Assembly: GCA_902760415.1 (NCBI GenBank) | Contig: CACWGK010000004.1 | Location: 1-57,933 of the forward strand | Direction of reading: 5' to 3' | Length of the DNA: 57,933 nucleotides | Source of the DNA: an uncultured Lachnospiraceae bacterium | GTDB lineage: Bacteria > Bacillota > Clostridia > Lachnospirales > Lachnospiraceae | Part shown: in pieces, positions 1-57,933 of the stretch | Layout of the letters: every line of letters starts with the position of its first letter | How positions within the stretch are numbered: the first letter of the stretch is position 1 | Translations under genes and position numbers: made by a program | The notes under the pieces: generated by a model | What the model saw: the letters and a program-made list of their open reading frames with translations, nothing else | Database searches by the model: none | What the model was told of the DNA's origin: nothing

Positions 1-29
1 TGCAAGATTACTTCGTAATCTTGCACTGT
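1..29 (-). repeat. Edge copy of hairpin repeat family
   Basis: A near-perfect palindrome (arms TGCAAGATTAC and GTAATCTTGCA around TTC), followed on the plus strand by CTGT. Read on the minus strand it is ACAGTGC, palindrome, GCA and then the window edge. The same ACAGTGC border and a different palindrome occur twice at 7202-7387, so this is probably a third, truncated copy of that family. Confidence 0.6.
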
Positions 30-90
30 GGCGCTAAGCTTTCTGAAGCTTTCCAAAGTTGTTTCCCCTTTTCTCAAAACAACCGCGACT

Positions 91-120
91 ATTATACCAT
101 ATCTTGTGCATCAATATCAA
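91..120 (-). promoter_or_regulatory. Sigma-A-type promoter reading off the left edge
   Basis: Minus-strand TTGATA (115-120), an 18 bp spacer and TATAAT (91-96) with an extended -10 (TGG directly before it). It lies downstream of the lipoprotein terminator and points to a transcription unit beyond the window. The transcript would begin near position 84 and carry the edge hairpin repeat in its leader. A possible AAGGGG ribosome binding site and TTG-started frame lie in that leader but cannot be judged at the edge. Confidence 0.5.
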
Positions 121-125
121 ATCAA

Positions 126-155
126 AAGGGCGTCACCACAAAAAGTGACACCCTT
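126..155 (-). terminator. Terminator after the lipoprotein gene
   Basis: An 11-position stem (arms 126-136 and 145-155) that pairs fully only on the minus strand, where the one odd pair becomes U-G. It is followed by a T-rich but broken tract. It ends the metG-lipoprotein unit. Confidence 0.6.
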
Positions 156-177
156 CATTACATTTTATTATATAAAA

Positions 178-894
178 TTACTCTCCTGTTGAGTCCGATG
201 GACTTGCATCTGTAGCTGTTGCACTAACAGCTTCTGGAGCATTTGCATCAGTAAGTATGATATATTTATCAATATTTCTGAAATCTTCACTACCTATATA
301 GTAGCTATCCTCAGTTGTTATGATTCTGACCTTAACTGTCTCAGGAGTAGAATAATCTATACTCTCTACCGCTCCAGCAAGGATTCCGATTACACCACTG
401 GCAAACTCATACTCGTACTCTTCCTTCGTATAATCGTTATAATCACCATTTTCAACTGCCTGATTAAATCCCGCAACGTATTCAACAATTTCCGGATAAG
501 TCTGATTTACTATATCTATAGGATATATTGTAACATCCACATAATTTATATTGTTATCCTTATATGGAGTACCTACATCAAACTTGGCCTTACTATATAT
601 CTGCTTAGCAAGATCAACCATCGCAGGAGCAAGTTCTGGATCTCCAGATATATCCAGGTTATAAAACATCGACAGATTATCAGCTAGTCTTGTGACATTC
701 TGAAGATATGTCGCCTCTGCATCATCTGCATTTGCACCTGTTAATCTGACATATTCATCTGTTACTCCAAGATAATTTGAAGTTATAACGCTTTTTACAT
801 ACGCCTGATAGTTCGATGTATTAGCTCCACAGCCTGTAAGACTTAGTAGTAAAGCGATACAAAGCACCAGACAATGTATTTTCTTAATCTTCAT
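178..894 (-). CDS. Lipoprotein of unknown function
   Basis: A 238-residue exported lipoprotein. I place the start at the ATG at 894 because an AAAAGGAA ribosome binding site sits just upstream; the longer frame would start inside the leader. The N terminus has a Lys-rich n-region, a hydrophobic core and a lipobox LTGC, so it should be anchored on the outer face of the membrane. The mature part is acidic with a central segment rich in Tyr/Glu/Asp and a Ser/Thr/Ala-rich low-complexity tail. No family is recognised with confidence; it resembles clostridial lipoproteins of the DUF5105 kind. It begins 39 bases after metG and probably shares its transcript, followed by a hairpin terminator. Confidence 0.75.
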   Translation of the reverse strand: MKIKKIHCLVLCIALLLSLTGCGANTSNYQAYVKSVITSNYLGVTDEYVRLTGANADDAEATYLQNVTRLADNLSMFYNLDISGDPELAPAMVDLAKQIYSKAKFDVGTPYKDNNINYVDVTIYPIDIVNQTYPEIVEYVAGFNQAVENGDYNDYTKEEYEYEFASGVIGILAGAVESIDYSTPETVKVRIITTEDSYYIGSEDFRNIDKYIILTDANAPEAVSATATDASPSDSTGE

Positions 895-933
895 TTTAAT
901 AATTCCTTTTAGCCTTTTTACAGACAAGTGGTA

Positions 934-2940
934 TTAGCTGATCATTGATCCAGCTGGAACATCTTTATCGGCCGTAAGAAGTGCAAGTCTTCCCTCTTCA
1001 TCCTCAGCACACAGAAGCATACCTTCTGACAGAACACCCGCAAGCTTTGCTGGTGCAAGATTTGTTATAACAACAACCTTCTTGCCAACCATATCTTCAG
1101 GCTTATAATAATTCTTTATTCCAGAAACGATCTGAAGCACTCTTCCAGCTACCTGAACCTGTGAGCAAAGAAGCTTCTTAGACTTTGGAACCTCTTCACA
1201 TGAAAGAACTTCACCTATCTGAAGCTGCATTTTGTCAAAGTCATCTATTGTAAGAATAGGCTTCTGAACAGCCTCAACCTTAGCTGGCTCTGTTCTTTCT
1301 TCCTTAGCCTTCTTCTCAGCCTTTCTCTTCTCCTCTTCAGGATCAACTTCTGGCTCAGCAGGCTTTGAAGGGAAACGCTTCTCAATCTCATCAAGCATAG
1401 CATCTGTATCTATTCTAGCAAATAGAATCTCAGGCTCACTTGTAACCTTATTGCCATTTGGATATAGACCAAACTGTCCCATCTCTGTAACAGTTCTCTT
1501 CTCAACACCAAGCTGCTTCAGGATAGATGCTGATGTATCAGGCATAAATGGCTCAAGAAGTGAAGCACCCATAGTGATACTCTCTATAAGATTATAAAGA
1601 ACTGTATTAAGTCTGCCCTTCTTATCTTCTTCCTTTGCAAGAGCCCAAGGCATAGTCTCATCAATATATTTGTTACATCTCTTGAACAGATTCCATATCT
1701 CTGTAATAGCATCCGCTACACGAAGCTTATCCATGCAGATATTAACTCTGAGTCTTGTATCAAGAGCTACTCTCTTCAGATCATCATCTACTTCTTCATT
1801 GACCCCAGTGTTTGTTACAACACCTCCAAAGTACTTGTTAGACATTGAGATTGTTCTATTAACAAGATTACCAAGTACATTTGCAAGATCTGAATTAACA
1901 CGCTCGATAAGAAGTTCCCAAGATACTACACCATCATTTTCAAATGGCATCTCATGAAGCAGGAAGTATCTAACCGCATCAACTCCGAAGAGATCAACCA
2001 TATCATCTGCGTATAATACATTACCACGTGATTTACTCATTTTGCCATCAGACTGAAGTAACCATGGATGTCCAAATACCTGCTTTGGTAATGGCTCGCC
2101 GAGTGCCATCAGCATGATTGGCCAATAAATAGTATGGAATCTAAGAATATCCTTACCGATCAGATGAAGATCAGCTGGCCAATACTTCTTATATAACTCA
2201 TCACTGTTTCCATCAACATCATAGCCAAGACCAGTGATATAGTTTGACAGTGCATCGATCCATACATATACAACATGCTTAGGATCGAAGTCTACTGGGA
2301 TTCCCCATTTAAAGGATGTTCTTGAAACACATAGATCCTGAAGACCTGGCTTAAGGAATGTGTTAACCATCTCATTCTTACGAGCCTCTGGCTGAATAAA
2401 CTCTGGATGCTCATCGATATACTTGATAAGCTTTGGAGCATACTTACTCATTCTAAAGAAGTAAGCCTCTTCAGATGCTTCCTTAACTGGTCTTCCACAG
2501 TCAGGGCAGCAGCCGTCAACGAGCTGTGACTTAGTCCAGAATGACTCACAAGGTGTACAATAGAGTCCATCATATGAACCCTTATATATATCGCCCTGAT
2601 CATAGAGCTTCTTAAATATCTTCTGAATCTGCTTTTCATGATAAGGATCTGTTGTTCTGATAAACTTATCATATGAGGTATTCATCAGATCCCAGATACG
2701 CTTAATCTCAGCAGCTTTCTCATCAACAAATTCCTTTGGAGTATTCATTTCTTCAAAAGCCTTTGTCTCAATCTTCTGTCCATGTTCATCGGTTCCTGTC
2801 TGAAAACGTACATCATATCCGATGAATCTCTTGTATCTTGCGATACTGTCTGCGAGTACAATCTCATAGGTGTTACCGATATGAGGCTTACCTGATGCAT
2901 ATGCGATCGCAGTTGTAATGTAATAAGGTTTCTTTGCCAT
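934..2940 (-). CDS. metG: Methionyl-tRNA synthetase
   Basis: Charges tRNA-Met with methionine in the cytoplasm. From the ATG at 2940 (GAAGGAG just upstream) the protein has 668 residues. Visible marks are the HIGN class I signature at about residues 20-23, a zinc knuckle CTPC...CPDC at about 128-148, and KMSKS at about 300-304. After a charged linker rich in Lys/Glu the last roughly 105 residues form the Trbp111/EMAP-like tRNA-binding domain, which is normal for the long dimeric bacterial type. The next gene upstream, murA, ends in its own terminator, so metG is transcribed from the 160-base gap. No T-box or SAM riboswitch is evident there. Confidence 0.97.
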   Translation of the reverse strand: MAKKPYYITTAIAYASGKPHIGNTYEIVLADSIARYKRFIGYDVRFQTGTDEHGQKIETKAFEEMNTPKEFVDEKAAEIKRIWDLMNTSYDKFIRTTDPYHEKQIQKIFKKLYDQGDIYKGSYDGLYCTPCESFWTKSQLVDGCCPDCGRPVKEASEEAYFFRMSKYAPKLIKYIDEHPEFIQPEARKNEMVNTFLKPGLQDLCVSRTSFKWGIPVDFDPKHVVYVWIDALSNYITGLGYDVDGNSDELYKKYWPADLHLIGKDILRFHTIYWPIMLMALGEPLPKQVFGHPWLLQSDGKMSKSRGNVLYADDMVDLFGVDAVRYFLLHEMPFENDGVVSWELLIERVNSDLANVLGNLVNRTISMSNKYFGGVVTNTGVNEEVDDDLKRVALDTRLRVNICMDKLRVADAITEIWNLFKRCNKYIDETMPWALAKEEDKKGRLNTVLYNLIESITMGASLLEPFMPDTSASILKQLGVEKRTVTEMGQFGLYPNGNKVTSEPEILFARIDTDAMLDEIEKRFPSKPAEPEVDPEEEKRKAEKKAKEERTEPAKVEAVQKPILTIDDFDKMQLQIGEVLSCEEVPKSKKLLCSQVQVAGRVLQIVSGIKNYYKPEDMVGKKVVVITNLAPAKLAGVLSEGMLLCAEDEEGRLALLTADKDVPAGSMIS

Positions 2941-3076
2941 AATACTACTCTCCTTCAATTATGTATTCACACTATGTTTCTTAAGCGAATGGAACTTATC
3001 GTTACATGGGTTAAGTACATAAAAGCGCTAGAAGCTATTTTACCACACTCACAGGGATAATGAAAGATTTAAAAAA

Positions 3077-3098
3077 AGACACCTCATAAGAGGTGTCT
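3077..3098 (-). terminator. Terminator of murA
   Basis: Nine-base-pair stem AGACACCTC/GAGGTGTCT with an ATAA loop, followed on the minus strand by seven T. It starts five bases after the murA stop codon. Confidence 0.9.
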
Positions 3099-3102
3099 TA
3101 AT

Positions 3103-4422
3103 TTACATATTGCTGGCAAGTTCCAGCTTTGCTCTCTGAAGATCCTGTTCAGATTCAACTATCTTCATCATTCCGCCAAGTGCGGTTACCTTATCAGCAA
3201 AGTCTTCATATCCACGCTTGATATACTTGATATCTTCTATAGTGCTCACTCCATTTGCTGAAAGAGCCGCTATAACAAGCGCTGCGCCGGCTCTCAGGTC
3301 AGTAGCTCTAAGCACTGCACCATTATAACCTTTTACACCAGTTATAATAGCTGAGTTGCCTTCAACTCTTATCTTAGCTCCCATACGTGTAAGGTCTGCA
3401 ACATATCTGAATCTGTTCTCAAAGATACTTTCAGTTACGATGCTTGTTCCTTCTGAAAGTCCCAGGATAGCTGACATCTGTGCCTGCATATCTGTAGGGA
3501 ATCCAGGATATGGAAGAGTCTTAATCTGAGTAGACTTAAGTGTACCATCAGCCATGACTCTAACTGAATCATCATATTCGATAACATGTGCTCCCATCTC
3601 AACAAGCTTTGATGAGATAGCCTCAAGATGCTTAGGAATAACATTCTTGATAAGTACATTTCCGCGTGTAGCTACTGTCATAGCCATAAATGTTCCAGCT
3701 TCGATCTGATCTGGAATTATGGAGTACTCTGCTCCGTGAAGCTTCTCTACTCCACGTACACGGATAACATCTGTACCAGCACCCTTTATATTTGCGCCCA
3801 TAGTGTTGAGGAAGTTAGCTACATCAACTATATGAGGCTCCTTAGCTGCATTTTCAATAGTAGTCTTACCTGGTGAAAGAGATGCAGCCATCATGATGTT
3901 GATGGTAGCTCCTACTGATACAGTATCGAGGTAGATATGCGCACCGTGAAGCTCTGTAGCCTCAGCGATGATACTTCCTCCAGCAACTATCTCAGTTTTT
4001 GCACCAAGCTTTTCAAAGCCCTTTATATGAAGGTCTATAGGACGGGATCCTATATCACATCCTCCAGGAAGAGCTACATTTGCGTACTTATGCTTTCCAA
4101 GAAGAGCTCCTATAAGATAATAGGATGCACGGATCTTTCTGATATATTCATCATCAACCGGCTGTCTCTCACGGATTCCTTTTCCGCATATAACTACTGT
4201 GTGTCTATCCTTATATTCTACCGTAGCTCCGATATTCTCTATAGCTTTAAGAAGCGTTCTAGTATCGGATACATAAGGTACATTCTCTATTGTAACTTTG
4301 TCGTCTGTCATTACTGCTGCTGCAAGTATACCAAGAGCGGCATTCTTTGCACCTGCTATAACAACTTCTCCTTCAAGGCGTCTACCGCCTCTAATGACGT
4401 ATTGTTCTTCATTATGTCCCAT
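3103..4422 (-). CDS. murA: UDP-N-acetylglucosamine 1-carboxyvinyltransferase
   Basis: First committed step of peptidoglycan synthesis: transfers enolpyruvate from PEP to UDP-GlcNAc. The 439 residues contain the substrate Lys in AGAKNAA (about residue 26) and the active-site Cys at about 122 in LPGGCDIGSRP. That Cys is the residue alkylated by fosfomycin, so the enzyme should be of the fosfomycin-sensitive kind. The protein is about 20 residues longer than the E. coli enzyme, mostly at the C terminus. The gene is monocistronic by appearance: its own promoter lies 80-105 bases upstream and a strong terminator directly follows. Confidence 0.96.
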   Translation of the reverse strand: MGHNEEQYVIRGGRRLEGEVVIAGAKNAALGILAAAVMTDDKVTIENVPYVSDTRTLLKAIENIGATVEYKDRHTVVICGKGIRERQPVDDEYIRKIRASYYLIGALLGKHKYANVALPGGCDIGSRPIDLHIKGFEKLGAKTEIVAGGSIIAEATELHGAHIYLDTVSVGATINIMMAASLSPGKTTIENAAKEPHIVDVANFLNTMGANIKGAGTDVIRVRGVEKLHGAEYSIIPDQIEAGTFMAMTVATRGNVLIKNVIPKHLEAISSKLVEMGAHVIEYDDSVRVMADGTLKSTQIKTLPYPGFPTDMQAQMSAILGLSEGTSIVTESIFENRFRYVADLTRMGAKIRVEGNSAIITGVKGYNGAVLRATDLRAGAALVIAALSANGVSTIEDIKYIKRGYEDFADKVTALGGMMKIVESEQDLQRAKLELASNM

Positions 4423-4499
4423 GGTTAAATGGTCATCCTTCTAACTGGTTTTTTGAATTATTATGCGATTTACATAATATTTCACAATAAAACTATTTT

Positions 4500-4528
4500 A
4501 TTATATACATAAAATGCTATTTTGTAAA
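4500..4528 (-). promoter_or_regulatory. Promoter of murA
   Basis: Minus-strand TTTACA (4523-4528), exactly 17 bases, then TATAAT (4500-4505). This is a near-consensus sigma-A promoter. Transcription would start about 70 bases before the murA ATG. Confidence 0.8.
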
Positions 4529-4560
4529 GGTTTTTTAACATTTTGTGCTTTTCGTAATAT

Positions 4561-4608
4561 CTTTGTAATTGTTTACATGCTTTTTTGATGCTTTTTCTGA
4601 TGCTTTTT
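4561..4608 (-). repeat. Short A-rich direct repeats after the ABC permease
   Basis: On the minus strand, directly after the permease stop, the motif AAAAAGCATCA or a close variant occurs three times in a row. No stem with a T-run follows, so I see no terminator for the exporter operon here and it may read into murA. Confidence 0.4.
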
Positions 4609-6279
4609 TTAGCTCATTTTGCCCATATTCTCTATAATCTTAATCTTTCCTGTAAAGACAAGTCTGATTGCCACAACCGCCAGAATTATAAAGATTAAGA
4701 GGTGGAATGCAAGGATAGGCATCTTAAGAAGTTCATATATAAGAAGGCCAAGTCCTACAATTACCATAGATAAAACCATCATTATTGCCATATTAAAGAA
4801 AGTATTTAGATTACCTCTTAAGGCACTGTACTCATCATCCCATTCAACATATGGAGATGAGCTATCCATCATCATTCCGATAACAAGAGATATAATATGC
4901 GCAAGAAGCATCTGCAAAGCATAATATACGCACATATACGCAGGAACCTTTATATAAACACATATCATAATATCCGACAAAAGAAGCATTGGATATGTGA
5001 AAATGATACTAACAACCGCTTTCGCATAAAGCTGCGTCTCATATGGAACAGGAATGAACTTTATAAGTGCCAGGTGCTGTCCCTCTCTGGTAAAGGCTGT
5101 CGATGCCAGAGAATTAAGAGCTGTAGCTATAAATGATATAGAAATCACAGCCATCAAAAGAATCATTTCTGCCCTATCTCTTCCCTGCTGATACATATCT
5201 ATAAACGCTGCAAGGAATCCTTTATTTCTTGTGAAATGAAATAATAGGAATACACCTACTGGCCACAAGATATTTATGTATGCGCAGTTTCCAGAGAAAG
5301 CTTTTGTCCTAAGAATAACTCTAAGTTCCTTCTGAAGACTCGCCTTAAACTGTGAGCTGTCAGATATATCTTTCGCTTTTATCTCAGCCTTCTTAGATGA
5401 GCCAAGACTTGCAGCTGTATATAATCCTTTCTGATAAAGTGCTTTACCCAGGAAGTACAGTATAACTAGAAGCACTGCATTTCCAGAAAGACTCGCCAGT
5501 AGCCACAGAACGCTTCCCTCTGAGATAGCATTTGAAAGCCAAGGAACTGGGAAGAATATAATATTAAGAGATCTAAGAAGTATATTACTTCCGCTTCCAA
5601 GGGACTCTACATAGTTCTCCATATTTACTTCGCCGATTCCTCTAAGCGACAGAAGGAATAGCCCAGCAAAAAGAAGTAAAAAGATAGTCGACATCCTATA
5701 GAATATCTTCGCTGTCTTCACACGGCTGAGAGCAGCCATAAGTATGAGACTGAATATCGCACAATATATCATCGGAACTAGCGGTATAAGAAATACCCCC
5801 AACAGCGAACCAATGATTGATATAGGATTAAGTGCCGCGCCAAGTCCGACATTTCTACCTATCGCTATAAAATATCCTACAAATACAGCAATGAGAACCA
5901 TGAACTCCATAACGCTCTCTGCCATATATGCATAGAAAAACTTTGCCATCATTAAATGATGACTAGGTATAGGAAGGGTGACAAAATGTTCTCTATCAGA
6001 TGAGAAGAACATTACACTGAAGATCACTAGTATTCCAAATATCATAGAAAATGCTGACAGAATCTGCATTTCGAAAAGCATTCCGCCGCCTGGACTTCCT
6101 GCTTCCAGAAGTGCTTCTGTCATAACATAACTTATAAAGCCTACTATAAGAGTACACGGAATCATTATACCTAGAGCCGCAACTAGAGCCAGCACCCTGT
6201 AGCCTACACTCTTTGGCAGCTGCATTTCCGAGTTCTTACTTAGTATCTTAACAAGAGATCTAACACCAACTGTATTCAT
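4609..6279 (-). CDS. ABC-2-type exporter permease
   Basis: A 556-residue polytopic membrane protein, the membrane partner of the ATPase encoded 21 bases upstream. About twelve hydrophobic segments are visible, with the cytoplasmic motif SSDREHFVTLPIP between early segments and a long Lys-rich cytoplasmic stretch near residue 295. This length and layout fit the putative ABC exporter permeases common in Clostridia (B. subtilis YthQ is a comparable case) rather than the shorter ABC-2 permeases elsewhere in this window. The substrate is unknown. The ATG at 6279 has a GAGGG site nearby. Confidence 0.8.
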   Translation of the reverse strand: MNTVGVRSLVKILSKNSEMQLPKSVGYRVLALVAALGIMIPCTLIVGFISYVMTEALLEAGSPGGGMLFEMQILSAFSMIFGILVIFSVMFFSSDREHFVTLPIPSHHLMMAKFFYAYMAESVMEFMVLIAVFVGYFIAIGRNVGLGAALNPISIIGSLLGVFLIPLVPMIYCAIFSLILMAALSRVKTAKIFYRMSTIFLLLFAGLFLLSLRGIGEVNMENYVESLGSGSNILLRSLNIIFFPVPWLSNAISEGSVLWLLASLSGNAVLLVILYFLGKALYQKGLYTAASLGSSKKAEIKAKDISDSSQFKASLQKELRVILRTKAFSGNCAYINILWPVGVFLLFHFTRNKGFLAAFIDMYQQGRDRAEMILLMAVISISFIATALNSLASTAFTREGQHLALIKFIPVPYETQLYAKAVVSIIFTYPMLLLSDIMICVYIKVPAYMCVYYALQMLLAHIISLVIGMMMDSSSPYVEWDDEYSALRGNLNTFFNMAIMMVLSMVIVGLGLLIYELLKMPILAFHLLIFIILAVVAIRLVFTGKIKIIENMGKMS

Positions 6280-6300
6280 ACAAAAACCCTCAAATACATC

Positions 6301-7029
6301 TTACTCTAAAGTCTCGCCAATCATCTTTATAAAGATTGCTTCAAGATCCTCACCTGGATGCTTTGCCTTAAGATCATCAACAGTACCTTGATATAGGTTA
6401 TGTCCATGATTAATGATCATTATGCGGTCGCAAAGCTTCTCAGCAAACTCAAGGACATGAGTTGAGAATAGCACTGCATTTCCCTTCTCCGCATGTTCCT
6501 TCATCATTTGCTTAAGCTCAAATGCTGCAGTAGGATCAAGACCTGTCATAGGTTCATCCAGAATCCATGCAGGCGGATTATGAATAAGTGCAGCTATTAC
6601 CATAGTCTTCTGTCTCATTCCATGTGAATACTCCTTCATCGGACGTCCTAGAGAATCTCTGATTCCGAATCTTTCAGCGAGCTCATTTATACGTTCTTCA
6701 CGAGTATCCAAAGGTACCCTATAGAGATTTGCTATATAATTGATATACTCTATTCCAGTAAGCTGCAGAAGAATATCAGGATTATCTGCCACGTAGGCGA
6801 AACTCTCCTTGGCTTTGATAGGTTCCTTAACTATATCGAAACCATTTATCACTGCACTTCCTTCTGTAGGTTTAAGTATTCCCGTAAGCATTTTAATAGC
6901 GGTAGTCTTACCTGCTCCATTCGGTCCGGCAAATCCCACAATCTCGCCAGGCTTAATCTCAAAGGACAGGTCATCTACCGCCTTAAAATCTTTCCCATAC
7001 ACCATCGAAAGATTATTTGCTTTTATCAT
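6301..7029 (-). CDS. ABC transporter ATP-binding protein
   Basis: Cytoplasmic ATPase of 242 residues that powers the exporter permease encoded next. It carries Walker A GPNGAGKTT, the C-motif as YSHGMRQK, Walker B with AWILDEP and the switch His in FSTHVLEF. It belongs to the CcmA/DrrA-like branch that pairs with ABC-2 permeases. It is the first gene of a two-gene operon, started by ATG with AAGGAG upstream. No regulator is adjacent, so the trigger and substrate cannot be inferred. Confidence 0.9.
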   Translation of the reverse strand: MIKANNLSMVYGKDFKAVDDLSFEIKPGEIVGFAGPNGAGKTTAIKMLTGILKPTEGSAVINGFDIVKEPIKAKESFAYVADNPDILLQLTGIEYINYIANLYRVPLDTREERINELAERFGIRDSLGRPMKEYSHGMRQKTMVIAALIHNPPAWILDEPMTGLDPTAAFELKQMMKEHAEKGNAVLFSTHVLEFAEKLCDRIMIINHGHNLYQGTVDDLKAKHPGEDLEAIFIKMIGETLE

Positions 7030-7168
7030 ATGTAACTCCTTAATACATTATAGAACTATTAATAAACCTAGTTGCATAAAACTATTTTAATATTTGAATA
7101 TAGTATTTACAACAAAAATACTGACATTTATCTCACATATATTATCAATTCAGCAAATACCAAAAAAA

Positions 7169-7190
7169 GTCGCGAGGGATTCCTCGCGAC
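7169..7190 (-). terminator. Terminator downstream of the pyrBI unit and palindrome chain
   Basis: Perfect nine-base-pair GC-rich stem GTCGCGAGG/CCTCGCGAC flanked by A-run on one side and T-run on the other, so it could stop transcription in either direction. On the minus strand it closes the pyrB-pyrI transcript after the palindrome chain. Confidence 0.9.
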
Positions 7191-7201
7191 TTTTTATGAA
7201 C

Positions 7202-7387
7202 GTGTCCGCCCTTCGGGCGGATGCCAGGTCTTGACTCTTCGGGTCAAGACCTGGCACTGTCTGCGCCATATCAACAAAGTTGATATGCAAGGCTTGCTGC
7301 CGCAAACCTTGGTTCTGCTACGCAGAACGCGTCCTCCCTTCGGTCGGATGCACGATTATGATTCTGCGAATCATGATCGTGCACTGT
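7202..7387 (-). repeat. Chain of palindromes with two related 59-base units
   Basis: Two 59-base units (7202-7260 and 7329-7387) share a 23-base left part containing CCCTTCGG and GGATGC and a right border GCACTGT. Between them each holds a 29-base palindrome of entirely different sequence, both forming 13-pair stems with three-base loops and extended to 16 pairs by the borders. The spacer between the units holds three more hairpins: 7267-7287, 7288-7311 and 7312-7328. Odd pairs in the stems are G-U on the minus strand. The right end overlaps the pyrI stop codon. This fills the 340-base gap between pyrI and the ABC ATPase apart from the terminator and about 140 bases of AT-rich leader. Confidence 0.8.
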
Positions 7388-7793
7388 CTTCACAATATAT
7401 ACATCTATATATTCTTCTTTTTTCGTCTGTAAGATTGAAGATGTGTGGTATATTGGGCTCTATCGCTGTTATACATCTTGGATTCTTACATTTCTGGATA
7501 TTTACCAGTTTCTTTGGCAGTGCTACTTTCTTCTTCTCTATAGTTTTGCCGTCTTTGATAATGCAGACTGTTACACCTGGATCTATATATCCGATAACAT
7601 CTAGGTTGATATCGTATTCGGCTTTATCTACCTTTATGATATCCTTTTTACCCATTTTGCCAGACTTTACATTTTGCATCATAGCTACACTGCAGTCCAG
7701 CTTATCTAGACCGAGATCGTAGTAAAGACGCATTGCATTACCTGCTGTTATATGATCAAGTACTATTCCATTTTGTATACTATCTATCTTCAT
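7371..7793 (-). CDS. pyrI: Aspartate carbamoyltransferase regulatory chain
   Basis: Regulatory subunit of aspartate transcarbamylase; it binds nucleotide effectors and, through a zinc domain, contacts the catalytic chain PyrB. The 140 residues show an N-terminal allosteric domain and the zinc ligands as C-x4-C (CKNPRC) and C-x2-C (CIYC). Normal PyrI proteins end soon after the last Cys pair; here the final residues EDSARS and the TGA are supplied by the border of the palindrome chain. It follows pyrB by 14 bases in a pyrBI operon and has an AGGAAGGG ribosome binding site. Confidence 0.95.
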   Translation of the reverse strand: MKIDSIQNGIVLDHITAGNAMRLYYDLGLDKLDCSVAMMQNVKSGKMGKKDIIKVDKAEYDINLDVIGYIDPGVTVCIIKDGKTIEKKKVALPKKLVNIQKCKNPRCITAIEPNIPHIFNLTDEKRRIYRCIYCEDSARS

Positions 7794-7807
7794 AACTTAT
7801 CCCTTCC

Positions 7808-8722
7808 TTATTTTAGACCAAGCAATTTACAGATGAGTGCCATACGCACGAACTTTCCATACTTAACCTGACGGAAGTAGCAAGCTCTTGGATCATCATC
7901 TACAGATGGAGATATCTCATTTACCCTTGGAAGTGGATGAAGGATTATCATATCTTCCTTCGCAAGTGCCATCTTCTTCTTATCAAGGATGTAGGTATCC
8001 TTCAGTCTTACATAGTCGGCTTCGTTGAAGAATCTCTCTTTCTGAACTCTTGTCATATAGAGAATATCTACTTTCCCGATATTATCCTCAAGAGATTCTA
8101 CCTCTTCATATGCAAGACCAGCTGGTTCGATAACATCTGTTATGATATATTCTGGAACTCTAAGTTCCTTTGGTGATATAAGAACGAACTTGATTCCTGA
8201 ATATCTGGACATTGCCTTTATAAGACTGTGCACCGTACGTCCAAACTTAAGGTCACCACATAGACCAATCGTCATGTGATCTAGCTTCCCCTTCTCCTTT
8301 CTAATCGTAAGAAGGTCGGTAAGTGTCTGTGTTGGATGATTGTGACCACCGTCTCCTGCGTTAATGATAGGAACTGGAGCTACCATAGATGCAAGCTTTG
8401 GAGCACCTTCATTTGGATGTCTCATAGCTATAACATCCGCAAAGCATCCTACTACTCTAACAGTATCCTCTACTGATTCACCCTTTGACACTGAGGAATC
8501 ATTTGCTGAGGAAAAACCGATTACATTTCCACCAAGATCAAGCATAGCTGATTCAAAACTAAGACGAGTTCTAGTAGATGGCTCATAGAAAAGTGTCGCT
8601 ATCTTCTTTCCCTTCGCTATATCCGCATACTCTTCTGGATGTTCGAATATCTGTTCTCCAAGCTCTAGTACCTCATCTAACTCTTCAAGCGACAGGTCCA
8701 TAGGATCAATTAAATGTTTCAT
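7808..8722 (-). CDS. pyrB: Aspartate carbamoyltransferase catalytic chain
   Basis: Condenses carbamoyl phosphate and aspartate to carbamoyl aspartate in pyrimidine synthesis. I choose the ATG at 8722 (AAGGAG seven bases upstream) over a longer frame that would run through the terminator hairpin. The resulting 304 residues have the carbamoyl-phosphate loop STRTR at about 49-53, HPTQ, and HPLPR near the C terminus, all standard for ATCase. It is followed by pyrI, so the enzyme is the class with regulatory chains. A terminator-like hairpin sits immediately before its ribosome binding site, which suggests control by attenuation. Confidence 0.97.
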
Positions 8723-8736
8723 GCGATTCTCCTTAC

Positions 8737-8774
8737 AAAAATGAGTCATCCCGATATACAGGTGACTCATTTTT
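8737..8774 (-). terminator. Terminator or attenuator in front of pyrB
   Basis: Twelve-base-pair stem (8737-8748 with 8763-8774; core TGAGTCA/TGACTCA) around a 14-base loop. On the minus strand it ends in TTTTTG, and the pyrB AAGGAG site follows within three bases. It therefore stands between the transcarbamylase gene upstream and pyrB. Confidence 0.75.
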
Positions 8775-8788
8775 TAGTTTGTATTATA

Positions 8789-9724
8789 TTAACATTTTTT
8801 TAGTAAATAGTACATAACAGCTTTTTCAGCATGACGTCTATTTTCTGCTTCGTCAAGAATTGTCTCCATATGCTTCTTCTCAACGCTTTCTGAGATTTCA
8901 AAACCAACATGCATTGGCATATCATGGAACACCAGTGCATCGCTACCTTCAAGGAATTCATCATTTATCTGATATGGCATCATCTTTGCAAGAGTTTCTT
9001 CCTTCTGCTTCTGATATGCAGGATTATTAAAGAACTCCATATCTACCCATGTATCAGTGTAGATGATATTCATCTTCTTAGCATAGCCCTTTGCTTTCTC
9101 CATAGACATGGTAGGATCAAGTTCTACATAATAGCCCGTTGCTTTTGCTTCCTCATAGAAGTCATCGCCACACGCTGTATTGTTAACAAGTGGTGTAAGA
9201 CCATAAAGAGTACCCTTCTTCATCTTTGCAAAGAACTCAACAAGTGAATTGAAGACGTTGTTCTTAGCACCGATGTACATGAAGTTAACATTCAGGTCAC
9301 CAAACTTCTCAATAACTGTAAGTGCATCTGCAAGAATCTGACATGGATGATAAGAACTATCACATCCATTGATGAAAGGAACAGTTACGTTATCACCAAA
9401 AAGCTCTACTGTCTCGTTCTTAACAAGACGCGCCATTATAATATCTACATTTCTACAAACATACTTAATCTCTGATACAGGCTCTCCTAAAACGAAGTTT
9501 GAATCTTCCCATAGCTGATTGAAGTAACTTCCACCTAACTCAGTAATACCAGTTGCAAATGAAAGAAATGTTCTAGTTGATGTTTTCTCAAATAAGGAAT
9601 AAAGCTTCTTTCCTTCCAGACTATGTGCATATTTGTCAGGATCCTTCTTCATATCCTGAGCAATCTCGAGTATTTCCATTAACTCCTCAGCAGAGAAGTT
9701 CTTGAAATTAAGCATATTCTTCAT
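8789..9724 (-). CDS. Divergent ornithine-carbamoyltransferase-family protein
   Basis: A 311-residue transcarbamylase by fold and motifs: phosphate loop KTSTRT (STRTF at 49-53), GEPVSEI, HPCQ at 126-129, and the C-terminal AENRRHAEKAV. Three substrate-side motifs differ from ornithine transcarbamylase: STRTR is STRTF, the SMG loop after TDTWV reads DME (223-230), and HCLP reads HDMP (267-270). It should therefore carbamoylate an amine or amino acid other than ornithine or aspartate, or have lost activity. It starts 47 bases after metK at ATG 9724, with AAGAGG upstream; the longer GTG frame starts inside that site. The family is certain, the substrate is not. Confidence 0.85.
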   Translation of the reverse strand: MKNMLNFKNFSAEELMEILEIAQDMKKDPDKYAHSLEGKKLYSLFEKTSTRTFLSFATGITELGGSYFNQLWEDSNFVLGEPVSEIKYVCRNVDIIMARLVKNETVELFGDNVTVPFINGCDSSYHPCQILADALTVIEKFGDLNVNFMYIGAKNNVFNSLVEFFAKMKKGTLYGLTPLVNNTACGDDFYEEAKATGYYVELDPTMSMEKAKGYAKKMNIIYTDTWVDMEFFNNPAYQKQKEETLAKMMPYQINDEFLEGSDALVFHDMPMHVGFEISESVEKKHMETILDEAENRRHAEKAVMYYLLKKC

Positions 9725-9771
9725 ACTATTCACCTCTTAGTATGTGACACGCATATGTCACATCTTGTAAT

Positions 9772-10959
9772 TTACAGATAAGAAGCAAGCTTCTCAGCCA
9801 TATCTGTATGCTCCCAAGGAACATCGATATCTGTACGACCAAAGTGTCCATAAGCAGCTGTTTGCTTGTAGATAGGACGACGAAGGTCAAGCATCTTAAT
9901 GATACCTGCTGGTCTAAGATCGAAGTTCTCACGAACGATCTCTGTAATCTTCTCATCTGAAAGCTTACCAGTTCCAAATGTATCTATCATGATTGATGTA
10001 GGTCTTGCAACACCGATAGCGTATGAAAGCTGAATCTCACACTTATCAGCAAGTCCTGCAGCAACAATATTCTTTGCAACGTATCTAGCTGCATATGATG
10101 CAGATCTATCTACCTTTGTTGGATCCTTTCCTGAGAAAGCACCGCCACCGTGACGTGCATATCCACCGTAGGTATCAACAATAATCTTACGTCCTGTAAG
10201 ACCTGAATCTCCGTGAGGACCACCTATTACGAAACGTCCTGTTGGATTTATAAAATACTTTGTCTCATCATCGATCATATCAGTTGGAAGAACTGGATTG
10301 AATACGTACTTCTTAATATCCTCATGGATCTGCTCCTGAGATACTTCAGCACTATGCTGAGTTGAAAGAACTACTGTATCTATTCTTACAGGCTTTCCAT
10401 TCTCATCATACTCAACAGAAACCTGAGTCTTTCCATCTGGTCTAAGATAAGGAAGAGTTCCATTCTTACGAACCTCAGTAAGCTTAAGTGCAAGCTTATG
10501 AGCCATAGAGATAGGATAAGGCATAAGTTCAGGTGTCTCATTTGATGCATATCCGAACATAAGTCCCTGATCACCAGCACCAATAGCCTCAATCTCTTCA
10601 TCACTCATCTGATTTTCCTTTGCCTCGAGAGCCTTATCAACTCCAAGTGCAATATCCTGTGACTGTTCATCAAGAGCAATCATTACGCCACATGTATCAC
10701 AATCAAAACCATACTTTGCTCTGTCATAACCAATCTCTCTAACTGTGTTTCTGACAATTCTCTGGAAATCAACATTTGCATTTGTTGTTATCTCACCCAT
10801 TACCAGAACAAGTCCTGTAGTACAGCTTGTCTCACAAGCTACACGGCTGTTTGGATCCTGACGAAGAAGCTCATCAAGAATCGCATCAGAAATCTGATCA
10901 CAGATTTTATCCGGATGTCCCTCAGTTACGGACTCGGATGTAAAAAATCTACGCTCCAT
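9772..10959 (-). CDS. metK: S-adenosylmethionine synthetase
   Basis: Makes S-adenosylmethionine from methionine and ATP in the cytoplasm. The 395 residues are the normal length and include the N-terminal GHPDK, GAGDQG and the phosphate loop [19 protein letters not shown]-like segment (here SASY). ATG at 10959 follows GGGGAG. A good promoter lies 64-92 bases upstream, and the short leader has only a small five-pair hairpin; I find no SAM riboswitch. The divergent transcarbamylase follows closely and probably shares the transcript. Confidence 0.98.
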
Positions 10960-10998
10960 TTTTTATCTCCCCTAAATAATATTTATTGATACTATAAA

Positions 10999-11014
10999 GT
11001 GGCAAAGTCGCCAC
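10999..11014 (-). other. Small hairpin in the metK leader
   Basis: GTGGC/GCCAC stem with a six-base loop about 40 bases before the metK start. Too small for a known riboswitch and without a T-run; role unknown. Confidence 0.35.
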
Positions 11015-11022
11015 AATATGTC

Positions 11023-11051
11023 ATTATATAAGATTTTTCTTCTTTTGTCAT
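11023..11051 (-). promoter_or_regulatory. Promoter of metK
   Basis: Minus-strand ATGACA (11046-11051), a 17-base spacer and TATAAT (11023-11028). Five of six -35 bases match consensus and the -10 is perfect. Confidence 0.8.
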
Positions 11052-11096
11052 CCACTATTGGTAGTGTATAGAAAAAAGAGATGTGTTGCATAATAA

Positions 11097-12107
11097 TTAC
11101 TTAATATTGCTATAAATGTGTTCTCTAACAGTTTTGGACTTACCGGGAGCAAGTTCCTCATAACCGGATTCTTCGCCAGGAAGCGGAAGATTTGGAGCAT
11201 CGATCATCCAGGTAGATGGTTCTGGACAGAAGTAACCCTTCTCTCCGCCATCATTCCAGATAACCCAGAATTTAAAGTTATTATCTACTTCATAACGAAT
11301 CTCATTTCCAGTCGCAACATCTGTAATAATAGCACCTCTGAAAGGAAGGCCATCCACTTCATATGTCTCGCAGTTATATACATCATTATTGATAACATGC
11401 TTTACTGGAATCATAGATCCAGTAAGATACTGTCTATCATGATTATCGAGTGATATAAAGTCACAAGTTGGAAGACTCCTCTGATTAAGTGGCCACTTAT
11501 CTCCAATAGTAACAAAGATACGTGTACCCAGAGGATCACCATTTGTTGTGAAAGGACCATTTATAGTTGTATGATTGCAGACACCATAAGGCAACTGCTT
11601 ATCTGACATATTGGTTACAGTAAACTCATAATGCATTCCCTCATCAGACAGTGTAAATGTATACTCCGCCTTAAACTTGAGTGGGAAAGTCTCAAAGAAT
11701 GGATCCTTCTCATCATATATATATTCAGTCTTAGCGATTGCTGAATCACAAACAACTCTCATATCAACTACGCTATGCTCTCTCTTATGAAGAAAGCCAT
11801 GAAGTGCATTGTTGCCCTCTATATCTACGATAGGAAATGTATACACAGCATCGCTTGTCTTAAGGATTCCATCTCTAAGTCTATTAGGATACAGAAGTGT
11901 TGGGAATCCATAAACCTCTGCGCTATTCTTAAGTTCCTCTATAGAAAGACTCTCGTCCTTTCTAAAGAAATTAATATCATTTTCAACATCGACCATAGAT
12001 ATGATATTACTTCCTAAAAATGGAGCTATAGTCGCTGTATATCGTCCAGCCTTCAGCTGAATAACATCCTTATCCTTATACTTCTTTAATTCTGATGCAT
12101 ATGCCAT
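11097..12107 (-). CDS. Aldose 1-epimerase family protein
   Basis: A 336-residue beta-sandwich mutarotase of the GalM superfamily. Visible are the first His region NALHGFLHKREH, the second His in YGVCNHTTIN and the Glu in CPEPSTWMIDAPN. Such proteins interconvert alpha and beta anomers of free sugars. The sequence belongs to the broader bacterial branch rather than classic GalM, so the sugar is unknown; neighbours give no pathway. It follows the HIT gene by 44 bases and precedes the metK promoter. No clear terminator follows it. Confidence 0.85.
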   Translation of the reverse strand: MAYASELKKYKDKDVIQLKAGRYTATIAPFLGSNIISMVDVENDINFFRKDESLSIEELKNSAEVYGFPTLLYPNRLRDGILKTSDAVYTFPIVDIEGNNALHGFLHKREHSVVDMRVVCDSAIAKTEYIYDEKDPFFETFPLKFKAEYTFTLSDEGMHYEFTVTNMSDKQLPYGVCNHTTINGPFTTNGDPLGTRIFVTIGDKWPLNQRSLPTCDFISLDNHDRQYLTGSMIPVKHVINNDVYNCETYEVDGLPFRGAIITDVATGNEIRYEVDNNFKFWVIWNDGGEKGYFCPEPSTWMIDAPNLPLPGEESGYEELAPGKSKTVREHIYSNIK

Positions 12108-12151
12108 CTACTTTTACCTCCTAAGATTCTGTATAACCCCTCAGAATCTAT

Positions 12152-12568
12152 CTACAGTCTTGCTGCAAGCTTCTCTGCAAGTTCAGCTTGCTCAGCTGAA
12201 TCAGGTTCTCCCTGTGGCCAACCTATATCAAAATTATCGCTGTCATATCTTGGAATAATATGTACATGGAAATGGAATACAGTCTGACCTGCAGAAGTTC
12301 CATTATTCTGTACTACATTTATACCATCACATCCAAGCTCTTCCTTAAGAGCCGTCGCTACCTTCTTAGCAAGAGGCATAACCTTCGAACTAACCTCATC
12401 GTCTATCTCAAAAAGATTAGTGTAGTGCTGCTTAGGCAGAATAAGTGCATGCCCCTTATTTGCAGGTGCAGCATCGAGGATTACTGTGAAATCCTCATCC
12501 TCATATATCTTATTAGTAGGAAATACTCCATTTGCAAGTTTGCAGAATATACAATCATCTTTAATCAT
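12152..12568 (-). CDS. HIT family nucleotide hydrolase
   Basis: Histidine-triad protein of 138 residues, probably an adenosine 5'-monophosphoramidase/purine nucleotide phosphoramidase acting on nucleotide conjugates. It has the N-terminal zinc-site CIFC, the nucleotide-contact segment NKGHALILPK and the catalytic triad HFHVHIIP. The start is the ATG at 12568, eight bases after AAAGGAG; an upstream Met lies before that site. It is followed at 44 bases by the epimerase gene. Between it and the kinase gene (12587-12668) is a moderately structured AT-rich stretch containing GTGATTATATATCAC. Confidence 0.9.
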   Translation of the reverse strand: MIKDDCIFCKLANGVFPTNKIYEDEDFTVILDAAPANKGHALILPKQHYTNLFEIDDEVSSKVMPLAKKVATALKEELGCDGINVVQNNGTSAGQTVFHFHVHIIPRYDSDNFDIGWPQGEPDSAEQAELAEKLAARL

Positions 12569-12668
12569 AGCTGGTCTCCTTTTCATAAAATCTTAAACCT
12601 TCTATATATAATATGTCTCTTTACTCTTGCCGCGTTCCTCGCAACAAGTGATTATATATCACAAGAGA

Positions 12669-13865
12669 TTAAATGTAAATAATGACTTCAAGCCCCGGAT
12701 TCCTATTTATAAGGGATAATTTACCTCCCATCTTGTCGACAAGTTCCTTTACTATATAAAGTCCAAGTCCTGATCCTGGTTCATCACCTACGTTCTTACC
12801 TCGGTAAAACTTACCTGTTATAAATGGAATCTCTTCATCCTTTATACCTGGTCCAAAGTCACGGAAATGAATAATAGCGCTATGTTCCTTCGAAGAGGAA
12901 TTCCCACCTTTATCACAAGAAGGTAACTCCAGAGATATCTCAACCTTTGTCTTAGCATACTTATCTGCATTATTCTTAAGATTCTCCATTATTTGAAGGA
13001 ACCTCTTTGGATCAGCATTTATAATAAACTTTTCATCCTCCCCAAGGGAATCTCTATTTGGTAGAATTATGTCAACCTCATTTACATCTACAAATAGCTC
13101 CCTTACGTCTTTTCTCATAAAGCTGATAATATCAAAAGATTCATCCCTTACTTCCAGTCTATCCATCTCTGATATACTATGTATAAAGAGGTCATTAGTC
13201 AGTCTAGTAACCTCGTCACATTTCTCCATAAGAATAGAAAGATACTTCTGTCTCTTCTCAGGAGTAGAATCCATATTGGCTTCAAAAGCTTCAGCATAAG
13301 CCCTTATAGAAGCAACAGGAGTCTTGATATCATGAGAAAGGGTTGCAACAACGGTCTTATTGTTCTCAATCGCTGTCTTCTCTGCATTTCTGGACTTCAC
13401 TATCTCCTTACGCATATTGTCAAAGGCCCAGGTGAAGTCTCCAAAGAAGTTACCTCTGTCCATTTTAAGAGAAACGTCTAGATTGCCCTTCGATACCTCA
13501 CCAGCATAATCTTTCATATCCTCAAATGGCTTTAAGATACGTTTATAGATATATAAAATCAATGCTAAGAGGCCTACTACGTTAAGCGCTACCACTCCCC
13601 AGATTTTTAGAGCGACATATGATGCTATCTTCGGTTCAGATAGTTCAGAGCTGATTATCTCATCACATTTAGCTGTAGCTCCTTCTATGTTACCCTCTGA
13701 CATCAGATTCTTTACTTCATTAAGCTCTACAGCTATCGTACCATTTCCATCTTCCTCAGAAATAATCTCCTGAATATCTCTATTGATAAATGATATAATT
13801 ACCCCCGAGCCTGTCGTTAGGATTACTATATATATAATTATCACAAATAATAGCTTCTTATTCAT
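12669..13865 (-). CDS. Membrane sensor histidine kinase
   Basis: A 398-residue sensor kinase, partner of the OmpR-type regulator encoded eight bases upstream. Order: TM1 about 5-27, an extracellular acidic loop of about 55 residues, TM2 about 86-108, HAMP about 110-160, dimerisation domain with the phospho-acceptor His178 in TLSHDIKTPVASI, and a catalytic domain with the N-box NLKNNADKYAK, G1 RDFGPGI and GSGLGLYIV. The loop is longer than in BceS-type intramembrane kinases, so it may sense an external ligand. The ABC exporter encoded upstream on the same strand is the likely target and possible co-sensor. Confidence 0.92.
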   Translation of the reverse strand: MNKKLLFVIIIYIVILTTGSGVIISFINRDIQEIISEEDGNGTIAVELNEVKNLMSEGNIEGATAKCDEIISSELSEPKIASYVALKIWGVVALNVVGLLALILYIYKRILKPFEDMKDYAGEVSKGNLDVSLKMDRGNFFGDFTWAFDNMRKEIVKSRNAEKTAIENNKTVVATLSHDIKTPVASIRAYAEAFEANMDSTPEKRQKYLSILMEKCDEVTRLTNDLFIHSISEMDRLEVRDESFDIISFMRKDVRELFVDVNEVDIILPNRDSLGEDEKFIINADPKRFLQIMENLKNNADKYAKTKVEISLELPSCDKGGNSSSKEHSAIIHFRDFGPGIKDEEIPFITGKFYRGKNVGDEPGSGLGLYIVKELVDKMGGKLSLINRNPGLEVIIYI

Positions 13866-13873
13866 TATCGCCT

Positions 13874-14548
13874 CTACTCTATGATATATCCCACTTTAAA
13901 TACAGTCTTGATATGTTCAGGCTTTGAAGGATCATCCTCCAGTTTTTCACGGAGCCATCTAATATGAACCGTGAGCGTAGATGAATCTACATCACTAAAA
14001 GCTCCCCAGACTTCAGATAGAAGTCTATCCTTATGAACAGCCGTACCCATATTTCTGCAAAGATAAGCCAAAAGATCAAACTCCTTAAGTGACAGATTGA
14101 CTACATTTCCTGACTTCTTTACACTTCTGGATATCAGATCAACCTCCACATCTCCGAAGGTTACTTTCTCTTCTTTATCACTAAAACCATAGGCTCTCCT
14201 GATAAGTGCATTCACTCTCACAAGCAGTTCTTTCATCGAATATGGTTTTGGAAGATAATCATCGCCTCCCATTTCAAAACCTACAACTTTATCGTCCACA
14301 TTTGTCCTGGCACTCGCAAATATAACTGGAACAGTTGATACACGTCTCAGTTCCTGGCATACCTCATAGCCCTCGCCATCTGGTAGATTTATATCCAAAA
14401 GTATAAGATCATACTTTTTGTCAGTCAGCAAATCATAGGCTTCGCTTACACTAAAGGCCTGCTCTACTGTATATTCATAGTTTTCCAACATTTCCTTAGT
14501 TATATCAGAAAGTGCTGCATCATCATCTATTATAAGAATCTTTCTCAT
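13874..14548 (-). CDS. OmpR-family response regulator
   Basis: DNA-binding regulator of 224 residues. The receiver domain has acidic pocket IIDDDAA, phospho-acceptor Asp52 in ILLDINLPDG and Lys in LPKPYSMKEL; the C-terminal half is a winged helix with SLKEFDLLAYL and STLTVHIRWLREKLE. It pairs with the kinase that follows and most likely controls the FtsX-type ABC exporter upstream. A weak hairpin separates it from that exporter, so the two pairs may be differently expressed. Confidence 0.93.
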   Translation of the reverse strand: MRKILIIDDDAALSDITKEMLENYEYTVEQAFSVSEAYDLLTDKKYDLILLDINLPDGEGYEVCQELRRVSTVPVIFASARTNVDDKVVGFEMGGDDYLPKPYSMKELLVRVNALIRRAYGFSDKEEKVTFGDVEVDLISRSVKKSGNVVNLSLKEFDLLAYLCRNMGTAVHKDRLLSEVWGAFSDVDSSTLTVHIRWLREKLEDDPSKPEHIKTVFKVGYIIE

Positions 14549-14600
14549 ATATACCCCTTTAATTCAAAGAAATAATATACCCTCTTGGGCTAAAACAAGC

Positions 14601-14626
14601 CAGTGAAGCATTGGCGAGCTCCACTG
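14601..14626 (-). terminator. Hairpin between the ABC exporter and its regulator
   Basis: Nine-pair stem (CAGTGGAGC with GCTTCACTG on the minus strand, one G-U) ending in GCTTGTTTTAGCC. It lies 16 bases after the permease stop and before the response-regulator gene; probably a partial terminator. Confidence 0.5.
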
Positions 14627-14641
14627 ACTTATTATATCATA

Positions 14642-17047
14642 TTATTCAGTTATCAGTTCACGTGAACTTAACTTCTTCACTTTACGAGATGATATATATC
14701 CGAAAACATAGTAAATCACTATAAAGATTAGACATGGTTTTACAAAAAAACACAAACCATACTCAAGCTCAACTCTGGATATTCCAAAAAGTGAAAATAC
14801 AAATGAAATGAGTTTTGCAGAAAATAGTCTTCCAAGTATAACACCTATCACAGAACTGATAGAGCAAAGAATTGCGAACCTGGTTGCAAACTGTCTTCTG
14901 ACTCTTCCTATGCTAAATCCTGTTGCTCTTAATATACCAAGATCAGTTCTTTCCTGTATAAAAGCTTTAGTACACACCATTACAACAGTTACAAGTGCAA
15001 ATATAATAGATAGACCATAGATCGTAAGCTGAGATGCCTCAGCAGCAACATAGAACACATCTAAAAACTCTTTAGCATCCTTTTCAAAGTTATGTGCTTC
15101 AACTTCTATATCATCGCCGTACTTTGCCTCAATATCTTTTTTTATACTCTCTCCTACAGAAGCATCCTCTAAAACTATTCCATGCATAGAGAGATCATCA
15201 GCTGTATATTTCTCATCAGGATCTTCCTTAAGTCTACTAAGTCCATCTGTAGACATACATATACATTTTCCCATATCGTTCATTGTCTGAAAGAGGCCTA
15301 CAACTACATAATCGGCTGAATATTCATTTCTACCTATATGTACAGTATCTCCTATATCTATATCAAGAAGCTTCTGGACTGAATCAGTAATAACTATCTC
15401 ATTATCATACTTAATGCCTCGTCCTTTATATACTGAAGACAGTTCATTCGGATAAGCCATTACTTCATTCTGGAGCTTCTCTCCATTAACAGTCACATAT
15501 ATATGAGACTTATATCTTCTGCCCTTTATCGCTGTATATTTCTCTACTATCTCCTCTATTTCCGCAGAAGAACCTTTTGGAGGTATACCCTTAAACCCAT
15601 ATTCAATATCTAAAAAAGGTTCTCCCATAGTCTGCAACGCATTTCGCGACTGGATAAACCCTCCCATGAGTTCCAGAGATATAAGAGAAAAGATAAGAAG
15701 TGATGTAACCATAATTATACTTATATATCTCTTAGGTACAGCGGTAATCTGACGAAGTCCCAACCAGAAACTCATACCAGCTTTTCTTACGGGAGCATTT
15801 AAGCTGCTATCAAAGTAAAAATCATCCTTTCCATTTGTAATAGCTTTTACAGGAGAAGTCTTCGATACTTTTCTTGTAAAGAAATAAATGAATACAAATG
15901 TTATAGCGAACAGAAGGATGCTAAAGATAGCACTTTCAGCTAATGGAATATTCTTGTCTGGCAGAATTGCAGTTAGTGAAAAAAATACTCTGCTAAGCCA
16001 TCTTTCAAATGGAATAGATAAAATCACACCTAGAATGATTCCAACTAATTCAACAAATAGATATTCTATAACGTATACCAGCCTTATAGTCCTGTCAGTA
16101 AAACCTTGGCTCTTATATATCCCAAGATTTGTATAATCTATTTCCATCTCAGTACTAATATTGTGTGCAGCCACGATAAGAAAAATAGCAAAGAGAAGCA
16201 TTGAAAAGCCAGTAATAACAGCGAGCATTATATTTATATATATTCCAGTATAATGCTCCGATTCTTCTCTGGTAATAGCCATAAGACACATATCACCAAA
16301 CTTTGTATCTATCGTTAAATCTCTAAAAAGGCGGTCTGAAGACTGATTAGCTTTATCTGATGGATATATGTATACTATATTTCCATATGACCATCCATCA
16401 ACATCTATATCCTTAATATTTTCCTGAACTGATGAATATATATCATCATACTCTTCGTCACTAATAAAGGCAGTCTTATATCCCACAATTGACGAACCCA
16501 TATAGGCTTCCTGTACAAATCCTTTAATACTAAACTCTTTAGTCTGACCTAAAAATGAAATCTTTATCTTTTCTCCAACTTTAGTAGAAAACCTGCTCTT
16601 TAATCCATATGGAAGGTATATCTCTCCTTTTTTTAGCTTAGCATCCGCGTAATCCTCAGTCCCTGGCATAATAAGTGAGGTCTCATCATTATTATATATA
16701 GGAACTGTATCTATCATTTTAGTTATAAGATATCCATTTCCATCAGATTTATCACCAACACTTATATCCGTACCAACAAGGGATTCTACCTCTTCAAATG
16801 AAGCAACCTTATCATTTGATCTAAGTTTTTCTCTTAATTCATCAGTAAGATTTTCTCCTCGGAAGAAGCCCATGATAACACCTTTATCTTCAATCTCATA
16901 AGCCTTATCCTTAGCAGTCTCATAATTCTTTCTAACCCCAATCATTGTGATAATACTGACAACGATTAATAATGTGAGAAGCATAAAGCCAATCATTATG
17001 CCTTTTCTACTTCTTATACCCGCTTTTACAAGTGTAATAATCTCCAT
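14642..17047 (-). CDS. FtsX-type ABC transporter permease with two FtsX domains
   Basis: An 801-residue membrane protein with an N-terminal TM, a large extracellular domain of about 220 residues, three TMs (FtsX repeat 1), a TM and second extracellular domain, and three more TMs (FtsX repeat 2). This is the double-FtsX layout of bacitracin/lantibiotic-type and VexAB-type transporters. Motifs include TDRTIRLVYVIEY and GRVRRQFATRF in the cytoplasmic coupling regions. Start is the ATG at 17047 behind GGTAGGTGA; the GTG at 17056 lies inside that site. With the ATPase nine bases upstream and the two-component genes downstream it forms a peptide-sensing or detoxification module. Confidence 0.88.
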   Translation of the reverse strand: MEIITLVKAGIRSRKGIMIGFMLLTLLIVVSIITMIGVRKNYETAKDKAYEIEDKGVIMGFFRGENLTDELREKLRSNDKVASFEEVESLVGTDISVGDKSDGNGYLITKMIDTVPIYNNDETSLIMPGTEDYADAKLKKGEIYLPYGLKSRFSTKVGEKIKISFLGQTKEFSIKGFVQEAYMGSSIVGYKTAFISDEEYDDIYSSVQENIKDIDVDGWSYGNIVYIYPSDKANQSSDRLFRDLTIDTKFGDMCLMAITREESEHYTGIYINIMLAVITGFSMLLFAIFLIVAAHNISTEMEIDYTNLGIYKSQGFTDRTIRLVYVIEYLFVELVGIILGVILSIPFERWLSRVFFSLTAILPDKNIPLAESAIFSILLFAITFVFIYFFTRKVSKTSPVKAITNGKDDFYFDSSLNAPVRKAGMSFWLGLRQITAVPKRYISIIMVTSLLIFSLISLELMGGFIQSRNALQTMGEPFLDIEYGFKGIPPKGSSAEIEEIVEKYTAIKGRRYKSHIYVTVNGEKLQNEVMAYPNELSSVYKGRGIKYDNEIVITDSVQKLLDIDIGDTVHIGRNEYSADYVVVGLFQTMNDMGKCICMSTDGLSRLKEDPDEKYTADDLSMHGIVLEDASVGESIKKDIEAKYGDDIEVEAHNFEKDAKEFLDVFYVAAEASQLTIYGLSIIFALVTVVMVCTKAFIQERTDLGILRATGFSIGRVRRQFATRFAILCSISSVIGVILGRLFSAKLISFVFSLFGISRVELEYGLCFFVKPCLIFIVIYYVFGYISSRKVKKLSSRELITE

Positions 17048-17056
17048 ATGAATCAC

Positions 17057-17872
17057 CTACCAATCCAGTGATTCAAGCCAGGCATTAACCTGCGCTTCAC
17101 GAGCTTTCTTGTCCTGAACAACTTCACCGGCAGGATTCTTTTCTCCATATCGGCTAAGCTCAAGCTCTCCAACTATATTTCCATCTTCAAGATATAATAT
17201 CCTGTTGCCATGAATAGCAGACTTAATATCATGAGTAACCATCACAATACTCTGACCACTTTCATTCAGTTCAGTAAGAAGATCTAGGACTTCCTTTGTA
17301 TTTCTTCTATTAAGAGCACCTGTAGGTTCATCTGCAAATATTATAGCAGGATCGTTAATTACCGCTCTTGCTATAGCACATCTCTGCTGTTCACCGCCTG
17401 ATACCCTGGAAGGGATATGTGACTTAACCTCAGATAGGCCCATTCGCTCAAGTAGTTCTTCTGCTTTCTTCTTTGTATCTGCAGCACTTCTTTCCTTATA
17501 TAAATATCCCGTAACTGCTACATTTTCGAACAGAGAAAGGTTACTGACAAGATGCATCTGCTGAAATACAAAACCAAAATCTCTAGTTCTTATCTCACTC
17601 ATCTTTTTTTCTTTTAAAGATGTTATGTTAACTGCTCTTTCTTTTCCACTCTTTTCTTCAGGTCTTTTATATATAACGTCTCCCGCTGTTGCCTTATCCA
17701 TACCCGAAAGAGCGTATAACAGTGTTGATTTTCCAGAGCCAGAAGATCCCATTATAACTGTGAAGTCACCCTTATAGATGTCCATGCTGACATTCGTAAG
17801 AACTGATGTGATATCACCGTTATTAGAAAATGATTTCTGAACATCCTTAGCTGATAGAATAATATCTTTCAT
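17057..17872 (-). CDS. ABC transporter ATP-binding protein (MacB/BceA type)
   Basis: ATPase of 271 residues for the FtsX-type permease. Walker A GSSGSGKSTLL, Q-loop FGFVFQQMHL, C-motif VSGGEQQR, Walker B AIIFADEP and H-loop VTHD are intact. A 25-residue C-terminal extension rich in Lys/Glu follows. ATG at 17872 has AAGGAG seven bases upstream, so the longer 292-residue frame is rejected. It opens the minus-strand unit that continues with the permease, divergent from the cellobiose phosphorylase gene. Confidence 0.93.
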   Translation of the reverse strand: MKDIILSAKDVQKSFSNNGDITSVLTNVSMDIYKGDFTVIMGSSGSGKSTLLYALSGMDKATAGDVIYKRPEEKSGKERAVNITSLKEKKMSEIRTRDFGFVFQQMHLVSNLSLFENVAVTGYLYKERSAADTKKKAEELLERMGLSEVKSHIPSRVSGGEQQRCAIARAVINDPAIIFADEPTGALNRRNTKEVLDLLTELNESGQSIVMVTHDIKSAIHGNRILYLEDGNIVGELELSRYGEKNPAGEVVQDKKAREAQVNAWLESLDW

Positions 17873-17999
17873 TCTTCTCTCCTTAACGATTAATTTACCA
17901 TAAACCTTTTTTCTGTTTATAGCACTGTTATACAACCCATTTCATTAAGAAGTCCTTAAGACCTCGCATTAATTCGAAACTTCTAACAGATTGTTTTTA

Positions 18000-18028
18000 T
18001 TGTTTTTTGCCCCTATCTATAATATAAT
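18000..18028 (+). promoter_or_regulatory. Promoter of the cellobiose phosphorylase gene
   Basis: TTGTTT (18000-18005), 17 bases, TATAAT (18023-18028) on the plus strand. A second TATAAT overlaps at 18018. Transcription would start near 18035, leaving a leader of about 90 bases. Confidence 0.65.
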
Positions 18029-18039
18029 CATTTTATCTG

Positions 18040-18084
18040 CGGCGCTAAATGTTAGCAATACCAAATTGAGCACATCTAGCGTCG
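18040..18084 (+). promoter_or_regulatory. Leader hairpin of the cellobiose phosphorylase mRNA
   Basis: GGCGCTAAATGT (18041-18052) pairs with ACATCTAGCGTC (18072-18083) with one G-U and one mismatch, closed by a C-G pair, around a 19-base loop. It begins at the predicted 5' end of the mRNA. It could stabilise the message or be a protein target; as DNA it could also be a wide operator. Confidence 0.45.
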
Positions 18085-18124
18085 TATCACTTATCAAAAT
18101 TACGAAAGGTAAAGGTGCTAGCAC

Positions 18125-20575
18125 ATGAAATTCGGTTACTTTGATGACACAAAGAGAGAATATGTCATCACATCTCCAAGAACTCCTTATCCATGGATCA
18201 ACTACCTTGGAACAGAGGGATTCTTCTCACTTATTTCCAACACAGCAGGAGGATATCATTTCTATAAGGATGCACGTCTTCGTAGAATAACACGTTATCG
18301 TTACAACAATATTCCTGTGGATATGGGTGGACGTTACTTCTATATTAATGATGAAGATACAGTATGGAATCCAGGATGGTCACCAGTTAAGACAGAGCTA
18401 GACTTCTATCAGTGCCGTCATGGTATGGGATATACAATAATCACTGGTAAGAAGAACGAGCTTAAAGCTGAAGTTACATTCTTCGTACCACAGGGTGAAA
18501 ATGCAGAAATCCAGAAGGTAGTTCTTAGAAACGAAGGAACATCTCCAAAAAGCTTCACACTCTTCTCATTCCTTGAGTGGTGCCTGTGGAACGCTGAAGA
18601 TGATTCAACAAACTTCCAGAGAAACTTCAATACTGGTGAGGTTGAGGTTGAAGGATCAACACTCTTCCATAAGACAGAGTACAAAGAGCGTCGTGATCAC
18701 TTCGCATTCTACACAGTTAATGCTGATATCGACGGATATGATTGCGATAAAGAAAGCTTCATGGGACTTTACAACGGCTTTGATAGACCTGATGCAGTAT
18801 TTGCTAACAAGTCAAATAACTCAAAGGCTGATGGATGGTCACCTATTGCTTCTCACTCACTTAAGATTACTCTTGCTCCAGGTGAAGAGAAGGTTCTCGT
18901 ATTCATGCTTGGATATGTTGAAAATGGTGCTGACAAGTGGAATGCTGACGGCAGCATGAACAAGTCTAAAGCATATGCAATGATTGAAAAGTACAACACA
19001 CCTGAGAAGGTTGACGCAGCATTTGCAGAAAATGTAAAGATGTGGGACGATCTTCTATCTAAGTATACAGTTAAGACTCCAGATGAGAAGGTTGACCGTA
19101 TGGTTAATATCTGGAATCAGTATCAGTGTATGGTTACATTTAATATGTCAAGAAGCGCTTCATACTTCGAGTCAGGTATCGGACGTGGTATGGGCTTCCG
19201 TGATTCTAACCAGGATCTTCTTGGATTCGTTCATCAGATTCCTGATAGAGCTCGTGAGAGAATCCTTGATCTGGCTGCTACACAGTTCGAAGATGGTGGA
19301 TGCTTCCACCAGTATCAGCCACTTACTAAGAAGGGAAATGATACTCTCGGTGGTAACTTCTCAGACGATCCACTGTGGATGATCATGTCAACAGCTGCTT
19401 ACATCAAGGAGACAGGTGATTACTCAATCCTCGATGAGCAGGTTCCATATAGAAATGATGAGTCACTCGCTCAGTCAATGATGCATCACTTAAAGCAGTC
19501 CTTCTACAAGGTTGCTAAGGAAGTTGGTCCTCACGGACTTCCACTTTCTATGAGAGCTGACTGGAATGACTGTCTAAACCTTTCATGCTGGTCAGATACA
19601 CCAGGAGAAAGCTTCCAGACATATACATCACCTAAGTATGGCGACAAAGGATTCTCAGATACAGCTGAATCTATCTTCGTTGCTACACTCTTCACTTATG
19701 CTGGTCCTGATTATGTTGCACTTTGCAAGTATAAGGGCGACGAGGCTGAGGCTGCTGCAGCTCAGGCTGAAATCGATAAGATGAAGGAAACAATCAAGAA
19801 GTTTGGTTGGGACGGTGAATGGTTCATCAGAGCATACGACGATCTTGGACGTAAGGTTGGTTCTAAGGAATGTGAAGAAGGTAAGATCTTCATCGAGCCA
19901 CAGGGCTTCGGTATCATGTCTGATATTGGCAAGGAAGACGGATGGGCTGAGAAAGTTATCAATGCAGTTGAAGAAAGACTTGGCTGCAAGTATGGTCTTG
20001 TTCTTAACAACCCTGCATTTACAAAGTACTATATTGAGTATGGTGAGATTTCAACATACCCTGCTGGTTATAAAGAGAACGCTGGTGTATTCTGCCACAA
20101 CAATGCATGGATGATCTGTGCTGCTGCTTATGCAGGACAGGGTAATAAAGCATTTGACTGGTATTCACGTATAGCTCCTGCATTCCTTGAGGATATCTCA
20201 GATCTTCATAGAACAGAGCCATATGTATATGCTCAGATGGTTGCTGGTAAGGATGCTGGACGTCAGGGTGAAGCTAAGAACTCATGGCTTACTGGTACAG
20301 CTGCTTGGAACTTTGTAGCTATCAGCCAGTATATCCTTGGTATCACACCTGATTGGAACGGACTTAAGGTTGATCCTTCTATTCCATCAGCTTGGGACGG
20401 CTTCAATGCTACTCGTCAGTTCCGTGGCGATACATACGAGATTGAGGTTAAGAATCCTAACCATATTGAGAAGGGTGTTGCTTCACTTACAATCGACGGC
20501 AAGGCTGTAGAGGGATGTGTTATCCCATTTGTAGGTGATGGAGCATCACATAAGGTTGAGGTTGTTCTTGGTTAA
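18125..20575 (+). CDS. Cellobiose phosphorylase (GH94)
   Basis: Splits cellobiose with phosphate into glucose 1-phosphate and glucose in the cytoplasm, saving ATP in cellulose breakdown. At 816 residues it has the usual GH94 length and order: beta-sandwich domain to about 300, linker helices, the (alpha/alpha)6 barrel and a small C-terminal sheet. The subsite segment [18 protein letters not shown] (351-368) and the catalytic ADWNDCLN (Asp482 probable general acid) fit cellobiose phosphorylase better than chitobiose phosphorylase. Codon choice is strongly biased to CGT, AAG, GGA and CTT, unlike its neighbours, suggesting very high expression. It is monocistronic with its own promoter and terminator. 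Confidence 0.93.
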
Positions 20576-20601
20576 TAACATCACAAATTAAGTAATATAG
20601 C

Positions 20602-20637
20602 AAAAGAGTGTTTTCATTAATTTGAAAACACTCTTTT
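20602..20637. terminator. Bidirectional terminator between converging genes
   Basis: Fifteen-base arms AAAAGAGTGTTTTCA/TGAAAACACTCTTTT around TTAATT, with T-runs on both strands. It ends both the cellobiose phosphorylase and the thioesterase messages. Confidence 0.92.
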
Positions 20638-20640
20638 TTT

Positions 20641-21420
20641 CTATATAAAGAACTCTGTTGTAAGCTTACGCTTTCCTTCTTCATCATTTAGTATAACTAT
20701 TATTCTATCTTCTTCCCTATAAATATATGGACGTATAACATCTCCCAGAACCGACTGCATCTTTATCTCAGCTCTAAAATGTTTAACATCAATCTCTTCC
20801 GGAATAACTGACTTAGCAAGTGCTACATACTGTCCATTATTTACATGATGATTAGTATCCAGATTATCTGCTGTAACCACAATATCGGTTTCCTGCTTCA
20901 TATCACTAATATCTGGAGTCTGAATCCTTCCCTTTAGTACAGTTCTTTCAGGATCTAACTCAACATATTCAGTAAGTCCAAACTCATCAAATCTTTCTTC
21001 GATAGGAGCAACTAGGCCATAAACCTCTATCTCTTTCTCTGGAACATTCTTTTCAGGAAGGCCTTTAGCTACATTTACATACGCCCATTCAGACATGGCA
21101 TATACGAGAACCTCTCCTTCGGTGCCATCTTCATTAAGCTTCCTAATAGTAAAGCTTCTCTTACCCACGAAGTACTTAAATCCACATGCCCAAGTTGTTA
21201 CCTTTATATGTTCGCAGTATTTAGGACGTCTCACCACGTGTATCTGCCAACCAGTAAGCATCCATGCTGTACCATGCTCTGCAAGCCATGGGAGGCCAAT
21301 ATCTCCATCCTCAGCTTCAAATGTACAGCAATCCTGAAAATAGTTTATTATCGATACAAGGCTCGCCTTCTTATCCTCAGCAAGCTCACTATATCTAACC
21401 CTTGTATTAAATGAATACAT
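20641..21420 (-). CDS. Acyl-ACP thioesterase
   Basis: Releases fatty acids from acyl carrier protein. The 259 residues make two hotdog repeats as in the plant FatA/FatB-like bacterial family: the first with RYSELAEDKKASLVSIINYFQD, the second with the catalytic NLDTNHHVNNGQYV, where Asp, Asn and His positions are kept. The start at 21420 has GAAAGGAAG upstream. The acyl carrier protein gene lies directly upstream but its strong terminator sits between them, so co-expression would need read-through or a promoter in the 50-base gap. Confidence 0.9.
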   Translation of the reverse strand: MYSFNTRVRYSELAEDKKASLVSIINYFQDCCTFEAEDGDIGLPWLAEHGTAWMLTGWQIHVVRRPKYCEHIKVTTWACGFKYFVGKRSFTIRKLNEDGTEGEVLVYAMSEWAYVNVAKGLPEKNVPEKEIEVYGLVAPIEERFDEFGLTEYVELDPERTVLKGRIQTPDISDMKQETDIVVTADNLDTNHHVNNGQYVALAKSVIPEEIDVKHFRAEIKMQSVLGDVIRPYIYREEDRIIVILNDEEGKRKLTTEFFI

Positions 21421-21468
21421 AATCTTCCTTTCTATATCTTACAAGTCAGTCATATGATGAATATCCGC

Positions 21469-21505
21469 AAAAAAACGTGACAAATGGATGTATCCATTTG
21501 CCACG
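21469..21505 (-). terminator. Terminator of the acyl carrier protein gene
   Basis: Thirteen-base-pair stem (21476-21488 with 21493-21505), loop TGTA, followed on the minus strand by seven T (21469-21475). One G-U pair on the minus strand. Confidence 0.92.
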
Positions 21506-21527
21506 AGTTTTATATACTAATTCGTTA

Positions 21528-21764
21528 TTACTCTTCTACACCAAGTTCCTTAAGGATACGGATAAGATCCTCTATAGTCTCTATCTCGGATTCTCTCTCA
21601 GTTGGCATCTCTATATTAAACTCATCCTCAAGTGCCATAACAAGATCATATAAATCAAGTGAGTCCAGAGCAAGATCATCCTTAAATGAGGTCTCTGGTG
21701 TAATATCCTGTGGCTGAACTGAAAGCTGATCCATCATTATCTCTACTAACTTATCAAATATCAT
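21528..21764 (-). CDS. acpP: Acyl carrier protein
   Basis: A 78-residue acidic helical protein carrying growing acyl chains. The phosphopantetheine attachment Ser is in DLALDSLDLYDLV, and the family pattern of helices II and III is intact (EDEFNIEMPTERESEIETIEDL). ATG at 21764 follows TAGGAG by eight bases; the extended frame upstream is non-coding. Since no fatty-acid synthase genes are here, it may be a second ACP dedicated to the neighbouring thioesterase or another acyl pathway. Confidence 0.93.
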   Translation of the reverse strand: MIFDKLVEIMMDQLSVQPQDITPETSFKDDLALDSLDLYDLVMALEDEFNIEMPTERESEIETIEDLIRILKELGVEE

Positions 21765-21839
21765 AATCACTACTCCTACTCTGATACTCAATACCAATAA
21801 TCAAATTGTTACTATATCAACTTACTACATAAGTTAAAA

Positions 21840-21869
21840 ATCAGTGACTGAGATAACTCAGTCACTGAT
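21840..21869 (-). terminator. Terminator of the MacAB-like operon
   Basis: Thirteen-base-pair stem (ATCAGTGACTGAG with CTCAGTCACTGAT) and ATAA loop, followed on the minus strand by TTTTTAAC. It lies 50 bases after the permease stop. Confidence 0.85.
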
Positions 21870-21920
21870 AATTTACAATACACCATATGCCTTGTCAATA
21901 CGTAAATACATAAACTAACT

Positions 21921-23243
21921 TTATTCGTAACGAAGTGCATCGATAGGTGATAATCTCGCCGCTCTTCTAGCAGGATATAATCCGAATACTATACCTACAA
22001 GAGTTGAGAATAAAAATGATATAACGATCATAAGTATAGGTGGTGAAACATTTACAGAAATAAATGAGTACTCCTCTGACTTCGATACAATGCCCTTTGC
22101 AACGATAGCAATTATTCCACCATTGAGAAGACCGAACAAGATTCCCAGAATACCACCTATGGCACATATAAGCACCGACTCAACCAGGAACTGAGCTTCA
22201 ATAACCTTATTTTTAGCACCCAGTGCTTTTCTTATACCTATTTCTTTAGTACGCTCGATTACAGATACGAGCATGATATTCATAACACCTATACCACCAA
22301 CCAGAAGAGAGATAGCAGCTATGATTGAGATAACTATAGTTATAACATCCATAACCTTACTTATAGTCTTAAGCTGTTCCTCCAGACTCTGGATATATAT
22401 AAAGTAGTCCATATGGTCAGAATCTTTTTTGGATTCAAAATAGTTTGTTATGTTTTCTTTTAACTTTACTCCATCTACTCCAGGAGCACCGTTAATATAT
22501 AAGACTTCATTTACTCTTTCATTTTCAGGTTTATCCAGAAGATCCCAAGCATATGATACCGGAATGATCATATCAGTAACCTTATTCTTATCAGAAACCT
22601 TTGCCTGACCAGTAAGTCTAGACTGCTTATCATTCTCCTTATATACACCAATGACATATGCCGAGACAACCATACCATCAGTAGTTTCAACTTCTATTCT
22701 TCTTCCTATTGGATTTGGATCATCATCAAGCGCATACTTTACAAAGTTATCAGATACTACGCATACTTTTCTGTTCTCAAAACTGTCCTGGAACTCTAGA
22801 TCTCGTCCCATAGTAATTTCAGCTTTTTGAGTCTCACAATATCCTTCTGCGTATCCGTATAACGATACCGTCTTCTTATTATCATCAACAGGATTCTTAT
22901 CATCACCATAGAAGTAGTTTGCGGGACCTACACTATCTGAAAGAAGAACTGATGAAATCTGTCCCGCAAAATCCTGTTTAAAAGCATAACTGTTTTCAAG
23001 ATTAAAAGGATATGGGACATCCTCTTCTCCTTCACCATTATAAATCCACATAAAAGCAAGCTGATTAGTTGATGCCATATCCGAAAATGTTCCAGATATA
23101 GTTTCCTTTAATGAAGAACCAAGTGTTGATATAGTGATAACCGCACTAATACCAATGATAATACCAAGCATTGTTAGTATTGAACGCATCTTGTTAGATT
23201 TAATACAAGACCAGGCTAATCGGAGATTTTCATAAAATGACAT
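21921..23243 (-). CDS. MacB/YknZ-type ABC permease
   Basis: A 440-residue permease with the MacB plan: TM1 at about 20-40, a large extracellular domain to about 300, then three TMs containing GGIGVMNIMLVSVIERTKEIG, ending with GLYPARRAARLSPIDALRYE. It moves a substrate captured by the adaptor protein and does mechanotransmission rather than classic channel transport. Start ATG at 23243 overlaps the stop of the ATPase gene as TAATG, a sign of translational coupling. It is last of the three-gene adaptor-ATPase-permease operon. Confidence 0.93.
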   Translation of the reverse strand: MSFYENLRLAWSCIKSNKMRSILTMLGIIIGISAVITISTLGSSLKETISGTFSDMASTNQLAFMWIYNGEGEEDVPYPFNLENSYAFKQDFAGQISSVLLSDSVGPANYFYGDDKNPVDDNKKTVSLYGYAEGYCETQKAEITMGRDLEFQDSFENRKVCVVSDNFVKYALDDDPNPIGRRIEVETTDGMVVSAYVIGVYKENDKQSRLTGQAKVSDKNKVTDMIIPVSYAWDLLDKPENERVNEVLYINGAPGVDGVKLKENITNYFESKKDSDHMDYFIYIQSLEEQLKTISKVMDVITIVISIIAAISLLVGGIGVMNIMLVSVIERTKEIGIRKALGAKNKVIEAQFLVESVLICAIGGILGILFGLLNGGIIAIVAKGIVSKSEEYSFISVNVSPPILMIVISFLFSTLVGIVFGLYPARRAARLSPIDALRYE

Positions 23244-24025
23244 TATGCTTCACCTCCTTTGTTCATACTGGTTTCAAGACTCATCTTATCTGCATTTGGA
23301 TCCTTCTTACGAGCATCTCTTCTCATAGCAAAGAGTTCATTAACTGCATCCTTTACGATACAACCATCGCTGATTGTTATAACGCGCTGAGTTTCTGCAG
23401 CTAGCTCTTTACTATGTGTGATAAGAACTATTGTCTTATGCTGTTCATCGTGAAGTCTATGGAATATATCCATAATAAGATGTCCGGTCTTTGAATCAAG
23501 AGCTCCAGTAGGTTCGTCGGCCAAAATGATGGAAGGATCACAAGCAAGAGCTCTAGCTATGGCAACTCTCTGATTCTGTCCACCAGATAACTCATTTGCC
23601 TTATGCTTATATCTCTCGCCCATACCTACCATCTCCAGGAGGTACATAGCCTTATCTCTTCTTTCGCCTCTTGACATACCAGAATACATAAGTGGCACTT
23701 CAACATTTTCCACTGCTGAGATTCTAGGAATCATATATGCACTCTGGAACACAAAGCCTATCTCTCTATTACGTATCTCACTCAGGCGATCATCATCCAT
23801 AGTTGATATATCTTCGCCTGCTAGAAAATACTGTCCTGAGGTTGGTCTATCCAGCGCACCGATGATATTCATCATAGTTGATTTACCAGAACCTGATTCA
23901 CCAACTAATGCAACGAACTCACCATCACACACTGTAAGATCTATATCATGAAGTATATGCAGCTCATTTTCCATACCTTCATAGTACTTCTTATTAATGT
24001 GCTGCATTTCTATAACTTTATTCAT
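23243..24025 (-). CDS. MacB/YknY-type ABC ATP-binding protein
   Basis: ATPase of 260 residues with Walker A GESGSGKSTMMN, Q-loop FVFQSAYMIP, C-motif LSGGQNQRVAIARAL, Walker B ILADEPTGALD and H-loop ITHSK. It couples to the MacB-like permease that overlaps its stop codon. The C-terminal 40 residues are charged, with Arg/Lys and Met-rich stretches. I prefer ATG 24025 over the GTG at 24034, which sits too close to AAAGGA. Confidence 0.92.
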   Translation of the reverse strand: MNKVIEMQHINKKYYEGMENELHILHDIDLTVCDGEFVALVGESGSGKSTMMNIIGALDRPTSGQYFLAGEDISTMDDDRLSEIRNREIGFVFQSAYMIPRISAVENVEVPLMYSGMSRGERRDKAMYLLEMVGMGERYKHKANELSGGQNQRVAIARALACDPSIILADEPTGALDSKTGHLIMDIFHRLHDEQHKTIVLITHSKELAAETQRVITISDGCIVKDAVNELFAMRRDARKKDPNADKMSLETSMNKGGEA

Positions 24026-24039
24026 TGCAGTCACATCCT

Positions 24040-25650
24040 TTATTCTTCTTCTGTATCTTTTTCTTCTGTATCTTTTTCTTCTACTACACTTCCGTCCTTG
24101 GAATCTGCATCTTTTTCGTTGATAGCAATAATTGCACCTTCAGTTACAGTACTTGGATAAGATATAACAAGATCTCCTTCTTCAAGCTCACCGCCGGTAA
24201 TCTGAGTATAATAGTCACCACTCATTCCCTTATCAACAAACTTCTTTTCAACCTGATACAAACCATTTCCCATATCGTTTGCAACAAATACATAATCACC
24301 CTCAGCACTACCGAGAATTGCTGTATATGCAACTGCATTAGTTGTCATCTCATTTCCAGTAGAGATACGAGCCTTCATCTTCATACCGATAAGCATATCA
24401 GTATAATCAGTTATAGTAAGTGTTGCTGTAAATGTATTATCGACAGCAGCGCCTGCAGCACCTGCTGCAGCTGCTGCACCACTACCTGCTCCTGCAGCCG
24501 AAACATTTGCTGTTGCAAAGTTATTAAGATTTGATACCTTACCAGTACCAGTTACATTTGTAAGTGTACTGCTAGTAAACTCTACTTCCATGCCTTCCTT
24601 AACATTGAAGTAATCTTTTTCCTTAATGTCAGCACTTAACTGAAGATTCTTATCATCCTGAATTGTCATAACAGCACCGTTACAAGGAACACCCTCAACA
24701 GCACTAACGCTTGTTACAACACCATCGATTGGGGAAATGATAATGGTCTTACCCTTCATATCATAATATGAAGCAAGCTGACTAGCAGTTGCTGAATATG
24801 ATGATGTATTACTGATTATAGTTGCATCAGCTGAATCCTTAGCAGATGTATATGCCTCAGCAGCAGTTTCTGCTGTATCGCTATATGCGCTAGTTGCCTG
24901 ATCATATGCATACTGCTTTGCGTACCATGTAGTACTTGCAGTATCCAGAGCAGCCTTTGTTGACTTAACTTCAGCATTATTCTCTATCGCATCAGTACTT
25001 GTAGCTGTCTGTGCAGCCTTATATAATGCCGCATTATAATCTGCAAGCTTTTCATTATAATCTGTATCTGCATCCTCAAATGCTTTCTTAGCCTCACTAA
25101 TAGACTTATTAGCTGATTCAAGACTTCTACTCTGCGTAGCTGATGCAGTACTTACTGTATGATTAGCTGTCTCAATCTGCTTAGCAGCAAGTCTATCTGC
25201 ATCAGATGCCTGAGCTTCAAGATCAGCTATCTTAGTATCAATCTCTGTTTCATCTATTACACAGACAACATCACCCTTCTTTACGTGGTCGCCTACCTTA
25301 ACCTTTACCTCTTTTACAGGATATGTAAGAGATGTATAAACATTTTCGACATTCTGGCTCTCAACAGAACCAATAACATCGATATATGTAGACATATCCT
25401 TTTCTCCATATGCCTCAACTACAGTAGCATCATTTGCTAACGTATCCTGTGCAGTTTTAACAGCATTCTTAACTTTAAAGAACCCGAATATACCAAGACC
25501 AAGAACTACTACGCCAACAGAAAGTCCTATAATAAGACCCTTCTTGCCTTTTTTCTTACCGGTCTTTTTTCCATACTTTTCATTCCAGTTTACCTTCTTT
25601 GGGGTTTCCTCTGAGGTTTGATTAGTTGTCTCTTGGATGTTGTTTTCCAT
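24040..25650 (-). CDS. Membrane-fusion/adaptor protein of the MacAB-like exporter
   Basis: A 536-residue HlyD/MacA-like adaptor. A Lys/Glu-rich cytoplasmic N terminus (about 35 residues) precedes one TM at about 40-60; then come a split biotinyl-lipoyl domain (VKVGDHVKKGDVVCVID and ISPIDGVVTSVSAVEG), a long Ala/Ser/Thr-rich coiled-coil hairpin between them, a beta-barrel and a membrane-proximal domain. The C terminus ends in an acidic tail with tandem EKDTE repeats, encoded by two 15-base direct repeats at about 24045-24075. In a monoderm cell it would work as in B. subtilis YknX, with the YknYZ-like proteins encoded next. An Ala/Gly-rich insert (about 375-395) is unusual. Confidence 0.9.
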   Translation of the reverse strand: MENNIQETTNQTSEETPKKVNWNEKYGKKTGKKKGKKGLIIGLSVGVVVLGLGIFGFFKVKNAVKTAQDTLANDATVVEAYGEKDMSTYIDVIGSVESQNVENVYTSLTYPVKEVKVKVGDHVKKGDVVCVIDETEIDTKIADLEAQASDADRLAAKQIETANHTVSTASATQSRSLESANKSISEAKKAFEDADTDYNEKLADYNAALYKAAQTATSTDAIENNAEVKSTKAALDTASTTWYAKQYAYDQATSAYSDTAETAAEAYTSAKDSADATIISNTSSYSATASQLASYYDMKGKTIIISPIDGVVTSVSAVEGVPCNGAVMTIQDDKNLQLSADIKEKDYFNVKEGMEVEFTSSTLTNVTGTGKVSNLNNFATANVSAAGAGSGAAAAAGAAGAAVDNTFTATLTITDYTDMLIGMKMKARISTGNEMTTNAVAYTAILGSAEGDYVFVANDMGNGLYQVEKKFVDKGMSGDYYTQITGGELEEGDLVISYPSTVTEGAIIAINEKDADSKDGSVVEEKDTEEKDTEEE

Positions 25651-25748
25651 AATACTTAAACCTTTCCTTCATATAATATATTGTTACTTTAACTTTAAAA
25701 CCTTGTAAATATTACCATATCTTGTGTAAACATTCTATAATCTAAACA

Positions 25749-25775
25749 TAAAAAAATCCTTAAGATTACCTTAAG
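25749..25775 (-). terminator. Weak terminator after the unknown membrane protein gene
   Basis: Six-base-pair stem CTTAAG/CTTAAG with loop ATTAC, then GA and about eight T on the minus strand. It would separate the MATE/unknown-protein unit from the adaptor operon. Confidence 0.5.
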
Positions 25776-25797
25776 TAATTATTTGGAATTATTATCG

Positions 25798-27603
25798 CTA
25801 TAGTAAAATATTAGCAGAAATGACTATTTTATCGATGTTGGTTATACTATGTCCCTGAATTACAAGTTTCCTTGGAATATCATATTTTTCATCATTTATA
25901 ACCTGAATATCATAGTAATCTACCAGTCCCTTCATCATAAGAGCTTCTATCATGCTGTCATAATAGTTCTTAATCTCGCTCATTTCAGGGGACATATATA
26001 TATAATCTGTAGGTTGATTTATAAATCTTTCAGGAACTGTACGAACCTTTATCAGCTCAGATCTATCACGTGTTCTTCCTAATCTTCTCTTGTATAGATA
26101 TGTTTCTTCAAAATCCCATGGACTGTAACTTCCGAACAGAGGATGCACACTAACCAGCACTCCACCCCTTATGATCCAGCAAACTATAACTCCTGATGTT
26201 TCCTTTGTATAATGATCAGGATACTTATTCTCTAGACCATCAATCTTTGCAGTAACTAGATATCCCTTTTCTTCTTCTGATATAGGTTTAAATATCTCTA
26301 ATTCAAAAGGAGAAAGACCTCCCATAATAGCTTCCGCAGAAACACCTTGTCCCGGAAGTATCTCACTGCTGATTCTCTCACAGAGTTCTGTGGTTATACG
26401 CTCGGCATCTGGGTCAAATGAATCGCAAATTGCTTTAAGATATGTATCACTCACTCCATCCTTAATAATAATCTTAAGATCAGCGTTATATACATTTGAA
26501 TGAAGAATTCCTTTGTCAATACTTCTACTACTCCGTCCTTCACTGATAAAGAGAACCACATCCTTATATCTATCATCAAGAATCTTTTCAAATATGCGGT
26601 ATCGTTCCCATGAAAAAGCTCTGCAATACATCACTCTGATATCCTCTTCAGGAGCAGAAACAACGTATCTGTAATAATCAAATAGATATCTATCTCTTGT
26701 AACATCCGCATTTATTCTCATAAGTGTATCTGGAGCTGGATGAGTAAACCTTAGATACTTCTCATCAGGATCTAATACATAATAGTCCAGGAAAAAATGA
26801 ATCTCTTTTTTCACATCTGACCTTCGCAGATTCCCCTTCAGATACTGAAGAACAAAAACTGCAGGATCCGAATGTGAAACTACTGCATTATCAAAGAAAT
26901 ACTTATTTATCTCGCTGCTATTTTTACATTTCTTCTTAAAGGATTCGCTTACAAATCCTTTTCTCACAAGCCATGTAACAAGATAAGCAACCTCACCCAC
27001 TGCGTATCTATCAATCAAGTAATTATCGTCACTCGTGAGCTGTTCGGGATTCTTATTATGTAAATATAGATATTCCTCTCTTGCTCTGGCACGTGCTCCC
27101 TCAACATCAAATCCATTAAACTCTATACGTCTTGGTGCAGCCTCAAACTTCGGTGGCTTATTATTTTTAGGATTAGTCTCTTTAACAGAATTAAATATAT
27201 AGAAGAGAACCACCACTATACCTATAGCAATTCCAAAGAATGTATTAGGCACCGATCTTGAAACATCATCTTCTCGAATCAACATTCCCATGAGCGTCAA
27301 AAAGACTGCCACTTTCATCAAAAATCCAGTTAGAAGAACCGCTTTCATCTTTCTTCTGGTTCTGATCAGTCCTGCTATAGTAATCGCCAGAAACATCGCT
27401 ACCGCTAGAAGACACCATACATCAATATCCTGTTCATGCAGGACCTTCGATATACCCTTTTCAGGTATAAGATAGAATATAAAGTAACATAAAAAAGTGA
27501 CAAGAACTATACCCTCTGGAATCAAACAGATTCCAAGAAGGACATATCTTGCCACATCTAACTTACTAGTCTTTTCTTTTTTTGTTAATTTACTATTTGT
27601 CAT
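25798..27603 (-). CDS. Unrecognised membrane protein with large cytoplasmic region
   Basis: 601 residues that I do not recognise. A Lys-rich start is followed by four hydrophobic segments at about 19-46, 62-82, 88-110 and 118-140, then a Pro/Lys linker and about 450 soluble residues with no TM. The soluble part is rich in Tyr, Arg, Asp and Glu and includes RARAREEYLYLHNKNPEQ, a segment with DPDEKYLRFTHPAPD and a C-terminal sheet-like region. No Walker, HTH, kinase or protease motif is visible. It starts 21 bases after the MATE gene and so is probably co-transcribed with it. A membrane-anchored regulatory or assembly protein is a guess only. Confidence 0.75.
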   Translation of the reverse strand: MTNSKLTKKEKTSKLDVARYVLLGICLIPEGIVLVTFLCYFIFYLIPEKGISKVLHEQDIDVWCLLAVAMFLAITIAGLIRTRRKMKAVLLTGFLMKVAVFLTLMGMLIREDDVSRSVPNTFFGIAIGIVVVLFYIFNSVKETNPKNNKPPKFEAAPRRIEFNGFDVEGARARAREEYLYLHNKNPEQLTSDDNYLIDRYAVGEVAYLVTWLVRKGFVSESFKKKCKNSSEINKYFFDNAVVSHSDPAVFVLQYLKGNLRRSDVKKEIHFFLDYYVLDPDEKYLRFTHPAPDTLMRINADVTRDRYLFDYYRYVVSAPEEDIRVMYCRAFSWERYRIFEKILDDRYKDVVLFISEGRSSRSIDKGILHSNVYNADLKIIIKDGVSDTYLKAICDSFDPDAERITTELCERISSEILPGQGVSAEAIMGGLSPFELEIFKPISEEEKGYLVTAKIDGLENKYPDHYTKETSGVIVCWIIRGGVLVSVHPLFGSYSPWDFEETYLYKRRLGRTRDRSELIKVRTVPERFINQPTDYIYMSPEMSEIKNYYDSMIEALMMKGLVDYYDIQVINDEKYDIPRKLVIQGHSITNIDKIVISANILL

Positions 27604-27624
27604 TTTTCAGGAATATAATATAAA

Positions 27625-29001
27625 CTATAGTTGCATTACTATATTACGGTTAATCCTCTTATAGAAGAAGGTAGAAAGGAATAGTGACATTGCCTCTGCT
27701 ATAGGAAAAGCCCACCATACATTCTGTACATTTCCTGTCTGAGCGAGTAACCAGGCAGCTGGAATCAGTGCCACAAGCTGTCTTCCTATCGATATAAGAA
27801 GCGAATACTTACTCTTTGAAAAAGCCTGGAACATAGAACCCATTACTATGCAGAGTGCTGCTATAGGAAATGATAAGCTTATAATCCTAAGTGCTGGAAT
27901 ACCAAGAGTTATCATATAATCTGATGGTTTGAATAATAGTAGAAGGCGCTTAGGTACAGCCCAGAAAACAATGGTTCCAACTATCATAATAGATAATGCA
28001 AGTACCATAGCAAATCTTATAGCTTCACGGATTCTATCCCTGCTTCTTGAACCAAAGTTATATGCAAGAACAGGAATAAGTCCATTATTTAGTCCGAAAA
28101 CAGGCATAAAGATAAAGCTCTGAAGCTTAAAATATATACCAAATACAGCAACTGCAGTTGTTGAAAAACCAACAAGTATCTTATTCATACTATATGACAT
28201 TACAGAACCTATAGCCATCATAAGAATAGATGGAATACCTACTGCATATATCTTCTCGATTGTTTTCCAGGACGGTTTAAACATCTTCTTTAAAGTAATC
28301 TTAATATCAGTATTGTACTTCTTATTAAGTATAAGACCAACTATAGCAGCAACTGACTGTCCTAGCACTGTTGCATAGGCTGCACCCATAACTCCCATAG
28401 CAGGTACACCAAAGTATCCAAAGATAAATATAGGGTCAAATATTAGATTGATCACCGCTCCAGTTATCTGAGATATCATACTAAGCTGTGTACGTCCCGT
28501 AGACTGAAGTAGTCTCTCAAATGTCATCTGGAAGAATACTCCAAGTGAAAGCGTACAACAGGTATACAGATAACCTGAGCCCATATTTATAATATTTGGA
28601 TCATCTGTCTGTGATCTGATAAATGGTTCAGCCACAAAAAGTCCAACTGCAATAAAAACTATAAAGCTAAGAAGCGTGAGTAACAGACCATTATTAGCCG
28701 CCTTATTAACTCTCTTCTGATTCTTCTCTCCAAGTGCTTTTGAAAGAAGTGCATTTATACCTACACCTGTACCACTTCCTACAGATATTATCATCATTTG
28801 AAGTGGAAATGCCATCGTAACCGCTGTGAGGGCATCCTCACTGACCTGTGCTACAAAGAAACTATCAACTATATTATAGAGCGCCTGCACCAGCATAGAT
28901 ATCATCATCGGCAGCGACATAGACACTATCAGTCGCTTTACTGGCAGACTACCCATCTTGTTATCTTGAGATACTTCAAACTCATCATCATAATTTTTCA
29001 T
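27625..29001 (-). CDS. MATE family efflux transporter
   Basis: A 458-residue multidrug/toxin extrusion protein in the membrane, driven by Na+ or H+. About twelve TMs are visible, in two homologous halves; typical features are MSLPMMISMLVQALYNIVDSFFVA near the start and ALGEKNQKRVNKA after TM3. It belongs to the DinF/NorM-like clostridial branch. The ATG at 29001 is preferred over the GTG at 29013. The unknown 601-residue protein follows closely; no local regulator is evident. Confidence 0.93.
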   Translation of the reverse strand: MKNYDDEFEVSQDNKMGSLPVKRLIVSMSLPMMISMLVQALYNIVDSFFVAQVSEDALTAVTMAFPLQMMIISVGSGTGVGINALLSKALGEKNQKRVNKAANNGLLLTLLSFIVFIAVGLFVAEPFIRSQTDDPNIINMGSGYLYTCCTLSLGVFFQMTFERLLQSTGRTQLSMISQITGAVINLIFDPIFIFGYFGVPAMGVMGAAYATVLGQSVAAIVGLILNKKYNTDIKITLKKMFKPSWKTIEKIYAVGIPSILMMAIGSVMSYSMNKILVGFSTTAVAVFGIYFKLQSFIFMPVFGLNNGLIPVLAYNFGSRSRDRIREAIRFAMVLALSIMIVGTIVFWAVPKRLLLLFKPSDYMITLGIPALRIISLSFPIAALCIVMGSMFQAFSKSKYSLLISIGRQLVALIPAAWLLAQTGNVQNVWWAFPIAEAMSLFLSTFFYKRINRNIVMQL

Positions 29002-29129
29002 ATCAAACACCAACTATTCTTTCTCTTTATTTGTATGATTCCCATATTCATACATAATTCATCCCATACTAAACAAACATATTCTTTTATATACTCTAGA
29101 GAAATATTTGTCAATTGACGGAATACAAG

Positions 29130-29168
29130 AAAATGTGACAAGCAACCACCCGTCACTTGTCACATTTT
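29130..29168 (-). terminator. Terminator of proA
   Basis: Thirteen-base-pair stem (29130-29142 with 29156-29168) around a 13-base loop. On the minus strand the stem itself ends in TTTT followed by CTTGTATT. Confidence 0.7.
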
Positions 29169-29218
29169 ATATCTCATATACTATATTTATTCGACTATTA
29201 CTCTAGTTATCAAATATT

Positions 29219-30538
29219 TTATAAATCTTTAAAATGAAATGCACTCTTTCCAGTTGCATAATCACCAACAATCTGTCCCTTACCAACAAGCTTGTATTTA
29301 TAAGTCACAAGACCCTCTAGTCCAACTGGTCCTCTGGCATGAATCTTACTGGTACTGATACCAACCTCTGCGCCGAATCCATAACGGAAGCCATCTGCAA
29401 ATCTGGTAGAACAGTTCTGATATACACCAGCTGAATCTACAAGCTGCATAAATCTCTCTGCTGTCGCATCATCTTCAGTAATTATAGCATCTGTATGATG
29501 TGAACCATGAAGATTGATATGATCTATAGCTTCGTCTACATTATCTACAAACTTAGCTGATACTATAAGCGCAAGATACTCCTTAAAGTCTGACTCATCT
29601 ACTGACTCATAATCAAGGGATCCATCCTTAGACTCATTCTCATAGTAAGCATCTACAAGATCTGTCACTTCCTTAGTACCACGGAGTTTTATTCCATTTT
29701 CAGCAAGTGCTGTAATGAGTCTTGGAATAAAGTTCTTCTTAAGTACATCATCTCTCTGAATAAGAAGTGTCTCAACGGCGTTACATGCAGCAGTATACTG
29801 AGTCTTCGCATCTATTATAATAGAGATAGCCTTCTCTATATCAGCCTTACTGTCTACATATATATGACATACACCATCAGCATGACCCATTACTGGGATA
29901 TGAGTATTATCCATAATGTATCTTACAAATGCATTTGATCCGCGAGGTATCAGAAGATCAACCAGGCCATCACATGTAAGAAGCTCATCAATTTCATTAT
30001 GCTGTTCCACCTGAAGCATACATCCGTCTGGGAATCCGGCCTCCTTAACAGCATCATATATTATTCCAAAGAGAATACGGTTTGTATAAGTAGTCTCCTT
30101 ACCGCCCTTAAGAACGGGACAGTTACCACTTCTTATACATAGTGAAGATATCTGAACAAGTGCGTCAGGTCTAGCCTCAAAGATTACACCGATAACTCCT
30201 ATAGGGCATGTTACTCTAGTAAGTCTTAAACCTTCGTCCAGTTCTCTATCAAGAGTTACCTTTCCGATAGGATCCTCAAGTGTAATAAGCTGATTAATAC
30301 CAGCTACAACATCACGGAGCTTACCCTCATCAAACTTAAGTCTCTTTACTATAGGAGCAGCAACTCCAGCCTGCTCTGCATATTCAAGATCCTTCTTGTT
30401 CTCTGCAAAGATTTCACTCTGCTTCTCAACAAGCTTCTCAGCTATCTTAGAAAGCGCAGCACATCTTGTTTCATTACTAAGTGCAGCAACAAGTGGTGCC
30501 ACAAGCTTCATTTTTCTTACTTCATCTCTTACAACCAT
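29219..30538 (-). CDS. proA: Gamma-glutamyl phosphate reductase
   Basis: Second step of proline synthesis: NADPH-dependent reduction of glutamyl 5-phosphate to the semialdehyde. From ATG 30538 (AGAGG eight bases upstream) it has 439 residues, a little longer than usual, due to an insert around DYESVDESDFKEYLALI. The catalytic Cys lies in QYTAACNAVETLL and GSNAFVRYIMDNTHIPV is conserved. It directly follows a PLP decarboxylase gene. No proB is present in the window, so the partner kinase must be encoded elsewhere. Confidence 0.96.
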   Translation of the reverse strand: MVVRDEVRKMKLVAPLVAALSNETRCAALSKIAEKLVEKQSEIFAENKKDLEYAEQAGVAAPIVKRLKFDEGKLRDVVAGINQLITLEDPIGKVTLDRELDEGLRLTRVTCPIGVIGVIFEARPDALVQISSLCIRSGNCPVLKGGKETTYTNRILFGIIYDAVKEAGFPDGCMLQVEQHNEIDELLTCDGLVDLLIPRGSNAFVRYIMDNTHIPVMGHADGVCHIYVDSKADIEKAISIIIDAKTQYTAACNAVETLLIQRDDVLKKNFIPRLITALAENGIKLRGTKEVTDLVDAYYENESKDGSLDYESVDESDFKEYLALIVSAKFVDNVDEAIDHINLHGSHHTDAIITEDDATAERFMQLVDSAGVYQNCSTRFADGFRYGFGAEVGISTSKIHARGPVGLEGLVTYKYKLVGKGQIVGDYATGKSAFHFKDL

Positions 30539-30552
30539 ATCTTTATCCTCTA

Positions 30553-31965
30553 TCATACCTTTAAAACTTCTAGTGTTTTTATTTTATAATGTTTTAACAC
30601 TTTTAATACATTCTCGTCAATCACTTCTCCTGCAACTATAGGTGCTATAGCTGGTGGACAGCTTATCATAGTATCTGCCGCAACTCTTCCTATTAGGCTG
30701 TCATCTAGCTGCTCAGTGAAATGAGGCTTATACATTATCTCATACGGCTGGTACTTAACCTCAGGCAAAGTGTAGTCTTCTATTATATTAGATTCTTCTT
30801 TCTCAGCATTTGGAGATAATCCGCTTGTTATCTCCCGCATCTTATCTAAGAATCTATCATAGTCTCCAGGATACTCATTATAAGGAGACCACATCGTTAC
30901 AAGGTAATCAGGATCCGCATATTCACACTCTATCCCACTCTTACTTAGTAGCGATAATATACTAACTCCGTCTATACCGGTGCCGCTTAGTTCTATAGTG
31001 ATCTTAAGGGGTTCATATAACATATCATCACTTGTACCACAGACCCTATATCCCATCTCTGCAAGATTCCTTTTAAGCTCAGCAATTCTTATTACAGTTT
31101 CTCCAAAATGTAGCTTCCCCAGCCTCTCTGGCACCATGTCGAGGGATTCAAGTATCTGATAAGAAGGGCTAGTCGAACCAAACATCAGAAGAGCCTTTCT
31201 TACTATATTTTCACTATCTATAAATAGACTATCTTTAGATATATGAAGATAGGCACCACCCGTAAGTACAGGAAGCGTCTTATGAGCTGAGTCACATACT
31301 ATATCTGCTCCGAGAGAGACAGGATGAAGATCACTGCCCTCTAGAAACTTAAGATACGCTCCATGAGCATTATCTACCATTAATGGGAGCCCAAACTGAT
31401 GTGCAACTGAGGCTAAACCTTTTATATCAAGGATATTACCTAAATAGTCCGGTGAAGTTATGTAAACTGCAGCCAGGTTTGTATCGGTTCCGGGCTTCAT
31501 TTCATTTTTTAATACTTCTTCTAGCTCAGAAGCGGAAAGATCACATTTACATAGAGAATATGAATCTCTCTTCGGACTTATCCACTTAATATCAAATCCC
31601 AGAAGCATCGATGCATAGATAAAGGACTTATGCGCATTTCTGGCTGCTAGAATAACAAGTCTATCGGAAGATGATCTCTGAACCGCAAGAAAGCACATGG
31701 CTTTAATCAACTGAGAAGAACCTTCTGTTCCATAAAATGTCCTATATGTCCCAAAAAGATCCGACGTCTGCTTCTCACTCTCAGCTATAATTCCATCTGC
31801 TTCATATAAGCTATCAGCACCTGTAATCTCAGTAATATCTCCATCATAACCAAAGGCGCCTTTATGCCCAGGCATATGAAGGCGCACTTTGTTAGCTTGC
31901 TTATAATCCTCTATGAATCTCTTCACAGGACTCTGTATATAATTATCATTATTCTTATTCACCAA
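30553..31965 (-). CDS. Orn/Lys/Arg decarboxylase family protein
   Basis: A 470-residue PLP enzyme of the fold-I, SpeA/YaaO-type group, which lacks the receiver-like wing domain of the E. coli inducible decarboxylases. Visible are RLHMPGHKGA, the substrate region TFYGTEGSSQLIKAM, the DNAHGAYLKF segment and the PLP-binding Lys in CDSAHKTLPVLTGGAYL. It should decarboxylate arginine, ornithine or lysine to a polyamine precursor. Its stop lies 14 bases before the proA start, so the two form an operon; an ornithine/proline-glutamate link is possible but not shown. Confidence 0.88.
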   Translation of the reverse strand: MVNKNNDNYIQSPVKRFIEDYKQANKVRLHMPGHKGAFGYDGDITEITGADSLYEADGIIAESEKQTSDLFGTYRTFYGTEGSSQLIKAMCFLAVQRSSSDRLVILAARNAHKSFIYASMLLGFDIKWISPKRDSYSLCKCDLSASELEEVLKNEMKPGTDTNLAAVYITSPDYLGNILDIKGLASVAHQFGLPLMVDNAHGAYLKFLEGSDLHPVSLGADIVCDSAHKTLPVLTGGAYLHISKDSLFIDSENIVRKALLMFGSTSPSYQILESLDMVPERLGKLHFGETVIRIAELKRNLAEMGYRVCGTSDDMLYEPLKITIELSGTGIDGVSILSLLSKSGIECEYADPDYLVTMWSPYNEYPGDYDRFLDKMREITSGLSPNAEKEESNIIEDYTLPEVKYQPYEIMYKPHFTEQLDDSLIGRVAADTMISCPPAIAPIVAGEVIDENVLKVLKHYKIKTLEVLKV

Positions 31966-31992
31966 TTAACCTACCAAGCTATATATTTTGAA

Positions 31993-33261
31993 TTAATTTT
32001 TCTGCTGTTTTGGTTTCTTATCCACCTGCTTACGAAGGAAATTATCGAAGGAATTCGTAAGTTTAAAGCTTCCATTTACCACAAAATCCAAAGCCTTAGT
32101 TCCCTTATGAACACTCTTCGTCTTACCTTTCATAGAAAATGCAACGAGTAGCGCTACGATTAATGCAACAACTCCTGTTCCGACAATTCCTGTAGCAGCA
32201 AGATTTCCAGTTGCGGCAACTATGCCAATCAAGACTGCCCATATTACGGCCAGAACTCCAAAGAGAACTCCAAAGAACTTACCCTTGCTATAAGGAACAT
32301 CTCCTACTAACTTTCCAGTCTGTCCATTCATAGCGAATACATACTTGTTACCATTCCAGACTGTATTCAGTAGCCAAACAGGATATAGCGCATATTTGTA
32401 ACTACCACTATGTTTATAGAAGTTACTTCCCGTCTCTCTGACAGAATTGTAACCCTTTACCTGATTTTTAAGAAGATCCATTGCAGTATGCTGCATCCTC
32501 TCATCAGCTCTAACCTGACACTCTTCAGGTGATACATCGTACTTGTTGGCCATATAACCTGCCATATAAGCAGAACTATAAGGTACAGCAGCACTGATGT
32601 CATAAGGTTCTATAGAATCCATAAGCTTATCATCCATCTGCTTAGATGCATCAGCAGGCACATTTTCAAATGCCATATCACCTTCACGAAGTACATCATA
32701 GTACTCTGTCTCAGTATATTCATAACTAGCATCTGAAGATTTATGTACATGAGTAGCTTCATATCTTCCGCTTGCATGACACTTAGCATCGAACAACCAG
32801 AAAGGAACATATACACCCTTCAGTTCCTTAATATGATTACCTGACTTAAATGCTGCTGGCGCGAGCTTTATGCTGTTAACATGGTCTCTAAGCTTCTGCT
32901 CTGCAGCTTTTCTATCAAGCTTAAATGGAATAACCAGATCAGGTTTTAGCGAACCTTCAAACTTACTTGATATAACGATAGGACTATCGCAGTAAGGACA
33001 CTTGGTTGACGCCATTGTCTGATCACCAACAACTTCACCCCCGCAATTTTTACATTCGTAAACTACAAGTCCTTCTCCCTGCACATCCCATGTATCAGTC
33101 TTTGCCTGATACTGCTGTTCTCCCGCGACCGCAGCCGCCTGATCAAACTGTGCTACTGCATACTCAGAGCCACAAGATGTACAGACCATCATCTGCTTCT
33201 CTGAACTAAATTGTAGCATACCCCCACAGTTACTACACTTGTAACTATTAATTTCCGCCAT
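31993..33261 (-). CDS. Membrane protein with two zinc ribbons
   Basis: 422 residues from the ATG at 33261 (AAGGAAGG upstream). Zinc ribbon 1 (CSNCGG...CTSCGS) at about 8-31 resembles the TFIIB/sigma-type fold; zinc ribbon 2 (CKNCGG...CPYCDS) at about 65-90. A soluble domain of about 200 residues follows, with VPFWLFDAKCHASGRYEATH and a repeat-like YALYPVWLLNTVWNGNKYVFAMNGQ, then two TMs at about 326-370 and a Lys-rich tail. Similar clostridial proteins are often mislabelled as PriA-like because of the ribbons; I see no helicase motif. Function unknown; topology suggests both ends are cytoplasmic. Confidence 0.8.
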   Translation of the reverse strand: MAEINSYKCSNCGGMLQFSSEKQMMVCTSCGSEYAVAQFDQAAAVAGEQQYQAKTDTWDVQGEGLVVYECKNCGGEVVGDQTMASTKCPYCDSPIVISSKFEGSLKPDLVIPFKLDRKAAEQKLRDHVNSIKLAPAAFKSGNHIKELKGVYVPFWLFDAKCHASGRYEATHVHKSSDASYEYTETEYYDVLREGDMAFENVPADASKQMDDKLMDSIEPYDISAAVPYSSAYMAGYMANKYDVSPEECQVRADERMQHTAMDLLKNQVKGYNSVRETGSNFYKHSGSYKYALYPVWLLNTVWNGNKYVFAMNGQTGKLVGDVPYSKGKFFGVLFGVLAVIWAVLIGIVAATGNLAATGIVGTGVVALIVALLVAFSMKGKTKSVHKGTKALDFVVNGSFKLTNSFDNFLRKQVDKKPKQQKN

Positions 33262-33345
33262 ACAATACCTTCCTTTCTTATAGACAGAGGAGACCGTCAT
33301 ACACGTCTATTTTACATTATAGAAACCGTTAAATAAAGAAAATTC

Positions 33346-33374
33346 TTGTATAAATGGAAGATTTTTGATATAGT
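33346..33374 (+). promoter_or_regulatory. Promoter of the DUF5684-like gene
   Basis: TTGTAT (33346-33351), 17 bases, TATAGT (33369-33374). The -35 match is modest. The transcript would begin near 33381, at the base of a hairpin. Confidence 0.5.
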
Positions 33375-33380
33375 AGCTCT

Positions 33381-33403
33381 AGGTGTGTGCCATGCACATA
33401 CCT
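33381..33403 (+). other. Hairpin at the predicted 5' end of the DUF5684-like mRNA
   Basis: AGGTGTGTGC pairs with GCACATACCT (one G-U) around CAT, ten pairs, at or next to the predicted transcription start. In DNA the dyad is extended by GTAGC (33373-33377) and GCTAC (33404-33408). It may protect the mRNA 5' end or mark an operator overlapping the start site. Confidence 0.5.
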
Positions 33404-33449
33404 GCTACATAATGAATACCGTTTTATAACAAAGGGAGGATGGTTAAAT

Positions 33450-33860
33450 ATGTTAAATCTACTTACAACATTTGCCTCATTCGGTGACTATGGTTATGGT
33501 CAGCAGGAAATGAGTGCAGGAATGATTATCGGAGAGCTTATCTTCTACGCTATCGTATATGTAGTTGAGGCACTCGCACTTATGAAGATGTTTGAGAAGG
33601 CAGGTGTTACTTCATGGTACGCTTGGGTTCCTTTCCTCAACGTTTATTGGTTAACAAAGATTGCTACAGGAAATGGTTGGTTATTCCTTCTTATCCTTAT
33701 CCCATGTGTTGGTTCACTTATCTGGGCTATTCTTATAGCTATTAAGCTTGCAGCAGCATTTGGACAGGGCGGCGGAATGATTGCACTTCTTATCCTTTTA
33801 CCACTTATCGGTTATCTTGTACTTGGCTTCGGTGGAGCTCAGTATCAGGGACCACAGTAG
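33450..33860 (+). CDS. Small membrane protein, DUF5684-like
   Basis: A 136-residue polytopic protein of unknown function. ATG at 33450 follows GGGAGGATGG. TM segments lie at about 26-46, 80-95 and 112-130; between the first two is the family hallmark FEKAGVTSWYAWVPFLNVYWLTKIATGNG, split here as GVTSWYAWVPFLNVY plus a following KIA-GNGW. I recognise this pattern from DUF5684 proteins, which are often next to signal peptidase or secretion genes, but no such gene is here. Codons are strongly optimised, suggesting high expression. It is divergent from the zinc-ribbon gene and ends at a strong convergent terminator. Confidence 0.8.
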   Translation: MLNLLTTFASFGDYGYGQQEMSAGMIIGELIFYAIVYVVEALALMKMFEKAGVTSWYAWVPFLNVYWLTKIATGNGWLFLLILIPCVGSLIWAILIAIKLAAAFGQGGGMIALLILLPLIGYLVLGFGGAQYQGPQ

Positions 33861-33912
33861 TATCCAAAAGATATTAAAAACCTATAAGTAATATAAATCA
33901 TTATGTAGAATG

Positions 33913-33953
33913 AAAAATGAGACAAACGGCTTAATGCTGTTTGTCTCATTTTT
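33913..33953. terminator. Bidirectional terminator between converging genes
   Basis: Fifteen-base arms AAAAATGAGACAAAC/GTTTGTCTCATTTTT with an inner partly paired loop; T-runs on both strands. It serves the DUF5684-like gene and the Hsp70-like/GrpE gene. Confidence 0.92.
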
Positions 33954-33995
33954 TATATACCATTTATTTATATTACATTCTTGTAAATCTTAGTA

Positions 33996-35405
33996 CTAAT
34001 TTGCTACTATTACAGATGCAGTACGGATTACTTTACCCTTATATACATACCCTGTCTGCATTACCTGCTTTACAGTATTCTCTGGAAGATCCACATCAGC
34101 AATATGCGCTACTGCATTTTGGAGATTAAAGTCAAACGGCTCTCCTTCTCCAGAGATTATAGTAATTCCATTTTCCTCAAGGATTTTAACTGCATTTTCG
34201 TAGCTCTGGATAATACCCTTTGTATATGGATTATCAGGATCCTGTGCAAACTTTGATGCATACTCAAGATTATCAATAATCGGAAGTATCTTCTCTACAA
34301 AGTCAGCAACTGTTTCTTCCTTATCTTCTGCTCCGGCACCACCATCTGTAGAACCTATAGGAAGTTCAATATACTTATCGCTATCCATCTGCTGTATAAG
34401 CAGTGTAAGTGCTCTATGCTCATCAGCTCCAATGCCAACCCAAACTGGTTTCTTATAAAAATCAGTAAGGTTATCCTTAGGAACCTTAAGTCCACCGATC
34501 TTAACTAATCTATCCTGCTTCTTCTCATATACAGTGATCACTTCCGAAGAACCAGTGGATTCTGGAAGCTTCTTTATCTCAAGACCAGCATTTTTCGAAA
34601 GTGAAGTCTCAGGCTTAACAGCAGAGAATATCTCGCTATTTATACCAACATATATTTCATATGGAGATATATTGTCTGATACACCAAGCCCTACGAAAGC
34701 CTCTCTTCCTTCAAGCTTTCCACAGATATAGCCAAGTCCTTCAACTATGTCATCACTACTCTTCATCTTAAACTCTATCTCAGAATTAACAAATGTTCCT
34801 TCCTTGATATAAGACTTAAGTGACTGTTCCATAGAGATGCAGGCATTCATACTTCCTGCTCCAAAGAATATTCCTGCTTCTGTTGCATCAAAAAGTCCTG
34901 CTGAATAGCTATGTAAAAATGGAGCTCTTCTAATAGAAGCACCTGACCATCTTCCAGCAACATAAGTACATATCTTCTCAACGCCCTTATCACTGAAGTC
35001 ATATTCTGATATAGATAGTCTTCCTTCTGCTATAACAGCTGAAAGCACTCTTCCATCAAAGTCATACTCACCATACAAATGAAGTGCAAATGCTAAAGTC
35101 TCATCTACGACCTTCATAATCTCTATGCCTGTCTGCTGACCTACTTCATATATTCTACGTATCTCTTCTATACCAAAATTATCTGGCACACATATAGCCA
35201 GACCAAAATCAAATATATTAAGCTTTTCCTTGAGATATTCGCGAATTGCTTTAAGAACACCTGTAAGAGCAAACTCCTGCTCCAGGATATCGTCACGTCT
35301 AAGATCTGCTGGTAGATTAAAGGATGCTGTACTTATTGACTCATCTTCGCACCAACATAAGAAGACCTTCTTGTCCCAAAAATGAACACCAATTACATTT
35401 TTCAT
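33996..35405 (-). CDS. Degenerate Hsp70-like protein fused to a GrpE domain
   Basis: 469 residues. The last roughly 107 (about 363-469) are a clear GrpE domain: EKILPIIDNLEYA, GIIQSYENAVKILEENGI, then PFDFNLQNAVAH, PENTVKQVMQTGYVYKGKVIR. The first roughly 225 look like an Hsp70 ATPase fold: VIGVHFWDKKV in the phosphate-1 position, ICVPDNFGIEEIRRI, and GIEIMKVVDETLAFALHLYGEYD in place of the Hsp70 NEPTAAALAYG region. The nucleotide motifs are eroded: no GTT after the first strand, no DLGGGT (VIAEGRLSIS instead). Residues 240-350 resemble an Hsp70 substrate-binding sheet, ending in Gly/Asp/Glu linker. I infer a pseudo-chaperone with an exchange factor in cis. It has its own promoter and terminator. 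Confidence 0.82.
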   Translation of the reverse strand: MKNVIGVHFWDKKVFLCWCEDESISTASFNLPADLRRDDILEQEFALTGVLKAIREYLKEKLNIFDFGLAICVPDNFGIEEIRRIYEVGQQTGIEIMKVVDETLAFALHLYGEYDFDGRVLSAVIAEGRLSISEYDFSDKGVEKICTYVAGRWSGASIRRAPFLHSYSAGLFDATEAGIFFGAGSMNACISMEQSLKSYIKEGTFVNSEIEFKMKSSDDIVEGLGYICGKLEGREAFVGLGVSDNISPYEIYVGINSEIFSAVKPETSLSKNAGLEIKKLPESTGSSEVITVYEKKQDRLVKIGGLKVPKDNLTDFYKKPVWVGIGADEHRALTLLIQQMDSDKYIELPIGSTDGGAGAEDKEETVADFVEKILPIIDNLEYASKFAQDPDNPYTKGIIQSYENAVKILEENGITIISGEGEPFDFNLQNAVAHIADVDLPENTVKQVMQTGYVYKGKVIRTASVIVAN

Positions 35406-35453
35406 CTATATACCCCCAATTATATTAAAGAGTCTTAGAAACTCAATATGAAC

Positions 35454-35482
35454 ATTCTACCACATTTAGTACTATGTGTCAC
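35454..35482 (-). promoter_or_regulatory. Promoter of the Hsp70-like/GrpE gene
   Basis: Minus-strand GTGACA (35477-35482), 17 bases, TAGAAT (35454-35459); five of six matches in each box. No CIRCE-type element is seen, so HrcA control is not indicated. Confidence 0.7.
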
Positions 35483-35527
35483 GGATACATAGCCAAAGTA
35501 GTAAAGTAGTTTTATATCTTCACTCTT

Positions 35528-36070
35528 TTAATCCCAAGACAGGCGGTGCAAATTCCCCTCTGATTCGAGGCTTAGAAAATCCAGCTGTCTCAGAGCTTCG
35601 TAGAGTATAATCGCTGCACTGTTAGATAGATTAAGAGAACGTTCCTCTGGCATCATAGGTATCCTGATACAATCCTCAGGATGCTGTACAAGAATCTCTT
35701 CTGGGATACCCGCACTTTCACGACCAAACATTATATAGTCTCCATCGTGAAATGTTACATCCGTATATCTATGCTTAGCTTTTGTTGTCGCATAGAATAT
35801 CCTTGGTACTGATTTACTACTAACTCCTTCAGTTTGTTCCTTTAGCTTTTCCTTTTCTGCAACATATGAAAGAAATGCTTCGTAATCATCATGTTCCTTA
35901 ACATCGAGCTTTGGCCAGTAATCCAGTCCTGCTCTTTTTATCATTTTATCATTCAAAAAGAAGCCGTATGGTCTGATAAGATGCAAACGGCTTCCTGTAA
36001 TAACGCAGGTTCTTCCAATATTTCCTGTATTATAAGGTATCTCTGGTTCATGAAGAACTATATTTATCAT
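35528..36070 (-). CDS. trmL: tRNA (cytidine/uridine-34 2'-O)-methyltransferase
   Basis: SPOUT-family methyltransferase of 180 residues that methylates the wobble ribose of certain leucine tRNAs using SAM. Marks of the TrmL group are HEPEIPYNTGNIGRTC near the N terminus, the knot strand MFGRESAGIPEEIL and the C-terminal IPMMPEERSLNLSNSAAIILYEAL. It is the last gene of the metal-uptake operon, 24 bases after the lipoprotein gene, so its level may follow metal status; this may be simple hitch-hiking. Confidence 0.95.
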   Translation of the reverse strand: MINIVLHEPEIPYNTGNIGRTCVITGSRLHLIRPYGFFLNDKMIKRAGLDYWPKLDVKEHDDYEAFLSYVAEKEKLKEQTEGVSSKSVPRIFYATTKAKHRYTDVTFHDGDYIMFGRESAGIPEEILVQHPEDCIRIPMMPEERSLNLSNSAAIILYEALRQLDFLSLESEGNLHRLSWD

Positions 36071-36094
36071 GCTAAATAATCCCCTCTTAGTTAT

Positions 36095-36808
36095 TTAATT
36101 CTGGTTAGCTGTCTCGGATGTAACTTCAAAGGAAGCATCCACAAGATGAATATATTCATATACGTCGTCAGGATTATCCTTATAGGTTTCAAAGGTTCCT
36201 TCTACAACAGCTTCTGTACCGTCTTCTGGATATTCATCTGGAAATACATGACTTCCATCATCCCATATAAACTCCAGTCCCTGCTGACAGCAAGCAGCAG
36301 CATCCTGAATTATAATAAAGTAATATCTCTGCTTAGTTGTCTCATCGTAGCTTGAATAGTATGACCCCTTCATACGTACTTTTTTGCCTACATAGCTTGG
36401 GGCATCAGCCATCATTTGATATACAGTCGAATAAACCATATTACTGTCCATAACTGTAAGATCTATCAGGTCCGAATTCTTCATAGCTTCGGTATCGACT
36501 TCTGGTCGTTCTTCAGTGGTTGCCTCAGTGGTTGCTTCAGTGGTTGCTGCATTTGGATCATACGATTCACCACTACCGAAAAGCTCCTTAGCCTTCTCTG
36601 CGTCAACCTCTTCTAATATAGGTTGCTCAGTAGTTGACTCTGCATCTTCCTTCGCCATCTGCTCATTCAGAGCTTCCTCTACACTATTACCATCATTCTG
36701 ATACTTACTGGAACCGGCATCATCTGAACCACAAGCCGTAAGCCCCTGAAGACATACAGCAAGCGCAAGTCCAACACATATAGATTTCTTTATATCCAAC
36801 TTTTTCAT
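36095..36808 (-). CDS. Lipoprotein in the metal-uptake operon
   Basis: 237 residues with a Lys-rich signal and lipobox LTAC, so anchored outside the membrane. A low-complexity acidic/Thr linker includes three ATTE-type repeats, encoded by 12-base repeats at about 36512-36549. The C-terminal roughly 125 residues look like an OB-type barrel with the motif DAAACCQQGLEFIWDD, containing a Cys pair, and VVEGTFETYKD. This is similar to the C-terminal domain of the TIGR03943 proteins linked to metal homeostasis. Position between znuB and trmL supports a metal-binding or metal-delivery role. Inference, not shown. Confidence 0.75.
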   Translation of the reverse strand: MKKLDIKKSICVGLALAVCLQGLTACGSDDAGSSKYQNDGNSVEEALNEQMAKEDAESTTEQPILEEVDAEKAKELFGSGESYDPNAATTEATTEATTEERPEVDTEAMKNSDLIDLTVMDSNMVYSTVYQMMADAPSYVGKKVRMKGSYYSSYDETTKQRYYFIIIQDAAACCQQGLEFIWDDGSHVFPDEYPEDGTEAVVEGTFETYKDNPDDVYEYIHLVDASFEVTSETANQN

Positions 36809-36852
36809 TTTATCCCCTTAACTTTTCTTCACCTAGGCTGATAACGAAAGGA

Positions 36853-37692
36853 CTAGTCTAGCTTAATTACAAACTTACCTATAGCCCATGAAACTATAAA
36901 GAATAAAAAGTCCATAGCAACAATTGTAGCACCGGTTGGAGTATTTGCAAGCATGGATATGATCATACCCGTAAGCGAGCAAACTATCGAGAAGATAACC
37001 GATAGAATAACAACCCCCTTAAAGGTTCCACTTAGTCTCATAGCAGCAAGTGCAGGGAATACGATAAGTGCTGATATAAGCAAGCTTCCAACCAGATTCA
37101 TTCCAAGTACTATAATAATTGCGATTATAACTGCAATCAGGAAGTTATATCTTCCTGCAGGAACTCCTGTAGCTCTACAGAATGTTTCGTCAAATGTCAC
37201 TGCAAATATCTTATTATAGAAGATAATGTATATGGCAATAACCACTACTGAAAGAGCAATACATATAGCAACTTCTGCTTTATCCAGCGTTAGGATTGAT
37301 TTGGATCCAAACAAGGTTCCACATACATCGCCTGATACGTTAGCCGATGCAGAAAAAACATTCATTATCATATAACCAAAAGCTAGGGATGTGACAGATA
37401 TCATAGCAATAGCCGCATCTCCCTTCAACATGGACTTGTTTCCACTTCTAAGAAGAAGCACTGCTGCTAGAATAGTAACAGGCATAACAAGTATGGAGTT
37501 ACTTACAAGATGGAGTACACTTGCTACAGCCATGGCGCCAAATGCCACATGAGACAGTCCGTCTCCGATAAATGAATAACGCTTCAGCACCAGTGTAACC
37601 CCCAGAAGTGATGCACAAAGTGCGATAAGTACACCAACTATAAGAGCATATATAACAAAATTATACTGAAGGTACATTTGAAGTTTTTCCAT
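36853..37692 (-). CDS. znuB: Metal ABC transporter permease
   Basis: Membrane permease of 279 residues of the ABC-3 family, which import zinc or manganese. About nine hydrophobic segments are visible, with KRYSFIGDGLSHVAFGAMAV after TM2 and a coupling region CRATGVPAGRYNFL. Its ATG overlaps the ATPase stop as TAATG. With the substrate-binding protein and ATPase encoded just upstream it forms a complete importer under the Fur-family regulator at the head of the operon. Confidence 0.93.
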   Translation of the reverse strand: MEKLQMYLQYNFVIYALIVGVLIALCASLLGVTLVLKRYSFIGDGLSHVAFGAMAVASVLHLVSNSILVMPVTILAAVLLLRSGNKSMLKGDAAIAMISVTSLAFGYMIMNVFSASANVSGDVCGTLFGSKSILTLDKAEVAICIALSVVVIAIYIIFYNKIFAVTFDETFCRATGVPAGRYNFLIAVIIAIIIVLGMNLVGSLLISALIVFPALAAMRLSGTFKGVVILSVIFSIVCSLTGMIISMLANTPTGATIVAMDFLFFIVSWAIGKFVIKLD

Positions 37693-38423
37693 TATTCATT
37701 TCCTCCTTCAGCTTCCTCATCATCCATCTCAATAGTAGAGAAGAACTTATATGCCTCACTATGAAGATAATCTTCGGTTGCTCCGTAAAACAGCTGCTTC
37801 TGACCTAAATGAAGTATCTTGTTCGAGAATCTTACAGCTGTATTGATATCATGAGATATCATAATTATAGTAACACCCGTATCATTTAATGATTTTACGA
37901 GTCGATACATTTCTTCTGTAACCTTAGGATCAAGTCCAGCAACTGGCTCATCCAGGAGAATGAGCTTTGAAGTAGCGCAAAGGGCTCTGGCAAGGAGAAC
38001 TCTCTGCTGCTGTCCACCAGAAAGATTTCTAAAGGTCTTCTTTCTCAGTTCCCATGCATCAAATCTCTTAAGGCACTCCTTGGCGCGTTCCTTCTCTTCT
38101 TTATTATAGAATGGTCTAAGACCTGACTTTGCAAGATTACCAGATAGGACAATCTCCCACACACTAGCAGGGAAGTCCTTCTGCACAACTGTCTGCTGAG
38201 GAAGATAACCAATATCTTTAGTACCCAGCTCTTCGTTAAATGTAATCTCACCCTTTACAGGTGGAATAAGACGCAGCAGAGTCTTCATAAGTGTACTCTT
38301 TCCTGCGCCATTTTCTCCTACTATACATAGATAATCTCCCTTCTCAACTACGAAGTTAATATGCTTCGTAAGGGGAATCCCATCATATCCTGTTGTTAAA
38401 TGCTTTACTTCAATATAATTCAT
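37692..38423 (-). CDS. znuC: Metal ABC transporter ATP-binding protein
   Basis: Importer ATPase of 243 residues. Walker A GENGAGKST, C-motif LSGGQQQRVLLARAL, Walker B ILLDEPVAGLD and H-loop MISHDI are intact. ATG at 38423 lies five bases after AGGTGA; the longer frame would begin in the znuA tail region. The C terminus ends in an acidic stretch DDEEAEGG, possibly metal-interacting. It overlaps the permease gene by one base. Confidence 0.94.
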   Translation of the reverse strand: MNYIEVKHLTTGYDGIPLTKHINFVVEKGDYLCIVGENGAGKSTLMKTLLRLIPPVKGEITFNEELGTKDIGYLPQQTVVQKDFPASVWEIVLSGNLAKSGLRPFYNKEEKERAKECLKRFDAWELRKKTFRNLSGGQQQRVLLARALCATSKLILLDEPVAGLDPKVTEEMYRLVKSLNDTGVTIIMISHDINTAVRFSNKILHLGQKQLFYGATEDYLHSEAYKFFSTIEMDDEEAEGGNE

Positions 38424-38475
38424 ATAATCACCTGATTTTTCAAATGCATTAATCTTATTCACACACTAGAAACCT

Positions 38476-39594
38476 TTATTCGGATACCCCCAGTGCCTTC
38501 TTCAGTACGCTAAGATTATCTGTCATTATCTGTAAATAGCTTGTTCCAGCTTCGATATCTGCAGGTGTAACTGACTGAAGTGAATTAAGTGTCAGGATTT
38601 CCTGATCCTTTGAATCAGTATTATCTCTTACTGCTTTAGCTATATCCTGTTCACCCCTTTCTATAGTACAGATTGCAGGAAGCTTTAATTCATTAACCTT
38701 TTCAGAAAGGAATATAATAGTCTCAAAGCTTGCTTCTGTTTCGGCTGAACAACCAACAAAAGCCGCATAGTAGTTAATTCCGTAATCATCCACCATATAT
38801 CTAAATGGGAATCTGTCACCAAAAAGAATAGTATCAACTGTTTTAGCATCAACTGCTGACTGATACTCTGCATCTAGAGCCGAAAGCTTTTCAATATAAG
38901 CAGCAGCATTTGCTTTGTAAGCAGTAGCATTTACCGTATCCTTTGTTTCTAGTGTCTCAGCTATCTTCTCAGTTAAGGTCTCAGCATTTCTAATCGAAAG
39001 CCATATATGCTCATCATATTCTATATCTCTATCGTCATGATGATGACCTTCGCCGTCTTGAGGCTCTTCCTCATCTGTCTCAGACGCATCCTCTTCGGAA
39101 GCTTCATTTTCTTCTTCACCTTCCATGCCTTCAACAAGCTCTTCTTCCTTGACACTATCGCCAAGAACCTCCATAAGGTCAATAACTACCATATCCTTAT
39201 TTAAAGCTTCCTTCAGCGCATCATCAACCCACGCATCTGACTCACCGCCAACATAGATAAATACATCACATGTTGAAATCTTAGCTATATCCGCAGCTGT
39301 AGGCTGATAACTATGAAGATCTGTACCCTTATCAAGAAGCATCGATACTTCAACACTGTCCGCCGGGCTAGTATCTACACTACTTTGTCCCTGACCAACT
39401 ATCTCTCTAACCCAATCATATTCTGGGAATATAGTAGTAACTATCTGAAGCTTATCATTCGAAGAACTGTCATTATCTTCTCCAGCTCCACATGCAGTAA
39501 GTCCAAGCGCCATGCCAATAGCCAAACAAACAGATGTAAGTTTCTTCGCAAAAGTCTTTGCTATTCTATTATTTATTCTAAATTGATGCTTCAT
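38476..39594 (-). CDS. znuA: Metal-binding lipoprotein of the ABC importer
   Basis: Substrate-binding lipoprotein of 372 residues (lipobox LTAC). The cluster A-I fold is clear: DLHSYQPTAADI with the first metal His, a long acidic His loop of about 45 residues ending GHHHDDRDIEYDEHIWLS (second His), then GDRFPFRYMVDDYGI and a conserved CSAETEASFETI. In classic ZnuA a third His stands before the FxYF-type segment; here that position is GD. The acidic/His loop is typical of zinc-specific proteins. It follows the regulator gene by eight bases. Confidence 0.92.
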   Translation of the reverse strand: MKHQFRINNRIAKTFAKKLTSVCLAIGMALGLTACGAGEDNDSSSNDKLQIVTTIFPEYDWVREIVGQGQSSVDTSPADSVEVSMLLDKGTDLHSYQPTAADIAKISTCDVFIYVGGESDAWVDDALKEALNKDMVVIDLMEVLGDSVKEEELVEGMEGEEENEASEEDASETDEEEPQDGEGHHHDDRDIEYDEHIWLSIRNAETLTEKIAETLETKDTVNATAYKANAAAYIEKLSALDAEYQSAVDAKTVDTILFGDRFPFRYMVDDYGINYYAAFVGCSAETEASFETIIFLSEKVNELKLPAICTIERGEQDIAKAVRDNTDSKDQEILTLNSLQSVTPADIEAGTSYLQIMTDNLSVLKKALGVSE

Positions 39595-39602
39595 TTTGTA
39601 AC

Positions 39603-40055
39603 TTACACCTCTAACTTTCTACAACTATCACACAAACCATATAATACGGTTCTACGTGGATTAATCACGAAACTATGATTCTTTTCAATATGCTTGATCA
39701 GCGCTTCTATCTCTTCGCAGTGGAGATGAATCAGTTTGCCACATTTATCACATTTGCAGTGATAACAGCTAGCTGCGCCATCTTTGGTATGCTCATCATC
39801 TATATATTCGAAGCAGGCGGAGCTGCCATTATCCAGGTTATACTTGTTGATAATGCCCTCATCTACCAGCTTGTCGAGATGACGATAGACTGTTGTAAGA
39901 CCGATAGGTTTACCAGATTCCTCGAAATGCTTAACTATATCATTTACAGTAACATGCTCCCCCTGGGTGGCCATGAGATAAGCTGTTATCTCAGCCCTCT
40001 GCCAGGTCTTATACTGCGATCTATTTTGATTTTTTGTCTTAGGATCTAATGTCAT
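39603..40055 (-). CDS. Fur-family metal regulator, probably Zur
   Basis: A 150-residue metal-responsive repressor. The N-terminal winged helix includes VTVNDIVKHFEESGKPIGLTTVYRHLDKL; the dimer domain has the structural zinc ligands CDKC and CDSC, plus HLHC and an HCKC pair. The position at the head of a ZnuABC operon suggests Zur, but Fur, Mur or PerR cannot be excluded by sequence alone. Three 7-1-7 boxes surround its promoter, so it should repress itself and the importer when metal is plentiful. Start ATG at 40055 with GAGGAG upstream. Confidence 0.9.
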   Translation of the reverse strand: MTLDPKTKNQNRSQYKTWQRAEITAYLMATQGEHVTVNDIVKHFEESGKPIGLTTVYRHLDKLVDEGIINKYNLDNGSSACFEYIDDEHTKDGAASCYHCKCDKCGKLIHLHCEEIEALIKHIEKNHSFVINPRRTVLYGLCDSCRKLEV

Positions 40056-40106
40056 AGCCCCAACTTATCTCCTCATTTACTATACATGCCAAATTACAAC
40101 AAAAAA

Positions 40107-40121
40107 TGAAAACCATTTTCA
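40107..40121. promoter_or_regulatory. Fur-type box 1
   Basis: TGAAAACCATTTTCA, a 7-1-7 dyad with one mismatched pair. It lies in the transcribed leader, just downstream of the start site. Confidence 0.75.
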
Positions 40122-40130
40122 AATTAAAAT

Positions 40131-40145
40131 TGAAAACAATTTTCA
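40131..40145. promoter_or_regulatory. Fur-type box 2
   Basis: TGAAAACAATTTTCA, same pattern as box 1, 24 bases away centre to centre. It abuts the -10 box and covers the start site. Confidence 0.8.
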
Positions 40146-40173
40146 TTTTATACTTCATCTATACAATTGTCAA
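40145..40173 (-). promoter_or_regulatory. Promoter of the Fur/Znu operon
   Basis: Minus-strand TTGACA (40168-40173), 17 bases, TAAAAT (40145-40150). It is bracketed by the Fur-type boxes. Confidence 0.85.
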
Positions 40174-40179
40174 GAAAAT

Positions 40180-40194
40180 TGAAAATGATTTTCA
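40180..40194. promoter_or_regulatory. Fur-type box 3
   Basis: TGAAAATGATTTTCA, a perfect 7-1-7 dyad, located just upstream of the -35 box. Distance to box 2 is 49 bases, about twice the box 1 to box 2 spacing. Confidence 0.8.
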
Positions 40195-40201
40195 TTTTCC
40201 G

Positions 40202-40283
40202 AAATGAGTCACCTTTTACCTCCGACGTAGAAAGTGACTCATTTTTGAGTCACTTCTACGTCGGAGGTAGGGGTGACTCATTT
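40202..40283. repeat. Double hairpin with complementary loops at the folP stop
   Basis: An 82-base inverted repeat with almost full pairing (bulges at 40214 and 40231). It also folds as two hairpins, 40205-40241 and 40246-40280, each with the eight-base stem TGAGTCAC/GTGACTCA, whose loops carry the complementary ACCTCCGACGTAGAA and TTCTACGTCGGAGGT. The folP stop codon (40256-40258) lies inside it. Beyond it on the minus strand is no T-run. Confidence 0.8.
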
Positions 40284-41218
40284 ATAGCATCGAGCATCTT
40301 GAGAGCGCGGACGTTCTTGGCTACATCATGGACACGAACCATTCTGCAGTCAGCCTCTGCTGCAAGGATAGTTGTTACAATCGTTCCCTCTTCTCTCTGA
40401 TCTACAGGGAGATCTAATGCATTTCCGATCATTGACTTACGTGATGCCGCGAGCAGCATAGGATATCCCACCTTACGAACTATTTTCTTCAGATTCTTCA
40501 TAGTAAGCAGATTCTCTCTCTGAGTTTTGGCAAACCCTATACCAGGATCTACTATAATACTATCTTTCTTGATACCAGCTCTATGAGCAATGCGGATGCT
40601 ATCTCTTAAGCCCCACACTATTCTATCAGCAACATTTTCTTCCTTAATACTGCTAAGCAACTCCACGGCGCTTCGCTCCTGATTAGCCTCAAGGAAGCTT
40701 GTGATTATCTTCTCATCACGGCAACTGATGTCACGTCCCAGATTATCATTATACATAAGTATAACAGGAATCCCCGCCGAAGCCGCAACCTTGGCAATCT
40801 CTGGAACGTCATGCAGCTTACGCTTCTCAGGGTCTTCCTCATTAAATCTTTCGTATCTAAATCCCCAGATATCATTTAGTATATCAGCACCAGCCTCGAT
40901 TGCTGCCCTAGCAACTGGTGCCTTATAAGTATCGATAGAAACTGGAATATCGAAATGAGACTTTATCTGAGCGATAACCTCAGATACGCGATTAGACTCT
41001 TCTTCGGCACTAATCTGCTGATGTCCTGGTCGAGTACTCTCGCCACCTACATCGATAATATCTGCGCCTTCATCGATCATCTGTTCTACATGCTTTAACG
41101 CCGCATCTATATCGCAAAAACTCCCGCCATCTGAAAATGAATCGGGAGTAACATTTAAGATTCCCATCACATAAACGTGGTGGGAATCCATATTATATTC
41201 TTTATTTCCTATAATCAT
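40256..41218 (-). CDS. folP: Dihydropteroate synthase
   Basis: Makes dihydropteroate from p-aminobenzoate and hydroxymethyl-dihydropterin diphosphate; target of sulfonamides. In 320 residues the family landmarks are GILNVTPDSFSDGG, DVGGESTRPGH, DILNDIWGF, VDPGIGFAKT, AASRKSMIG and RVHDV. The usual MHxxG-type segment reads ILMYNDN, and a helical insert follows it, making the enzyme about 40 residues longer than E. coli FolP. The last residues (SPLPPT) and stop come from the palindrome at 40202-40283, suggesting the original 3' end was replaced. No other folate gene is nearby. Confidence 0.94.
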   Translation of the reverse strand: MIIGNKEYNMDSHHVYVMGILNVTPDSFSDGGSFCDIDAALKHVEQMIDEGADIIDVGGESTRPGHQQISAEEESNRVSEVIAQIKSHFDIPVSIDTYKAPVARAAIEAGADILNDIWGFRYERFNEEDPEKRKLHDVPEIAKVAASAGIPVILMYNDNLGRDISCRDEKIITSFLEANQERSAVELLSSIKEENVADRIVWGLRDSIRIAHRAGIKKDSIIVDPGIGFAKTQRENLLTMKNLKKIVRKVGYPMLLAASRKSMIGNALDLPVDQREEGTIVTTILAAEADCRMVRVHDVAKNVRALKMLDAINESPLPPT

Positions 41219-41289
41219 ACTTTTAACCCTGCTAAAACATTTTCTATAATCAACAGTCTATAATCTCAACAACAAGCTATCTAACACTC

Positions 41290-41751
41290 TTAGAATGCAA
41301 AATGAAGAACAAGAGCTACTATGATTCCAAGAACACTTCCCATAACAACCTGAAGCGGAGTGTGTCCTACGAACTCCTTAAGTTTTTCTTCATTTGATAG
41401 TTCAGTTCCACTAAGTTTCTCAAGAAACTCAGTCATCTCATTTATGGCCTTGGCCTGCTTACCAGTTTCAAGTCTTACACCCATAGCATCATGCATAACT
41501 ACTATCGCCATGATAAATGCTACTGCAAAAACTGGTGAACCAAATCCACATTCATAACCTGTAAGAAGTGCAACTGCTGATACCGTAGCAGAATGTCCAC
41601 TCGGCATACCGCCATCACCGAAAAGTCTCTCTAATTGCAACTTCTTATTAACTAATAGAAATATAATTGTCTTAAGAACTTGAGCCGAAGCCCAGCCTAT
41701 AAGGCCTCCTATAAGTATCCTGTTTGTAAAAAAAGCGTGTACGTACTCCAT
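41290..41751 (-). CDS. Divergent PAP2/DUF212 membrane protein
   Basis: A 153-residue protein of the DUF212 (YuiD-like) group, related to PAP2 phosphatases. The conserved GDGGMPSGHSATVSAVA segment follows TM1, and VMHDAMGVRLETGKQAKAIN comes after TM3; a C-terminal TM ends the protein. The substrate is unknown, probably a lipid or polyprenyl phosphate. It lies between the EAL-protein gene (26 bases upstream) and folP (71 bases downstream) and may be the tail of the long operon that starts at 48546. Confidence 0.9.
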   Translation of the reverse strand: MEYVHAFFTNRILIGGLIGWASAQVLKTIIFLLVNKKLQLERLFGDGGMPSGHSATVSAVALLTGYECGFGSPVFAVAFIMAIVVMHDAMGVRLETGKQAKAINEMTEFLEKLSGTELSNEEKLKEFVGHTPLQVVMGSVLGIIVALVLHFAF

Positions 41752-41777
41752 CTATATAACCAAATCCTGTGTTTAAT

Positions 41778-43454
41778 CTAACTTCTCCACTTAAGGAAGT
41801 CTTCCAGTATGAGAGGCTTCGCATAGTAGTAACCCTGGAAACTCTTAACAGGATAATTCTTCAGTATCCTCTTCATTCCCTCTGTCTCTATACCCTCAAC
41901 GCAAACTCTCGCGCCAAAGGTTGCAGCAAGGTTTACAAAGTGTTCAATAAGTTCCTTCTCTTTGTCATCCTCTTCTATTCTCATAACGAAGCTTCTATCT
42001 ATCTTGATAGTATCAAATGGTAGATTCTTCACTATTCCTACCGAAGAGAATCCTGTACCGAAGTCATCCAGCGCAATCTGTACGCCATGACCACGAAGGT
42101 TAACGACCACATTTTTAAGTAGTTCCAGATTCAGCAGCCTGCATCTCTCAGTAATCTCAAGACATAAATGATTAGTAGGGAAATCATATTCTTCGATAGA
42201 TCTGATAACCATTTCTACGAAATCAGGTTTCTCAAGCTGCGTATATGATAAGTTAACATTTATTACAAAGTCCGGATACTTCTTAATTATCTCCTTTGCA
42301 TCACGAAGAGCTCTCTTAAGAATCCACTCACCTAGCTCTGGGAATAATGGATCCTTCTCAAGCAGAGGAATAAACTCATCCGGAGGAACAAGTCCATACT
42401 TATCATTCTTCCATCTAAGAAGTGCCTCAGCACCAATAAGCTTCTCTGTATTCGAATCAACAACTGGCTGATACACCAAGAAAAATCCTTCAAAGTTCTG
42501 CATGATTGAACCACGAATAGCGTGGAACTTCTCCAGACGGAATCTGTTATCGTCAGTCAAGTCATTAGCAAAGAAGACCATATCTCCCTGCTTACGCTGC
42601 TTACTCTCACTATATGCAAAGTTCGCACATGAATAAACAGTCTGATAATCTATGCTGAAATTATTGATAAATAAAAATCCAGCATTCAGATCTAAGATAA
42701 TATCTTTATCCTCGACTTTAAAGCCCTTACGAAAATGATTTCTAATCTTTTCATAATTCTGCTTAACAAGTTCAGCAGAACCACTCTTACTGATTATTGC
42801 AAACTTTGTACCATCCAGACGATATACACTGCCAGTATTTCCTACAAAATCATATATATATCTTGCAAAGTTTTGCAGTATCTTATTGCCGAAATGATAT
42901 CCATAAACTTCATTATATTCGGAGAAATGACTTATTCCGACCATAGTGAACAGCATCTCTGTCTGATTGGATATGTTATACTGGAGATCTTCCATCATAC
43001 CGTACTGATTACGGAGTCCGGTCAATGCATCAACATGACTATGTATACCCTGATTACGAATAACACCCACAAAATAATCAGGATTATCATTATCATCTAA
43101 AAGAACTGTTCCACGACAGGTACATACATCATAATTCCCCTCTATATTCTTTGCACGATACTGCATATCATGTCCTAATGAAGTTCCAGAAAATATCTCT
43201 TCTATTCCTTTATGATATGTTTCTCTATCATCAGGATGTATCTTTTCTTCCCAGATTTCACCGGCTGCATACATATATTCTGAAGGTAATCCAAATGTGA
43301 TAACAGCAGAAGCAGACCATCTAGAAACATCATATCGCATATCACATATATAGACATATGTACCTTCTGCGACTATCGAAAATGCTTCAAACAGTCTATC
43401 GAGTTTCTTTATTCTTCTTTCGGGCATTCTATCTAGTACATCATTATTCCCCAT
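41778..43454 (-). CDS. PAS-GGDEF(degenerate)-EAL phosphodiesterase
   Basis: 558 residues from ATG 43454. A PAS-like domain (about 15-125, with KIHPDDRETY and a C-terminal YFVGVIRN) is followed by a GGDEF-type domain whose active site is LDGTKF, so cyclase activity should be absent. The EAL domain keeps EALLRW, NLSYTQL, EITERC, DDFGTGFSS, KIDRSF, EGIET and FQGYYYAKP, so it should hydrolyse cyclic di-GMP. No TM, so it is cytosolic. It follows the LuxR-type regulator by 68 bases and probably belongs to the same unit, linking peptide or envelope sensing to cyclic di-GMP. The DUF212 gene follows. Confidence 0.92.
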   Translation of the reverse strand: MGNNDVLDRMPERRIKKLDRLFEAFSIVAEGTYVYICDMRYDVSRWSASAVITFGLPSEYMYAAGEIWEEKIHPDDRETYHKGIEEIFSGTSLGHDMQYRAKNIEGNYDVCTCRGTVLLDDNDNPDYFVGVIRNQGIHSHVDALTGLRNQYGMMEDLQYNISNQTEMLFTMVGISHFSEYNEVYGYHFGNKILQNFARYIYDFVGNTGSVYRLDGTKFAIISKSGSAELVKQNYEKIRNHFRKGFKVEDKDIILDLNAGFLFINNFSIDYQTVYSCANFAYSESKQRKQGDMVFFANDLTDDNRFRLEKFHAIRGSIMQNFEGFFLVYQPVVDSNTEKLIGAEALLRWKNDKYGLVPPDEFIPLLEKDPLFPELGEWILKRALRDAKEIIKKYPDFVINVNLSYTQLEKPDFVEMVIRSIEEYDFPTNHLCLEITERCRLLNLELLKNVVVNLRGHGVQIALDDFGTGFSSVGIVKNLPFDTIKIDRSFVMRIEEDDKEKELIEHFVNLAATFGARVCVEGIETEGMKRILKNYPVKSFQGYYYAKPLILEDFLKWRS

Positions 43455-43522
43455 AATAGCACCCCACAAAATAATGATACAGTAATTGTACCATAAATCG
43501 CCCATTATTAACAGTTCTTTCT

Positions 43523-44173
43523 CTACTTCTTTCCAGTAAGATAATATACAGCAAGTGCAGTTCTGTGGGAGAGATTTTCCTTAGACAATATGTTAGTAAT
43601 ATAGTTCTTAACCGTTCCCTCAGATATAAAAAGTTTAGCAGCAATCTCTTTATTAGAAAGCCCCTCTGCAACAGCTTTCACTATATCAAGCTCTCGCTCA
43701 GAATAACCCGTAGCATCAAAGCCTTTACCCGATAGTTCCGAGCTAGAATCCGAAGAAACACTTGAGCTGGTAAGGGACTCAAGAATACTTCCTTCCATGA
43801 CACCAGTTCCATTATATACAGACTTTATCATCTGCTTAAGGTGATCAGGAGTATGATTCTTAATCAGATATCCCTTTGCTCCACTACTTAGTGCCTGCTT
43901 CACAAGATCATCATCGTCAAATGTAGTAAGTATCAGCACTTTTCCGAGATCATGCTCTACGATATATTTTGTTGCTTCTATACCATCCATTTCTGGCATC
44001 TGAATGTCCATGAGAAAGACATCCGGCTTCGTCTTTTCTGCAATCTCTATAGCTTCACGACCATTTGCTGCTGAACCCAGCACTTCAAAGTCATCATCTA
44101 CATCTAAGATAATTTTCATACCATCGCGCACAAAATCACTATCATCTGCAATTATCACCTTAATCTTGCTCAT
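43523..44173 (-). CDS. NarL/LiaR-type response regulator
   Basis: 216 residues: receiver domain with IIADDSD, phospho-acceptor Asp56 in FLMDIQMPEMDG and Lys in GYLIKNHTPDHL, a Ser-rich linker, and a LuxR-type helix-turn-helix YSERELDIVKAVAEGLSNKEIA...SEGTVKNYI. It pairs with the HisKA_3 kinase encoded just upstream. The dyad TGACTAAAGTCA before the operon is the likely binding site, giving positive autoregulation of exporter and regulators. Confidence 0.95.
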   Translation of the reverse strand: MSKIKVIIADDSDFVRDGMKIILDVDDDFEVLGSAANGREAIEIAEKTKPDVFLMDIQMPEMDGIEATKYIVEHDLGKVLILTTFDDDDLVKQALSSGAKGYLIKNHTPDHLKQMIKSVYNGTGVMEGSILESLTSSSVSSDSSSELSGKGFDATGYSERELDIVKAVAEGLSNKEIAAKLFISEGTVKNYITNILSKENLSHRTALAVYYLTGKK

Positions 44174-44232
44174 ATTTACTCATTTCCTTCTTGTCGATTC
44201 TATAAATCTTTTCTTTATTAATTCACAACTTC

Positions 44233-45432
44233 TTATAATGGAAGCAACATATTTACCTTAAAGCCGCAGCCTTGCTGTGTTTCAAAATCAACAGTGCCAC
44301 CTACTGAGCGGATTCTTTTTCTCATTCCAGATATCCCCATACCATCAACTATCTTGCTACATCCTACTCCGTTATCTGCTACAGAGCATCTCACCATCTT
44401 GTTCATCGCAACTATAGTAACATCGATATGGTCAGCCTTTGAATACTTCATAGAATTAGTAACTGCCTCAAATGCATTATCAAGAATAATCTCCCACATA
44501 TTAGCAGGAATCCTAGATAGTTCACCCTCAGTCTTAAGCTCTGTCTCAACACCTTTTTTATTACAATCTTCGCAAAGCTCATATAGTTGGAGAAGTGCCA
44601 TCTGCTTCTTGTCAGGTCTTTCTTTTCTGAGAATAGCTCTGATCTCATCCATTCCGGTCCGGAGCTGATCTATAACCGCCTGTGTCATAGCTCCTGCTTT
44701 ATCTGGATCTTTATCCATAATGACCTTGATTGCCTCCAGCTGGTAGATTGATCCATTTATATTATGTCCCAGCTTATCGTGCAGAGTCTGAGAAAGCTCA
44801 GCTCTCTCTTCGAGTATTCTATTCTCGCTCATAAGTATATTTTTCTTCATTTGTTCTCGGGCGGCTGTAGCCTGAGTCTGCATATCCCTCTTCATGCCCT
44901 GCTGAGTTATGGTATCCTCCATCATCTGTTTCTCATAATCAGTTACCACAAACTCATGCTGCATATAGAAAGCCAGCATAAAAGTTAGAATAATAAATTG
45001 AACAAATAAAGATAGTCCGCTCTCACCAAATAGACGGGTCAGGTAAAATCTTTCGATCAATATAAGTACATATATCATATAGTACCAGAACCGACCAGCA
45101 CTGAAGCATATCAGTAATTCATAGTATAGAAAAGCAGCAAGGAATATAAAGCTCATACCGCCTTGTCGTAAGAGCAACACTTCTGATAGCATCGCCACAG
45201 AGAGAACGGCAAGTCTTCTAACCCGGTTTTTCTTCTTGTCACTTCCCTCAACAAACTCCTTAAGGCTGAACATAGATATATATAACGAAATAAGCAGGAG
45301 TATCTGCGCAGATACTCCTGACTTTATTTTAATACCCAGTAAACCATATAGACAGAAAAGTAACATTAAAATGATACGGACTACCAGAAAGTATTTTTCT
45401 TTTAGGATTTTATCATTTATGATACTCCCCAC
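44233..45432 (-). CDS. HisKA_3-type membrane sensor kinase
   Basis: 399 residues. About six TM segments fill residues 15-155 with very short loops, so the signal is likely sensed within or at the membrane, as in DesK-type kinases. A coiled-coil follows (about 165-215), then the phospho-acceptor His218 in SQTLHDKLGHNINGSIYQLEA and a HATPase with LDNAFEAVTNSMKYSKA and GCSKIVDGMGISGMRKR. It begins with GTG at 45432, six bases after AAGGAG and inside the 3' end of the permease gene, so the two are translationally coupled. Confidence 0.92.
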   Translation of the reverse strand: MGSIINDKILKEKYFLVVRIILMLLFCLYGLLGIKIKSGVSAQILLLISLYISMFSLKEFVEGSDKKKNRVRRLAVLSVAMLSEVLLLRQGGMSFIFLAAFLYYELLICFSAGRFWYYMIYVLILIERFYLTRLFGESGLSLFVQFIILTFMLAFYMQHEFVVTDYEKQMMEDTITQQGMKRDMQTQATAAREQMKKNILMSENRILEERAELSQTLHDKLGHNINGSIYQLEAIKVIMDKDPDKAGAMTQAVIDQLRTGMDEIRAILRKERPDKKQMALLQLYELCEDCNKKGVETELKTEGELSRIPANMWEIILDNAFEAVTNSMKYSKADHIDVTIVAMNKMVRCSVADNGVGCSKIVDGMGISGMRKRIRSVGGTVDFETQQGCGFKVNMLLPL

Positions 45433-46682
45433 TCTTTACTCCTTCTAACTTTAAGTCCAACACTACCGAGACTTACGATTATCGCGATATATGCTACTGT
45501 AATACATATTACCATACTGAAAGCCTTATTGTCTCCAACAAAAATCATTTCCGCCCCATCCATAAACCATTTCTGAGGCATAAGACTTGATAGAACCTGA
45601 ATACCTTTTGAAGCAGTATCCAGAGGGAAGTAAAGTCCACTGAAAAGTGAGGACGTACACCATAGTGTAAATGATGCAACACTGGCCCCGAATACATCAT
45701 TCATAATAATACCCATAAACATACTGAGTGTACAGAATATAAGTCCCATAAGGAAGATCAGGAATAAAAATACGAATAGATTCATTCCCAGATCGTTCAT
45801 ATCAAGTGTAAGGGAGCATATGCCAACAACACCTGTCATAACGAGACATATAAGAAATGCAGCTACAAACTTTGAAGTAAAATAGCAAAGCATATTCGTC
45901 TTTGTAAGATTAATTCTTGTAATAACTCCGTTCTTCTGCTCCTGAATAGCACCGTTGGCTATAAAGAATCCTGCAAATACAAAACCAAGTGTAAGGAATG
46001 AAAATGCATATCCCAGATTAGCCTTCTGATTAACCTGAGCCATTGTAAGACTTCTTTCTTCACTTCCTGATACAGAAACCACTTCCTTCTCAGGGCTCAT
46101 ATCATCAACTTTTTCTAATGTTTCTACAATGTCCCCTTCATTTGCTGCATATATCGAAGTAGTTTCAAGTCTTGATAGTTGAAGTGCAAGTTCACTTTCC
46201 AAAGCATCATTTCTTGCATCATCAGATAGAACATACATAGTAAGTGCCTCTGCAACATTACCATCTAAAATCTTTTTATCAAAATCCTCTGGGATATAAA
46301 GTGACGCTCCCATACGGTCTTCATGTCCATCTAAATCAAGATGTTCATTTATAAACTTATCATCTATATCTTTTCCTGATAGATCAACTCTACACAGTAC
46401 AAACATTCCGCTATTTGCAAGTCTATCAACCAGATAATCAGAAAGCTCTGAACCTGATGCATCATATACTTTAACTACATATTCCCCATTTGTGCTATAA
46501 TATGCAACCTTTGTGTCTGCATCATCTATATCCACAAGAGATTCGATATCATCCTGAAATGAAGTATAAGCCACATTTGTTTTTAATATCCTAGTAGAGA
46601 GCACTGGCATAAGAACTAAAAACAGCCATATAATCTTTGTTCTGACTAAGAGCTTCATGCTCATTTTTACTAATGTTTTCAT
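45417..46682 (-). CDS. ABC-2 exporter permease (second)
   Basis: A 421-residue membrane protein: TM1 at about 12-30, a large acidic extracellular domain to about 225, then five TMs with LTLGFVFAGFFIANGAIQEQKNGVITR. This YhgE/ABC2_membrane_3-like plan fits transporters of antimicrobial peptides or lipids. It overlaps the first permease by ATGA and the kinase gene by 16 bases. With the ATPase at 47794 it forms a heteromeric exporter. Confidence 0.9.
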   Translation of the reverse strand: MKTLVKMSMKLLVRTKIIWLFLVLMPVLSTRILKTNVAYTSFQDDIESLVDIDDADTKVAYYSTNGEYVVKVYDASGSELSDYLVDRLANSGMFVLCRVDLSGKDIDDKFINEHLDLDGHEDRMGASLYIPEDFDKKILDGNVAEALTMYVLSDDARNDALESELALQLSRLETTSIYAANEGDIVETLEKVDDMSPEKEVVSVSGSEERSLTMAQVNQKANLGYAFSFLTLGFVFAGFFIANGAIQEQKNGVITRINLTKTNMLCYFTSKFVAAFLICLVMTGVVGICSLTLDMNDLGMNLFVFLFLIFLMGLIFCTLSMFMGIIMNDVFGASVASFTLWCTSSLFSGLYFPLDTASKGIQVLSSLMPQKWFMDGAEMIFVGDNKAFSMVICITVAYIAIIVSLGSVGLKVRRSKEWGVS

Positions 46683-47752
46683 ACTTTTCCTTTCTTTCTA
46701 ATAGTTCCTGCAATAACCGATACAAAGGAACTTACTACTATAATCAAACCTGAATATCCAAAAGCACTAGACATATAATCACTGTGTCCCATACAAGATA
46801 TCTCTGTAAGCGCTCTATTGATGTGATAGATTGGTGAGATATTTTTAAGTGTCATAGGGTGAGATGAGAACATGTATGTTTCAAATGAACCGCCAAAAAA
46901 TCCCATGATCCAAACTAACGCAAAAGATATAATTATGGTTGCGATCAAGTTATCTGTAATGTTATATATCATTAATTCAAAGGCTGTAGCTGCAAGCACC
47001 GACGCTACAACTATCGCTACCGAAAGAGGAATATTTCCCCAGTGTACTCCCAGAAGAGATACCGTAAGCACTGCCGCGATAATTGTTCCAAGAGATGCGA
47101 CTATCGCTATAGGAATAAACTTTCCAAGATATTCCTGGAATGGTGATACATCAGCCACTCTAAATCTCTTTCGAATCTTATACTTCTTCTCATTAAGAAA
47201 GATACCTGCTCCGGCAACTATTGCACACCAGCCAAAATATATAATCTCAACTATTCCATAATAGTCCTTAGAATCTATCGCTGGAGTAAAGTCTGGATGT
47301 TCAACTGTTACCTTAGCAGGGTCTACTTCTACTCCCATAGCCGCAGCAGTTGCATTTTCATAAAATGAATTTACAAAGTATTCCAGAGCCTTTCCAAGTT
47401 CTTTATTATCCTTATCCTCATAGATTGTATAAGTATCATCATTAAATATGATAAAACCGCTTAGTTCATTATCTCGGATCAATTTCTCCGGATCCCCTGA
47501 TGGATATTCAATTAATGTAATGTCATTATCCTCGGCCACTTCGCACATTGCCTCTATCATATCTTCCGTGACAGCATCTCCTTCAACTCTGTAACCTGCC
47601 GTGATATCTGTCTCTTCATACTTCTTCATCAGAGAGTCAAATGCACTCGACAGACAGAAAACTAGAACAACTGGCATGATTATAAAGAGAAGAATATTAA
47701 ACCAGCTTCTACACATAAGCTTTATATTATTTTTTATCAGATATATATTCAT
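46679..47752 (-). CDS. ABC-2 exporter permease (first)
   Basis: 357 residues with the same plan as the next gene: TM1 at about 14-38, an acidic extracellular domain to about 160 and five C-terminal TMs including EIIYFGWCAIVAGAGIFLNEKKYKIRKRFRVADVSPFQ. The two proteins are probably paralogues working as a heterodimer. It follows the ATPase by 41 bases and overlaps the second permease by four. Confidence 0.9.
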   Translation of the reverse strand: MNIYLIKNNIKLMCRSWFNILLFIIMPVVLVFCLSSAFDSLMKKYEETDITAGYRVEGDAVTEDMIEAMCEVAEDNDITLIEYPSGDPEKLIRDNELSGFIIFNDDTYTIYEDKDNKELGKALEYFVNSFYENATAAAMGVEVDPAKVTVEHPDFTPAIDSKDYYGIVEIIYFGWCAIVAGAGIFLNEKKYKIRKRFRVADVSPFQEYLGKFIPIAIVASLGTIIAAVLTVSLLGVHWGNIPLSVAIVVASVLAATAFELMIYNITDNLIATIIISFALVWIMGFFGGSFETYMFSSHPMTLKNISPIYHINRALTEISCMGHSDYMSSAFGYSGLIIVVSSFVSVIAGTIRKKGKV

Positions 47753-47793
47753 CCTTTTTTCCTCATTTGCTATCTTTATAGATTTAAAATGTT

Positions 47794-48546
47794 TTAATAA
47801 TCTCTAAGCTTCTTTCCAGTAAGTGTAAGGAATACTTCCTCAAGTGTTATGCTCTCAGTATCCTCAACAACCATCTTCTTAAGTTCCTCGCTGGTTCCGA
47901 TAGCTATAAGCTTTCCATTATCCATGATTGCTATCCTGGTACATATAGCCTCAACTTCTTCCATGTAGTGGCTGGTATATATTACAGTTGCACCATTCTT
48001 ATTAGATTCCTTTATCTTATCTAGTATGAAGTTTCTTGACTGTGGATCGATACCAACTGTTGGCTCATCAAAGATAAGAAGTTCAGGATGATGTCCGATA
48101 GCGCAGGCGATATTAAGTCTTCTCTTCATACCACCTGAAAATGTCTTAGCGTAATCATTTCGCTTCTCAATCAGTCCAACATATTCAAGAGATTCATCTA
48201 TTCTCTTCTTAAGTTCTGCTCCCTTAATTCCGTATAGGGAAGTAAAAAGCTCAACATTTTCCCAAGCTTTAAGATTTCCATGAATTGCAAGGTCCTGTGG
48301 GATGTAACCAAGCTTATCTACCAGCTCTTTTCTGTTCTTCTTGAAATCCTTTCCCATAAACTCCACATTTCCAAGAGTTGGTTCAATGATGTCACAGATC
48401 ATATTCATGGTTGTACTTTTTCCAGCTCCATTTGGGCCAAGAAGACCAAATATTTCGCCTTTCTCAATCTCAATATTTAGATTATCTACAACAACTTTGT
48501 TGCCATACTTTTTAGTAAGATCATTTGTCTTTAAAATAATACTCAT
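47794..48546 (-). CDS. ABC exporter ATP-binding protein
   Basis: A 250-residue ATPase and first gene of the operon of exporter, kinase, regulator and EAL protein. Walker A GPNGAGKSTTMN, Q-loop GYIPQDLAIHG, C-motif FSGGMKRRLNIA, Walker B LLIFDEPTVGIDP and H-loop TSHYMEE are all present. ATG at 48546 has AAAAGGAG upstream. The promoter and a regulator dyad precede it at 48609-48673. Confidence 0.94.
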   Translation of the reverse strand: MSIILKTNDLTKKYGNKVVVDNLNIEIEKGEIFGLLGPNGAGKSTTMNMICDIIEPTLGNVEFMGKDFKKNRKELVDKLGYIPQDLAIHGNLKAWENVELFTSLYGIKGAELKKRIDESLEYVGLIEKRNDYAKTFSGGMKRRLNIACAIGHHPELLIFDEPTVGIDPQSRNFILDKIKESNKNGATVIYTSHYMEEVEAICTRIAIMDNGKLIAIGTSEELKKMVVEDTESITLEEVFLTLTGKKLRDY

Positions 48547-48608
48547 CTCATTCTCCTTTTAGTTATGTAAACCAAATGTTATTTTTCCTCATTTCATCTT
48601 ATAACCGA

Positions 48609-48637
48609 ATTATAGACATAGCGCGGTCTTCTTTGTA
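48609..48637 (-). promoter_or_regulatory. Weak -35, activated-type promoter of the exporter operon
   Basis: Minus-strand TACAAA (48632-48637), 17 bases, TATAAT (48609-48614). The poor -35 box fits a promoter that needs an activator. Confidence 0.6.
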
Positions 48638-48661
48638 GTGAAAAAAGATATAAATGCAATA

Positions 48662-48673
48662 TGACTAAAGTCA
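48662..48673. promoter_or_regulatory. Probable LuxR-type regulator operator
   Basis: TGACTAAAGTCA, a perfect 12-base dyad, extended to 18 bases with one mismatch. Its centre is near -65 relative to the predicted start. The ACT-AAAGT arrangement is like that of VraR/LiaR sites. Confidence 0.6.
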
Positions 48674-48691
48674 CATTCTTTAGAAGCTAAC

Positions 48692-48715
48692 AAAAAAGGA
48701 GCTGAAAAGCTCCTT
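48692..48715 (-). terminator. Terminator of the BcrAB-type module
   Basis: Eight-base-pair stem AAGGAGCT/AGCTCCTT, followed on the minus strand by six T. It lies 15 bases after the kinase stop codon. Confidence 0.88.
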
Positions 48716-48730
48716 GGTTTAACAGTCTCT

Positions 48731-49636
48731 TTATTCATTTCGAGCAAGCTTCAGATCGATTTCAAATGAATCGCCTTCCTGCTTTGCGTTAATGGAACCA
48801 TACATCATTTCCACAAAACTCTTACAGATATAAAGACCGAGTCCCGCTCCGCCCTTGGTTCTGGAAGAATCCTGCTGATAGAATCTGTCAAATATCTTAT
48901 CCGTCGCGATATCTTCAGTAGCGTCTGTTATAATTCTCAGAGTCACAGCAGGTGCTTCTTCATACTCAATCACGAACTCCAGTCTTTTCACCGAATATTT
49001 AACGGCATTGGATATAAGATTCTGAATTACTCTTTCCAGCTTCTTCTTATCTGCATATACATATATATTTTCCTCTGCCTGCTCAAAGACTGGTTCAATA
49101 CCCTTTCTATCGATTTCAGGACTTTCCGAAAGAATTTCTTCGCAAATGATTTCAGATAGATTAACCTTTTCCATCTGAACATTCACCTGACCCGATTCTA
49201 TAAGTGAAAGCTCAAAGAAATCATTTACCAGCTTATTCAGATACTTAGCACGTTCAAGTGCAATATCTATATATGCATTTTTCTCTGCATAATCATCAGA
49301 ACGCTCTGCCACCTGAAGATAACCGATTATCGAAGTCAGCGGAGTTCTCATATCATGAGCTATCATAGATATAGACTCTCTTATCTGCTTCTCATCCTCC
49401 TTACCTTCAACCTTAATCTTCATTACACTCTCATACAGGTTATTTATCTGAAGGATCATTTTTTGAAGATCTTTATCAACGAAGTCAACGCTCATCTGAT
49501 TATTATCAGGGTTATGCTTCATTTCAGAGGTTATACGCTTCATTTCCTTCTTCATCAGAAATATTTTTATAACCAAAAAGAGGATCACTATGTTCAGGAT
49601 AAATATTATAGCCCCCATGCTCATAAGTGTATTCAT
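48731..49636 (-). CDS. Short sensor histidine kinase of the BcrAB-type module
   Basis: 301 residues with a single N-terminal TM (about 7-27) and no extracellular domain, then a linker, phospho-acceptor His94 in SMIAHDMRTPLTSIIGYLQVA, and a HATPase with NLISNAVKYS and GGAGLGLYICKSFVE. A kinase of this shape cannot sense an external ligand by itself and probably reads the state of the ABC exporter. GAGGAGG lies eight bases before ATG 49636. It is the last gene of the regulator-ATPase-permease-kinase set. Confidence 0.92.
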   Translation of the reverse strand: MNTLMSMGAIIFILNIVILFLVIKIFLMKKEMKRITSEMKHNPDNNQMSVDFVDKDLQKMILQINNLYESVMKIKVEGKEDEKQIRESISMIAHDMRTPLTSIIGYLQVAERSDDYAEKNAYIDIALERAKYLNKLVNDFFELSLIESGQVNVQMEKVNLSEIICEEILSESPEIDRKGIEPVFEQAEENIYVYADKKKLERVIQNLISNAVKYSVKRLEFVIEYEEAPAVTLRIITDATEDIATDKIFDRFYQQDSSRTKGGAGLGLYICKSFVEMMYGSINAKQEGDSFEIDLKLARNE

Positions 49637-49671
49637 AAATGAACCTCCTCTTCTAATCTTCTAATACAATA

Positions 49672-49710
49672 TACCAAGGAGTTTTATAATAAGCAATAAA
49701 CCCCTTGGTA
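49672..49710 (-). other. Hairpin between permease and kinase genes
   Basis: TACCAAGG/CCTTGGTA extended by GTTT/AAAC, 13 pairs with one G-U on the minus strand, loop of 13 bases, no T-run. Likely an mRNA processing or stability element lowering kinase relative to transporter. Confidence 0.6.
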
Positions 49711-49743
49711 CATTTTGTCTACTAGTTAGTTACTATTAAATAT

Positions 49744-50466
49744 CTAGTTTGATACATCTCTCCTGTTGAAGATTACAGATGTAACCGTTACTATGATCAC
49801 TGTAAATATTATTGCAATTAAAGCACAAGGTACCAGATCAGATGCTGCTGCACTCTTTGCAAAGCAGAAGAATGAATGCTCATATATGTAATTACCATCG
49901 AAAATATTTCTTAGAACATTACCAGCAATTGTTGAAGTAATAACACAGGCAAAGATAGCCGAATATACATTTCCACATATAACTGTTATAAGCACATAGA
50001 AAGAACTAAATGCAACAATCTGAAGTGCAACAACACCCAGCCATACAAGATCCGTTACACCAAAGCCTTCAAAGGAATATCCAAAGGTCTTACCAAATGT
50101 AGCAAGCTGTGAAATTATCAGAAATATGTGAATAATAAATGTAAGAACACTTGTAGCCATTATTCTTGAAACGATCATAGTCCATCTCTTATTACCAGTT
50201 ACAATAGCTCTATGCAGGGTTCTGTTAGTAAAATCAATTCCTACATACCATGATATAAGCATTCCATATAAGAAAGAGAACGAACAATCCTGCACCGAGT
50301 CAATGAAGCCATCATGCAGATTACCATAACCCCAGTAATCTATAGCTGCTTGCTTTAATCCATGCATCGCTCCACTTATTGTGATTATTATCATAATACC
50401 AATACATACATAAAATGGTATAAACCTCTTCATCTTAAAACTTTCTATCTTGAACTGATTAAGCAT
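49744..50466 (-). CDS. ABC-2 permease of BcrB/lantibiotic-immunity type
   Basis: A 240-residue membrane protein with six TMs. The segment SWYVGIDFTNRTLHRAIVTGNKRW between TM2 and TM3 is typical of bacitracin/lantibiotic-immunity permeases. ATG at 50466 is used, since the GTG at 50475 is part of AGGAGGTGA. It overlaps the ATPase gene by eight bases. The substrate is probably a peptide antibiotic; inference from family and neighbours. Confidence 0.9.
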   Translation of the reverse strand: MLNQFKIESFKMKRFIPFYVCIGIMIIITISGAMHGLKQAAIDYWGYGNLHDGFIDSVQDCSFSFLYGMLISWYVGIDFTNRTLHRAIVTGNKRWTMIVSRIMATSVLTFIIHIFLIISQLATFGKTFGYSFEGFGVTDLVWLGVVALQIVAFSSFYVLITVICGNVYSAIFACVITSTIAGNVLRNIFDGNYIYEHSFFCFAKSAAASDLVPCALIAIIFTVIIVTVTSVIFNRRDVSN

Positions 50467-51382
50467 TTCTTTCACCTCCTGTAATACTCATAAAATACTC
50501 TTCTAGTGTCATTTCTTTCTCCGACAGCTCTGATATAACTATGCCCGCCTGCATCAGATATCCGGACAGTTCCGCCTTCATATCTGGCTTACCATTTATC
50601 TTAACTGTGTCATCTGCCACTACCTTATAAGTTACTTCAGGGAAATGCTTTTCGAGTATTGTTACTGTCTCAGGAATGTTATTGTCCCTAACAAGAATAT
50701 ACTGACTGCATTTTTCTTCTAATTCCTCGTGAGTTGATGTCTCTATAATTCTTCCTTTATGTATAAAGATAAAGTCAGTTGCGAGAAGATATAACTCACT
50801 TAAGATATGACTTGATACGAATATCGTACATTCATGTTCTTCATTTATCTTCTTCAGCATGTTTCTGAGCGTTACTATATTCTTAGGATCAAGACCATTT
50901 ATAGGTTCGTCCAGTATAAGAAACTTAGGATTTCCTATCATCGCCATAGCTATACCAAGTCTCTGCTTCATACCCATGGAAAGCTTCTTTGCTTTCTTTT
51001 TAGAACTATCCTGGAGGCCAACCATTTCAATCATTCTATCAGTTGCAGACGTATCAGGATTTCCAACCAGTATTCTCTGGATTTCCACATTCTGTCTGAC
51101 TGAGTAGTTTGGATAGAGGTAAGGACCCTCAATCATAGTTCCAACAAGCTTACGTTTGTTTTCTATCGCACCTTTCTCTGTTTCTCCCATCAGTGTCATA
51201 TCTCCTGATGTAGGAAATGTAAGACCGGCTATCAGTTTCATAAATGTACTCTTCCCTGCACCATTCTCACCTATGAAGCCGTAAATATGATTCTTTTTTA
51301 ATGTGATACTTGCATTATCAAGAGCAACCTGATTTCTATATTTCTTTGTTAGATTTCTTGTTTCAAGAATTACATCACTCAT
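50459..51382 (-). CDS. ABC ATP-binding protein of BcrA/lantibiotic-immunity type
   Basis: 307 residues: Walker A GENGAGKST, Q-loop TMIEGPYLYPN, C-motif LSMGMKQRLGIAMAM, Walker B FLILDEPINGLDP, H-loop VSSHILSEL, then a C-terminal domain of about 90 residues usual in BcrA/SpaF-type ATPases. The unusual Q-loop Glu (IEGPY) is a known mark of lantibiotic exporters. ATG at 51382 follows AAAGGAAC. It is co-transcribed with the permease and lies downstream of the OmpR-type regulator. Confidence 0.93.
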   Translation of the reverse strand: MSDVILETRNLTKKYRNQVALDNASITLKKNHIYGFIGENGAGKSTFMKLIAGLTFPTSGDMTLMGETEKGAIENKRKLVGTMIEGPYLYPNYSVRQNVEIQRILVGNPDTSATDRMIEMVGLQDSSKKKAKKLSMGMKQRLGIAMAMIGNPKFLILDEPINGLDPKNIVTLRNMLKKINEEHECTIFVSSHILSELYLLATDFIFIHKGRIIETSTHEELEEKCSQYILVRDNNIPETVTILEKHFPEVTYKVVADDTVKINGKPDMKAELSGYLMQAGIVISELSEKEMTLEEYFMSITGGERNA

Positions 51383-51501
51383 TTTTTTATGTTCCTTTCC
51401 TTTTGATGATGCAAGTATATGATAGGATATTAAATACAAAGTTCATCAATTCTAAAGAAAAACTAAAGATTGAAAATCTATTATATTCAAATAGATAAAG
51501 A

Positions 51502-51531
51502 ATACCGCCTCTACTTTGAAAGGCGGTATCC
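51502..51531 (-). other. Hairpin overlapping the regulator stop codon
   Basis: ATACCGCCT/AGGCGGTAT, nine pairs, around a ten-base loop that contains the TAG of the response-regulator gene. The T tract behind it is weak. It may attenuate transcription into the ABC genes. Confidence 0.55.
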
Positions 51532-52176
51532 CATACCATAAACTGTATCTATATATGGTTCATCAGTTACCTTCGCAATCTTCTTGCGGAGATTACTCAT
51601 ATGAACATTCATGGTATTATCATCTGACAGGTATTCATCGCCAGTGATACTCTCAAAGATATTTCTCTTCGAAAATACTTTATTGGGGTTATTCAGCATC
51701 AGCTCCAGGATGCCATATTCCATAGTGGTACAAGTGAGTTCTTCCTCTCCTATGAAGATTCTCTTGGATTCTGTATCAAGCGTCAGGTTCTTATACTTTA
51801 ACTGATTTGAACCTTTAGCCTCGCCTGTACGCCTGAGTACTGCTTCTATTCTAAGTATTACTTCATCCACATCAAATGGCTTACTGATATAATCATCTGC
51901 TCCCAGACGAAGAAGTTCTATACGATTGATAACTTCATTTTTTGCAGATAGCACTATAGCTGGAGTATTCCTGGTCTTTCTAAGTTCCGCCAGAACTTCT
52001 TCACCCGTCTTTTTCGGAAGCATTAGATCCAGAAGTATCATTTCATACTCCTTATCCAATGCTTTAGAAAGACCTTCCACTCCATCAAGTGCACTATCCG
52101 TCTCAAAACCATTATCTGATAAAACCTTACATAGCAGGTTATTTATCATCACATCATCTTCGATTACAAGAATCAT
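51511..52176 (-). CDS. OmpR-family response regulator of the BcrAB-type module
   Basis: 221 residues: receiver with VIEDDVM, phospho-acceptor Asp50 in ILLDLMLPKKTG and Lys in ISKPFDVDEVI; winged helix with CTTMEYGILELMLNNP and NTMNVHMSNLRKKI. It heads the set of regulator, ATPase, permease and kinase and should control the exporter in response to the cognate peptide. A 52-residue ORF ends 18 bases upstream, its stop inside the AAGGAGG region. Confidence 0.94.
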   Translation of the reverse strand: MILVIEDDVMINNLLCKVLSDNGFETDSALDGVEGLSKALDKEYEMILLDLMLPKKTGEEVLAELRKTRNTPAIVLSAKNEVINRIELLRLGADDYISKPFDVDEVILRIEAVLRRTGEAKGSNQLKYKNLTLDTESKRIFIGEEELTCTTMEYGILELMLNNPNKVFSKRNIFESITGDEYLSDDNTMNVHMSNLRKKIAKVTDEPYIDTVYGMGYRLSK

Positions 52177-52194
52177 ACTTATATCCTATCCTCC

Positions 52195-52353
52195 TTAAAC
52201 TAGCTGACTAAGTATATATGGATCTTTAATCTTCTTATCCTCTGCGAAGAAAATAATCTTGGACATTATCTCAGATGTCTTAGGATCATCATCCACAAAT
52301 GGAAGGAAGATACGACCTCTGCTCTGGGAATGAACAGGGAGCACATTTATCAT
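52195..52353 (-). CDS. 52-residue ORF, small protein or C-terminal gene remnant
   Basis: ATG at 52353 lies eight bases after a perfect AGGAGG (52362-52367). The protein reads from MINVLPVHSQSRGRIFL to KDPYILSQLV and has an acidic helix-like centre. It looks like the end of a larger globular domain, and no frame continues upstream (TGA in the leader). Either a true small protein co-transcribed with the response regulator, or a 5'-deleted remnant that kept or gained a ribosome site. Family not recognised with confidence. Confidence 0.5.
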   Translation of the reverse strand: MINVLPVHSQSRGRIFLPFVDDDPKTSEIMSKIIFFAEDKKIKDPYILSQLV

Positions 52354-52444
52354 AGGTCCGCCCTCCTGATCACGTCACATAAATCTAAGTGTAATAATAC
52401 CATTATTATGTTTCATTTTTACATCTAATTTTTTATATTTTTTT

Positions 52445-52492
52445 GCTGACCCTTTCATTTTTTCTCATTTTGGATATTTTAAAAGGGTCAGC
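52445..52492. promoter_or_regulatory. Eleven-base dyad upstream of the CytX-like gene
   Basis: GCTGACCCTTT (52445-52455) and AAAGGGTCAGC (52482-52492) are perfect inverted repeats 26 bases apart. The right arm falls just before TATAAT (52500-52505). It could be an operator, or an RNA stem if transcription starts further upstream. Confidence 0.6.
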
Positions 52493-52507
52493 ATTAAAAT
52501 ATAATGC

Positions 52508-52544
52508 CGACTTATAAAAACACATGTGTTTAGTAGGTTTTTTT
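52508..52544 (+). terminator. Terminator-like structure in the CytX-like leader
   Basis: CCGACT pairs partly with AGTAGG around the perfect 14-base palindrome AAACACATGTGTTT (52518-52531), followed by seven T and then AAGGAGG of the gene. It could act as an attenuator; alternatively the palindrome is a repressor site. No known riboswitch (TPP included) is recognised in the leader. Confidence 0.45.
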
Positions 52545-52557
52545 AAGGAGGTCAATA

Positions 52558-53808
52558 ATGACTCGTATATCACTAATCTGGTTCGGCGCAGCTATATCAA
52601 TCGCCGAGATTCTGACAGGAGCATGTCTCGAGGGACTTGGGCTTATACGTGGTCTTATTGTTATAGTACTGGGACATCTGATAGGATTTCTGCTACTGGT
52701 ACTAGCAGGAATAATAGGAGTTAAGAACAAAGAAGGATCTATGAGGTCATCCGCCCTATCCTTCGGAATATATGGAAGTTACTTCTTTGCTGTATTAAAT
52801 ATCATACAGCTTATAGGCTGGCAGGGAATCATGATCTTCGACGCATCACTTTCTGCTCAAGGAATTCTAAGGCTTGGTCACACTTGGTGGTGCCTTATCA
52901 TAGGCGTTCTCACCATAGCCTGGATACTGCTTGGAATTAAGCATAGAGATAGGTTAAATGTAATCGTTATGATTCTTCTTCTACTACTTACGGTAGTTTT
53001 ATCATTTATCATCTTCTCTGGGGTTAGAAATGGAAAAACAAATGGTCCAAGCACTGGAGAAATGTTGTCATTTGGACAAGGACTAGAGCTATCTATCGCT
53101 ATGCCACTTTCGTGGATTCCTATGATAGCTGACTACACATATAAAGCAAAGAAGCCCATGAGGACAACATTTGCAGCATGCGGAACTTATTCCTTAGCCA
53201 GCACATGGATGTATATAATCGGTCTGGGTGCAGCAGTTATAACACATGAGACAAGAATAGATCAGATAATGCTTAAAGCCGGACTAGGTGTCGCAGGACT
53301 ATTCATCATCGTCTTCTCATGCGTTACAACAAACTTTATAGATGCATTTTCCTGCAATCAGTCAACCTTCGCACTTTTTCCTAAGGACAAATCTCCTCAG
53401 GAATCAGAAGATAGGCCATCACTTAAGAACAATATAAAAATCAATCTTCCCGGAATAATCGATACTATTATTGGAACTGCAGGTGCAATTCTCTTCCCTA
53501 TGGAAAATATTACTGACTTCCTATACTTTATAGGATCAGTATTTGCACCTATGATATCTGTTCAGATTGCAGACCAATTTATCGTTAAACACGAGAAGAC
53601 TGATGTTAAGATTGATGCTGTAGCCAGTATGTCATGGATCATTGGATTCATTATCTACCGTATCCTTATGAGACACGACTTCTTAATCGGATATACTATT
53701 CCAAATATGATTATGACTATACTTATCACAGTAATACTCAGAAAGCTTACTCAGCTATATCCTTTATCATTATATCGCCAGAAGTCACACTCACATTCAT
53801 CTTATTAG
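52558..53808 (+). CDS. CytX-like NCS1 transporter (probable hydroxymethylpyrimidine uptake)
   Basis: A 416-residue permease of the nucleobase:cation symporter-1 family with about eleven TMs. FGAAISIAEILTGACLEGLG at the start and NIIQLIGWQGIMIFDASLSAQ fit the CytX group, which is thought to import the thiamin precursor HMP; CodB-like cytosine transport is the alternative. The sequence from about residue 395 (after VILRKLTQLY) is Ser/His-rich and encoded opposite the end of the DUF4097 gene. Strong AAGGAGG site before ATG 52558. No thiamin gene is nearby and I see no TPP riboswitch. Confidence 0.78.
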   Translation: MTRISLIWFGAAISIAEILTGACLEGLGLIRGLIVIVLGHLIGFLLLVLAGIIGVKNKEGSMRSSALSFGIYGSYFFAVLNIIQLIGWQGIMIFDASLSAQGILRLGHTWWCLIIGVLTIAWILLGIKHRDRLNVIVMILLLLLTVVLSFIIFSGVRNGKTNGPSTGEMLSFGQGLELSIAMPLSWIPMIADYTYKAKKPMRTTFAACGTYSLASTWMYIIGLGAAVITHETRIDQIMLKAGLGVAGLFIIVFSCVTTNFIDAFSCNQSTFALFPKDKSPQESEDRPSLKNNIKINLPGIIDTIIGTAGAILFPMENITDFLYFIGSVFAPMISVQIADQFIVKHEKTDVKIDAVASMSWIIGFIIYRILMRHDFLIGYTIPNMIMTILITVILRKLTQLYPLSLYRQKSHSHSSY

Positions 53809-54652
53809 TTCCAGAACCACTTACATAGGTATCTCCATCCTTTGTGAATGCATGTTCTGTGGACATATCTCCGCTTGATTTTTTCGCCGTTAAGGTCAAG
53901 TCCGCATCTTTAGGGATATATATATTTATGTTTCCTGAAGATGCTGATAAACTTGCACTTTTAGGAAGTTGGTTAAATGTATAATCACCATTTCCACTAG
54001 TTACTTCCGACTTAAAATCATTTACAGAGTTTCCTTTTAGATAAATCGAGCCAGAACTTGCAGAAACATTTATCTTATCTACGCTTTCATAGTTAACACT
54101 GATTCCACCTGAGGTTACTTCCATATTTATACTGTCGCTATCTCCACGCTGTGTAAGATTTATACCTCCAGAAGAAGCATTAAGGTCATAATTCTTAGCG
54201 GAACACGAGATATCCGCATCTCCCGAAGATAATTCCAACTTAACGTCGCTTAGTTCTATATTCTTCGGTATATCTATAGTAAGCTTCTTATCTAAATTAT
54301 TCAGTTCCAATCCTCTTGCTGAAGCGCAGTATCTAACATAAAGTGTGGAACCATCAACCCAGGTATGAACCTTTCTCTTATCGTCCAGTTCTTTTGGGGA
54401 TGTCTCCTTTATGCTGACAACATCAGCATCAGTTTCAGTCATCACTACTTCTCCAGACATATAAGCAATATTAATACTCTCGATTTTCTCAGTTATATCA
54501 CGGTCTCCCGCTTCATATTTATCACCATTATCATATAAATAATTTGTCTTTGTTATATCTAGTACTTCAATATCAGAGTTTGAACATCCACAAAGCCCAA
54601 GCATCATAGCCACTACAGCTATTGATGCAAAAAATCTATTTAATCTTTTCAT
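53747..54652 (-). CDS. DUF4097-type beta-strand lipoprotein
   Basis: 301 residues from the ATG at 54652 (GAGAGGAG upstream), with lipobox LCGC. The mature protein is a ladder of short repeats, SSGDADIS, SSGGINL, TSGGISV, SSGSIYL, TSGNGDY, SSGNINI, SSGDMST, TSGDIMI, as in DUF4097 proteins that fold as a beta-helix. It overlaps the anti-sigma gene by 17 bases and is the third gene of the ECF operon; DUF4097 proteins often accompany envelope-stress systems. Its 3' end overlaps the converging CytX-like gene by 62 bases. Confidence 0.9.
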   Translation of the reverse strand: MKRLNRFFASIAVVAMMLGLCGCSNSDIEVLDITKTNYLYDNGDKYEAGDRDITEKIESINIAYMSGEVVMTETDADVVSIKETSPKELDDKRKVHTWVDGSTLYVRYCASARGLELNNLDKKLTIDIPKNIELSDVKLELSSGDADISCSAKNYDLNASSGGINLTQRGDSDSINMEVTSGGISVNYESVDKINVSASSGSIYLKGNSVNDFKSEVTSGNGDYTFNQLPKSASLSASSGNINIYIPKDADLTLTAKKSSGDMSTEHAFTKDGDTYVSGSGTNKMNVSVTSGDIMIKDIAE

Positions 54653-55601
54653 TTTTTTCTCCTCTCTTAGTTCCAACAAGCAGACCTATCACGGTAAGTA
54701 TCACACCAATTATGAGACCAAATATCATAACGATCATATTTGGTGTCTGAGATACATATATTTCCGCTGATGAACTCTTCAATGAAAGCTGTATCATCAG
54801 ATTCGTTCCAAAGTAAACAAATAGACTAATTAACGAAATGACGGCGCCCACCTTTACCAGGCCATTAAATGGAAGGTATCTAATAATGAGGAATACTCCC
54901 CATACTAGAAGGATTAGAGGAACACTAATTGAAAATGCTAACGAAAAATATCCGGCTGACTTAATGGTGATTCCTATACAGATAATCATTAGGTAAAATG
55001 TAAATGTATCAGCTGCCATTACTGCAAGTCCCTTAAAGCTCTTCAGATAATTCTTTATTGGTCTTCTGCAAGCTATAAATGGACTAAAAATAACTGTCAG
55101 TCCAAAAAGAACTGATGATGCCGCAACAATAAACCAATTTCCGCCATTATATATACGGCAGACTGCGAGTAGCAGTATTATGCTTGCTGTAAATGAAGTC
55201 ATCGTAGCAAACATTTTATACTTTGGTACCATAAATGGTACAACAAAGAGTGACGAAGGTATAAGCATTGCTGCAAATACTATAAAGAACCAACCGAATC
55301 CATTTCCTGTTGCTAGATCAGCTATAAGACATATCAGAATAGGTAATGCAAATATAGCAGCTATAACACTTCCTGCTATAGCACTTTTTCTCTTAAAGAA
55401 TCTGGATTGAGATTCAATGACATTTTCTTTTTCTTTTATGATCATTTCATCTATATCAATATCATTTAAATCATCAAGCATCTTCTTGCATGTATGACAT
55501 TCTGCTATATGTTCTTCAATCATTTTTCTACTGCTGTCACTGCATATACCATCTTTATATAATGGCAACAGATCTTGAATTATCGAACAATCGTATTTCA
55601 T
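54636..55601 (-). CDS. Zinc-finger anti-sigma factor with multi-TM domain
   Basis: 321 residues. The N terminus is a zf-HC2 type anti-sigma domain with MIEEHIAECHTCKKML (the HxxxCxxC zinc site) and an upstream Cys (YDCSIIQDLLPLY). After a helix come about eight TMs, then a Lys-rich C terminus. It should hold the ECF sigma factor at the membrane until a signal arrives. Start ATG overlaps the sigma stop codon as ATGA. Confidence 0.92.
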   Translation of the reverse strand: MKYDCSIIQDLLPLYKDGICSDSSRKMIEEHIAECHTCKKMLDDLNDIDIDEMIIKEKENVIESQSRFFKRKSAIAGSVIAAIFALPILICLIADLATGNGFGWFFIVFAAMLIPSSLFVVPFMVPKYKMFATMTSFTASIILLLAVCRIYNGGNWFIVAASSVLFGLTVIFSPFIACRRPIKNYLKSFKGLAVMAADTFTFYLMIICIGITIKSAGYFSLAFSISVPLILLVWGVFLIIRYLPFNGLVKVGAVISLISLFVYFGTNLMIQLSLKSSSAEIYVSQTPNMIVMIFGLIIGVILTVIGLLVGTKRGEKNEKIK

Positions 55602-56086
55602 GATTTTTCCATCCTTTCTTTAATCTTAAGTCTAGCACGATGATATGTAACCCGGGCCCAGGTTTCTGTTTTCTCGAAGATAGAACCAATCTCACTGAAG
55701 CTTAGCTCTCCGAATACTCTCAGCTGAAATACCTCTTTATAAGGTTCTTCCATGGAATGTAATATCTTATGAATCTGAATGGAAGAATCAGCATCCACCA
55801 TCTTCATTTCAATGCTCTTTTCCGTATTCGGCTGATCCTCGAGGGGAACTTCTTCATACTTAGAATGTCGACGCTTTTCATCAATGAATAGATTCTTTGC
55901 TATAGCACATAACCATGTGTAGCATTCACTTTCGCCTCTAAACTCTCGTTCTGTGGTAATCGCCCTGAAAAATGTTTCCTGAGTAATTTCCATAGCGTCG
56001 TTCTGATCTCTCGCAAGAGTCATAACATAAGAAAACACCTTCATATAAAAAGCTTCATAAAGTTTTTCCGCGGTGTTTTTTTCCAT
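55598..56086 (-). CDS. ECF-type RNA polymerase sigma factor
   Basis: 162 residues from ATG 56086. Region 2 with LARDQNDAMEITQETFFRAI and FRGESECYTWLCAIAKNLFIDEKRR; region 4 with MEEPYKEVFQLRVFGELSFSEIGSIFEKTETWARVTYHRARLKIKE. No region 1.1 or 3, typical of group 4. Followed by its anti-sigma gene with ATGA overlap. A promoter of ECF type lies 38 bases upstream, so it should transcribe its own operon. Confidence 0.95.
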   Translation of the reverse strand: MEKNTAEKLYEAFYMKVFSYVMTLARDQNDAMEITQETFFRAITTEREFRGESECYTWLCAIAKNLFIDEKRRHSKYEEVPLEDQPNTEKSIEMKMVDADSSIQIHKILHSMEEPYKEVFQLRVFGELSFSEIGSIFEKTETWARVTYHRARLKIKERMEKS

Positions 56087-56123
56087 GTACCTTCGTGCTT
56101 TCCTTTCTTTTGATCTCATCGAT

Positions 56124-56151
56124 TAGACGGAAGAATTCTAATTTCGTTACA
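56124..56151 (-). promoter_or_regulatory. Autoregulated ECF promoter
   Basis: Minus-strand TGTAAC (56146-56151) and CGTCTA (56124-56129) with a 16-base spacer. The AAC core and CGTC core with N16 are the hallmark of ECF promoters such as those of SigW. Confidence 0.8.
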
Positions 56152-56233
56152 AACTTTTTTCAAAAAATATATTTTTTTTACTTTCATACCATTTATAACA
56201 ATAGAATCATTAAATAATCCTTAAATTATAAGG

Positions 56234-57022
56234 TTAATTTTTTCTCACACTCATATGTGTTATTAATATAATAACTGCGATAGTAGGTAGCAGGATGATT
56301 CCCATGAACATAAATAATACAGTTGTCACCGGTCTCATAGCCATAAATGTTGCAAAGTAACAACCATATAGATTGAACATGATATGAAGTATGATACCAG
56401 GCCAGAGCTTTCCTGTCTTAACTCTCATATAAGCCCAGACCAGACCAATTAGAAATGTACCAAACATCTGTGGTATTCCTTGCGAAAATGCATGAGGCAG
56501 CCCAAAGAGAATTGCTGATATGATGATAGGACCTGTCTCACCTATCACTAGAAGTCTATCTAAAAACAGCTTTCTAAAAAGAATCTCCTCCATCACAGGC
56601 GCAAAACCTAGAAGTATGACAATATAGAATAAGAAATACTTTCCAAATATATCCTCTGGCGACATTCCATGTGGTGGAATCCCTAGAATATTAAGGACTA
56701 TATTTAATATCATAATAACTGGCATACTGAGTCCCATTTGAACCAGAAATGCTTTAAACATAAGTCCAGGTGTGATAGCAGTGCTACTCAAAGCTCCATC
56801 ATTTGATTTATCCGGAATCGCCATTCCCCTTAATATCAGATAACAAGCCCCTAGTCCTACAGTATAGGGTACAACCACCGCGCTCATTATCATCCTGATG
56901 ATTTCCGGAAACTTTCCTTCCAGCATAGGTTCTAAAAATATAGAGTAACACTCAGTTATCAGAAACCATGCAGCAAGTGCTACAAAAACTCTTAATACGA
57001 TTAATACTTTACTCTTCTTCAT
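56234..57022 (-). CDS. CPBP-family membrane protease
   Basis: A 262-residue intramembrane protease-like protein (CAAX processing/bacteriocin-processing family). About eight TMs. The three catalytic motifs are intact: EEILFRKLFLDRL, FGLPHAF and HIMFNLYG. Such proteins often give immunity to or process bacteriocins, or cut anti-sigma factors. ATG at 57022 overlaps the end of the DUF3021-like gene by 14 bases, so it is the third gene of a LytTR operon. Whether it works with the ECF system next door is open. Confidence 0.9.
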   Translation of the reverse strand: MKKSKVLIVLRVFVALAAWFLITECYSIFLEPMLEGKFPEIIRMIMSAVVVPYTVGLGACYLILRGMAIPDKSNDGALSSTAITPGLMFKAFLVQMGLSMPVIMILNIVLNILGIPPHGMSPEDIFGKYFLFYIVILLGFAPVMEEILFRKLFLDRLLVIGETGPIIISAILFGLPHAFSQGIPQMFGTFLIGLVWAYMRVKTGKLWPGIILHIMFNLYGCYFATFMAMRPVTTVLFMFMGIILLPTIAVIILITHMSVRKN

Positions 57023-57482
57023 CCCATGAATGCTCCTTTTGAAATAATTCAAGAGCATCATTCATTTTATCTGTTTTAGCCTTCTGAATAAAATATTCTA
57101 TGAACTGTCTAATGGTAAAGAAAAACAAAAACAAAACTGCATATGATATCATTAACGGCAAAGACATATTCACTCCCTGTCCTCTTACTATACTAATAGC
57201 CATAATCAACGCAACCATCAGATAAAGCGGCATAAAGAGTATGTTCTTAATATAGAAAGGCTTACTTCGTGCCCACTGAGTATAATCAAACATGCTTCGA
57301 AATACAGTAAGAACTCCAAGTATAAAGAATCCAATCCATATCCTGATTATATTCACAGGTTCCATATATATGCCGAAAAAGCTAAAACCTATTCCAATGA
57401 ATAAGATGCCCATGGAGAAGCATATGGCAGCAATTGAAAATGATTTCTTAACTATATTCTTAAATCTTTCTCCACTCATCAT
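57009..57482 (-). CDS. DUF3021-like membrane protein
   Basis: A 157-residue protein with four TMs (about 15-36, 43-61, 80-100 and 108-125) and a charged C-terminal tail. The pairing with a stand-alone LytTR gene, overlapping its stop codon as ATGA, is the typical context of DUF3021 proteins, which are thought to inhibit or sense for the LytTR regulator. The tail is acidic. Function otherwise unknown. Confidence 0.82.
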   Translation of the reverse strand: MMSGERFKNIVKKSFSIAAICFSMGILFIGIGFSFFGIYMEPVNIIRIWIGFFILGVLTVFRSMFDYTQWARSKPFYIKNILFMPLYLMVALIMAISIVRGQGVNMSLPLMISYAVLFLFFFTIRQFIEYFIQKAKTDKMNDALELFQKEHSWDEEE

Positions 57483-57931
57483 TTTGCCTCCTTCATCCCT
57501 ATGCCCGTCTTAAAATCATTGACATAGTTTCGAGATACTACTATCCATTCTCCATTTCTAAGAAGCAGTTTAAGTCTTCTTCCATCCTCTGGAGCTACGC
57601 TCTTCACAGCCTTTAGATTTACGATAGTAGATTTTGATATTCGAACAAAATGTTTCTGAATCAGATAATCTTCAAGATCATACAAGGTTCGCCTGACTCT
57701 GAAAAAATCATCTACAGTGTAAGCAAATACATTTCTATCAACCGCTTCGAAGTACAGGACTCTGGAGATTCGTACCGGTTCCATATCTCCATTTTCCTTT
57801 TCGCCCATAATCGTATCACTAGCAATCTTGATAGATTCTAGAACAGCCTCAACCTCTGTGTCTCTTTCTTTGCATCTGATCTCAACCTCAGTTTCAGAAA
57901 GATTCATTTTGTCTTTAACAAATATTTTCAA
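57479..57931 (-). CDS. LytTR DNA-binding regulator (start at window edge)
   Basis: About 150 residues with no receiver domain. The C-terminal two-thirds are a LytTR fold: RVLYFEAVDRNVFAYTVDD, VRRTLYDLEDYL, FVRISKSTIVNLKAVKSV, VVSRNYVNDFKT. The first codon visible is TTG at 57931; an ATG at 57907 is another choice, and the real start could lie beyond the window. It likely controls its own operon with the DUF3021-like and CPBP genes. Confidence 0.88.
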   Translation of the reverse strand: MKIFVKDKMNLSETEVEIRCKERDTEVEAVLESIKIASDTIMGEKENGDMEPVRISRVLYFEAVDRNVFAYTVDDFFRVRRTLYDLEDYLIQKHFVRISKSTIVNLKAVKSVAPEDGRRLKLLLRNGEWIVVSRNYVNDFKTGIGMKEAK

Positions 57932-57933
57932 CT

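Follow-up and report, generated by a model that had tools for sequence, protein, structure and literature searches.

The general view is that nucleotide exchange factors work on Hsp70 in trans and that bacteria depend on a stand-alone GrpE. The stretch of DNA analysed here (the window, 57,933 nucleotides from an uncultured Lachnospiraceae bacterium) contains an open reading frame that a first-pass annotation, made from the letters alone, had read as an Hsp70-like pseudo-ATPase and a GrpE domain in the same chain. The locus raises the question of whether the two parts really belong together, what each of them has kept, and on which Hsp70 such a GrpE domain could act. The features of the locus are given below, with the evidence for each in brackets.

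33996..35405, minus strand: fusion gene, an Hsp70-like module with a GrpE C-terminal domain, 469 aa (ORF, relatives, genus count, dN/dS)
35067..35405, minus strand: residues 1-113, predicted first actin-like lobe with the IA core and scant room for IB; H8 at the phosphate-1 Asp site (AlphaFold secondary structure, alignment of 22, offset against DnaK)
34698..35054, minus strand: residues 118-236, predicted second actin-like lobe with the IIA core; second phosphate motif lost, G184 and G223 kept (AlphaFold secondary structure, DnaK offset, invariant alignment columns)
34356..34685, minus strand: residues 241-350, predicted eight-stranded domain resembling the Hsp70 beta substrate-binding domain, without the alpha lid (model, Foldseek, profile match; Pfam match of L083)
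34320..34355, minus strand: residues 351-362, short Gly/acidic linker where GrpE has its tail and long stalk helix (pLDDT, linkers of 38 distinct fusions)
34170..34319, minus strand: residues 363-412, two helices corresponding to the GrpE four-helix dimer bundle (PF01025 match; model helices 366-385 and 393-411)
33999..34169, minus strand: residues 413-469, GrpE beta domain, the side facing DnaK IB/IIB in known complexes (PF01025 match; 1dkg_A, E 2.4e-9)
35454..35482, minus strand: promoter-like site GTGACA-17-TAGAAT with TG before the -10 (consensus match; 49-77 bases before the start codon)
35413..35417, minus strand: GGGGG, a putative ribosome-binding stretch before the ATG (sequence)

The two parts of the fusion

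The open reading frame of 469 aa (P0001) is intact over 33996-35405 on the minus strand, and the plus strand of the same interval is interrupted by stops. The Pfam GrpE profile (PF01025) matches residues 361-468 with 93.4 bits (E 1.6e-26; curated cut-off 25.8), practically the interval of 363-469 that had been assigned to GrpE at first pass. This is the sole Pfam match of P0001, and it covers profile positions 55-164 of 165. The NCBIfam GrpE equivalog cut-off of 176 was missed, the top score being 63.6 bits among the GrpE models in the 25 listed of 28 families. By sequence, the nearest solved relatives are E. coli GrpE (1dkg_A) and 4ani_A (E 3.3e-9), and the match to the M. tuberculosis chain 8gb3_E begins at position 86 of that chain. 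From these alignments the dimer bundle and the NBD-facing beta domain of GrpE appear to be retained, and the N-terminal tail and the long stalk helix are missing. The first-pass claim of a full set of GrpE hallmarks therefore stands for the bundle and the beta domain and fails for the tail and the stalk.

The absence of the stalk is general. In 38 of 38 distinct fusions it is lacking between the beta substrate-binding (SBD-beta) part and the bundle, and the bundle helix directly follows a short, mostly acidic linker; among these sequences L083 is an exception with a longer linker, and the bundle loop of L088 contains an insertion. The Pfam GrpE match reaches back to positions 13-51 in some other genomes, which was taken as chance because the aligned linkers are just as short there. 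In 14 aligned fusions (the near-copies L009 and L011 are left out) most columns of residues 417-469 are invariant. G397 is invariant as well and was placed by eye at E. coli G122, although the HMMER alignment sets another residue at that site. E. coli GrpE is inactivated by G122D, according to the accessible text of PMC10825016.

The general Pfam HSP70 model matched neither P0001, at E up to 1, nor any of the 22 aligned N-terminal parts, the window's included. The two Pfam domains that the annotation expected in one protein are thus found together in a paralogue from another genome of the genus, L083 (523 aa), which passes both cut-offs (HSP70, 24.8 against 20.6 bits; GrpE, 77.7 against 25.8 bits), whereas P0001 passes that of PF01025 alone. 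Residues 247-373 of L083 match Pfam HSP70 positions 363-485. The profile of the 22 N-terminal parts was compared with six Hsp70s from the window's genome and related genomes, and it was found that residues 55-346 correspond to Hsp70 107-473 (94.6%, E 6.6e-8). The comparison with ten canonical DnaKs alone gave a weak match (15.6%, E 0.0017), and the control with eight MreBs is lower still (2.8%, E 0.016), so that an MreB-type origin was rejected. A profile search of PDB sequences with the 22 N-terminal parts returned nothing at E 0.1.

The AlphaFold model of the fusion, computed from 14 aligned sequences, has a mean pLDDT of 79.4. Over residues 1-350 the blocks lie at 68-95; in the GrpE part they lie at 35-74, with the beta domain poorly modelled (35-61), and residues 355-364 around the linker fall below 50. 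The predicted order in lobe I is strands 3-10, 13-20 and 23-30, helix 44-62, strand 67-73, helix 79-91, strand 95-101 and helix 102-113. In lobe II it is strands 118-126, 129-138, 141-152 and 179-184, helix 186-202, strand 211-215 and helix 218-231, and eight strands between residues 251 and 349 follow. The model thus has the two-lobed actin-like fold and the beta substrate-binding domain of an Hsp70, with Hsp70-like lobes over residues 1-225, where an actin-like fold had been expected. Among the 335 Foldseek matches at E 0.001 or better, the best 50 are all, by title, Hsp70 or Hsp110 chains or complexes holding one, except that two of the 50 are titled ciliary central pair only; RAC, which is also among the matches, presumably contains an Hsp70. 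BiP ranks first (E 6.5e-16), with a TM-score of 0.53 when normalised by query length. Based on the model and its Foldseek matches, the profile match to the six Hsp70s and the double-domain paralogue, residues 1-350 were taken as a degenerate Hsp70 module.

Several elements of an Hsp70 are lost from this module. IGVHFW stands where Hsp70 reads IGIDLGTT, the DLGGGT-type second phosphate motif is gone, and H8, at the site of the phosphate-1 Asp, is invariant in the 22 aligned sequences, as are the glutamate E102, G184 and G223. The eroded nucleotide motifs noted at first pass are thereby confirmed, and exchange through an ATP-binding Hsp70-type NBD, as in Hsp110, is not to be expected from such degenerate motifs. 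By landmarks, the strand at residue 66 corresponds to DnaK residue 112, which leaves the module with a deficit of about 46 residues at the place of IB. When we pair fusion 142-177 with DnaK 186-306, between the third and the fourth strand of lobe II, about 85 residues are lacking; automatic alignments put this deficit at about 55-60 and spread it over a wider stretch. We take the deficit to fall where IIB lies. Just 26 residues are predicted between strands 141-152 and 179-184, from which most or all of IIB appears to be absent; there is little room for IB. By length and predicted secondary structure, the module therefore seems to lack the IB and IIB complement of an Hsp70, and the alpha lid is absent too.

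Distribution, conservation and genomic setting

Relatives of the whole fusion were found in 15 cases in named genomes, matched from residue 1 or 4 through 469 with identities of 37-90%. In the genus the N-terminal profile matches 39 of 61 genomes, and 37 of these matches are strong, each with GrpE in the same frame; in the other two (G418, G420) the match is a stand-alone 351-aa relative only. The two sets overlap, several contigs being the same records, and their counts are not additive. Of the 31 genus genomes with a completeness of 90% or more and a contamination of 5% or less, 21 match, including G420, which gives the fusion in 20 of 31. In the wider searches the N-terminal profile matches 2 of 397 family genomes, namely the window's own and one with a conventional Hsp70 (L087), and 1 of 341 class genomes, again its own. 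The whole-protein search matches 108 of 299 family genomes, with the GrpE part only in all but the own genome. The GrpE profile matches at least 379 of the 397 family genomes; 26 genomes with extra or odd GrpE matches were examined more closely (G005 was left out). In the plasmid search, none of the 27 records covers 80% of the query, and the 10 listed match the GrpE part only.

The mean pairwise identity among the 38 distinct fusions is 67% for the GrpE part, 42% for lobe I, 40% for lobe II and 29% for the SBD-beta part, which makes GrpE the most and SBD-beta the least conserved part. For eight pairs, dN/dS is 0.029-0.106 in the Hsp70-like part and 0-0.080 in the GrpE part; the pairs are partly non-independent, and synonymous change is near saturation in several. 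One of the eight has a higher value for GrpE than for the Hsp70-like part (0.080 vs 0.029). Both halves are under purifying selection. As 37 of the 61 genus genomes also carry the fusion, and named-genome relatives share it, an assembly or frame artefact is ruled out: a worn-down Hsp70 and a GrpE domain are joined in one conserved chain, in one genus with kinship to Lachnospiraceae of the rumen.

In a GrpE tree, the GrpE domains of 37 fusions cluster together (98/91), separate from those of 38 canonical proteins. The tree has a midpoint root, few columns and long branches that were flagged (L083 above all); identical sequences were dropped, and L106, L113 and L114 were left out. Since the fusion domains group separately, a recent copy of the genus's own grpE is not supported as the source of the GrpE part, and the fusion looks old by this tree. 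When its presence is placed on a tree of 29 DnaKs out of the 61 genomes (16 with the fusion, 13 without; L165 is not in the tree), 4 changes are needed, compared with a mean of 9.8 after shuffling.

The N-terminal part also has relatives of other forms. Three stand-alone proteins of 351-370 aa without GrpE (L084, 2323-3435; L085, 2320-3375; L086, 2296-3351) match the Hsp70 part of the fusion by profile (95.9%, E 6.1e-9), and L086 barely passes the Pfam HSP70 cut-off (20.8 vs 20.6 bits). Two longer proteins, of 674 and 686 aa (L103, 711-2771; L104, 1937-3961), consist of an Hsp70-remnant-like N-terminus, a long acidic linker and a C-terminal GrpE (97.8 and 83.3 bits). Their N-terminal part matches the stand-alone family (93.0%); the N-terminal profile of the fusion itself gives 5.6% against them, which is not significant. 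Two genomes of the genus beyond the 39 matched by the N-terminal profile (G406, G431) carry this acidic-linker form. GrpE thus seems to have been joined to Hsp70 remnants in at least two forms, which points to a pseudo-Hsp70 family whose members the general Pfam Hsp70 model mostly misses.

The genome of the window also contains a canonical dnaK and an ordinary grpE, whose presence the annotation had left to be checked. They lie in one grpE-dnaK operon, which also holds hrcA and dnaJ (named by eye) and is preceded by a perfect CIRCE. No CIRCE was found in the window at up to 3 mismatches, and upstream of 38 fusion genes the best sites have 6-10 mismatches of 18 (two of the stretches are shorter than 300 bases). 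With no CIRCE at the fusion and a perfect one at the dnaK operon, the fusion gene seems to be separate from the heat-shock operon. The promoter-like site before it looks similar in L001 and L002, from two close species, when compared by eye, and promoter-like sites in the region are not enriched (8, against 8.4 in shuffles).

Another GrpE match is present in 25 of the 37 fusion genomes, in two of them as fragments (G432, G442). In the other 12 the fusion is the only GrpE match, and 11 of these are under 90% complete. None of the 12 has a complete canonical dnaK: cut pieces occur in L120 and L129, and a short piece, G451:C167, lies outside the comparison. Their large HSP70 matches (345-430 bits) are accessory Hsp70s, with 56-88% identity to the accessory Hsp70 of the window's genome and 34-40% to its DnaK. 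As canonical dnaK is also missing or cut there, the grpE-dnaK operon seems to be unassembled in these genomes, and replacement of the canonical grpE by the fusion is not seen. The accessory Hsp70 (about 370-440 bits) was considered as a dedicated partner and is uninformative, since it occurs both with and without the fusion.

The fusion gene is flanked by the genes for a SpoU methylase and for a DUF5684 protein, and zinc-uptake genes lie nearby. The latter are ABC-type genes (ABC-3, ABC_tran, ZnuA) with a Fur-family regulator at window positions 36853-40055, and they lie beside the fusion in close relatives too. The clades compared have no neighbour in common beyond the fusion and its antisense ORF, so that no operon partner is indicated.

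Possible action on a separate Hsp70

According to the accessible portions of PMC10803776 and PMC10825016, GrpE touches the NBD at subdomains IB and IIB through its beta domain and its bundle; its stalk reaches IA and, in the complex from M. tuberculosis, also the SBD. In M. tuberculosis GrpE the stalk residues R64-R78 are needed for good DnaK binding and exchange; mutation of the bundle patch (Mut-2) decreased exchange, and that of the beta-domain patch (Mut-3) changed little (PMC10803776, accessible text). In the available part of PMC12915176, the N-tail of E. coli GrpE is said to occupy the substrate site of DnaK weakly. Going by these portions of PMC10803776 and PMC12915176, the GrpE proteins of M. 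tuberculosis and E. coli depend on stalk and tail for substrate release and for binding tightly.

What was computed for the fusion is its architecture, the loss of nucleotide motifs, the shortness at IB and IIB, the missing stalk, the conservation and the lack of a detected CIRCE. Our tentative reading, which we hold at somewhat less than an even chance, is a trans-acting co-chaperone of DnaK or of an accessory Hsp70, outside the CIRCE operon, in which a nucleotide-free Hsp70 scaffold replaces the GrpE stalk. Dimerisation, DnaK binding, exchange and client binding are the steps that we infer for it. Two copies would pair through the GrpE four-helix bundle, and the beta domain would dock on IB and IIB of a genuine Hsp70 and open it, so that ADP is released. 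The Hsp70 remnant of each subunit (the IA and IIA scaffold with the beta substrate-binding domain) would hold a client or a cellular site, and exchange and hand-over would take place at the site so held. Sitting at the position of the stalk, the remnant could also supply contacts that compensate for it. The working logic would be like that of Hsp110, holdase and exchange factor in one, but with GrpE as the exchange part and an inert Hsp70 part.

For such a co-chaperone it counts that canonical dnaK is present, so that the cell has a partner, and the top conservation of the GrpE bundle and beta domain is as expected if they face a slowly evolving partner. Because the stalk is lost and the side facing IB and IIB is kept, action in trans on a separate Hsp70 is possible, but other contacts must make up for the stalk. 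On the other hand, binding of the fusion to DnaK may be weak or absent, since the missing stalk is the part that carries the R64-R78 contacts (PMC10803776, accessible text). Client binding is a guess, the SBD-beta part being the least conserved, and the poor model of the beta domain, the one pair with the higher GrpE dN/dS and the lack of a shared neighbour also count against this reading.

One alternative, put forward in the first-pass annotation, is a self-contained machine, in which the GrpE domain exchanges nucleotide in cis on its own Hsp70 part. The covalent joining of the two parts would suit it; however, the phosphate motifs are degenerate, and the module is short (by about 46 residues at IB and about 55-85 at IIB) in exactly the two subdomains that GrpE grips and wedges apart, so that exchange in cis is hardly credible. 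The decoy and the recruiter of DnaK, which the annotation also proposed, may still apply. The fusion could instead be a regulator opposing the canonical GrpE, where a homodimer or a mixed dimer occupies DnaK without full exchange or substrate release and lengthens client holding. We consider this unlikely, if worth keeping in view: stalk and tail are absent from all 38 distinct fusions aligned and a canonical grpE is in the same genome, but a 350-residue remnant under such strong constraint goes beyond the need of a decoy, and the chance of mixed dimers is reduced by how far the fusion GrpE domains group from canonical GrpE (98/91). That the GrpE part only pairs two Hsp70 remnants or tethers DnaK, as a pure scaffold or adaptor with no exchange job, seems rather unlikely. 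The missing stalk contacts would be accounted for, and the stand-alone remnants without GrpE imply that such remnants are useful by themselves; yet the beta domain, which is dispensable for pairing, is also strongly kept. Re-use of both parts as binding folds in an unrelated new role would agree with gene neighbours that vary by clade (zinc uptake and SpoU methylase here, others elsewhere), and is improbable given the high conservation of the GrpE part.

Compared with known systems, the fusion shares the four-helix bundle and the C-terminal beta domain with GrpE, and differs in having an Hsp70 remnant instead of the N-terminal tail and long stalk and in lying outside the CIRCE-preceded dnaK operon. 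It keeps the DnaK order of lobe I, lobe II and beta substrate-binding domain, but with degenerate nucleotide motifs, short IB and IIB and no alpha lid. With Hsp110/Grp170 (Sse1) it shares an Hsp70 relative and an exchange-factor function in one chain (PMC12987570, accessible text), and Sse1 (2qxl_A) is among the listed Foldseek matches (E 6.3e-13); Hsp110, however, exchanges through its own NBD, whereas the NBD core of the fusion is short at IB and IIB and any exchange would come from GrpE. A further step would be that a bacterial counterpart of Hsp110 has evolved, a dimeric holdase and exchange factor made of a stripped, nucleotide-free Hsp70 joined to a GrpE exchange domain, in which the remnant would deal with clients in place of the GrpE tail, within a wider pseudo-Hsp70 family of stand-alone, short-linker and long acidic-linker forms; we regard this as doubtful. 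As the annotation had supposed, no description of the architecture was found in the literature searched, which leaves most subscription papers outside and covers accessible parts of PMC10313047, PMC7159879 and PMC12987570. With its inert Hsp70 and stalk-less GrpE, the fusion would be a natural test of which GrpE parts exchange requires; it would also show whether the substrate-binding fold of an Hsp70 can be the client-handling arm of an exchange factor.

Other GrpE and Hsp70 arrangements

A divergent GrpE-like gene lies beside an Hsp70 gene at five loci of the same bacterial family (L105, 298-6458; L109, 1877-4578; L111, 2652-6422; L112, 402-5444; L114, 3228-7001). The GrpE-like part of L112 is fused with a metallo-beta-lactamase-like protein, and the pair in L105 has a GTPase-like protein next to it (both by eye). 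These pairs recall the GTPase-centred GAP1-N2 conflict systems with HSP70 and GrpE, where, in the accessible text of PMC7159879, a GrpE relative occurs together with an Hsp70 outside the main operon, as the GrpE domain of the fusion does. They differ from the fusion in being separate genes, in their visible Hsp70 motifs and in their weaker GrpE matches (L109, E 1.2e-8; L105, E 8.7e-5, below the cut-off). The N-terminal profile of the fusion has no match in L105 or L108-L114.

In L106 (347-1588) an aroA-like ORF (by eye) runs into a GrpE tail; this joint is probably a misassembly, because a grpE fragment lies at a contig end elsewhere in the same genome. Within the window, a 601-aa protein at 25798-27603 has a sub-threshold DUF7832 match only (E 0.00021, 21.8 bits, cut-off 27). 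In L113 (1505-6060) two dynamin-like GTPases, as identified by eye, flank a protein of 294 aa whose GrpE domain scores 45.4 bits.
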